Of a stretch of DNA of 34,275 nt, positions 1 to 34,275 are shown piece after piece. Source of the DNA: Halobacteriales archaeon SW_7_65_23 (GTDB taxonomy: Archaea > Halobacteriota > Halobacteria > Halobacteriales > Haloarculaceae); NCBI GenBank assembly GCA_003022725.1, contig PXSQ01000113.1:1-34275 (forward strand), given 5' to 3'. Made by a program: the position numbers and the translations under genes. The notes below the pieces were generated by a model. It was not told where the DNA came from and did not search any database. It saw only the letters and a program-made list of their open reading frames with translations. Within the stretch, counting starts at the first letter, position 1; each line of letters starts with the position of its first letter.

Positions 1-461
1 ACACAATTGTTGTGTGCGGGAGGTACGACCTCTTCACTCCCTGTCGTACATCACGCTCCAGGGAGTTAGCAGGATTCCTCACCAAGTCATCCGACTGCGC
101 TCCTCGGTCGCTCACGTCGTTCGCTCCCTGCGGTGCTCATCCCTCGCGCAGTACGTGCTCGCGGCCCTCTGGGCACGCGAGCCGGCGCGCGCCACCGCAT
201 AGCGGTTACCGGACCGGAGCTCATATTGACAGACAAAAGTACGTCAATCAGAAGTCCAACAACAGTCCGGCCAGAGGACCGCGAAGAACCGGATGACAGT
301 CCGGAGACGAGCGGTCCGGATACGTCTGTAGTCAGTATGATATACTGGCGGCGAAAATCCGCACGGATTTTCGTCCGTCAGTATCAAGAAGGTCTCCAGA
401 GACACCAGCGACCCCCGTGTCGCGGAACACCCTTTTGCCTATCGCTGCCCGAGTCCCAGCC
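1..461. other. Non-coding left edge with palindromic low-complexity sequence
   Basis: I find no convincing gene here. Bases 1-15 are a near-perfect palindrome (acacaa / ttgtgt arms). Bases about 90-200 are rich in self-complementary cgctcggtcgctc-type sequence of the sort that fills haloarchaeal intergenic regions. A frame opening at TTG 226 encodes an acidic stretch (with EDREEPDDSPETS) that reads like the N-terminus of a haloarchaeal protein but runs straight into the hairpin at 342-384. It may be a gene remnant. Confidence in that last reading is low. Confidence 0.5.
342..384. repeat. 43-bp hairpin related to the inverted-repeat elements of this window
   Basis: The two arms (atactggcgg-cgaaaatccg and cggattttcg-tccgtcagtat) pair almost throughout, leaving a loop of about 2 bases. 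The right arm read on the minus strand begins atactgacggacgaaa. This differs at two positions from the terminal repeat of the element at 14965-15072 (atactgtcggacgtaa). The hairpin therefore looks like two element ends brought together after loss of the interior. Just left of it, gtcagta at 331-337 followed by tga looks like one more element end. Confidence 0.55.
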
Positions 462-959
462 GTGACCGTCGAACAGGAACTCGACATCGACTTCGAGCTA
501 CCGAACGTCGGCGCGGGACCGAACCCCCTGTCGCTGGCTGCCGTCGCCGAGGCGAACGAGTTCGTCCTGCTGCTGTTCCAGCGCGACTACCACTGCACGA
601 ACTGCCGATCGCAGGTCCAGGCCGTCAACGACCACTACGCCGAGTTCCGCGAGCGCAGGACGGAGGTCGTCTCGATCGTCCCGGAACCACCTGACCGCCT
701 CCGGGGCTGGCAGGAGGAGTACGACCTCCCGTTTCCGCTGTGTGCCGACCCCGAGGCGGCGGTCAGCGAGCGCTACGACCAGCCCGTCCGCTTCGGCCTG
801 CTTGGCTCGCTGAGCGACTTCCTCGGCCGCATGCCCAAGGCCGTCCTGCTCGACTGCCGCGGCGCCGAACCGACGGCCGCGTTCTCCCACGAAGGCTCCT
901 CGACCTGGGATCGTCCGGAGATCGTGGACCTCCTCGCGGCCATCGACGAGCGCCGCTGA
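462..959 (+). CDS. Redoxin (AhpC/TSA-like thioredoxin-fold) protein
   Basis: This is a 165-residue thioredoxin-fold protein, probably a cytoplasmic peroxiredoxin-like or thiol oxidoreductase. A hydrophobic strand (FVLLLFQRDY, about residues 34-43) leads into H-C-T-N-C at 44-48, the expected CxxC position. The later cis-Pro region is GRMPKAVLLD. The full length fits the short haloarchaeal redoxin family. I chose GTG 462 because the protein then begins TVEQELDIDFELPNVG. An in-frame GTG at 417 would add 15 residues overlapping the hairpin-rich leader. The gene is monocistronic, followed by an AT-rich spacer. The true electron donor and substrate cannot be read from the sequence. Confidence 0.8.
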   Translation: MTVEQELDIDFELPNVGAGPNPLSLAAVAEANEFVLLLFQRDYHCTNCRSQVQAVNDHYAEFRERRTEVVSIVPEPPDRLRGWQEEYDLPFPLCADPEAAVSERYDQPVRFGLLGSLSDFLGRMPKAVLLDCRGAEPTAAFSHEGSSTWDRPEIVDLLAAIDERR

Positions 960-1054
960 CCACCCTGACCGAGCGCTCCGGCCGAGTCTGACATGATATC
1001 ATATAATGTCCTTTAGGGCAGGTGTTATGTACATTGTCACTCGGACATCGAAAT

Positions 1055-1195
1055 ATGCGACCAAGCACTGAGTATTCAGATGCAGACGTGTACGAATGCA
1101 CGGACTGCGGAGAGCGAGTATCAGATCCCGAGACGCGCCTCTGTGGAGCGTGTGGGGGCGAGTTCATCAACCTCGGGCGGTCCCGCGACTTGTAG
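1055..1195 (+). CDS. Rubrerythrin-like zinc-ribbon micro-protein (46 aa)
   Basis: This 46-residue protein has two zinc-knuckle motifs, C-T-D-C-G at residues 15-19 and C-G-A-C-G-G at 30-35. It ends in N-L-G-R-S-R-D-L, the typical ending of haloarchaeal small rubrerythrin-like proteins (N-x-G-x-x-R-D-L). Four cysteines in two CxxC pairs should bind one zinc. The role is unknown; such single-ribbon proteins could bind RNA, DNA or a partner protein. An AT-rich stretch (catgatatcatataatg, near 990-1005) lies upstream. The gene is convergent with hyuB, and its stop is 6 bp from that gene's stop. Confidence 0.75.
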   Translation: MRPSTEYSDADVYECTDCGERVSDPETRLCGACGGEFINLGRSRDL

Positions 1196-1201
1196 ACAGG
1201 A

Positions 1202-2797
1202 TCACTCGTCCTCGCTCTCCCTGTTTTCGAGCGGCTCCCCGTAGCCACCGCCACCGGGCGTCTCGATCCGGACGGTCGTACCGGGCACGACCTCCCGGGT
1301 CGTCTTCGCCGGCACCGTCTCGCCGTCGATCGTGTTTCTCCCGCACGCGCCGTCGCCGCCGCCAGCGACGCCCGCCGGTGCGCGACGGCGACGCTCGGTC
1401 AACAGCGAGACCGTGGCGTCAGTCTCGACCGTGAGCGCGCGGACCAGTCCGTCGCCACCGCGGAACCGGCCGGAGCCGCCGCTGTCGGGCCGCAGCGCGT
1501 ACGCCTCGACGCGGAGCGGGTAGGCCGCCTCCAGCGCCTCGACCGGCGTGTTGCGGGTGTTGGTCATCCCCACCTGCACACCTGAGAGGCCGTCACCGTC
1601 GGGATTCGCACCTGCCCCGCCGCCGATCGTCTCGTAGTAGACGAACGCCGAGGAGCCGACGATCAGATTGTTCATTGTTCCCTGTCCCTGGGCGGGTACC
1701 CGGTCGGGCGCGGCGTCGGCCAGGGCAGCGAACACCACGTCCGTGACCCGCTGGCTCGTCTCGACGTTGCCGCCGACGACCGCCGCGGGCGGTTCGGGAT
1801 CGAGCAGACTTCCCGAGGGTGCGCGAACGGTCACCGGCTCGTAACAGCCGTGGTTCGGCGGGATATCGGGGTCCGTCACGCATCGCACGACGAAGTACAC
1901 CGCGCTCTTCGCGACCGGGAGCGGCGCATTGACGTTGCCGGCGACTTGCTCGGCCGTGCCCGCGAAATCCACCTCGAGGCTCGCACCGTCGACTCGGACC
2001 GTCACCTCGACCGGGATCGGCTCGTCCGTCACGCCATCGCCTTCGAGGGCATCTGTTGCGCGGTACTCGCCGTCGGGGATTTCTCGAAGCTCAGCTTCGA
2101 GCCGCGACCGGGAGTAGTCGACGACTGCGTCGAACGCCGCAACCAGCCGGTCGTCGTGTTCGTCGTACAGCTCCAGGAGCCGGCGCGCTCCCCGATCGTT
2201 CGCGGCCCGCTGTGCCCGGAGGTCCGCCCGCCGCTCGCGCGGGTTCCGGACGTTCGCGAGCAGCAGCGTCTCGACGTCCCCAACTCCCTCGCCGCCCGCG
2301 ACCAGCCGCACCGGCGGCAGCCGCAGCCCTTCCTGGTGGATGTCCCGCGCTCCCGCCGGCATGCTCCCCGGCGACATCCCACCGACGTCCGCATGGTGTG
2401 CCCGCGACACGGTGTATCCGAGTATATTTCCTTCGTGAGTTATTGGTGCCACGAGCGTCACGTCTGGGAGGTGTGTTCCGCCAGTGAAGGGGTCATTCAA
2501 CACGAACACGTCACCGGGTTGCGGGTCGCAATCGCGGACGGCGGCGACCGCCACCGGCATCGCCCCGAGGTGGACCGGGATGTGTTCGGCCTGGGCGATC
2601 ATCCGGCCGGCCGCGTCGAACAGCGCCGTCGAGCAGTCCCGGCGCTCGGTGATGTTCGGCGAGTACGCGCCGCGGATCAGCACCTGTCCCATCTCCTCGG
2701 CGACGCTCTCGAGCTGATTGCGGAGGATCTCCAGCTCTACGGCGTCAATGTCACCGACGTCGCCGGCCCGTTCGTCGGGATCGATCTCGTCGGTCAC
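1202..2797 (-). CDS. hyuB: Hydantoinase B/oxoprolinase subunit
   Basis: This 531-residue protein is the B subunit of an ATP-dependent hydantoinase / 5-oxoprolinase / acetone-carboxylase-type amidohydrolase. Family signatures seen are RRDCSTALFD followed by HIPVHLGAMP near the N-terminus, NDPFTGGTHLPDVT, RAHHADVGG and a glycine-rich C-terminal tail (ETPGGGGYGEP). Length is normal for HyuB. Its ATG overlaps the hyuA stop by 4 bp (ATGA), so the two are translationally coupled. HyuB pairs with the ATP-binding A subunit to open a cyclic amide such as a hydantoin or 5-oxoproline. The exact substrate cannot be read from sequence. Confidence 0.93.
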   Translation of the reverse strand: MTDEIDPDERAGDVGDIDAVELEILRNQLESVAEEMGQVLIRGAYSPNITERRDCSTALFDAAGRMIAQAEHIPVHLGAMPVAVAAVRDCDPQPGDVFVLNDPFTGGTHLPDVTLVAPITHEGNILGYTVSRAHHADVGGMSPGSMPAGARDIHQEGLRLPPVRLVAGGEGVGDVETLLLANVRNPRERRADLRAQRAANDRGARRLLELYDEHDDRLVAAFDAVVDYSRSRLEAELREIPDGEYRATDALEGDGVTDEPIPVEVTVRVDGASLEVDFAGTAEQVAGNVNAPLPVAKSAVYFVVRCVTDPDIPPNHGCYEPVTVRAPSGSLLDPEPPAAVVGGNVETSQRVTDVVFAALADAAPDRVPAQGQGTMNNLIVGSSAFVYYETIGGGAGANPDGDGLSGVQVGMTNTRNTPVEALEAAYPLRVEAYALRPDSGGSGRFRGGDGLVRALTVETDATVSLLTERRRRAPAGVAGGGDGACGRNTIDGETVPAKTTREVVPGTTVRIETPGGGGYGEPLENRESEDE

Positions 2798-4812
2798 GCA
2801 TCCACCTCCGATCCGGCCGCTGCCAATCGCTGCATCTCGATCGTCCCCTTGTCGTCGACAGTCGCCCGCCAGTCCGGCGGCACCACCACCGTGCTCTCGC
2901 CGCCCTCGACAATCGCCGGCCCCTCGAACGTCGCCCCCCCGGGGATCGACGCCCGTTCGTACACCGGTGTCTCACGGAACCCCTCCCCGAAGGATGCCTC
3001 TCGGTGATCGGTCGCGTCCAACGCTTGTCCCTCGTGGGCGATGGCCGGCGCGTCGCCCGAGAGCGTCGCAGTGAGCCGGAGCGTGACGAGTTCTATCGGT
3101 TCGTCGTCGAGGCGGTACCCGCGAGCCCGCTCGTGTGCGGCGTGGAACCGGTCGGCGACAGTCGCCGGATCGAATGGCTCGGGTACGTCGGCGGTGAGTT
3201 CGTGGCTCTGGCCCGCGTACCGGAGGTCCGCTCGCCGACGGAGTGTGGCACTGTCGGGATCGCTGCTCGCCCCGCGCAGGCGGTCAGTCATCGCTCCGTA
3301 CAGCTCCTCGACCGCGCCCGTGTCGGCGTCGGAAAGCGTCGTCCGGTGAGTCCGCGAGGCGTCGTGACGCTCGTCGGCCGCCAGCAGCCCCAGCGCGGAG
3401 AGCACGCCGTTGGCTCGCGGGACGCGCACCGCGTCGACATCGAGGCCGTCGGCCAGCGCGGCCGCGTGCATCGGGCCTGCGCCGCCGAACGCGACGAGCG
3501 CGAACCGCCGGGGATCATGCCCCCGCTCGACCGTGACGTCACGGATCGCCCGCGTCATCGTCGCGTTTGCGACCCCGTAGACGCCCCGCGCTGCCTCGAT
3601 CGGTCCGGCGAGGTCCGCCGCCGCTGCCAGGTTCCCGAGTGTGTCGCGGGCCGCGTCGGCGTCGAGCTGGAGCTCCTCGCCCAGTTCGGTGTCGGCGCCG
3701 AGGTAGCCGAGCTGGAGCGCCGCGTCGGTGACGGTCGGCTCCTCGCCGCCGCGGCCGTAGCAGGCCGGTCCGGGGTCGGCGCCGGCGGACTGTGGCCCCA
3801 CCCGGAGGGCGCCGCCGCTGTCGACCCACGCGATCGACCCCCCGCCGGCGCCGACCGTCGCCACATCGACCATCGGGACGTGAACCGGGTAGCCGCCGAT
3901 GCGGGCCTCCCGCGTCCGCTCGATCTCGCCGCCGGTCACGAGCCCGACGTCCGTCGAGGTGCCGCCCATGTCGAACGTGATAATTCCCTCGTGTGTGTTT
4001 TTCTCGAACAGCGACGCGCCGACGACGCCGGCGGCGGGGCCCGAGAGGACGGTCGTCACGGCGTGGTCGCGCAGTGTGTCGGCGTCGGCGATCCCGCCGT
4101 TGGACTGCATGACGCGGGGCGGGTCGATCCCGCGGGCAGTCACGCGTTCGCGGAGGCGGTCGAGGTACCCGGAGAGCACCGGCGTCACGTACGCGTCGAC
4201 GACCGTCGTCGAGGTGCGCTCGTACTCGCGGAACTCCGGGAGCGTCTCGTGGGAGGCGACGACCGTGGCGTCGACCGACTCCCGCAGTATCTCGGCGACC
4301 TGTTGCTCGTTTTCTTGGTGAGCGTACGCGTGGAGGAGACAGACGGCCACGCTCTCGGTCTCATCGTCGATCGCCGCCGCGACCTCCTCGACCGCCGCCC
4401 GATCCACTGGCGTTTCGGTCCCCTCAGTTGTCGCACGTTCGGCGACCTCGTAGCGGCGCTCGGCCGGCACCAGCGGGGTGGGTTTCTCGGCAGTGAGGTC
4501 GTACAGCGCGGGTCGCTCCTGGCGGCCGATTTCGAGGACGTCGCTGAACCCCGCCGTCGTCACCAGCGCCGTTTGCGCGCCCGTCCCCTCGAGCATGGCG
4601 TTCGTGGTCACCGTCATCGCGTGGCGGAACTGTCCGACGTCTGCCGGCGCCACCCCGGCGGCCTCGCAGGCGCGCTCGATGCCAGCGAGCACGCCGTTGC
4701 TCTGGTCGGCGGTCGTCGGCACTTTCGCCGTCGTCACCGCGCCGTCGACGACGAGCACGACGTCGGTGAACGTCCCCCCGATGTCGACGCCGAGCCGGAC
4801 CGATCGATCCAT
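2794..4812 (-). CDS. hyuA: Hydantoinase A/oxoprolinase subunit (ATP-binding)
   Basis: This 672-residue ASKHA-fold subunit couples ATP hydrolysis to ring opening in partnership with HyuB. It carries DIGGTFTDVV at residues 10-19 (phosphate 1 motif), MGGTSTDVGL near 280 (phosphate 2) and GGGSIAWVDSGG about 30 residues later. Length is normal for HyuA. It starts at ATG 4812, 26 bp from the centre of a minus-strand TATA box (atttatttt, 4834-4842), so the mRNA is probably leaderless. It is the first gene of a two-gene operon. No dedicated transporter or regulator lies beside it. Confidence 0.93.
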   Translation of the reverse strand: MDRSVRLGVDIGGTFTDVVLVVDGAVTTAKVPTTADQSNGVLAGIERACEAAGVAPADVGQFRHAMTVTTNAMLEGTGAQTALVTTAGFSDVLEIGRQERPALYDLTAEKPTPLVPAERRYEVAERATTEGTETPVDRAAVEEVAAAIDDETESVAVCLLHAYAHQENEQQVAEILRESVDATVVASHETLPEFREYERTSTTVVDAYVTPVLSGYLDRLRERVTARGIDPPRVMQSNGGIADADTLRDHAVTTVLSGPAAGVVGASLFEKNTHEGIITFDMGGTSTDVGLVTGGEIERTREARIGGYPVHVPMVDVATVGAGGGSIAWVDSGGALRVGPQSAGADPGPACYGRGGEEPTVTDAALQLGYLGADTELGEELQLDADAARDTLGNLAAAADLAGPIEAARGVYGVANATMTRAIRDVTVERGHDPRRFALVAFGGAGPMHAAALADGLDVDAVRVPRANGVLSALGLLAADERHDASRTHRTTLSDADTGAVEELYGAMTDRLRGASSDPDSATLRRRADLRYAGQSHELTADVPEPFDPATVADRFHAAHERARGYRLDDEPIELVTLRLTATLSGDAPAIAHEGQALDATDHREASFGEGFRETPVYERASIPGGATFEGPAIVEGGESTVVVPPDWRATVDDKGTIEMQRLAAAGSEVDA

Positions 4813-4833
4813 ACCTGGCCCTCGGGTGGCACG

Positions 4834-4842
4834 AAAATAAAT
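4834..4842 (-). promoter_or_regulatory. TATA box of hyuA-hyuB
   Basis: The minus-strand sequence atttatttt is centred 26 bp before the hyuA ATG in otherwise GC-rich DNA. This is the spacing expected of a leaderless haloarchaeal transcript. Confidence 0.6.
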
Positions 4843-4967
4843 CCGGGGTCCTCGGGGTGGTGAGCGGATCTGGCTGTCGACTCGCTGTGCCTGATACTCT
4901 CCCGTTTCACAGTGTTACTGCCGACTGACCACCCGCCACCATCACCACTGTCTTCACATCCACCGTT

Positions 4968-5132
4968 CCTGGCGGACTGAAAGGGCGTTCACGGCGCTGT
5001 GCGCCGTGAGCTCGGGAAGCTTCGCTTCCCGGTGAGGTGGGCTCGCGGTCGCTGAGTGGGCCCTATCCGAGCGAGCGAAGCGAGCGAGGATATCCCGCTC
5101 AGCGCGAGCCGCGAGCGCACCGAGGGCTTTCT
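4968..5132 (-). repeat. Palindromic intergenic repeat, copy 1 (165 bp)
   Basis: This repeat begins cctggcggactgaaagggcg and ends accgagggctttctt. It shares both ends and the central gctcgcggtcgctgag / ccctat / gcgagg / atatcccgctcagcg core with the repeat at 10837-10946, which is in the opposite orientation. It carries about 50 extra bases after the first 20. These hold two strong hairpins, cacggcgc-tgt-gcgccgtg and cgggaagc-ttc-gcttcccg. It lies between the rio1 stop and the hyuA promoter. An 82-codon open frame across it is a by-product of the palindromes. Confidence 0.8.
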
Positions 5133-5202
5133 TCGATACAATCCGATCAAAAACACCGGTGTTCGCTACGTCCCAAACGCGCCAGAATCCACGTCCTAGC
5201 AA

Positions 5203-6117
5203 CTATTCTTCGAGTGGCGCAGCGTGCTCGTGGATGTACGCGAGCAGGTCGTCCTCGCTGGTGTCGACGCCCTGGCGGGCGAAGAAGTTCGCGACGTTGT
5301 AGCAGTCCCGTTCGAGGAACTCCTCGCTGTTGGGGTGGTGGACCGTCACGGCCTGGCCGACGTCGATGATGTACAGCTGTGACTCCTGGACGACGATGTT
5401 GTACTCCGAGAGGTCGCCGTGGACGATGCCGGCGTCGTACAGCCGGGTCATGTACTCGCGGACGACCTCGTAGGCAGTCCCGGGATTCTCGACGTGGACC
5501 TCGGCGAGGCGCTTGGCGCGGCCCTCCGCGGTGCCGAGGTACTCCATCACGAGCACGTTGCGCTCGACGGCGACCGGCTCGGGCACGCGGACGCCGGCCT
5601 CCAGTGCGCGGCGGAGGTTGGCGAACTCCTTGCGGACCCAGGCCATGACGATCGCCTTCTTGTCGTTCCCGATGCGCTCGAAGCGGGGATCACCTTCGAG
5701 GTACTCGCCCATCTCCGTGAAATCGGAGGCGTTGATCCGGTAGATTTTGACCGCCACCTCGTGGCCTCGCGGCTCCTCCCCGTCACCGCTCGGCTGTTCC
5801 GAGCCGCGACGCGCCTCGCGGTCGCCAGCCAGCGCCGTGTACACGTTGGCTTCCTTACCCGTCGAGATGGGGCCGCCGAAGGCGTCGAGGTGGCCGTCCT
5901 GGACCAGCTTGTACAGCGCGCCGTAGGTCGCGTCGTCGAACACCGACGCCTCGACCTTGAACTGGTCGGCGTCCTTGATCCGCTTGCGGAACTCGTCGAA
6001 CTCCCGGTCGCGCTCGCGGGCGATCCGGTCCGCCTCGGTGTCGGTGTAGTCGATCTCCTCCCACTCGTCGCCCGGCGGCGCCTCGTCGGTGTCGAGCAGG
6101 CCGTACTCCTGATCCAT
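5203..6117 (-). CDS. rio1: RIO1-type serine/threonine protein kinase
   Basis: This 304-residue RIO1 kinase is known in archaea and eukaryotes to act in late small-ribosomal-subunit maturation. It has the RIO phosphate loop STGKEANVY (85-93), the ATP-binding lysine in VAVK (124), the catalytic loop VHGDLSEYN (232-240) and the metal-binding IIDVGQAV (250-257). The spacing suits RIO1 better than RIO2, because no N-terminal winged helix is visible before the kinase. Residues 101-120 are an acidic low-complexity loop between the phosphate loop and the lysine, probably the flexible loop of the family. The gene looks monocistronic. Its start is 102 bp from the stop of the GT4 gene on the same strand. 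Confidence 0.93.
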   Translation of the reverse strand: MDQEYGLLDTDEAPPGDEWEEIDYTDTEADRIARERDREFDEFRKRIKDADQFKVEASVFDDATYGALYKLVQDGHLDAFGGPISTGKEANVYTALAGDREARRGSEQPSGDGEEPRGHEVAVKIYRINASDFTEMGEYLEGDPRFERIGNDKKAIVMAWVRKEFANLRRALEAGVRVPEPVAVERNVLVMEYLGTAEGRAKRLAEVHVENPGTAYEVVREYMTRLYDAGIVHGDLSEYNIVVQESQLYIIDVGQAVTVHHPNSEEFLERDCYNVANFFARQGVDTSEDDLLAYIHEHAAPLEE

Positions 6118-6219
6118 CTACGGTACGCTAACGCACCGAGGGACAAAAGGATGCGTCCCTCTCCCGGCTGGGGGTAGCGACGGCGCTACGGGCGAACGAA
6201 CGCCGGTCGTCGATCCCCG

Positions 6220-7278
6220 TCACGCCGGGATCTTCGGGGCCGCGGTCCGGCTCACGCCGGAGTAGAGCCGTTCGAGTTCCTCGATCGTTCGGGTGACGGA
6301 GTACTTCTCGACGGCCGCCCGAGGCTGGCGCGGTTCGTCGAGACACTGCTCGATCGCCGCAGCCATCGCCTCGAGGTTGCCGTACTCAAAGCGGGCGCCG
6401 TTCTCCGGGCCGATCGTCTCGGTGAACGGATCAATGTCGGCGGCCGCGACCGGCGTCCCGCAGGCGTTTGCCTCCAGCGTTGCCAGCCCGAGCGTGTCCG
6501 CCGTCGATGCAGTGACGAACGTATCCAGCGCCGAGTAAAACTCGGGAAGCTGGTCGCGCGGGAGGAACTTCCGGAAAGTGACGTTCGGCGGGGCCCGCGC
6601 CAGCAGGTCGGGCCGGTGCGGGCCTTCGCCGACTACGAGGAACTGGCAGGCCGACAGCTCCCTGGCGACCCGGAGGATCTCGCCGACGTTTTTCTCCAGG
6701 CTCAGGCGCCCGCTGTACCCGATCAGCGGCTGCCCGTCGGGCACCGGCGTCGCGTGCGGGGTGAAAAACTCCATGTCGACGCCGACCGGAAGCTCGATGC
6801 ACTCGACGTCACGGTCGATCCCCCTGGTCGAGGCGGTCACGACGTCGAACTGTTCGAGCAGGTTCGTCTCAAGCGGGACGTAGATGTCCCCCAGCACGTC
6901 CGCGACCCGCTGGGACTTGAAACTCTGGTGGAAGTACTTCTCGATCGGCGTATGGTGTGTGTAGATCCGCGGGACGTCGCGTTTACGAGCGTAGTAGAGC
7001 CCGAGCAGTCCGACCGGCCCCGGCCCGTGGCAGTGGACGACGTCGAACTCCGGCAGCGTCGAGGTCCGGCGGAACAGCCCGATCCGGTACCCCCGGTAGA
7101 ACGGGTTCGGGAGCGACTTGATCGGGAGTTCGCGGCCGTCGGGCTCGTAGTCGCCGTCGGGGTACACCGTCCACACGTCGTGGCCGGCCGCCTCTAGCCG
7201 GTCACGCCAGAGCTTGATCGTGTACGTCACGCCGTCGATCTCCGGGAAGTAGCTGTCGGTAAAGAAGCCGATCTTCAT
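6220..7278 (-). CDS. GT4-family glycosyltransferase
   Basis: This 352-residue GT-B glycosyltransferase should use a nucleotide-sugar donor at the cytoplasmic face of the membrane. The N-terminus KIGFFTDSYFPEIDGVT (2-18) is the classic GT4 start with its GV(T/A) loop. Other signals are VVHCHGPGPVGLLG, YTHHTPIEKY, the donor-binding YSGRLSLEKNV, and ADTLGLATLEANACG. In this last motif the first acidic residue of the E-x7-E motif is Asp. It resembles diacylglycerol-type glucosyl/galactosyl transferases, so a glycolipid acceptor is plausible but not shown. The sequence before ATG 7278 carries a strong Shine-Dalgarno (ggaggtg on the minus strand, about 8 bp away). Confidence 0.87.
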   Translation of the reverse strand: MKIGFFTDSYFPEIDGVTYTIKLWRDRLEAAGHDVWTVYPDGDYEPDGRELPIKSLPNPFYRGYRIGLFRRTSTLPEFDVVHCHGPGPVGLLGLYYARKRDVPRIYTHHTPIEKYFHQSFKSQRVADVLGDIYVPLETNLLEQFDVVTASTRGIDRDVECIELPVGVDMEFFTPHATPVPDGQPLIGYSGRLSLEKNVGEILRVARELSACQFLVVGEGPHRPDLLARAPPNVTFRKFLPRDQLPEFYSALDTFVTASTADTLGLATLEANACGTPVAAADIDPFTETIGPENGARFEYGNLEAMAAAIEQCLDEPRQPRAAVEKYSVTRTIEELERLYSGVSRTAAPKIPA

Positions 7279-7284
7279 GCACCG

Positions 7285-7293
7285 GTCACCTCC
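7285..7293 (-). promoter_or_regulatory. Strong Shine-Dalgarno before the GT4 gene
   Basis: The minus strand reads caggaggtg about 8 bp before ATG 7278. Most genes here look leaderless, so this one is translated from a leadered mRNA, either its own or a read-through from the minus-strand genes upstream. Confidence 0.6.
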
Positions 7294-7442
7294 TGACGGT
7301 AGAGAGACTCACGGATGCCGCTGGGACACCGGCTCGCGAACCTGAGAGTGCGGGCGACACGAGTCAAGTTTAGCGTTTTTGTCACAAGCAACTCCAATAA
7401 ACATTCCCCTTCAGTACAAGCACGGGTTGTGTAACTGTGCAA

Positions 7443-8297
7443 TCACTGCGAAACCTCGAGCCACGGCACCTCGACCAGCGGCGGGATGTGGGTCTCGATG
7501 TGGTGCTCCCAGACGCCCTGTTCGCCGAACGCCTCGCCGTGGTCGGCGGTGACGACGACGGTCCCGTCGAGGTCCTTGAGCAGGTCCACAACGCTCTCCA
7601 GGGCGATCCGGAGGTTCTCCTCGTGGTACGCCATCGCCGTCTCGCGGGTGCCGTCGCTGAGGATCTCTGCGGTGTCGAGTTCGAGCATCAGCCCCGCCTT
7701 CATCGCGAGCGAACTCCCCTCCAGGACGGACTCGACTGCCGGCCGGACTCTGTCCCCGACCGCCGAGAGGACGCCGCCGTCCTCGTCGTCGGCCTCGCCC
7801 TGCTGTTTGATCCCCTCGCGGATCGTCGTCAGCTTTCCGCCCTCCCCGCGCCCGAGGTACGGTGCGTGGGGCTGCATGTAGTGGAGGACGGTCCGCTCGC
7901 GGCGCTCGACGGCGTCGCGGTGGTCGTGGAACGCCTCGGTCATGCTGTCGGGCGGGACCGTCCCCAGGTCGTCGTCCCAGCCCTCCTGCCAGACGTCGAT
8001 CACCTCCGCGAGGTGCTCGTCGGCGATCCAGTCGTAGTCGCAACTGGCCCCCCACTTCAGCTCGTCGAGCGGGATGCCCAGCCCGTTGATGAAGGGGTTG
8101 CCCGAGAAGTACGCCCAGTCGAGGTCGCCCCGGAGCGTCCGGTGGGCCCACTCCGGCGTCGAGGAGGCCAGCGATCGGCGCTTCTCCAGGGTGCCGTCGA
8201 GGTACTCGTCGTACACCTCGCTGAACACGTCGTACCGGCACGAGTCGAGCACGAGACAGTAGTCCCACTCCGACTCGACGAACCGCTGGTCTTTCAT
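7443..8297 (-). CDS. Sulfatase/alkaline-phosphatase-fold hydrolase
   Basis: This 284-residue protein of the alkaline phosphatase superfamily is short for the family. The N-terminal metal site is CLVLDSCRYDVF (about residues 14-25), and the C-terminal metal site is VVVTADHGEAFGE. The Cys-x-Pro-x-Arg motif of formylglycine sulfatases is absent, so it may instead be a phosphohydrolase or phosphoalcohol transferase. No signal peptide or membrane segment is visible. I chose ATG 8297 (KDQRFVESEWDY follows). An upstream in-frame start at 8324 would overlap the only TATA-like sequence (gaatattgg). Its place beside a GT4 and an LPG-synthase-like gene suggests tailoring of a glycolipid or surface glycan. 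Confidence 0.8.
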   Translation of the reverse strand: MKDQRFVESEWDYCLVLDSCRYDVFSEVYDEYLDGTLEKRRSLASSTPEWAHRTLRGDLDWAYFSGNPFINGLGIPLDELKWGASCDYDWIADEHLAEVIDVWQEGWDDDLGTVPPDSMTEAFHDHRDAVERRERTVLHYMQPHAPYLGRGEGGKLTTIREGIKQQGEADDEDGGVLSAVGDRVRPAVESVLEGSSLAMKAGLMLELDTAEILSDGTRETAMAYHEENLRIALESVVDLLKDLDGTVVVTADHGEAFGEQGVWEHHIETHIPPLVEVPWLEVSQ

Positions 8298-8393
8298 CGT
8301 CCCCCCGTTTCGCCCCTCGGCCAATATTCGTGTCGATCTTCTTTGGGGGAGGCGGACGGTGCCGCCGGTGCTGGCTCCGCGCTCGGTGCCACC

Positions 8394-9361
8394 CTACACG
8401 ATCTCCTCGTCGGCGACGGTATCCACGCCGAGGACGAGCAGCGTGATCGAGCCGAGCACGATCGGTGTCCAGAAGACGAGCCCGCGACTCAGCACGACCG
8501 CGGTGATCGTCGGCGCGGAGGCGACACCCGCGATCGTCACGAGCATGAGTACCTGGGTGCCCTCGACGCCGCCGCTGCCGCCGGGCAGTGGCAGCCCCGA
8601 GGCGAGCAGCGACACCTGGACGGTGAAGATCGCGAGCGCGACCGAGATATCGATGCCGACGGCGTCGAGCGTGAGCCACAGGAGAGTCCCCTGCGCAATG
8701 AACGCGGATGTCGCCAGCGCGCTCGCGATCACGATCGTCCGCCGGTCGGCGGCGAGTTCGCCGAACGACGACGTGAAGTTGGCGAGGCGTTCCTCCAGCT
8801 CCTCCTCTTCGAGGCTCGGGAGCAGCGGGAGCCGCGCTGCGGCGCGGTTCACGGCACCGACGAGGCGCCCGAGCAGCCGGCGCATGGCGTCGGGGTAGCG
8901 GTAGATGGCGATCGCGCCCCCCACAATCACGACGACGAACAGGCTGAAGGCGCCAAAGAGCGGCCGGAGGGCGTCCGGCACGGACTGCTCGAACAGCAGG
9001 ATGTACAGCCCGCCGAAGAAAAACACCAGGATCGCGGGAACGAAGCTGACTGCGTCCTTCGCCGAGAGCACGGCCAGACACTCCTCGTAGTGGCTCTCCG
9101 AGCGCTGGGAGAGGATCGCCGCGCCGATCGGTGCGCCGCCGGCCTGGCCGAACGGCGTGAGGTTGTGCGCGAGGCTGACGCTCGTGTTGAGAAAGATGGA
9201 CTCGATCAGTCCCAGCCCGCGCTCAGGATCAGCGCCAGTTCCGTCGCCGAGATCTGCGAGAGCCGATCGACGAAGTCCCCGATGCCGGCCAGCGTCACGA
9301 AGGCGCCGAAGACGAGCACCCACAACAGCACGCCCATCGCGATCTGCTTCTTTTCTAGCAT
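8394..9361 (-). pseudogene. LPG-synthase-TM/AglD-like membrane protein, broken by a 1-nt frameshift
   Basis: The gene reads in two frames. From ATG 9361 (MLEKKQIAMGVLLWVLVFGA) the protein runs 51 codons to ATELALILSAGWD and a TGA at 9206-9208. The next frame continues as LGLIESIFLNTSVSLAHNLT and on to the stop at 8394. Adding one G in the run around 9214-9220 restores LILSAGLGLIES and a continuous 322-residue protein. The restored protein has about eight membrane segments and the family loop AHNLTPFGQAGGAPIGA. Such proteins act as lysylphosphatidylglycerol-synthase membrane domains or lipid-sugar flippase-like partners of glycosyltransferases. The break is a recent mutation, a sequencing error or, least likely, a programmed slip. 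The rest of the frame shows no decay. Confidence 0.82.
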
Positions 9362-9522
9362 GTCTGAGCCTCGTTGCTCATTGCAGCCCTTTTGCGAGCA
9401 GCCCGTTTAGCTTCTGCGATGCGTCTCCGGACGTGTAACGGCAGCAGTGGTCATACTGGTGGCTGTACGTCCGTGAACACTCGAACTGAGAATCCAGGCG
9501 GAACGGGTCTGTCTCCGCAGAG

Positions 9523-9745
9523 AGACAGCCAGACGTGATTCAGGTACGCCATGCCGTCCCAACTCCCGTTGGTCGGGCCATGACACAGCCGATGGACTGT
9601 CCTGGCACTGGACTGATACGGTCGTGCGTGATTATTTTCAGCACTGGGGCCCAATATCGTTGGTTTCACGGGCTGAAACGCACAACACGCGATTCCATAG
9701 CGGTAAACAGTCACGCACGACCGTATGAGTCACGTCTGGCTGTCT
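9523..9745. mobile_element. Middle MITE-like element (layer 2), inserted in layer 1
   Basis: The 16-bp perfect terminal repeats are agacagccagacgtga at 9523-9538 and tcacgtctggctgtct at 9730-9745. With the inner element and its target duplication removed, 111 bp remain. Its interior (ccatgccgtcccaactcc, then gacacagccgatggactgtc) is closely matched in the element at 12612-12760. The target duplication is unclear. GCAGAGA occurs at 9517-9523 and 9747-9753, but the spacing is not that of the other members. Confidence 0.72.
9617..9725. mobile_element. Inner MITE-like element (layer 3), inserted in layer 2
   Basis: This 109-bp element has 15-bp perfect terminal repeats tacggtcgtgcgtga (9617-9631) and tcacgcacgaccgta (9711-9725). 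TGA flanks it on both sides (9614-9616 and 9726-9728). The related copy near 12690-12720 reads straight through this point (cactgtccgg-agtcacgtctgg), so an uninterrupted version of the target exists in the same window. It encodes nothing. Confidence 0.83.
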
Positions 9746-9855
9746 AGCAGAGACTGGTGAACAAAAGAATTACAGCCACCAGTCTCACGCTCGCTGCGGC
9801 GGCGCGTTGGCCTGGACCGACACCGTTAGGTGGCAGACAGCCGAGCGTTCGGCCG

Positions 9856-10803
9856 ATGTCTTCCAGTCCCCCGCCGCGGCACGTCGGGCGGATCGTCGAC
9901 GCCGCACTCGGTTCGGGGATCCGCTCCTGTGAGCGTGCGACCGGCGGGCGGATGGCCGAGACGTATCTGCTCGGCCTCGACGGCGACCCGGCCCGAGCAG
10001 TCTGCAAGCTCGGCGGGCCGAGCGTCCGGACCGGCGATGTCGTCGAGCCGCCCGTCCTCCGGCTGGTGACCGCGACGACGGATCTGCCGGCGCCTGCGGT
10101 GTTTGCCTCCGGAACGCTCCGCCGAGAACGCGCCAGTGAAGCAGCAGCACGCGACGCCCGGCCCGCCAGCGACTACTGGGGACTCTACGAGTTCCGCGAC
10201 GGCGACCCGCCGACGCCGTTCGACGCCCTCGATGCGGACGTTCGGCAGGGGATCGTCCGCGAAACGGGGGCGTTTCTCGCGCAGCTGCACGCAGCCCACC
10301 AGTTCGAGCGGACGGGCGGCCTCGGCCGGACCGACGGGAACCTGCAGATCTGCGAGCACGCTGGGCTGAACGCGCCCGACCTGGCCCGGCGGCTGGCCGA
10401 GCGTCGTTCTGGCGCGGACCCGGTCGACCGCCAGCCGGTGCTCACCCACGGCGACCTGTTTCCGGGAAACCTCCTGGTCGCGGACGGAAAGATCACCGCC
10501 GTGCTGGACTGGGGCAACGCCCACGTCACGACGGCGGGGTACGCGCTGGCGCGGGCGGAGATGCGCTTTGTCGACTGGTTCCGGTTTCCGTCGGGGGAGC
10601 GCCGTGCCCTCCGGACAGCGCTACGGAAGGGGTACCGACAGTACCGCGAGATTCCGGCGGATTACGAGCGGCACGCGAGCGCCTACAAGCTGCTGTGGCT
10701 CCTCCAGTCGGCCGACCGCATTCGCCGCCACCTGCAGTCGAAACGGGGGCGTCGGCAGCTACAGCGACACGTCCGGAGTCTGCTACCTGACGTGGTTCGC
10801 TAG
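9856..10803 (+). CDS. APH-fold phosphotransferase (small-molecule kinase)
   Basis: This 315-residue protein has the aminoglycoside phosphotransferase / choline kinase fold. The catalytic loop is LTHGDLFPGNLL, in H-G-D-x4-N form, at about residues 195-206. The metal-binding loop is AVLDWGNA about 12 residues later. The N-terminal lobe has no obvious glycine-rich P-loop, as is usual for this fold. The substrate is unknown. In haloarchaea such kinases are metabolic rather than antibiotic-resistance enzymes, and the neighbours suggest a sugar or lipid headgroup. I chose ATG 9856 (SSSPPPRHVGRIVDA follows). The open frame extends back to 9757, but that part lies in the nested elements. Confidence 0.8.
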   Translation: MSSSPPPRHVGRIVDAALGSGIRSCERATGGRMAETYLLGLDGDPARAVCKLGGPSVRTGDVVEPPVLRLVTATTDLPAPAVFASGTLRRERASEAAARDARPASDYWGLYEFRDGDPPTPFDALDADVRQGIVRETGAFLAQLHAAHQFERTGGLGRTDGNLQICEHAGLNAPDLARRLAERRSGADPVDRQPVLTHGDLFPGNLLVADGKITAVLDWGNAHVTTAGYALARAEMRFVDWFRFPSGERRALRTALRKGYRQYREIPADYERHASAYKLLWLLQSADRIRRHLQSKRGRRQLQRHVRSLLPDVVR

Positions 10804-10836
10804 GAATGAGTGGTGTGCTCGGCATCGGAGTGTCGT

Positions 10837-10946
10837 AGAAAGCCCTCGGTCGCCTCGCGGCTCCCGCTGAGCGGGATACCCTCGCTGTGCTCGGGTAGGG
10901 CCCGCTCAGCGACCGCGAGGCTCCCTCGCCCTTTCAGTCCGCCAGG
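10837..10946 (+). repeat. Palindromic intergenic repeat, copy 2 (110 bp)
   Basis: This repeat starts agaaagccctcgg and ends cgccctttcagtccgccagg. Its internal arms ctcccgctgagcgggata and tagggcccgctcagcgaccg can fold back on each other. Its reverse complement aligns end to end with the repeat at 4968-5132, except for the extra hairpins there. It lies between the kinase gene and the sulfatase promoter. Confidence 0.8.
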
Positions 10947-11043
10947 GGCGTGGGCTGTGAGAGCCCACGAATCCACTCGCCGGTCAGGCGGAGCGTGCGG
11001 CGGTGAGCGGGGAAAAGTATCCGGTGAGCGACGAGAACAGTCA

Positions 11044-11051
11044 GTTTAAGC
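11044..11051 (+). promoter_or_regulatory. TATA box of the sulfatase-like gene
   Basis: The sequence gtttaagc is centred 27-28 bp before ATG 11075, which implies a leaderless or near-leaderless mRNA and supports that start over the upstream in-frame one. Confidence 0.6.
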
Positions 11052-11074
11052 ACCAGTACCGCGTTGTTGGAACA

Positions 11075-12589
11075 ATGACTGATCGGGCCAACGTCCTGCT
11101 CGTGATACTCGACTCCGTCCGGGCGGAGAACACGAGTCTGCACGGGTACGAGCGGGAGACGACGCCCTTTCTGGAGGGGTTTGCGGACCGCGCGACGTGG
11201 TACAGGCAGGCGCGAGCGCCGGGCATCCACAGCATCGCGAGCCACGTGAGCATGTTCACCGGCGCACACGTCGAGGAGCACCGGGCGCTACACCACACCG
11301 CACAGATCGACCTCGAGGAGACCGTCTGGCGCGACCTCGCGGCCGAGGGGTACGCGACCGGCCTCTTCACGAACAACCGGATCGTCTCGAACGCCTCGAA
11401 CCTCGGCGAGGCGTTCGACCACCTGTACACGCCGGAGTATTCGCTGGCAAAGCGCCTGGAGAACACGCTGGGGAACCCGCTGGTCGAGCGCACCTACTTC
11501 CGCATCGCCGACACGACCGCGCGGGTGAGCGAGGGGATCCAGTCGGGTCCGGCGCCGCTCCGGGCGGCCGCCTCTGCTGCCGGCAGCGCCGCGGACTGGA
11601 TCGGCGGGCTGACCGGCGGCGACGATGACGGCGACGGTGACGGCAGCGACGACGGCGCTGGCGGGTTCAAAACCGAGTACGGCGGGACGTTCACCGATGC
11701 GTTCCTCGAATGGGAGGACCAGCAGGACGGCCCCTGGGCGGCCTGCATCAACCTGATGGACGCCCACTCGCCGTACGAGCCCGAACCGGAGTTCGATAAG
11801 TGGGGGAGCGAGGCCGACCGGGAGGCCCAGGACAGCGGGATGCCGAGCGTGCGCGAGACACTCGCGGACCGCGGCTGGGACCGACTGGCTGCGCTGGAGC
11901 CGCTGTACGACGGGACGATCAGGCAGGCCGACGCCGTGGTCCGGGAGCTGATCGCCGACCTGGAGCGCCGCGGCGCGCTCTCGGAGACGCTCGTGATCGT
12001 CACGAGCGACCACGGCGAGGCGTTCGGCGAGGCGAGCCGCGTCGACCCCGACCTGCGCCTGCGGGAACACAAGTGGGGGATCCACGAGGTGCTCACCCAC
12101 GTCCCGCTCGTGGTGCAATACCCCGGTCAGGAGACGGGCCGGACCGTCGACGAGGTCGTCTCGCTGACCGACATCCCCGCGGTCGCCACGGATCTGGACG
12201 CGGCGGTCGGAGTCGAGGGCGGCGACGCGAGCGAAGACAGAGATCCGTTCGTCACCGGGGGTCCGGTGCTGGCCTCGACGTTCCGCCTGCCGGAGTCGAA
12301 AGTCGCGAAGTACCGGTCGGTCGACGGCGTCGAGCGGTTCGTTGGCCCCTGGCGCGCGGTGTACGAGACCCGCGAAGACGCCGTCCGGACGTTCGCGTCC
12401 CGCGGCGAGGACCACGTGACCGCCGACGTCGAGTTCAACGGCGACGCGACGGTCGTCTCGCGGGACCGCCACGACCGCGTCACCGGGGCCTACGGCCGGC
12501 TGGAGGCGTCCGACGTCGTGACCGAGGAGACGACCGAGATCGACGACGACCTCGAAGACCAGCTCGAACATCTCGGCTACATCAGGTAG
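11075..12589 (+). CDS. Sulfatase-like hydrolase/transferase
   Basis: This is a 504-residue alkaline-phosphatase-superfamily enzyme. Seen are the first metal site VILDSVRAENTSLHGYERET (D13 the ligand), the active-site region ARAPGIHSIASHVSMFTG and the second metal site VTSDHGEAFGE near residue 310. The formylglycine motif Cys-x-Pro-x-Arg is absent, so it may hydrolyse or transfer a phospho- or sulfo-group by another nucleophile. Residues about 182-198 are an acidic Gly/Asp linker. No signal peptide or membrane span is evident. ATG 11075 fits the TATA box; an upstream start at 11003 does not. It lies among glycosyltransferase genes, which suggests modification of surface glycans. Confidence 0.85.
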   Translation: MTDRANVLLVILDSVRAENTSLHGYERETTPFLEGFADRATWYRQARAPGIHSIASHVSMFTGAHVEEHRALHHTAQIDLEETVWRDLAAEGYATGLFTNNRIVSNASNLGEAFDHLYTPEYSLAKRLENTLGNPLVERTYFRIADTTARVSEGIQSGPAPLRAAASAAGSAADWIGGLTGGDDDGDGDGSDDGAGGFKTEYGGTFTDAFLEWEDQQDGPWAACINLMDAHSPYEPEPEFDKWGSEADREAQDSGMPSVRETLADRGWDRLAALEPLYDGTIRQADAVVRELIADLERRGALSETLVIVTSDHGEAFGEASRVDPDLRLREHKWGIHEVLTHVPLVVQYPGQETGRTVDEVVSLTDIPAVATDLDAAVGVEGGDASEDRDPFVTGGPVLASTFRLPESKVAKYRSVDGVERFVGPWRAVYETREDAVRTFASRGEDHVTADVEFNGDATVVSRDRHDRVTGAYGRLEASDVVTEETTEIDDDLEDQLEHLGYIR

Positions 12590-12611
12590 GGCGGCGGAGC
12601 TGTGCCGGTCA

Positions 12612-12760
12612 TACGGTCGTTCGTGATTCACGTAAGCAATGCCGTCCCAACTCCTGTTGTTCGGGGCATGACACAGCCGATGGACTGTCCCAGCACTGTC
12701 CGGAGTCACGTCTGGCTGTATATGACGAGGCAGTCCCGAAAATAGTCACGAACGTCCGTA
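12612..12760. mobile_element. MITE-like element (149 bp) ending at a stop codon
   Basis: The termini are tacggtcgttcgtga at 12612-12626 and tcacgaacgtccgta at 12746-12760, matching at 14 of 15 positions. TCA flanks both sides (12609-12611 and 12761-12763), and the right-hand TCA is the stop codon of the minus-strand GT87-like gene. The segment from the left end to 12720 is homologous to layer 2 of the nested element and ends in the same tcacgtctggctgta. The last 40 bp are extra. Confidence 0.75.
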
Positions 12761-14068
12761 TCAGTCGTCCACACCGGGTTCAGCACCGGGTTCGGGGGTC
12801 GGGCTGGCGGCTGCAGCCGCTGGCGCGGGCGTCCGGGCGTAGCTGACACAGCCGGCCAGGATCAGCAGGAACCCGTACAGCGGGATCGACGCCCACCGGA
12901 GCACGGCCCGGACCGCGTCGGCGAGCGCGTCGGCGATCCCCGGCGACAGCGGGAGCGCCTCCAGGATCGTCGCGACGTGGTGGGGGTACAGCGGAACGTT
13001 GACCAGCACCATGCCCGCGACGAACAGCAGCTTCGTCCGGCGATCCTCGACCAGGTACAGCAGCGGGACCAGCGGGAAGTACAGGTAGACGACGTAGTTG
13101 AGCGTCGAGGGGATGATTGTGATCAGCATCGCGACCATTGTCGCGAAAAACGCCACGATGCGGTCGAGTTCAGAGTCGGCCTCCCGATAGACCAGATAGA
13201 CGACGGGTGCGACCAGCGCCGTCGTGAGCAGAAAGAGCTGGTTGCCCGACAGCGCGAGCACCTGTGAGAACGGCCGGCGGAGCGTGATCCACTGCAACGT
13301 CGGGTCCAGCCCACCCCGGAACGCGCCCTCGCGGCTGCGCTCGTGGAGGATGAACTCGACGAAGTCGACGTGGGCGTCGATCCCGAAGATGGCGACGCCG
13401 AGCAGCGTGAAGCCGACGCCGACGACGACCGCGGCGGCGATCGCCCTGTACGCGCGCCGGTACAGCAGGTAGACGCCGAGAAACGCGGGGAAGAGCTTGA
13501 ACAGCGCGGCCCCGCCCCACAGCGCCCCGCCGCGGGCCCCCCGGCCGCGCTCGATCGCCAGCAGCCCCACCGCGAGCACGAGCAGGATCGCCGGGTCGAC
13601 GTTCCCGCGGTACACTCCGAGGACGGTGTGGCCGGAGAACAGGCAAAAGGCCATGATCAGCACGCGGTCGACGCGGTCAAGCGTCATGCCATAGTCGTCG
13701 AGCAACTGCAGGCAGAGCCGCCCGATGGCGAAGAAAACCCCAAAGAGGAGCAGCATGTTCAGCACGTAGGGGATTTGCCACTCCGGGAACAGCGCGAACG
13801 GGACGAACAGCGGCGCGGTCACGGGCGTGTACACGTAGGCTTTCTCGGTGAGAAAGGAGATGTCCGTGATCGCCCAGCCGACAAACGGCTCGCCCTCCAG
13901 GATCGCCTTGCCAGTGAAGTAGTAGGCGTGAAAGTCGAGTTCGGGGGCGCTCGCGAAGTCGTTGACGGCGAGGACGACGCCGAGGACGCCGGTCACCAGC
14001 CCGAACGCCAGGACGCCGCGTTCGAGCGACCGGTCGGTGCCGTCGGCAGCGTCCCCGAACAGTGCCAT
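12761..14068 (-). CDS. GT87-like (DUF2029) polytopic membrane glycosyltransferase
   Basis: This 435-residue protein has about nine or ten hydrophobic segments. It probably transfers a sugar from a polyprenyl-phosphate donor on the outer face of the membrane. The first extracytoplasmic loop LDFHAYYFTGKAILEGEPF and then VYTPVTAPLFVPFAL match the DUF2029 pattern (D-F-x-x-Y-x-x-x-x-A and Y-x-P-x-x-P-x-x). The C-terminus is an Ala/Pro/acidic tail. Its TGA stop is the target duplication of the adjoining inverted-repeat element, so the insertion preserved the coding end. It lies at the end of the surface-glycan block. Confidence 0.82.
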   Translation of the reverse strand: MALFGDAADGTDRSLERGVLAFGLVTGVLGVVLAVNDFASAPELDFHAYYFTGKAILEGEPFVGWAITDISFLTEKAYVYTPVTAPLFVPFALFPEWQIPYVLNMLLLFGVFFAIGRLCLQLLDDYGMTLDRVDRVLIMAFCLFSGHTVLGVYRGNVDPAILLVLAVGLLAIERGRGARGGALWGGAALFKLFPAFLGVYLLYRRAYRAIAAAVVVGVGFTLLGVAIFGIDAHVDFVEFILHERSREGAFRGGLDPTLQWITLRRPFSQVLALSGNQLFLLTTALVAPVVYLVYREADSELDRIVAFFATMVAMLITIIPSTLNYVVYLYFPLVPLLYLVEDRRTKLLFVAGMVLVNVPLYPHHVATILEALPLSPGIADALADAVRAVLRWASIPLYGFLLILAGCVSYARTPAPAAAAASPTPEPGAEPGVDD

Positions 14069-14235
14069 ACGACCGGGAGCAGTAGCCCGGCGTGAATCAA
14101 CGTTTCGTCATCGGACGAGTGCGAAAACAGCGTCGGGAGACCGAACGGACTGTGGACTGCGGCGGGGCGGCAGGGCCAGGTGGGAGGGCGGGACCAGGCG
14201 GGACGGCGGGTTACCGGGCCGGCGTTGGCGACCGA

Positions 14236-14523
14236 TCACTCCTGGATGTGACCTTCCTCACGGAGCTGGTCGGCGTCCTGCTTCTCGTAGCGCCAGGTGA
14301 TGTCGGCTTTCTCGTCCTGCCAGTCCCAGGGCTCGACAAGGACCACGTCGTCCTCGCGGATCCAGATGCGCTTTTGCATCTTGCCGGGGATCCGCGCGGT
14401 TCGCTCGACGCCGTCCATACACCGGACGCGGACCCGGTTCGCACCGAGCATCTCCTGGACGATGGCGAACACCTCGTCCTCGTCGGGCATCCGGAGGTCC
14501 TTGCGCCCCTCGTCGTCTGTCAT
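14236..14523 (-). CDS. eif1A: Translation initiation factor aIF-1A
   Basis: This 95-residue protein is an S1/OB-fold factor that binds the A site of the small ribosomal subunit during initiation. The signatures [31 protein letters not shown] and [15 protein letters not shown] are those of aIF1A/eIF1A. An acidic N-terminus and C-terminal IQE complete a normal length. A minus-strand TATA box (14546-14553) is centred 27 bp upstream. It is divergent from the small membrane protein gene at 14624. Confidence 0.95.
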
Positions 14524-14545
14524 ACCTTACTCTCGGTGTGCCGAA

Positions 14546-14553
14546 GGTTTAAC
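14546..14553 (-). promoter_or_regulatory. TATA box of eif1A
   Basis: The plus-strand sequence ggtttaac (gttaaacc on the minus strand) is centred 27 bp before ATG 14523, which fits a leaderless transcript. Confidence 0.65.
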
Positions 14554-14594
14554 TTCTTTCAACCGTCCCGAAACGGAGCCGACAAACGGGGAGG

Positions 14595-14602
14595 CTTATA
14601 TC
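14595..14602 (+). promoter_or_regulatory. TATA box of the small membrane protein gene
   Basis: The sequence cttatatc is centred 26 bp before ATG 14624. Together with the eif1A box it forms a divergent promoter pair in a 100-bp spacer. Confidence 0.65.
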
Positions 14603-14623
14603 GCCGCCGCTACCAGCGGGCGT

Positions 14624-14812
14624 ATGCTCAACAAACTCGGCATCCCAGGCATTCTCGGCGTCCTGTTCCTGATCGGTGGCGTCGCACTCGTGACGTGGGA
14701 GAACCTCATCATCGGGGGCGGCATCGCGCTCGTCATCGCCGGCCTCGGCTTGATCATCTACGGCATGATCTCGACCCTGCTCAGTTCCCTGGGCATGGGC
14801 GGGATGGTCTAG
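14624..14812 (+). CDS. Small two-helix membrane protein (62 aa, DUF7470-like)
   Basis: This 62-residue hydrophobic protein opens LNKLGIPGILGVLFLIGGVA. Two membrane helices (about residues 8-25 and 30-48) are separated by a short W-E-N turn, and the C-terminus GMGGMV is Gly/Met-rich. It resembles a small haloarchaeal membrane family (DUF7470, assigned from memory). The function is unknown. The TATA spacing supports ATG 14624. Confidence 0.72.
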   Translation: MLNKLGIPGILGVLFLIGGVALVTWENLIIGGGIALVIAGLGLIIYGMISTLLSSLGMGGMV

Positions 14813-14884
14813 GCCGGCGTCGTTCCGTCATTGCACGACGGTCGGCAGTGTTCGGGGAAGCGATCGCTGTCGCTGTTGCATTGA

Positions 14885-14963
14885 AGAAAGCCCTCGGCGC
14901 GCTCGCGGCCCACGCTGAGCAGGATATCTTCGCTCCCTGCGGTCGCTCAGATAGAGCCTGCTC
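14885..14963 (+). repeat. Palindromic intergenic repeat, copy 3, truncated
   Basis: This copy starts agaaagccctcgg like the repeat at 10837 and follows it through cgctgagc-ggata and ctgcggtcgctcag to gcctgctc. It stops where the inverted-repeat element at 14965 begins. The missing half is not found on the far side of that element. Confidence 0.65.
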
Positions 14964-14964
14964 A

Positions 14965-15072
14965 TACTGTCGGACGTAATTTCGTGGAGTCACGCGTCAC
15001 GTTCAGCCGTTCAACCGTGCGAATACAGCCAGGAAAGTGTCATGATGTGACACAGAGTTACGTCCGACAGTA
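14965..15072. mobile_element. MITE-like element (108 bp)
   Basis: The 15-bp perfect terminal repeats are tactgtcggacgtaa at 14965-14979 and ttacgtccgacagta at 15058-15072. TCA flanks both sides (14962-14964 and 15073-15075). The interior includes a smaller palindrome (gtgtcatgatgtgacac) and is unlike the interiors of the other copies. It cuts into the palindromic repeat on its left and abuts the end of the MscS-like gene on its right. It encodes no protein. Confidence 0.83.
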
Positions 15073-15078
15073 TCACTA

Positions 15079-15594
15079 TCAGTCCTCGACTGTCGTCCAC
15101 CGGTTTCCGATGATCTCCTCGTTGGGGACGTGCGTCAGGTTTCCGTCGTCGAGTCGCACGTGGGTTTCGTCCGTATCGATCCGCTCGATGACCCCCTCGA
15201 TGTCCTCGTCCGGAAGGTGAATGCGGGCGCCTGGGACCAGGTGTTCGTGGGCTGCGACCTTTGCGGCGGTGACCACCTCCGTTAGCTTGTCCTTGAGGGG
15301 TTCCCGGACGAGGTAGGCGATAAACAGCGCCCCGATGCCGGCGCCGAACAGCGCCTCTAGGTCGACCCGCGTCGAGAATGCAAGCGGCACCAGCAACCAG
15401 ACGCCTACCTCGGCGAGGCGCGCAGTGATCCGTTGCGTCGCCTCGTCGGCTTCCGGGTGGAGGAATCCGACCACCGGCCGCAGGAGGTCGAACTTGCTCA
15501 CCGCGACCGCGACCGCGATCGCCGTGAACAGGATGCCCCAGTCGAACAACAGAAAGTCGATGCCACGCTGTAGCTCGCTCTCTCCGATCGTCAT
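15079..15594 (-). CDS. MscS-like mechanosensitive channel domain protein
   Basis: This 171-residue protein has hydrophobic segments at about residues 19-34, 65-75 and 83-94. They are followed by an MscS beta-domain: LVPGARIHLP, then GVIERIDTDETHVRLDDGN and VPNEEIIGNRW. The T-x-x-x-x-x-D-G-x-x-x-x-x-P-N pattern is typical of MscS. The protein is short and lacks the large cytoplasmic C-terminal cage, so it may be a reduced channel or a regulatory homologue. The minus-strand 3' end reads TGA TAG TGA, with an inverted-repeat element inserted at the last of these triplets. It starts 45 bp after cofG and probably shares its transcript. Confidence 0.75.
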   Translation of the reverse strand: MTIGESELQRGIDFLLFDWGILFTAIAVAVAVSKFDLLRPVVGFLHPEADEATQRITARLAEVGVWLLVPLAFSTRVDLEALFGAGIGALFIAYLVREPLKDKLTEVVTAAKVAAHEHLVPGARIHLPDEDIEGVIERIDTDETHVRLDDGNLTHVPNEEIIGNRWTTVED

Positions 15595-15639
15595 TCGAAC
15601 CCGTCTCCGGATGGGCTATCGACCCGGGGGGTTTTCGTT

Positions 15640-16848
15640 CTATCGCGACTCTGCCGCGACGTCTGGCCGGAACATGCGCGCGCCGTCCCCCCGGAGCACG
15701 GCCCGGTACCGCCGGCCGGCCTCGTCGTCGTCGGTGATCGCGGCCCGTATCCGCTCCGATAGCCACGAGTCGGCGTCAGTGACTCGCGGCTCCCCCGCGG
15801 GGTCGCCGTCGAAGCCGTCGCTCCGCAGGTCTGTCGGGAGGTACCGCTCGTAGACTGGCAGGCGCTCGCGAAGCGGGACGCCCGCCTCGGCAGCGATCTC
15901 ACGGAGTTCCGCCAGCGCCGGCCAGGCGTACTCGGGGTTGATGTGGTCGTCAGTCACCGGCGAGACGCCGCCGAGGTCGTCGATCCCGCAGTCGACCACC
16001 TCGCGGACCGGCGCGAGGTTCGGCGGCACCTGCAGCGACACCGAGTCCGGGAGCGCGACGCGGGCCATCGCGACCGTCCGCTGGAGTGCAGCCACGCCGG
16101 GCGAACCCCCCTGCCAGCGCTCGTTGTCGACGACTGGCTGGACGATCACTTCCTGAATGTGGCCGTACCGCTCGTGCAGCGCCCGGATCGCCAGCAGGCT
16201 CACCGCGCGGTCCCGCCAGTCCTCGCCGATCCCGACGAGGATACCGGTCGTGAACGGGACCCCAAGTTTGCCCGCGGTCCGGAGGGTCGCCAGCCGCTGG
16301 GCGGGCCCCTTGACGCGCGGGCCGCTGTGGGCCGCCACGTCCGCGGTGGTCTCCAGCATCACGCCCATGCTCGCGTTCAGGTCGGCGACCTGTGCCATCT
16401 GCTCGCGCGTTTGATCCCCCGGATTCGCGTGCGGCAGCAGGCCCTCCTCGAGCGCGATCTCGCAGGCCTCCCGGAGATAGGCGTGGATCGAGTCGTGGCC
16501 CAACTCGGCGAGCTGGTCGTAGATGGCCGTGTATCGGTCGTCGGGATCGTCGCCGAAGGTGAACAGCGCCTCCGTACAGCCGGCGTCGGCGCCTTGCTGG
16601 ACGATCTCCCGGATCTCCTCGGGCGCGAGCAGGCTCGCCTCACCCGGCGGATCGAAGTAGGTGCAGTAGGTGCAGGTATACCGGCAGGCGGTCGTCAGCG
16701 GCACGAACACGTTGCGGGCGAACGAGAGTTCGGGCGCGGGATCGGCGTCGCCGGGCTCGACCGTCAGCAGCCGCTCGATCGCCTCCCCGTCGACGTCGAT
16801 CGTCCAGTCGCTCCCGCGGACCGCGAGCGACGCGGGCTCCTCAGTCAC
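15640..16848 (-). CDS. cofG: 7,8-didemethyl-8-hydroxy-5-deazariboflavin synthase subunit CofG
   Basis: This 402-residue radical-SAM enzyme works with CofH to build the deazaflavin (Fo) ring of coenzyme F420. The cluster motif is CRYTCTYC, with Cys 55, 59 and 62 from the chosen start, preceded by FVPLTTA and followed by PPGEASLL. Other family stretches are HANPGDQTREQM, GVMLETTADV and GILVGIGEDWRDR. I chose GTG 16848, which gives the short N-terminus usual in the family. The frame stays open to 17007 but encodes nothing recognisable. cofH is not in the window. Confidence 0.92.
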   Translation of the reverse strand: MTEEPASLAVRGSDWTIDVDGEAIERLLTVEPGDADPAPELSFARNVFVPLTTACRYTCTYCTYFDPPGEASLLAPEEIREIVQQGADAGCTEALFTFGDDPDDRYTAIYDQLAELGHDSIHAYLREACEIALEEGLLPHANPGDQTREQMAQVADLNASMGVMLETTADVAAHSGPRVKGPAQRLATLRTAGKLGVPFTTGILVGIGEDWRDRAVSLLAIRALHERYGHIQEVIVQPVVDNERWQGGSPGVAALQRTVAMARVALPDSVSLQVPPNLAPVREVVDCGIDDLGGVSPVTDDHINPEYAWPALAELREIAAEAGVPLRERLPVYERYLPTDLRSDGFDGDPAGEPRVTDADSWLSERIRAAITDDDEAGRRYRAVLRGDGARMFRPDVAAESR

Positions 16849-16986
16849 GGCCGCTACTCGGGTGGCGACGAAGATAGGTGTCACGGAAAGAAGTCGACGG
16901 GCCAGCCATGGTTGGGGCCGGCCGTCAGTGCCAAGAGCGGTGGAGCGTGGCACAGATGCGGGTGCGCGGCGCGAGACACGTACCCA

Positions 16987-17006
16987 TGCACGGGTCGGCC
17001 CGTGCA
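16987..17006. other. Perfect 8-bp hairpin between cofC and cofG
   Basis: The arms tgcacggg and cccgtgca enclose a tcgg loop within the 247-bp gap separating cofC from cofG, which is otherwise featureless. In the RNA of either strand this would be a stable GC-rich stem. No T-run follows on the minus strand, so it is not a typical archaeal terminator. Confidence 0.5.
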
Positions 17007-17095
17007 CCTGAGTGTAGAAGCTCTCGCCTCAAAAGCTTTGCTCGACAATCAACTGAACAGTCGTGAAATTCCCACAGCGGCGCTCTCCGGCGATA

Positions 17096-17719
17096 TTAGT
17101 CCGTATCGTCGCGTCGTCGTGCGGTCATCCGCCCGTCGCTCGCGACGACCTCGAAGCCGGCCTCGCGCAGCCAGTCGCGGGCCCGCCCCTCGCCGTGGAG
17201 CAACAGCTCCACGAAGTCGGAGGGGTCGTCCACGTCCGCCGCAAGCCGGAACGAGTCGACCGTCGCCAGCGACGCCCTGCAGTCCGCGGCGCGCTCGCGG
17301 TGATCCCGGTAGGAGGCGCCGTGGTAGTCGACCCTGAACCCGGGATGGCGGACGACCAGCGCGTTCGTGCCGCCGCCGATCCCCGGGGCGATGACGACGT
17401 CGGCGTCGGGCTCGACCAGCCGGGTCAGGGCGGCGGGCGTCAGCAACGCCAGGTCGGCCATCACGACGGCGAGCGGGAGCTCCGCGTCGGCCAGCGCCGC
17501 GTTGACCGCCGGCGTCAGCGGTCGCTCGTCGACGGTGACCGGGGCGACGCACTCGACCGGCGCAGTCGCCAGCACCCTGGCGTCGTGTCCCGCGACCGCG
17601 AGCGTCTCGAGAACGTCGGCCAGCATCGCGTCGGCGAACGCACGCCGTTCCGCGTCGTCGAGAACAGAAGCGAGCCCGGTTTTCGGATCGCGAGCGTCGA
17701 ACGGAACGAGAACGCGCAT
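17096..17719 (-). CDS. cofC: 2-phospho-L-lactate guanylyltransferase CofC
   Basis: This 207-residue nucleotidyltransferase activates 2-phospho-L-lactate (or a related phospho-acid) with GTP to give the lactyl-guanyl donor for coenzyme F420. The N-terminus MRVLVPFDARDPKTGLASVL has the CofC start with its conserved Lys. Later signals are VVMADLALLTP, VVIAPGIGGGTNALVVRHP and SYRDHRERA. Length is normal. It starts 3 bp after the stop of the secreted-protein gene, so it is in one operon with cetZ1. Confidence 0.93.
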   Translation of the reverse strand: MRVLVPFDARDPKTGLASVLDDAERRAFADAMLADVLETLAVAGHDARVLATAPVECVAPVTVDERPLTPAVNAALADAELPLAVVMADLALLTPAALTRLVEPDADVVIAPGIGGGTNALVVRHPGFRVDYHGASYRDHRERAADCRASLATVDSFRLAADVDDPSDFVELLLHGEGRARDWLREAGFEVVASDGRMTARRRDDTD

Positions 17720-17722
17720 CCC

Positions 17723-18484
17723 CTAGCGGAGCTTGTTCGTGTCCTGCTGGCGCTGCTTGTAGACGTAGGCGCCGCCGCCGACGAGCGCGATCAGCACCAC
17801 CAGCGCGCCGCCGATCAGCAGGAACTGGGTCGTCTGCTGGGAGCCCTCCGCGCTACTCTGTGCGTCGTCGGCGAGGTCCGACGCCAGGTCGAAGTTGTCG
17901 TTGTTGTACGCGTTGATCGCGTTGTCGAGTTCGTCCCCGCCGCTGTTGGCCTGCTCGACCGCGTCGGCAGCCTCGTCGATGGCGGTCCGGGCCTCCTGGC
18001 TCTCCGCAGTGTAGCGGTGGGCCTCCCAGATCGCCTCGTCCGCGACGCGCTCCGTGCCTGCGTCAGTCTGGCGGAGCAACTCGACGACCTTGTAGTTCTC
18101 CGCGTCGGGGTTCTCGTAGTTGAACTCGATGCCGTCCGGGACCTCACCGCGGATCTCGACGGTGACGCTGACGACGCTGTCGTCGGCGTTCAGCTGGAGT
18201 TCATTCGTGTCCGACCGGGCGACGATGTCGTCGGTGTTGTCCCGTGCGACCATCGTCCATTCGGCGTTTTCAAGTTCGGTGTCGCCTTCGAGCGTCCACT
18301 GGCTGGGAAGCGGGTCGGCGAACGGCTCGGTGATCTCGACCTCCATCGAGACCTCGTCGCCGACCTGAGTAGATTCGGGTGGCTCGCCATCGAACTCGAT
18401 CGCGGTGACTGTCCCCGCCGCGAGCAGCGCGATTGCGAGCAGTGCCACTGCAGCGATTGTCTTAGAAGAGCGGATCCAACTCAT
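17723..18484 (-). CDS. Secreted, C-terminally membrane-anchored protein next to CetZ1
   Basis: This 253-residue protein has an N-terminal signal sequence (IRSSKTIAAVALLAIALLAA, about residues 4-23). An acidic extracellular beta-type domain follows (about 30-150), then a helical acidic region rich in Ala/Glu/Asp (about 150-215). A C-terminal membrane span (FLLIGGALVVLIALVGGG) is followed by a short basic tail YKQRQQDTNKLR. I do not recognise a catalytic motif. It starts inside the end of cetZ1 (23-bp overlap from ATG 18484; ATG 18493 is also possible), so translation is coupled. From memory, the same order (cetZ1, a protein of this type, cofC, cofG) occurs in Haloferax volcanii around HVO_2204-2201, which suggests a conserved link to CetZ1. 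Confidence 0.75.
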   Translation of the reverse strand: MSWIRSSKTIAAVALLAIALLAAGTVTAIEFDGEPPESTQVGDEVSMEVEITEPFADPLPSQWTLEGDTELENAEWTMVARDNTDDIVARSDTNELQLNADDSVVSVTVEIRGEVPDGIEFNYENPDAENYKVVELLRQTDAGTERVADEAIWEAHRYTAESQEARTAIDEAADAVEQANSGGDELDNAINAYNNDNFDLASDLADDAQSSAEGSQQTTQFLLIGGALVVLIALVGGGAYVYKQRQQDTNKLR

Positions 18485-19637
18485 CTCCCTCATCTTCAAC
18501 TAAGTCCTCTAAATTTTCTTCGCTCTCTTGCTGGATCTCGTCGATGTTCTCCTGTGCCTCGATGGCCACCTGCTGGAGCTCCTTGATCCGAGGCACGTTG
18601 TGGACTCCAGAGAGCAACACTGCCGCCGCGACGTTGGGCTCGTTGATGGGATAGTCACCGCCGCGAACCTCCATGCTGCCGGTCTGCTCTTCGAGCCACT
18701 TGCGGCCGCGTTCGATCCCTTTCCGGTTGAGGTGTTCGGGCGGTCCGGACACCACCAGCAGCGCACGCTCGGCGCCTTCGATCTCGCAGGGCAGCGTCAG
18801 CCTGCCGAGGGCGGCCTTGCGCACGAGCGAGGTGATCCGATTGGTCGTGTTCGCCGTCTCCATGTCGTCGACGTCGCTGCTGTCCGTGAACCGCGAGAGC
18901 AGCCCGCCGGAGTTGTGATTCTCGACCGCCTCGGCGTCGTAGCCGACTGTCGAGACGCCCCCGCCCGCGAGCGTGTTGATGATCTCCGAGGAGTCGACGA
19001 CGCTCTCGGCGACGTTGTCGCCGGCTTCGACCTCGCCGGCCCCGAACAGGACGCCGAACCGCCGGACGATCTCGTCGTTGATCTGGTCGTAGCCGCCCTC
19101 GACCGATTCGCCGGTCTTGCGCCAGGCGTCGTTGTCGAACACAAGCAGGTTGTCCACCTCGCGGACGAACGTCTGGAACGAGCGCGCGGCGTTGAGCGTG
19201 TAGATCCCACCCTCGTCGCCGCCCGGCAGGATGCCCAGCCCGTACACCGGCTCGGTGTAGATCCGCTTGAGGTGTTTCGCCAGCACCGGCGAGCCGCCCG
19301 AGCCCGTCCCGCCGCCCAGGCCGGCGATGATCAGAAACGCGTCGATCTCGTGAACAGGAATGTTGTCGATTGCACCCTGAACCTCGTCGATGTCCTCCTC
19401 GGCGATCTCCGCGCCGAGTTCGTTGTCCGCCCCGACGCCGTGCCCCTTGACGCGTGCCTGCCCGATCAACACGCGGTTGTCCTGTGGCACGTGTTCCAAC
19501 CCCATGAGGTCGGCTCGTGCCGTGTTCACTGCGATCGCCGACCGTACGATGCCGCTCCCGGTTCGGTGATCGTACTCCAGGAACCGGTCGACGATTTTCC
19601 CGCCCGCCTGTCCGAAACCGATCATCGCGAGTTTCAT
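18462..19637 (-). CDS. cetZ1: Tubulin-like protein CetZ1
   Basis: This 391-residue protein is a GTPase of the CetZ branch of the tubulin/FtsZ superfamily, which controls cell shape and motility in haloarchaea. It has the N-terminal GFGQAGGK (7-14), NTARADL (38-44) and the tubulin GTP-binding loop GLGGGTGSGG (106-115). TNRITSLVRK and a long acidic C-terminal tail ending DELDPLF complete the family profile. It closely resembles CetZ1 rather than CetZ2 or FtsZ as I remember them. It heads an operon with the secreted protein and cofC. No clear TATA lies at the leaderless distance; cacttatg (minus strand, near 19671-19678) would give a leader of about 10 nt. Confidence 0.94.
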   Translation of the reverse strand: MKLAMIGFGQAGGKIVDRFLEYDHRTGSGIVRSAIAVNTARADLMGLEHVPQDNRVLIGQARVKGHGVGADNELGAEIAEEDIDEVQGAIDNIPVHEIDAFLIIAGLGGGTGSGGSPVLAKHLKRIYTEPVYGLGILPGGDEGGIYTLNAARSFQTFVREVDNLLVFDNDAWRKTGESVEGGYDQINDEIVRRFGVLFGAGEVEAGDNVAESVVDSSEIINTLAGGGVSTVGYDAEAVENHNSGGLLSRFTDSSDVDDMETANTTNRITSLVRKAALGRLTLPCEIEGAERALLVVSGPPEHLNRKGIERGRKWLEEQTGSMEVRGGDYPINEPNVAAAVLLSGVHNVPRIKELQQVAIEAQENIDEIQQESEENLEDLVEDEGDELDPLF

Positions 19638-19812
19638 ATCTGTGCTTAGCGGATTCTATACCATGATACGCATAAGTGTTTTGCCCAGCTATCAGTAAGT
19701 AGAATGATACACGGGGAAAATCGGCCCGACGGGACCGGGTAGCTGGTACATCCTGGCCCGATCGGCTCCGTTCGTGACACGCCTGTTACACGCCAGTTTA
19801 AACCGGCCCCGA

Positions 19813-21210
19813 TCAGCCCGCGCGTTCGCCAGGCAGTCTCGCGTGCTCGGCGACGCGCACGGCGGCGAGGCCAATCAGGATAGTGGTTCCGTACACCCCG
19901 GGCTGGATAAGGACCGCGTCCGAGGCGCCCAACACCTCGTTGACAAGTTTCGTCCCGGGCGTGTGAAAATGGAGCAGCAACACCGCGAATACGGGGAGCC
20001 ACGCAAGGCCGTCCTCGCGGTCGAGTTCCACCGCCAGCAGCACCAGTGCCGGTAACAACAGAACAACGAGGTCGTGCGTGTACGCACGCGGGGCCAGCAG
20101 GGGGACAACGGCGACGCCGAGTGCGAACGTCGGCTGGGCCGCGGCCGGACTGTGCCGGGCGGCAAGTGAGAGGGCGATCACCCCGAGAACCCCCAGAACC
20201 GTCGCAGCGATGATCCAGCTGTTCGGGACGGAAATCCCGATCGTTTCGACGAACTGATCGACGAGGTAGAACGGCCGGAAGTAGGCAGTCTGCCACTTCG
20301 CCGGCGGAAGCTGTTCGGTTCCCCACCCTTTGCCCCACGTCAGCACGTCCAGGTACGCCAGGTGGGTGTCCAGGCCGAAGACGAGCAGCGATCCGCCGAG
20401 CAGGACGGCGCCACTGGCGACGGCGCCCGCAAGGCGGCGCCCGTCCCGCAGGAGGTGCGCCCCGGCGGTCATGTAGAACAGCTTCACGGTCGTTCCCACC
20501 GTGGTCAAGACGCCGCTGAGTACAGCACCGGCGGCGCCGGAGCTGGCGTCACCTGCATCGACCGTGTCAATGTCGCCCGCGTCGACATCGGCCTGATCAG
20601 TGTCACCCGCGTCGACATTGACCTGGTCAGTGTCACCTGCGTCGACATCGACCGTGTCAATGTCGCCCGCGTCGAGTCGCTCCCCGCGTTGGTGCGCGAG
20701 GAAGGCAAAACAGAGAACCGCAGCCAGAAGCGTCGACACCTGCGCCCACTTGAAGTCCCAGAACGCGGGGTGGAAGCCAAACAGCGCGAACAGGAGGACG
20801 ATGCGCTCCGGAACCGCGAGCCTGGCGCCGTACGACTCGGCGATGCCATCGATCCCGATCCACAGCAGGAACAACGACAGCGTGCCCAACAGCACCGGGC
20901 CGGCCTCGAACCCAAGCATGGAAAACGGATAGAACAGCGGCAGCACGAACGGCGGATAGAGGAAACTCCCGTGGTAGCCCCCGTCCTCGTTCTGGACGTA
21001 GATCGGCTCACCGTCGAGCCAGGCATTGACCGTCCCGGAGTAGACGCCGAAGTCGTTGAACCCGTAGTCCGAAACGTGGATGAGCCCGGTCGGGCGGAGC
21101 GCGGCGTCAGCGAGCGGCCACAACACTGTCGCCAGCACCGTGGCAACCGAGACGACGACCAGCAGCGGCCGGTCGTGACGGAGCGCCCAGAGGCGCCGGG
21201 CTACCGACAT
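19813..21210 (-). CDS. GT87-like (DUF2029) membrane glycosyltransferase with tandem-repeat insert
   Basis: This 465-residue polytopic protein has a first helix at about residues 16-35. A DUF2029-type loop follows (FNDFGVYSGTVNAWLDGEPI, then FLYPPFVLPLFYPFS). Several more helices follow, including GVIALSLAARHSPAA and LVVLLLPALVLLAV. It should transfer a lipid-linked sugar at the cell surface. Residues about 179-222 are a tandem Asp-rich repeat (DAGDxDxxxV) with no counterpart in the other GT87-like protein here. It probably lies in one membrane loop. A minus-strand TATA box is centred about 28 bp upstream of ATG 21210. Confidence 0.8.
   Translation of the reverse strand: MSVARRLWALRHDRPLLVVVSVATVLATVLWPLADAALRPTGLIHVSDYGFNDFGVYSGTVNAWLDGEPIYVQNEDGGYHGSFLYPPFVLPLFYPFSMLGFEAGPVLLGTLSLFLLWIGIDGIAESYGARLAVPERIVLLFALFGFHPAFWDFKWAQVSTLLAAVLCFAFLAHQRGERLDAGDIDTVDVDAGDTDQVNVDAGDTDQADVDAGDIDTVDAGDASSGAAGAVLSGVLTTVGTTVKLFYMTAGAHLLRDGRRLAGAVASGAVLLGGSLLVFGLDTHLAYLDVLTWGKGWGTEQLPPAKWQTAYFRPFYLVDQFVETIGISVPNSWIIAATVLGVLGVIALSLAARHSPAAAQPTFALGVAVVPLLAPRAYTHDLVVLLLPALVLLAVELDREDGLAWLPVFAVLLLHFHTPGTKLVNEVLGASDAVLIQPGVYGTTILIGLAAVRVAEHARLPGERAG
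20548..20675 (-). repeat. 30-bp in-frame minisatellite
   Basis: About four and a half 30-bp units encode DAGDIDTVDV, DAGDTDQVNV, DAGDTDQADV, DAGDIDTV and a partial DAGD. The unit is a multiple of three, so copy number can change without breaking the glycosyltransferase frame. The first and fourth units are nearly identical in DNA (gtcgacatcgaccgtgtcaa), which suggests recent duplication. Confidence 0.85.
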
Positions 21211-21234
21211 TACTCGCTCGCAGGACTGACGGGG

Positions 21235-21242
21235 ACATATGT
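21235..21242 (-). promoter_or_regulatory. TATA box of the second GT87-like gene
   Basis: The palindromic sequence acatatgt is centred about 28 bp before ATG 21210 on the minus strand. Confidence 0.55.
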
Positions 21243-21270
21243 TTTCGGTCTGCGAGCGGGACTCCGGCCC

Positions 21271-22167
21271 TCAGACTGGCGGCGTGACGTCGAGATACGC
21301 CGCAAGCGTCGTGAGGTCGTCCTCGGAGACGTCGAACGCGTCGATGTCGTTGTCGGCGACCGTGTTGTCGGACTGCAGCGACCGGTACTGGTCGCGCCCG
21401 AACGGGAACCCCGGAATCGAGCCGGCGACGGTCAGCCCGACGCCGGTCAACGCCATCGGTACCGGGAGGACTGTGACCGACTGGCCGCGGGCGCGGCGGG
21501 CGAGTTTGGCGACCTCAGCGAGCGTCAGCACCTCCGGCCCGCCGAGTTCGTACGTCTGGCCGACGTGGCTGTCGTCCGCAATCATGTCGGCGAGCATCGG
21601 GACCAGATCCCCGACGTAGATCGGCTGGAACCGCGTCTTCCCGCCCCCGGGCAGCGGCGCCAGGAACGGCGGGGTGAGCTTCCGTGTGAACTCGATGAAC
21701 TCGGCGCCGTCGCCGAACACGACCGAGGGTCGGACGATCGTCCAGTCGATGTCGGTGTCGCGAACGAGGTTCTCCGCGCGTCCCTTCGCCCTGATGTAGT
21801 GGGTGTCGCCCGCCGGATCGGCACCCAGCGCGCTCAGCTGGACGAAGCGGGAAACCTCGTGTTCCGCGGCGGCCCGAAGGCAGTGTTCGGTGCCGTTCCG
21901 GTGGACCTCGATGTGTCGCTCGTCGCCGCCCCGTGGTTTGAACAGCGGCGACAGCGAGACGAGGTTGTACACCGCATCCTGCCCCGCGAACGCGGGTTCG
22001 ATCGAGTCGTAGGCGGTGACGTCGCCGACGGCTGTCTCGACGCCGTCGGGAAGGTCGCTGGGGTCGGGGTCACGGGAGAGCGCTGTCACGTCGTGGCCCC
22101 GTTCGACCAGTTCCTCGCAGAGATGCTGCCCGATGAAACCGCTCCCGCCGACAACGAGTACGTTCAT
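21271..22167 (-). CDS. NDUFA9-like atypical SDR / NAD(P)-binding epimerase
   Basis: This 298-residue Rossmann-fold protein opens MNVLVVGGSGFIGQHLCEEL, with the G-x-x-G-x-x-G motif. Other signals are GDVTAYDSIEPAFAGQDAVY, a substrate region FVQLSALGADP followed by YIRAKGRAE (Y-x-x-x-K) and the NDUFA9-type WTIVRPSVVFG. It resembles the complex-I NDUFA9 family of atypical SDRs, used in archaea as oxidoreductases or quinone/sugar-nucleotide-binding proteins. The substrate is unknown. I chose ATG 22167. It lies on the same strand as lemA, 90 bp downstream of it. Confidence 0.85.
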   Translation of the reverse strand: MNVLVVGGSGFIGQHLCEELVERGHDVTALSRDPDPSDLPDGVETAVGDVTAYDSIEPAFAGQDAVYNLVSLSPLFKPRGGDERHIEVHRNGTEHCLRAAAEHEVSRFVQLSALGADPAGDTHYIRAKGRAENLVRDTDIDWTIVRPSVVFGDGAEFIEFTRKLTPPFLAPLPGGGKTRFQPIYVGDLVPMLADMIADDSHVGQTYELGGPEVLTLAEVAKLARRARGQSVTVLPVPMALTGVGLTVAGSIPGFPFGRDQYRSLQSDNTVADNDIDAFDVSEDDLTTLAAYLDVTPPV

Positions 22168-22257
22168 ACCCAAGGCTTCGAGTTCCCGGGAGAAAAGGGC
22201 CGTGTTCCCGGTCGAGCGTTGCTCCGGCCGCCGACCACCGGACCGACTCCGCCCGCG

Positions 22258-22839
22258 TCAGTTCCCGAACGCCGCACTCACGTCGACGTCCTCCAGCTCC
22301 TCGTCGGGCGCGGTGAACAGCTCCTTGTCGGTAAAGCCCATCTGCCGGGCGAGGATCACGTACGGGAACTGCGCGATCCGGGTGTTGTACCGGGTAACCG
22401 CCTCGTTGTAGAACTCCCGCCGGTCGGAGATCTGTGACTCGATGTCCGTGATGCGTTCCTGGAACTGCATCATGTTCTCCTGTGAACGGAGTTCGGGGTA
22501 CTCCTCGACCCGCGCCCGGAAGTCCGCCATCGCGTCGCGGACCATCTGATCGGCGTTGGCCTGTTCCGTCGGCGTCTGCGCCTGTTCGGCCGCCTCGCGC
22601 GCTTCCGTGATCTTCGTCAGGACCCGCTCTTCCTGGTCCATGAACTCCTGGGCGGCGTCGACGAGCTTCGTCAGCTCGTCCTGTCGTTGTTTCAGTAACA
22701 CGTCGATGTTCTGCTTGGCCTGGTCGACCCGCCGGTTGAGGCTCACCAGCTGGTTGTAGATGCTGATGATGTACCCGACAAGCAATAGCAACAACACCAG
22801 GCCCACGAACCCTGCGATGATCGTTACGACTGAGACCAT
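22258..22839 (-). CDS. lemA: LemA family protein
   Basis: This 193-residue protein has one N-terminal membrane helix (VVTIIAGFVGLVLLLLLVGY, about residues 4-23) followed by the LemA helical bundle. The family stretch IYNQLVSLNRRVDQAKQNID leads into long amphipathic helices. YNEAVTRYNTRIAQFPYVI and a phenylalanine-rich acidic tail follow. LemA proteins are membrane-anchored with an unknown, possibly envelope-stress or scaffold, role. The gene is monocistronic from a TATA box at 22861-22868. Confidence 0.92.
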   Translation of the reverse strand: MVSVVTIIAGFVGLVLLLLLVGYIISIYNQLVSLNRRVDQAKQNIDVLLKQRQDELTKLVDAAQEFMDQEERVLTKITEAREAAEQAQTPTEQANADQMVRDAMADFRARVEEYPELRSQENMMQFQERITDIESQISDRREFYNEAVTRYNTRIAQFPYVILARQMGFTDKELFTAPDEELEDVDVSAAFGN

Positions 22840-22860
22840 ACTGCAAGTGCCCAGTTATCC

Positions 22861-22868
22861 GTTAAATC
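22861..22868 (-). promoter_or_regulatory. TATA box of lemA
   Basis: The plus-strand sequence gttaaatc (gatttaac on the minus strand) is centred about 25 bp before ATG 22839 in AT-rich flanks. Confidence 0.6.
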
Positions 22869-23050
22869 GGTTTCGATTTATATGGTAACTGATCTGTCTG
22901 GTCGCTCGACCGTTGCTAGCCGACGGGAGCGGCCGTCTGTATGACAGTTGATGACAAACGCGTCCGCGTCCCGTCCAGCGGTTAGTGACGCGCTCCCGTC
23001 TGACGAACGTCTGACGCCATTTAATGAGGAAGGAAGATATAAGGTGGCGT

Positions 23051-23281
23051 ATGCGCATGCGCCGGGGCGAGTTCGAACGGATCCGTTCGGTCCTTGAGGA
23101 GACCGAGCACGAGGGGCCAATGACGGCTCGCGAGATCCTCGCCGTGCTGGAGGAGCACGGCGAAGAGTTCGAGAGCGCTCACAGGGTTGCGACAGTACTC
23201 GGTCGGCACGCGCGAACCGGCGACGTGGAAGTGATCAGGGGACAACCCTACCGCTACCGGTTCGTCGACGGAAATAACTGA
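23051..23281 (+). CDS. Small winged-helix-like protein
   Basis: This 76-residue acidic protein contains a probable helix-turn-helix: GPMTAREILAVLEEHG, then FESAHRVATVLGRHARTG, ending in a basic wing (GQPYRYRFVDG). It looks like a stand-alone winged helix of the haloarchaeal type, binding DNA or another protein. I chose ATG 23051 because atttaat (23019-23025) is centred 29 bp upstream. The in-frame ATG at 23024 would fall on that box, and ATG 23057 is also possible. Transcription is divergent from lemA. The targets are unknown. Confidence 0.68.
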   Translation: MRMRRGEFERIRSVLEETEHEGPMTAREILAVLEEHGEEFESAHRVATVLGRHARTGDVEVIRGQPYRYRFVDGNN

Positions 23282-23410
23282 TCCGACGGCGTCGCTGGTT
23301 CTGTCGGCAACACCCGACTGAACAGCCCCGGGTCGGTCCCCGTCGGGGTCCTGAAGCGCGTGTGTGGGGCAAAAGCCGAGCTATCGACCTTAGTCACGGC
23401 CCGTCCTTGC

Positions 23411-23419
23411 GTTTTTTAC
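23411..23419 (+). promoter_or_regulatory. TATA box of the double-zinc-knuckle gene
   Basis: A T-run (gttttttac) is centred 26 bp before ATG 23441, which supports that start rather than the longer open frame. Confidence 0.55.
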
Positions 23420-23440
23420 TGCAGTGAACGTTACGGGACC

Positions 23441-23605
23441 ATGGAAGTCGATAAAGCCCAATGTCCGCACTGTGAGTCGCTGATCAGCGGCGACGATGTC
23501 GATACCCTCCTGGTAGACGACGGCGGGATCGCACCGATGGGTACTGGCACGTCAAAAGGGGAGAAACTCTACGTCTGTCCCTCGTGCAAGACGATTCTCG
23601 GGTGA
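23441..23605 (+). CDS. Zinc-finger micro-protein with two CPxC motifs (54 aa)
   Basis: This 54-residue protein has C-P-H-C at residues 8-11 and C-P-S-C at 47-50. They are separated by an acidic, Gly-rich spacer (GDDVDTLLVDDGG), and the protein ends KTILG. The two cysteine pairs should bind one zinc. It fits the haloarchaeal CPxCG-type zinc-finger micro-proteins, several of which are known to affect growth, swarming or biofilm in Haloferax. The individual role is unknown. Confidence 0.75.
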   Translation: MEVDKAQCPHCESLISGDDVDTLLVDDGGIAPMGTGTSKGEKLYVCPSCKTILG

Positions 23606-23697
23606 GCGATCGTCTGTATAGCTAGATGGGCGTGTGAGACAAGCGCGAATAGCTAGCCCAGTCCTACTGGGGAGAGACATGCGTATCAGAAAGTACA

Positions 23698-23874
23698 ATG
23701 TCAACCACCGACCGGCGTTCGCAGGCGAGCAACCAGGAAATCGAGGTGATCTCCAACGAGGAGGAGAGTACTGTCACGTTCGTTTCGGGCGACCGCGAGA
23801 ACCACGTGCTCGCCCCGACGGAGTGGATCACGATCGACGCCGACGCCGTCGTTGACGTGAGAGACCACCAGTGA
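23698..23874 (+). CDS. DUF7511-like haloarchaeal micro-protein (58 aa)
   Basis: This 58-residue acidic protein has a hydrophilic head (MSTTDRRSQASNQ). A small beta-type domain follows (IEVISNEEESTVTFVSG, then ENHVLAPTEWITIDADAVVD). The T-E-W-I-T-x-D and V-V-D-V-R-D ending match the haloarchaeal DUF7511 pattern as I remember it. No catalytic residues or cysteines are seen. The function is unknown. Its stop is 12 bp from the stop of the convergent ahcY gene. Confidence 0.65.
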   Translation: MSTTDRRSQASNQEIEVISNEEESTVTFVSGDRENHVLAPTEWITIDADAVVDVRDHQ

Positions 23875-23886
23875 TGCAGACGGCAG

Positions 23887-25137
23887 TCAGAAGCTGCTGT
23901 CGGGGTGTTCCCACTCCTCGGCGTAGGCCCGCTGGCTCTCGATCATCTCCTCGGTCGAGAGCCCGAGCGTGTCGAGTTTGCGGTGTGCAACCTCGCGGTC
24001 GAGACGGTCCGGAATGTTGTACAGCCCGGGCGCGAGGTCCGTCCCGTCGACGAGCATGTCGTAGGCGGCCACGAACATCATCGCAAACGTCGTGTCCATC
24101 ACCTCGGCGGGGTGGCCCTGGCTGTACGGGCCGGTCAGGTTGACCAGGCGGCCCTCCGCCAGCAGGTTCAGCCGGCGGCCGTCCGGCATGTGGTACCGCG
24201 TAATCCCTTCTTTTGGTGTCGTCACCTCGGCGGCGAGTTCCTCGAGTGCCGGGACGACGATCTCGACGTCGAAGTGTCCGGAGTTGGCGAGCAGTACGCC
24301 GTCGGCCATCTGCTCGAAGTGCTCGATGCGGATCACGTCGCGGTTGCCGGTCGCGGTGATGAACAGGTCGCCCGCCTCCGCCGCCTCGTCCATGTCCATC
24401 ACGCGGTGGCCATCCATGTGTGCCTGCAGTGCCTTGCGAGGGTCGACCTCGGTAACGATCGTCTTCGCGCCCATCCCGCGGGCCTTGTTCGCGATGCCGC
24501 GGCCACAGTACCCGTACCCGCAGACGACGACGTCCTTGCCGGAGATGATCGTATTCGAGGTGATCGCGATGTTCGTCAGCGAGGATTCGCCGGTGCCGTG
24601 AACGTTGTCGAAGAAGTGCTTCATCGGCGTGTCGTTGACGCCGTAGACGGGGAACTCAAGGACGTCCTCGGTTTCCATCGCTTCGAGGCGCGTGATGCCG
24701 GCTGTCGTCTGCTCGCCGCCGCCGATCACGTCTGCGGCGACGTCGGGGTGGTCGGCGTGCACCTTGGCGATGAGTTCACAGCCGTCGTCGAGGATGAAGT
24801 CCGGGCCGTGCGCGAGCAGGTCGTGCTGGGCGGTGTCGAACGCCTCGTCGGTCATTCCTTCCTGGGCGAACGCGGTGATCCCGTCGCGGGCGTCCAGCGC
24901 CTCGACGACTTCCCCGTGGGTGCTCTGTGGTTCGCTCGGCGCGAACAACACCTCCGCGCCCGCCTCGTGCAGCGTCTCGATGGCGACGCCCGTCTTCGCC
25001 TCCAGGTGCGAGGCGAACGCGATCGTGTACCCCTCCAGGGGCTTGTTCTCGCCGTACTCCTCCTGGAACGATTTCAGGATTGGCGTATAGTCACGTGCCC
25101 AGGCCAGGGGATCGTCGGAATCCGTGTCCGGAGTCAT
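23887..25137 (-). CDS. ahcY: S-adenosylhomocysteine hydrolase
   Basis: This 416-residue NAD-dependent enzyme splits S-adenosylhomocysteine into adenosine and homocysteine, clearing the by-product of methylation. Seen are the substrate domain start KPLEGYTIAFASHLEAKTGV, then NVHGTGESS and the Rossmann motif VVVCGYGYCGRGIANKARGM. GHFDVEIVVP, GRLVNL and GHPAEVMDTTFAMM follow near the C-terminus. The length is of the short archaeal/bacterial type, and the tail ends SSF, not the Lys-x-x-Tyr-Tyr ending of eukaryotic forms. A TATA box at 25160-25167 gives a leaderless start at ATG 25137. Confidence 0.95.
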   Translation of the reverse strand: MTPDTDSDDPLAWARDYTPILKSFQEEYGENKPLEGYTIAFASHLEAKTGVAIETLHEAGAEVLFAPSEPQSTHGEVVEALDARDGITAFAQEGMTDEAFDTAQHDLLAHGPDFILDDGCELIAKVHADHPDVAADVIGGGEQTTAGITRLEAMETEDVLEFPVYGVNDTPMKHFFDNVHGTGESSLTNIAITSNTIISGKDVVVCGYGYCGRGIANKARGMGAKTIVTEVDPRKALQAHMDGHRVMDMDEAAEAGDLFITATGNRDVIRIEHFEQMADGVLLANSGHFDVEIVVPALEELAAEVTTPKEGITRYHMPDGRRLNLLAEGRLVNLTGPYSQGHPAEVMDTTFAMMFVAAYDMLVDGTDLAPGLYNIPDRLDREVAHRKLDTLGLSTEEMIESQRAYAEEWEHPDSSF

Positions 25138-25159
25138 AGCTACAACTCCGCGTTTGACC

Positions 25160-25167
25160 GCTTAAAC
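25160..25167 (-). promoter_or_regulatory. TATA box of ahcY
   Basis: The plus-strand sequence gcttaaac (gtttaagc on the minus strand) is centred 26-27 bp before ATG 25137. It is the same octamer as the box at 11044-11051. Confidence 0.65.
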
Positions 25168-25255
25168 GCAGCGGATCGGAACCGACGGTGCAGTGACAGC
25201 TACCGTCTCGGCCATCCCGGGACCCGGTCCGGGGTGGTCGGTTCCGGTGTCGTCA

Positions 25256-25262
25256 GGTTAAC
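25256..25262 (+). promoter_or_regulatory. TATA-like box of the epimerase gene
   Basis: The sequence ggttaac is centred 27-28 bp before ATG 25287. A short inverted repeat (acccc / ggggt, 25271-25286) lies directly before the ATG and could mask the start. Confidence 0.5.
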
Positions 25263-25286
25263 GGGGAGACACCCCAATTGCGGGGT

Positions 25287-26162
25287 ATGGATATCGTCGT
25301 CACCGGCGGCCGGGGCGCCAGCGGGCGGTGGATCGTCGACCGACTCGCCGGCGACCACGCCGTCACCTGCATCGATCAAGAGTTACCGGAACAGGGGGGC
25401 TACCCCGACGTCGAGTACCTCGCGATGGATCTGACTGACGCCGGGAGCGTCTTCGATGCGCTGACGACGCTCAACCCGGACGCAGTGGTCCACTGGGCGG
25501 CCATCCCCGTCGCCGGCACTCACGCGGGCGTCGCCCTCTACCGGAACAACACGCTGGCTGCCCACGCCGTGCTGTCCGCCGCCGGGCGCATAGGTACCAG
25601 GGTCGTCCAGGCGTCCTCGGACGGCACCTACGGGTTCTTCTTCGCCGAGGAGACGCCGCTACCGGACCACGTTCCGGTCCGCGAATCGCACCCGCTTCGG
25701 CCGGAGGACCCCTACGGACTCTCGAAAGTGGTCACTGAAGAGATCGGGAAGACCGTCGCCTGGCGGGACGGCGTCCCGGTCGCGTCGCTGCGCCCGACCT
25801 GGATCCAGGAACCGGGCGGGTACCCCTGCCGCGACGAGGCGTACGTCTCGGACCTGTCCGCGGGCGCCGGCAACTTCTGGTCGTACGTCGACGTCCGGGA
25901 CGTCGTCGACATGGTCGAGGCAGCGCTCGATGCCGACTTTGAGGGCCACGAGGCGTTCAATTGCGCGGGACCGGACAACGCCCTCGGGGAGCCGCTGGTC
26001 GAGTTACTCCGCGAGTTCTACGGCGAAGTGCCGGACAACTGTGCCGTCGACGGGGATGATTCGGTGTACAGCACTGCGAAGGCCGAGGAACTGCTCGGAT
26101 GGACGTCCGACCACTCCTGGCGCGAGGCCGCCGACGAGGCGGTTCCGGCGCCCGAGATGTGA
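25287..26162 (+). CDS. NAD-dependent epimerase/dehydratase (extended SDR)
   Basis: This 291-residue extended short-chain dehydrogenase begins MDIVVTGGRGASGRWIVDRL with the G-x-x-G-x-x-G loop. The active site is QASSDGTYGF followed by PYGLSKVVTEE (Y-x-x-x-K). The C-terminal half has RPTWIQEPGGYPCRDEAYVS and FWSYVDVRDVVDMVE. It resembles haloarchaeal UDP-glucose 4-epimerase-like enzymes or uronate dehydrogenases, and the substrate is probably a sugar or sugar nucleotide. ATG 25287 has its own TATA box. It lies upstream of the ABC importer but has a separate promoter. Confidence 0.86.
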   Translation: MDIVVTGGRGASGRWIVDRLAGDHAVTCIDQELPEQGGYPDVEYLAMDLTDAGSVFDALTTLNPDAVVHWAAIPVAGTHAGVALYRNNTLAAHAVLSAAGRIGTRVVQASSDGTYGFFFAEETPLPDHVPVRESHPLRPEDPYGLSKVVTEEIGKTVAWRDGVPVASLRPTWIQEPGGYPCRDEAYVSDLSAGAGNFWSYVDVRDVVDMVEAALDADFEGHEAFNCAGPDNALGEPLVELLREFYGEVPDNCAVDGDDSVYSTAKAEELLGWTSDHSWREAADEAVPAPEM

Positions 26163-26241
26163 ACAGGATCCAAATCGGGACTGTCAGGGTCGATCCCCAC
26201 GATCCAGCCGGCAGTTCGTATGTGTGGCCACCACATTCGGC

Positions 26242-26249
26242 ATATATAA
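26242..26249 (+). promoter_or_regulatory. TATA box of the BMP transporter operon
   Basis: The sequence atatataa is centred about 29 bp before ATG 26275 and only 20 bp before ATG 26266, so the later ATG is the likelier start. A short inverted repeat (tgtgg-cca-ccaca, 26223-26235) sits just upstream and could be an operator. Confidence 0.65.
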
Positions 26250-26274
26250 GAAGGTGTGTCTCGCAATGCAACTC

Positions 26275-27441
26275 ATGACGTGGGACAGGCGCACGTTCAT
26301 CGCAGGAACTGGGGCAGGAGTAGCCGGCATGCTTGCCGGTTGTGTCGGCGGCGACGACGGGTCGGGCAACGGCGACGACGGTGGTAACGGCAATGGGAAC
26401 GGAAACGGCAACGGCAACGGCAACGGGAACGGGAACGGAAACGGCAACGGGAACGACGACCCGATGCAGGTCGGGATGGTGTACGCGACGGGCGGTCTCG
26501 GTGACCAGTCGTTCAACGACATGGCTCACGAGGGGATCCAGCAGGCCCAGGAGGACCTGGGGCTGGAGTTCCGGAACGCCGAACCCGACGCGCCGGCCGA
26601 CGTGGGCGAACTCCAGCGGAACTTCGCGCGGTCGTCGGACCCGGACTTCGCCCTGATCTGCTGTATCGGCTTCGTCCAGGAGACGGACTTAGTCGAGAAC
26701 GCGACGGATTTCCCGGATCAGAACTGGATGATCGTCGACGCGGTCGCCTCGGACGACGACGGCCCCCTCGACAACGTGGCGAGCTACGTCTACCGCGAAC
26801 ACGAGGGATCGTTCCAGGTGGGCGTTCTCGCCGGCATGCTCACGGGCATGGATTACAGCCACGGCGGCGGATCGACGAACACGGACGAGCAGATGGTCGG
26901 GTTCGTCGGCGGCCAGGAGATCCCGCTCATCGAGCGGTTCGAGGCAGGGTACAGGGCCGGCGTCCAGCACGTCGACGCCGAGATCGGGTTCACGTCCGCG
27001 TACGCGGGCGACTGGAACGACCCGGCGACCGGCCAGGAGATCGCCACCGGGATGTACGACGACGGCGCCGACATCGTCTACCACGCGGCGGGCGGGACTG
27101 GCGCCGGCGTGTTCGAGGCAGCCCAGTCGGAAGGTCGGTACGCGATCGGCGTCGACAGCGACCAGTCGCGGTCCGCCGCGGAGTTCTCCGACGTGATCGT
27201 CGCGTCGATGACCAAGCGGGTCGACACGGCCATCTACGAGTCTGCGAACAACGCCGCCAACGACTCCTTCCAGGGCGGACAGATCAACGATCTCGGGCTG
27301 GCCGAGGACGGCATCGGCACCGTCATCGGGCAGGACTTCGAAGGCGAACTGCCCGCGGAGATCACGGCCGAACTTGAGACGACCAAACAGTCGATCATCG
27401 ACGGTGACATCAGCGTTCCCGACAACCTCGACGACCTGTAG
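26275..27441 (+). CDS. BMP-family substrate-binding lipoprotein of an ABC importer
   Basis: This 388-residue Tat-exported lipoprotein has a twin-arginine motif DRRTFIAG at residues 4-11 and a lipobox L-A-G-C near 23. A Gly/Asn linker (about residues 37-60) follows, then a BMP/PnrA-type periplasmic binding domain from VGMVYATGGLGDQSFNDMAH. Other signals are FVGGQEIPLIERFEAGYRAG, YAGDWNDPATGQEIA and YAIGVDSDQS. PnrA/BmpA proteins bind purine nucleosides, so nucleoside import is likely but not proven. The start is set by the TATA box (ATG 26266 is the alternative). It heads a four-gene operon; the ATPase gene starts 6 bp after its stop. Confidence 0.9.
   Translation: MTWDRRTFIAGTGAGVAGMLAGCVGGDDGSGNGDDGGNGNGNGNGNGNGNGNGNGNGNGNDDPMQVGMVYATGGLGDQSFNDMAHEGIQQAQEDLGLEFRNAEPDAPADVGELQRNFARSSDPDFALICCIGFVQETDLVENATDFPDQNWMIVDAVASDDDGPLDNVASYVYREHEGSFQVGVLAGMLTGMDYSHGGGSTNTDEQMVGFVGGQEIPLIERFEAGYRAGVQHVDAEIGFTSAYAGDWNDPATGQEIATGMYDDGADIVYHAAGGTGAGVFEAAQSEGRYAIGVDSDQSRSAAEFSDVIVASMTKRVDTAIYESANNAANDSFQGGQINDLGLAEDGIGTVIGQDFEGELPAEITAELETTKQSIIDGDISVPDNLDDL
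26383..26454 (+). repeat. Hexanucleotide repeat (GGNAAC)x12 coding a Gly-Asn linker
   Basis: Twelve in-frame hexamers (ggtaac, ggcaat, gggaac, ggaaac, ggcaac and so on) encode alternating Gly-Asn between the lipid anchor and the binding domain. The third base varies between units, so replication slippage has not kept them identical. The linker should let the binding protein stand off the membrane. Confidence 0.9.
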
Positions 27442-27447
27442 TCACCA

Positions 27448-29028
27448 ATGAGCGACCAGAGGGGTGTTCGGGCCGGCAATGAGGGCCGGGAGTCGAAGTA
27501 CGCCGTCAAGATGGACGGCATCACGAAGCGGTTTCCCGGCGTCGTCGCCAACGACGACGTGGATTTCGCGGTCGAGCGCGGGACCGTCCACGCGCTTGTC
27601 GGCGAGAACGGCGCCGGCAAGACGACGCTGATGAACATCCTCTATGGCCTGTACGAACCCACCGAGGGGACCGTCCACGTCGACGGCGTCCCCCGCGAGT
27701 TCGACTCGCCACGCGACGCGATGGACGCCGGGATCGGGATGATCCACCAGCACTTCATGCTGATCGAGCCGATGACCGTCGCGGAGAACGTCGTCCTCGG
27801 CGCTGAGCCGACCAAACTGTTCGGCCTGCTCACGGACGAGGACGCCGCCGTCGAGGTGACGCGCGACCTCGCCGAGAAATACGGGTTCGACATCGACCCG
27901 ACCGACCGGATCCGCGAGACGAGCGTCGGCGAGCAACAGCGCGTGGAGATACTCAAAGCCCTTTACAGGGGAGCCGAGACGCTCATCCTGGACGAGCCGA
28001 CGGCGGTGCTCACGCCACAGGAGGTCGAGGGGCTGTACGGGATGTTCGACGAACTGCTCGGCGAGGGCAAGACGATCATCTTCATTACGCACAAACTCGG
28101 CGAGGCGCTGCGGGCGGCCGACCGGATCAGCGTGCTCCGCGACGGGGAACTCATCGCGACGGTGCGGGCCGACGAGACGACCCGCGAGGACCTCGCGAGC
28201 ATGATGGTCGGGCGGGACGTCCTGTTCGACGTCTCCAGCGAGGCAGTCGAACGCGGCGGGGCGACCCTGGCAGTCGAGGACCTCGTCGTCGACGACGACC
28301 GGGGGATCAGGGCGGTCGACGGCGTCTCCTTCTCGATCGAGGACGGCGAGGTGTTCGGCGTCGCGGGCGTCGACGGCAACGGGCAGGCCGAACTGGTGGA
28401 GGCGCTCACCGGGCTCCGGTCCGCGACCTCCGGCACGATTACCTTCGACGGCGAAGACGTGACCGATCACTCCCGGCGCCAGCGGATCGCCGACGGCATG
28501 TCCTACGTCGCCGAGGACCGCCAGCACCGGAGCCTCGTGATGGAGTACGACCTCCTCCGGAACGGGTTGCTCGGCTGTCAGCGGCTGCCGGCGTTCTCGA
28601 ACGGGCCGCTGGTCGACTGGGAAGCGACCGGCCAGTACGTCGACGACGTGCTGGAGCAGTACGACGTCCGGCCGCCCGACAGGAGCGCCCTGGCCCGGTC
28701 GCTGTCCGGCGGCAACCAGCAGAAGCTCGTCGTCGGCCGGGAGTTCGAGCGCGACCCCTCGCTCGTGGTCGCAGCGCAGCCCACGCGGGGCGTCGACATC
28801 GGGAGCATCGAGTTCATTCACAACCGGCTGCTGGACCTCCGGGCCGAGGGGACGGCGATCCTGCTCGTCTCCTCGAAACTGGAGGAGGTACAGCGCCTTT
28901 CGGACCGGATGGCCGTGATGTACGACGGCCGGTTCATGGATGTCGTCGACCCCGACGAGGTGACCGAGGAGGAGGTCGGCCTGCTGATGGCCGGCCAACA
29001 CCCCGACGGGGGTGCCGGGGACCGATGA
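27448..29028 (+). CDS. ABC transporter ATPase, two ABC domains (NupO/YufO-like)
   Basis: This 526-residue tandem ATPase energises the importer. The first domain has Walker A GENGAGKTTLM, the signature region TSVGEQQRVEIL and Walker B LILDEPTAVL. The second domain has the degenerate Walker A GVAGVDGNGQAE, an intact signature LSGGNQQKLVV and Walker B-like LVVAAQPTRGVD. The degenerate second P-loop is typical of the ribose/nucleoside (RbsA/YufO) class. The start at ATG 27448 follows the lipoprotein stop by 6 bp. Its stop overlaps the next start by 4 bp (ATGA). Confidence 0.93.
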   Translation: MSDQRGVRAGNEGRESKYAVKMDGITKRFPGVVANDDVDFAVERGTVHALVGENGAGKTTLMNILYGLYEPTEGTVHVDGVPREFDSPRDAMDAGIGMIHQHFMLIEPMTVAENVVLGAEPTKLFGLLTDEDAAVEVTRDLAEKYGFDIDPTDRIRETSVGEQQRVEILKALYRGAETLILDEPTAVLTPQEVEGLYGMFDELLGEGKTIIFITHKLGEALRAADRISVLRDGELIATVRADETTREDLASMMVGRDVLFDVSSEAVERGGATLAVEDLVVDDDRGIRAVDGVSFSIEDGEVFGVAGVDGNGQAELVEALTGLRSATSGTITFDGEDVTDHSRRQRIADGMSYVAEDRQHRSLVMEYDLLRNGLLGCQRLPAFSNGPLVDWEATGQYVDDVLEQYDVRPPDRSALARSLSGGNQQKLVVGREFERDPSLVVAAQPTRGVDIGSIEFIHNRLLDLRAEGTAILLVSSKLEEVQRLSDRMAVMYDGRFMDVVDPDEVTEEEVGLLMAGQHPDGGAGDR

Positions 29029-30194
29029 GCGGACGGGACCCGGGCGGGCTGCTGGACCGCCTCGTTGACGCGACGGTCCTCGAGCGGATCGTGATCAGCA
29101 TTGCCTCGCTGGTGTTCGCGATCGTCGTCGGCGGCGTCATCGTCACCGTCTCCGGGACGGTCGCCACGTGTCGGGAGCCGGCGTTCGTCCTCGCCAGCCG
29201 GGAGTTCTGCTACGACCCGATCGAACTGTACCGGACGCTGTTCGACGGCGCGTTCGGCTCGCTGATCAATCTCGGCCTGACGCTGCAGGAGACGAGCATC
29301 CTGCTGTTCACGGGGCTGTCCGTCGCCGTGGCGTTCCGCGCGGGACTGTTCAACATCGGAACCCAGGGCCAGATGGTGCTGGGCGCCCTCGGAAGCGCGC
29401 TGACCATCGGCTGGGTCGCGCCGTCGCTCCCCGAGAACATCGCCGGGACGCTCGTGATCGTCCCGCTCGCCGTGCTCGTCGCGACTGTCGTCGGCGGGCT
29501 GTACGGCGCACTGCCCGGCGTGATGAAGGCCTACGCTGACGCACACGAGGTCATCACGACGATCATGCTCAACTTCGTCGCGATGGGGGTCGCGTTCTAC
29601 CTCGTCCGCAACCACGTCGGGGACATGACGACCGACTCCGTGCAGACGACGCCGATCCCGGAGTTCGCCCGCCTCCCGCCGACGATCGACGGCACGCGGT
29701 TTTCGGTGCTGGTGCTTTTGTTCGGGCTGCTCGCGGCGGTCCTGATCTACCTGCTGTACGAGCGGACGGTCGTCGGGTACGACCTCCGGACCAGCGGGCT
29801 CGCACCGGAGGCCGCCGACTACGGTGGCGTCGACGCCAAGCGCAACATCGTCGGGAGCATGTCGCTGTCAGGGGCGCTCGGCGGTATCGCTGGCGCGATG
29901 TACGTGCTGATGGTCCACTACCGGTGGGAGACGGACATGCCGGCGCTCGGGTTCGACGGGATCGCCGTCTCCATCCTGGCGGGGAACAACCCGCTGGGCG
30001 TGATCCCGGCGGCGCTTTTGTTCGGCGCGCTGAAGGGCGGGAGCCTGCAGATCGACTTCGCGCTGGGCATACCGCCCGAACTCGTGGAGGTGCTGCGGGG
30101 GTTCATCATCCTGTTCGTCGCGATGCCGGAGTTTTTCCGCATGATCGGGAGCTACGCTGGCTACGGCACCGAGGGCGGTGAAACCGATGGCTGA
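29025..30194 (+). CDS. ABC transporter permease (NupP/YufP-like)
   Basis: This 389-residue permease of the BPD_transp_2 (branched-chain/ribose/nucleoside) class has about ten membrane helices. Family signals are NLGLTLQETSILLFTGLSVA, FRAGLFNIGTQGQM, KAYADAHEVITTIMLNFVA and GFDGIAVSILAGNNPLG. It has a long N-terminal helix and a small first extracellular loop with two Cys (TCREPAFVLASREFCYD), which could form a disulfide. It overlaps the ATPase by 4 bp upstream and the second permease by 8 bp downstream. Confidence 0.92.
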   Translation: MSGRDPGGLLDRLVDATVLERIVISIASLVFAIVVGGVIVTVSGTVATCREPAFVLASREFCYDPIELYRTLFDGAFGSLINLGLTLQETSILLFTGLSVAVAFRAGLFNIGTQGQMVLGALGSALTIGWVAPSLPENIAGTLVIVPLAVLVATVVGGLYGALPGVMKAYADAHEVITTIMLNFVAMGVAFYLVRNHVGDMTTDSVQTTPIPEFARLPPTIDGTRFSVLVLLFGLLAAVLIYLLYERTVVGYDLRTSGLAPEAADYGGVDAKRNIVGSMSLSGALGGIAGAMYVLMVHYRWETDMPALGFDGIAVSILAGNNPLGVIPAALLFGALKGGSLQIDFALGIPPELVEVLRGFIILFVAMPEFFRMIGSYAGYGTEGGETDG

Positions 30195-31242
30195 TCAGCG
30201 GACCGTTCGCCGCACCGCCGGGATCGTCGCCGGACTGCTCATCGCGCTGGTGTTTCTCCTCGTCATCGTTCCGGGCGCCCTCGCCATCGGGCTGAAGCTA
30301 CTCGGAATCATCGACGCGTCGTACGCCCGGTCGGCGCTCCGGCTGACGGTCCCGATCGCCTTCGCGGGGATGGGCGGGATCTTCGCGGAGAAGTCCGGCG
30401 TCATCAACATCGGGCTCGAGGGGCTGTTGATCATCTCAGCGTTCTCGGCGATCGCAGTCATGTGGTTCATCGGCGGCGGCGGGGCCGGCGCCAGGATTGT
30501 CGCCCTGTTCGGCGGCGTGCTCGCCAGCCTGGTGGTGACGCTTTTGTTTGCGATCATCTGCATCGAGTTCAAGGCCGACCAGATCGTCGCCGGCCTCGCC
30601 GTGTGGCTGATCGCGCTCGGCTTCGCCCCGTTCGGGAGCATCGTCATCTGGGAGACGGTAAACAGCGACAGCGTCGGCTCGTTCGACCCGCTTGCGGTGC
30701 CGCTGCTGTCGGAGGTGCCGTACGTCGGCGAGGTGCTGTTCACCGCGACGCCGCCGGTGTACCTGATGCTGGCCGCCGTGCCGTTCTCCTGGTACCTGCT
30801 CAACCGGACCGCGTTCGGGAAACACCTGCAGGCCAGCGGCGAGGACCCCAAAACGCTGGACACCGCGGGCGTCAGCGTCCGGAAGGTGCGGTACATGGGC
30901 GTGCTCCTCTCCGGCCTGTACTGCGGCATCGGCGGGGCCGGGCTGGCGCTGAACGCCGGCCAGTTCGTCGGCGGCGGCGAAACGATCACGAGCGGCCGCG
31001 GCTGGATCGGGCTCACGACGTACCTGATCGCGAACTACAACCCCGTCGGCGCGTTCCTGGCGTCGTTCGGCTTCGCCGGCCTCGACGCGCTCCAGCTCCA
31101 GATCCAGCGCGTGCCCGGCGTCGAACTGTCGTCGACCCTTATCGAGATCATCCCGTACGCGGCTGTGCTCGTGGTCCTTGCCTTCGTGGGCAAAACCAGG
31201 ATGCCGGAGTCCGCCGGGGAACACTACGAGTCCGAGGACTGA
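30187..31242 (+). CDS. ABC transporter permease (NupQ/YufQ-like)
   Basis: This 351-residue second permease forms the other half of the channel. Family stretches are APIR-type start helices (GIVAGLLIALVFLLVIVPGA), IAFAGMGGIFAEKSGVINIG, EGLLIISAFSAIA and FKADQIVAGLAVWLIALGF. GRGWIGLTTYLIANYNPVGA follows, and the protein ends GKTRMPESAGEHYESED. I chose ATG 30187, which overlaps the previous gene by 8 bp; a GTG at 30178 is the alternative. Its last 19 bp overlap the end of the convergent mobB gene. Confidence 0.92.
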   Translation: MADQRTVRRTAGIVAGLLIALVFLLVIVPGALAIGLKLLGIIDASYARSALRLTVPIAFAGMGGIFAEKSGVINIGLEGLLIISAFSAIAVMWFIGGGGAGARIVALFGGVLASLVVTLLFAIICIEFKADQIVAGLAVWLIALGFAPFGSIVIWETVNSDSVGSFDPLAVPLLSEVPYVGEVLFTATPPVYLMLAAVPFSWYLLNRTAFGKHLQASGEDPKTLDTAGVSVRKVRYMGVLLSGLYCGIGGAGLALNAGQFVGGGETITSGRGWIGLTTYLIANYNPVGAFLASFGFAGLDALQLQIQRVPGVELSSTLIEIIPYAAVLVVLAFVGKTRMPESAGEHYESED

Positions 31243-31682
31243 GCGATCCGGCTCCGTTCGTATGAAGCAGTCGCTTCCAGCCGGTCGATGACCGCGTCGA
31301 CGTCCACCGCATCCGCCGTCGAGGCGGCGATGAGTGGGTCGGTCACGTCGGCGTCGCCGAGCGCGACCGTCGGGAGGGCGGCGTCGCCGTACCCCTCAAT
31401 GATGGCGTAGTCGCAGGTCCGCCCGAGGTCGTCGAGTGCGTCCGCGAGCGTCCGGTCGTCGCCGGTCGCGAACCAGGTTCCGGACGTGGTGATCCCCTCG
31501 GTGCGGGCCGCACCGGCTGCCCGGTGGCGGGCAGTGTCTTTCCCCTCGGTGTCGATGTCCGGCTCGCAGTCGATGTGTTTGATCGTCCCCACGCGCCCAC
31601 GCTCGCTGAGCCGGTCGACGACCCGCTCGACGAGCGTGGTCTTGCCCGTATCTGAGGGCCCGACGACCCGGAGCACTTTCAT
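31224..31682 (-). CDS. mobB: Molybdopterin-guanine dinucleotide biosynthesis protein MobB
   Basis: This 152-residue P-loop GTPase-like adaptor acts in the final step of molybdenum cofactor synthesis. Its P-loop is VVGPSDTGKTTLVERV (about residues 6-21), followed by GTIKHIDCEPDIDTEGKDT, ARTEGITTSG and the Walker-B-type CDYAIIEGYGD. Length is normal. It is divergent from moeA across 117 bp. Its 3' end overlaps the last permease gene by 19 bp on the other strand. Confidence 0.92.
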   Translation of the reverse strand: MKVLRVVGPSDTGKTTLVERVVDRLSERGRVGTIKHIDCEPDIDTEGKDTARHRAAGAARTEGITTSGTWFATGDDRTLADALDDLGRTCDYAIIEGYGDAALPTVALGDADVTDPLIAASTADAVDVDAVIDRLEATASYERSRIAQSSDS

Positions 31683-31791
31683 GCGGAGCAGTTACAAACG
31701 CGGGCAGTTGAGGCTGTCGGCGAGGAGTGTGAGACTGTCAGCGGTACGTTTGCGGCAGTCGACGGTGGGTACTTGTAGCGCGGCGTCCGAT

Positions 31792-31798
31792 AGGAGGA
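31792..31798 (+). promoter_or_regulatory. Shine-Dalgarno-like aggagga directly before moeA
   Basis: The sequence aggagga ends 1 bp before ATG 31800, closer than the usual 5-8 bp. A weak TATA (gtacttgtag, 31769-31778) sits about 26 bp upstream, which would place the transcript start at the ATG and make this motif irrelevant. The start itself is not in doubt. Confidence 0.35.
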
Positions 31799-31799
31799 C

Positions 31800-33836
31800 A
31801 TGACCCGCCGCGAGTTTCGCGACCTCTCGACGCCCCGGCAAGCCAGGGACGCTATCGAGGCGCTCGACATCCGCGGCGGCACCGAGGAGCGATCCCCGGT
31901 CGAGGCGCGCGGGCTGGTGCTGGCCGAGCGGATCGACGCCGAAATCGACGTCCCGGGGTTCGACCGCGCGGCGATGGACGGGTACGCCGTCCGGGCTGCC
32001 GACACGTTCGGCGCCAGCGAAGGCGAACCGGTGACTCTCCCCGTCGTTGCGACCATTGGCGCCGGTAACGCACCGGACACGACCGTCGGGGAGGGCGAGG
32101 CCGTCCAGGTCGCGACCGGCGCCGTCCTGCCGCCCGGCGCGGACGCGGTCGTGCCGGTCGAACGCACCGTGGAGGCCGACGACAGCGTCGAGGTCCGCAC
32201 CGCCGTCGCACCGGGCGACAACGTGATGCCCCGCGGTGCCGACCTCGCCGCCGGGGACCGCGCGCTCGCCCCCGGAACGCGGCTGGGACCACGCCACGTC
32301 GGCCTGTTGGCTGGACTCGGGCGGCAAACAGTGCCTGTCCGGCGGCCGCCCCGGGTCGCCGTCGTGTCGACCGGCGAGGAGCTCGTCCAGCCGGGGGCGC
32401 AACTGGACCCCTCTGCCGGCCAGATCTACGACGTGAACGGCCACTCGATCGCGGCGGCTGTCGAGGCTGCCGGGGGCGAGGCCGTCCGCTACGTCGAGAC
32501 GTCCGACGACGAGGCGGCGCTGCGGGAGACCCTCTCTGAGGCGGCGGCGGAGACGGATCTCCTGCTCACCTCCGGATCGACGAGCGCCGGGACCGGCGAT
32601 GTGCTCGTCGAACTGCTGGAGGAGGACGGCGAACGGCTGGTCCACGGGGTCGCGGTCAAACCGGGCCGGCCGTTGCTCGTTGGCCGGCTGTTCAACACCC
32701 CCTACGTCGGGTTGCCGGGCTATCCCGTCTCGGCCCTGTCTGTGTTCCGTACGTTCGTCGCGCCGGCACTCGGGGAGGGGTCTGATAGCTCATCCGCCGC
32801 CGCAGCCAGCAAAACTGAAGCGACACTCGCGACCAGGGTCCGCTACGACGGCGGCCGCCTGCGGTTGCTCGCCGTGGGGCTGGTCACCGATGGTGACGGC
32901 AGTCGTGTCGCGTACGCCTCGACGAAGGGTAGCGGCGCGACGACGACGCTGGTCGAGACCGATGGTGTCGTCCGGATGCCACCCGAGACCTCGCTGCTTG
33001 CTGTGGGCTCGACGGTCACAGTCGAGCGGTTCGACGACGCGCCGATCCCGACGCTGTTAGGCGTTGGCGACTCGGATCCGGCGTTCTGGCGGCTGCTCGA
33101 CGGTCTCGACCGCACCCGGTATCTGCGGCTGGCCGACGCGGACGCCAGCCGGTGGCTCGCTGACGGGATTCCAGACGTGGCGGTAACCGCCGGGTCGGTC
33201 CCCGACGGCGAGGAACTCGGCGGCTGGGTGCGCGAGTGGGGGCTGGTCGTCCCCGAGGGCAACCCCGCAGGGATTTCGGACGTCGTTGATCTCGCCGACC
33301 TGGACGGGCAGTTCGCGAACCTCGACGCGTCGATCTCACTGCGGGACGCGTTCGACGAGCGGTTGGCGGCTACCGACGTCGATCCTGACGACATCGACGG
33401 CTATCGCAGGTCGCTTCCGGGGATCGAATCGCCGGCCCGGAGCGTCGTTGCGGGCCGTGCGGACGTCGGTCCAGGTCTCCGGGCGACCGCCGCGGATCTC
33501 GCTCTCGGCTTCGTGCCGATCGGGACCCAGCGGCTGAGGGTGATGCTGAACGCCAACAGGGCAACCAAGGCGAGCGTCGAGCAGCTGCGGTCCCTGCTTG
33601 CGGACTCACTCGACGACCTCCTGGAGTCGATCGAGGAGATGCGGGCGGAGATCGAAGACTACCGGCGCGAATACGGCGTCGAAGCGCCCGAGGACCTCGC
33701 GGTACTGGATGAAACGGCCGATGGATCGGCTGACCCCTGGGGCGACGTCACCGACTGGATGACGACGCGCGAACACCTCGCGATCGCACGGGCGGCGCTC
33801 GCGTACAAACGAGCCAGCGTTCTCGCGAACGCATAG
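31800..33836 (+). CDS. moeA: MoeA molybdotransferase with substrate-binding domain and unusual C-terminal extension
   Basis: This 678-residue protein inserts molybdate into adenylated molybdopterin. MoeA domain (about 1-385): VPGFDRAAMDGYAVRA, GEAVQVATGAVLPPGADAVV, RVAVVSTGEELV, TSGSTSAGTGD and GLPGYPVSALSVF. PBP-like molybdate-sensing domain (about 420-600): VGDSDPAFWRLLDGL, VTAGSVPDGEELGGWVREWG, GIESPARSVVAGRADVGPGL and GFVPIGTQRLRV. Haloarchaeal MoeA-PBP fusions usually end soon after this. Here about 80 residues follow: LDDLLESIEEMRAEIEDYRR, EYGVEAPEDLAVL, then WGDVTDWMTTREHLAIARAA. That tail resembles the C-terminal helices of DUF7342-type regulators. An in-frame ATG at 33543 could start a 97-residue stand-alone product. 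The next gene starts 1 bp after the stop. Confidence 0.88.
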   Translation: MTRREFRDLSTPRQARDAIEALDIRGGTEERSPVEARGLVLAERIDAEIDVPGFDRAAMDGYAVRAADTFGASEGEPVTLPVVATIGAGNAPDTTVGEGEAVQVATGAVLPPGADAVVPVERTVEADDSVEVRTAVAPGDNVMPRGADLAAGDRALAPGTRLGPRHVGLLAGLGRQTVPVRRPPRVAVVSTGEELVQPGAQLDPSAGQIYDVNGHSIAAAVEAAGGEAVRYVETSDDEAALRETLSEAAAETDLLLTSGSTSAGTGDVLVELLEEDGERLVHGVAVKPGRPLLVGRLFNTPYVGLPGYPVSALSVFRTFVAPALGEGSDSSSAAAASKTEATLATRVRYDGGRLRLLAVGLVTDGDGSRVAYASTKGSGATTTLVETDGVVRMPPETSLLAVGSTVTVERFDDAPIPTLLGVGDSDPAFWRLLDGLDRTRYLRLADADASRWLADGIPDVAVTAGSVPDGEELGGWVREWGLVVPEGNPAGISDVVDLADLDGQFANLDASISLRDAFDERLAATDVDPDDIDGYRRSLPGIESPARSVVAGRADVGPGLRATAADLALGFVPIGTQRLRVMLNANRATKASVEQLRSLLADSLDDLLESIEEMRAEIEDYRREYGVEAPEDLAVLDETADGSADPWGDVTDWMTTREHLAIARAALAYKRASVLANA

Positions 33837-33837
33837 C

Positions 33838-34275
33838 GTGTCGTCGAACCGCGATCAGCACGAGTCCGGGCCGATCGATCCGGACGCACTACGTCGGATT
33901 CGGAAGGTGTTTCGGCGACACGAACCGCTCGTCGACTCGACCGAGATCGACTCGCCGGCACGACCGAGAACGCTCTCGGCGGCTCTAGGCATCGGGTTCG
34001 ATTCGCCCGGCCGGTTCGACGTCAGGTGGAGTCGCCGCGAGTACTACAGTTACCACTACCAGGAACCGGACGACGGGCTCGCCGTTCGCTTCGATCGTCA
34101 CCCGAACCCCCACTCGCCGGAAACGCACTTTCACCCTCCTCCCGACGCTTCGACGGATAGGACTGAGCCTTCCTGCATCGAGATGGTGCTCCCGAAGTTA
34201 GTGACGCTCGCCATGCTCGAAGCGTGGCGCTACGGCCTCGATTGCGAGGACGTCTCCCTCGTGAACACGCTCGAC
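33838..34275 (+). CDS. TumE-like (DUF6516-like) putative toxin, partial at window end
   Basis: The frame is open to the window edge (146 codons) from GTG 33838, 1 bp after the moeA stop. The core reads RFDVRWSRREYYSYHYQEPD, then GLAVRFDRHPNPHSPETHFH and PPPD. This follows the pattern Y-x-Y-x-Y-Q, R-x-D-x-x-P-(N/H)-(P/H), H-x-H of TumE-type toxins of type II toxin-antitoxin modules. TumE normally has a small antitoxin gene beside it. Here the only candidate is the C-terminal extension of MoeA. The C-terminus lies outside the window. The family call is from motif reading only. Confidence 0.6.
   Translation, partial: MSSNRDQHESGPIDPDALRRIRKVFRRHEPLVDSTEIDSPARPRTLSAALGIGFDSPGRFDVRWSRREYYSYHYQEPDDGLAVRFDRHPNPHSPETHFHPPPDASTDRTEPSCIEMVLPKLVTLAMLEAWRYGLDCEDVSLVNTLD

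Follow-up and report, generated by a model that had tools for sequence, protein, structure and literature searches.

The closest published relatives of the elements described here are the SMR-A repeats of Haloquadratum walsbyi (HqIRS42, HqIRS43, and HqIRS55), which are approximately 110 bp long and whose mobilisation has been called enigmatic (PMC3119063). As described in the sections of that paper used here, SMR-A repeats resemble our elements in their length, in having prominent inverted terminal repeats, in falling into several dissimilar families, and in leaving no room for a transposase; they also often lie inside other mobile elements and reach up to 54 copies per genome. Based on the same sections, they differ as follows. 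According to that paper, SMR-A repeats do not duplicate their target, whereas the elements studied here are flanked by clear TNA or TA duplications. Their ends are described as unrelated to known transposons, whereas the ends of one of our families match the IS630 family (no match was found for two others). Finally, SMR-A repeats are described as targeting near-terminal palindromes of PATEs and IS605-type elements; the consensus target found here is CTSAG, without extended palindromy.

Miniature inverted-repeat transposable elements (MITEs) of the IS630-Tc1-mariner group provide a second comparison. In the portions of the literature used here, TA is given as the classical duplication of this group, with TAA and TAAA in Fot and Fot-like pogo elements (PMC7386202) and TATA in most Sailor elements (PMC8533490); the string “TNA” has no occurrence in the main texts of these two papers. 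Our elements share with such MITEs a short, gene-less structure with inverted repeats, one family (layer 3) has IS630-type ends, and another (layer 2) makes the classical TA duplication; the difference is that layers 1 and 3 and a fourth family, L4, duplicate TNA. Exact-phrase matches in the literature contain “MITE inserted into” in two plant papers and “nested MITEs” in one tool paper. Among the matches listed for open-access literature, we found neither a prokaryotic composite MITE that multiplied as a unit nor an IS630 element with a TNA duplication, and the portion of a review of prokaryotic MITEs consulted (PMC10969869) has no word starting with “nested.” The MITEs described below are ordinary in kind; what is unusual is a composite MITE that multiplied as a unit, an internal target that was used again, and an IS630-type clade that duplicates TNA.

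The window, that is, the whole stretch of 34,275 nucleotides analyzed here, is contig C108 of a 2.63-Mb assembly that is 79% complete. Comparisons were made with relatives in the same family, which includes Haloarcula. Two of these, G006 and G007, are other species of the genus of the source genome, and G027 belongs to a different genus. Completeness is 60 to 88% for four of the five genomes comprising the source genome, G006, G007, G027, and G078, and 99% for G078.

A preliminary description of the window had reported three inverted repeats nested inside one another, and these are indeed present (Table 1). The outermost, layer 1 (9454–9784), has TCA on both sides as reported, and its 14-bp ends pair at only 13 of 14 positions in the window copy, the right end reading GACTGG (reverse strand) versus TACTGG in sibling copies. 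Layer 2 has perfect 16-bp ends (9523–9538 and 9730–9745), as described, with the limits of the element proper drawn slightly differently by the siblings (Table 1), and layer 3 has the perfect 15-bp ends and flanking TGA attributed to it. After removal of the inserts, layers 1 and 3 measure the reported 108 and 109 bp; layer 2 measures 109 bp instead of 111 bp, because the earlier value counted in the 2-bp duplication. The layers are thus three MITE families with distinct ends and nearly equal lengths, but their portrayal as related subfamilies is doubtful, because layer 2 duplicates TA and layers 1 and 3 duplicate TNA. The target of layer 3 reads GGA in the printed sibling composites and TGA twice in the window, which is consistent with a change from GGA to TGA that would have preceded the layer-3 insertion.

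Table 1. Features of the nested block at 9451–9787 of the window
Feature	Coordinates	Strand	Basis
TCA, left target duplication of the composite	9451–9453		Sequence, element listing
Layer 1 (108-bp MITE), left portion as far as the layer-2 target	9454–9521	+	Sibling comparison
Layer-2 TA duplication, left copy, here GA	9522–9523		Sibling comparison
Layer 2 (109-bp MITE), split by layer 3	9524–9744	+	Inverted repeats, siblings
Layer-3 left target duplication TGA; GGA in sibling composites	9614–9616		Sibling comparison
Layer 3 (109-bp MITE, IS630-type ends)	9617–9725	+	Inverted repeats, end comparison
TGA, right target duplication of layer 3	9726–9728		Sequence
TA, right target duplication of layer 2	9745–9746		Element listing
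Layer 1, right portion; final base unlike siblings	9747–9784	+	Sibling comparison
TCA, right target duplication of the composite	9785–9787		Sequence

Each layer represents a multicopy family. Allowing at most one mismatch, the end motifs of layers 1, 2, and 3 occur 311, 162, and 80 times in the source genome, compared with 3, 0, and 0 occurrences of the reversed patterns. The fourth family in this genome, L4, defined by the end motif TACTGTCGGACGTAA, has 180 ends at the same stringency (reversed-pattern control, 0). The four families together account for 733 ends, and their elements are mostly 108 to 109 bp long. Since these counts far exceed the reversed-pattern controls, the nested ends are not a product of chance. 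From loci fetched from the source genome, 145 de-duplicated two-ended elements were listed (46 of layer 1, 43 of layer 2, 26 of layer 3, and 30 of L4); the loci had been picked via similarity or an end motif, and the set is therefore a nonrandom sample. Lengths in this set range from 52 to 331 bp, the commonest being 108 bp for layer 1 (15/46) and L4 (27/30) and 109 bp for layer 2 (34/43) and layer 3 (21/26). Identical TNA duplications flank 40 of 46 layer-1, 23 of 26 layer-3, and 23 of 30 L4 elements, the remaining 6, 3, and 7 having mismatched ones. TA is present on both sides of 39 of the 43 layer-2 elements, many of which derive from one ancestral insertion. Thus, the families combine terminal inverted repeats, short length, target duplication, and multiple copies with the lack of an internal transposase gene, as expected of MITEs. 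Of the 146 genomes of the family, 30 contain the sequence TNATACTGGTGGCTGTA.

Several copies deviate from the standard form. Three very short elements with layer-1 ends and matching TNA duplications (52 bp at L054 218–269, 59 bp at L035 1037–1095, and 65 bp at L055 185–249) suggest that little besides the ends is required for movement. At L056 232–398, a 59-bp layer-1 element directly adjoins an L4 element, with TCA on the outer sides only, as if the pair had moved jointly or one duplication were missing. The window itself contains a complete, TCA-flanked 108-bp L4 element (14962–15075), and on other contigs L4 copies also lie inside layer 1. The window further contains a 149-bp chimera with layer-3-type ends, a layer-2 body, and TCA on both sides (12609–12763), which looks like a layer 2 inside a layer 3 that then lost its left part.

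Layers 1 and 2 recur together without layer 3 at many places in the source genome, as seen in a first block search that scored 40 of its 354 candidates. The junction is constant: layer 2 occupies one fixed TA of layer 1, in the context CCGCAGA|TA|GCAG. The layer-1 alignment contains 24 composite rows from the source genome, the composite is also found in G006 and G007, and 10 of the 13 composites of 218 to 220 bp are flanked by TNA duplications of their own. In G027, layer 1 was found only in solo form among the 12 places scored of 59 candidates, with 11 places continuous across the layer-2 site and one having a 42-base gap; on sequence comparison, this solo form shows the putative state before insertion.

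These observations bear on how the block in the window was assembled. Removal of layer 3 and one TGA leaves exactly 219 bp. This remainder is identical to the composite at locus L003 at 210 of 219 positions, the other 12 composites of similar size giving 174 to 206, and it carries a layer-1 variant, GTCCGTGAACACTC, that the alignment shows for the window copy, L002, L003, and L220 (which is the same place as L031), or 4 of its 30 composite rows, and in none of its 25 solo rows. Based on the length, the match to L003, and the shared variant, the window copy most likely landed as a composite. Two events at this site, not three, provide the simplest account, because the 219-bp composite is found elsewhere as a unit bearing duplications of its own. 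The order of arrival proposed earlier (1, then 2, then 3) thus holds for the history of the element, as indicated by G027, but not as separate arrivals of layers 1 and 2 at this locus. The alternative, in which layer 1 alone, then layer 2, and then layer 3 inserted independently at the site, draws on the fact that layer 2 hit the same TA of layer 1 more than once elsewhere, so that a fresh hit here would be possible. We consider it very improbable, given the length, the L003 match, and the distribution of the variant, and given that both the junction and the orientation of the window layer 2 are those of the main composite branch.

The repeated use of this TA was apparent from a tree of 39 layer-2 copies of 105 to 110 bp, a set for which the window copy is too long. 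All 20 copies in the window orientation fall in one branch (95/92), which also contains two inverted copies and the partial composite L050, labeled solo by the script. L198, an inverted copy inside layer 1, groups with two solo layer-2 copies (98/98), and four more inverted copies form their own branch (93/94, slightly below the star threshold of the tool); the placement of L209 lacks resolution. Barring gene conversion in place, at least two and probably three lineages of layer 2 would thus have inserted into this one TA of layer 1. As to context, 24 of the 43 layer-2 copies lie in layer 1 in one orientation, 8 lie there inverted, and 11 lie elsewhere. The preliminary description had suggested a strongly permissive site or a preference for existing copies; the TA of layer 1 was indeed used again, but at places other than the window locus, and nesting calls for no general preference. 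Among the 40 loci selected through L4 and layer-3 ends, four (L209, L213, L214, and L222) have an element in or against another copy and two (L223 and L233) have one abutting another copy. If approximately 365 elements of approximately 110 bp lay in non-coding DNA, with a non-coding share of roughly 15%, they would make up about 10% of it. Since this rough estimate for random insertion into non-coding DNA is similar to the observed rate, the rate of nesting is explicable by chance. The targets of the TNA families, 85 in number and counted on both strands, have the consensus CTSAG, with a frequency of 0.56 each for the C before and the G after and of 0.90 for C or G in the middle. Palindromic targets were also considered but were not supported, no extended palindrome emerging around the 85 targets.

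The block lies between an LPG_synthase_TM-like gene on the left and an APH phosphotransferase-like gene on the right (Pfam). G006 and G007 have the same neighboring genes and no element at the site. The empty site is inexact in that both genomes also lack approximately 32 bp around the insertion and a single TCA is not visible there; in G007, further sequence to the left is absent as well. The approximately 32 bp correspond to 9436–9450 and 9788–9803 of the window and hold a GCAGC...GCTGC inverted repeat; the insertion does not account for their absence. At 9222–9223, the LPG_synthase_TM-like gene lacks approximately 64 bp found in G006 and G007, and its Pfam match covers only profile positions 66 to 302 of 302; judged from these alignments, the gene may be frameshifted.

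The nearly equal lengths and the palindromes of the elements could also stem from selection for a hairpin function at the RNA or DNA level, with mobility being incidental. Among ten layer-3-ended elements of other species, fetched by similarity, nine are 109 bp and one is 107 bp long, and pairing is kept along the length in diverged copies, whose identity to the window copy drops to 73/109. When lengths near 109 bp only are counted, inner palindrome positions pair in 0.50 of cells, versus 0.21 to 0.35 when slid by 1 to 4 positions, and the interior folds moderately better than shuffles (z = −2.25). In Haloarcula and relatives, moreover, layer-1 ends bound elements of 70 to 79 bp (70 copies, of which 53 are 78 bp) with TNA duplications in 64 of 70 and a central hairpin with paired changes. 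Against such a function, shuffled sequences fold as well as the interiors of layers 1 and 2 and L4, the internal-deletion derivatives of 52 to 65 bp retain their TNA duplications, and Rfam gave only two weak matches, both below the gathering score. A selected hairpin is accordingly a very improbable explanation. Least probable of all is that the full 331 bp form a single mobile or functional unit: TCA duplications do flank the entire block, and the recurrence elsewhere named earlier as a refuting observation was half found in that a 219-bp share of it is repeated at other places, but no second copy of the complete block was matched among the 40 scored of 354 candidates (so that one may have gone unseen), the siblings are without layer 3, and layer 3 occurs solo elsewhere.

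A search for full-length elements combining a transposase with any of the three ends, as proposed in the preliminary description, was positive for layer 3 only. In the source genome, PF01609 (DDE_Tnp_1) gave 3 partial matches only, versus 21 places in 8 relatives. PF13358 (DDE_3) gave none at 1e-5 in the source genome, G006, G007, G027, or G078; its 8 places are spread over 4 of the 9 genomes searched. Scanning for ends at the PF01609 and PF13358 loci (at least 13 of 16 bases, 700–2400 bp) revealed no TAC-ended pair with a TNA duplication. Pairs of layer-1 ends 0.8 to 1.05 kb apart (L047 and L048) were discarded, as no transposase-like frame was recognised. Eighteen single layer-1 ends were followed in other genera: for 13, a second end defines an element of 70 to 79 bp, for L106 one of 107 bp, and for four there is no second end within 3 mismatches.

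A long-span scan for TNA duplications with TAC ends, which detects TNA types only, yielded 13 candidates, compared with 1 in reversed controls. Frames were inspected for nine of the 13 (L032, L058, L257, and the window 12609 pair lie outside these nine); two hold an IS630-type gene, and no transposase was recognised by eye in the other seven. The two elements, L088 in G034 (1039 bp, TCA duplication) and L078 in G036 (1113 bp, TGA duplication), carry TACGGTCGTGCG/TACAGTCGTGCG ends. The 316-residue frame of L088 matches DDE_3 (PF13358, 1.2e-30) and, in NCBIfam, the IS630 model NF033545 (9.6e-48), each score exceeding its cut-off. Over 26 bases, the ends of the IS630 elements match those of layer 3 at 18 to 22 positions, L4 at 13 to 17, layer 2 at 9 to 13, and layer 1 at 9 to 12 (the right end of layer 1 being taken from L033, whose end bases are mutated), while none of 572 background TNATAC sites exceeds 19 of 26, versus 22 for the best layer-3 end. 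Over the first 15 bases, layer 1 matches at 6 to 7, layer 2 at 8 to 9, and L4 at 11 positions. Hence, a mobiliser is supported for layer 3 only, because the ends of layers 1 and 2 and L4 match IS630 ends poorly, and for layers 1 and 2 none of the PF01609, PF13358, and TNA/TAC searches revealed an autonomous partner. Judged from ends and duplications, the IS630-family elements in relatives are likely the mobiliser of layer 3.

Relatives of the transposase were found by tblastn in 186 plasmid records, the closest being from Natronococcus, Natrarchaeobaculum, Natribaculum, Halococcus, Halorubrum, Halovenus, and Natrinema; the ends of these plasmid elements start with TAG, not TAC. Among 11 IS630-type elements inspected, with end motifs chosen by eye, six have an identical TNA duplication, four do not, and for one no left end was found; the duplication seen in these 6 of 11 is thus the 3-bp TNA and not the TA that is classical for the IS630-Tc1-mariner group. 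Three IS630-type elements are annotated as two overlapping genes, and the protein of L078 is divided between different frames; the split frames may represent a frameshift design or decay. The transposase found no relative in viral_contigs, phages gave no match, and solved structures none. The window block gave one weak 29-base match to plasmids. The Halomicrobium plasmid pLC1Hm-01 carries 5 elements of 78 bp, with no transposase among the features listed in its incomplete table.

Taken together, we favor, with a probability of roughly 0.85, a history in which layers 1 and 2 form a composite MITE that later took in one guest, layer 3. This history is read from the comparison of copies and not from observed transposition. 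A 109-bp, TA-duplicating layer 2 would have entered a 108-bp, TNA-duplicating layer 1 at the fixed TA, after which the 219-bp composite would have spread as a unit via the layer-1 ends, gaining fresh TNA duplications. It is found in three congeneric species, whether through inheritance or transfer. In the source lineage, one copy would have landed between the LPG-synthase-like and APH-kinase-like genes, and a layer-3 MITE would later have inserted at TGA within the layer-2 part. Layer 3, we infer, owed its mobility to an IS630-family transposase acting in trans and belonging to a haloarchaeal clade with TNA in place of TA duplications; layer 1 and L4 may use relatives of this enzyme, and layer 2 a TA-duplicating one. 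Such a history would require no general preference for nesting, the internal TA of layer 1 having been used more than once by layer 2.

A broader reading is tentative, and we regard it as rather unlikely: the TNA-duplicating IS630-type clade of haloarchaea would mobilise in trans many unrelated short palindromic elements of 78 or approximately 109 bp, SMR-A included, and would tolerate guests between the ends, so that nested elements become longer mobile units. For haloarchaeal genomes, the IS630-type enzyme with its unusual TNA duplications, which has plasmid-borne relatives in Halorubrum, Halovenus, Natribaculum, and other genera, is a candidate for moving the approximately 110-bp repeats. 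In one archaeal lineage, the steps leading from a MITE inside a MITE to a new mobile unit are visible as a solo host, a multicopy fusion, and a later guest.
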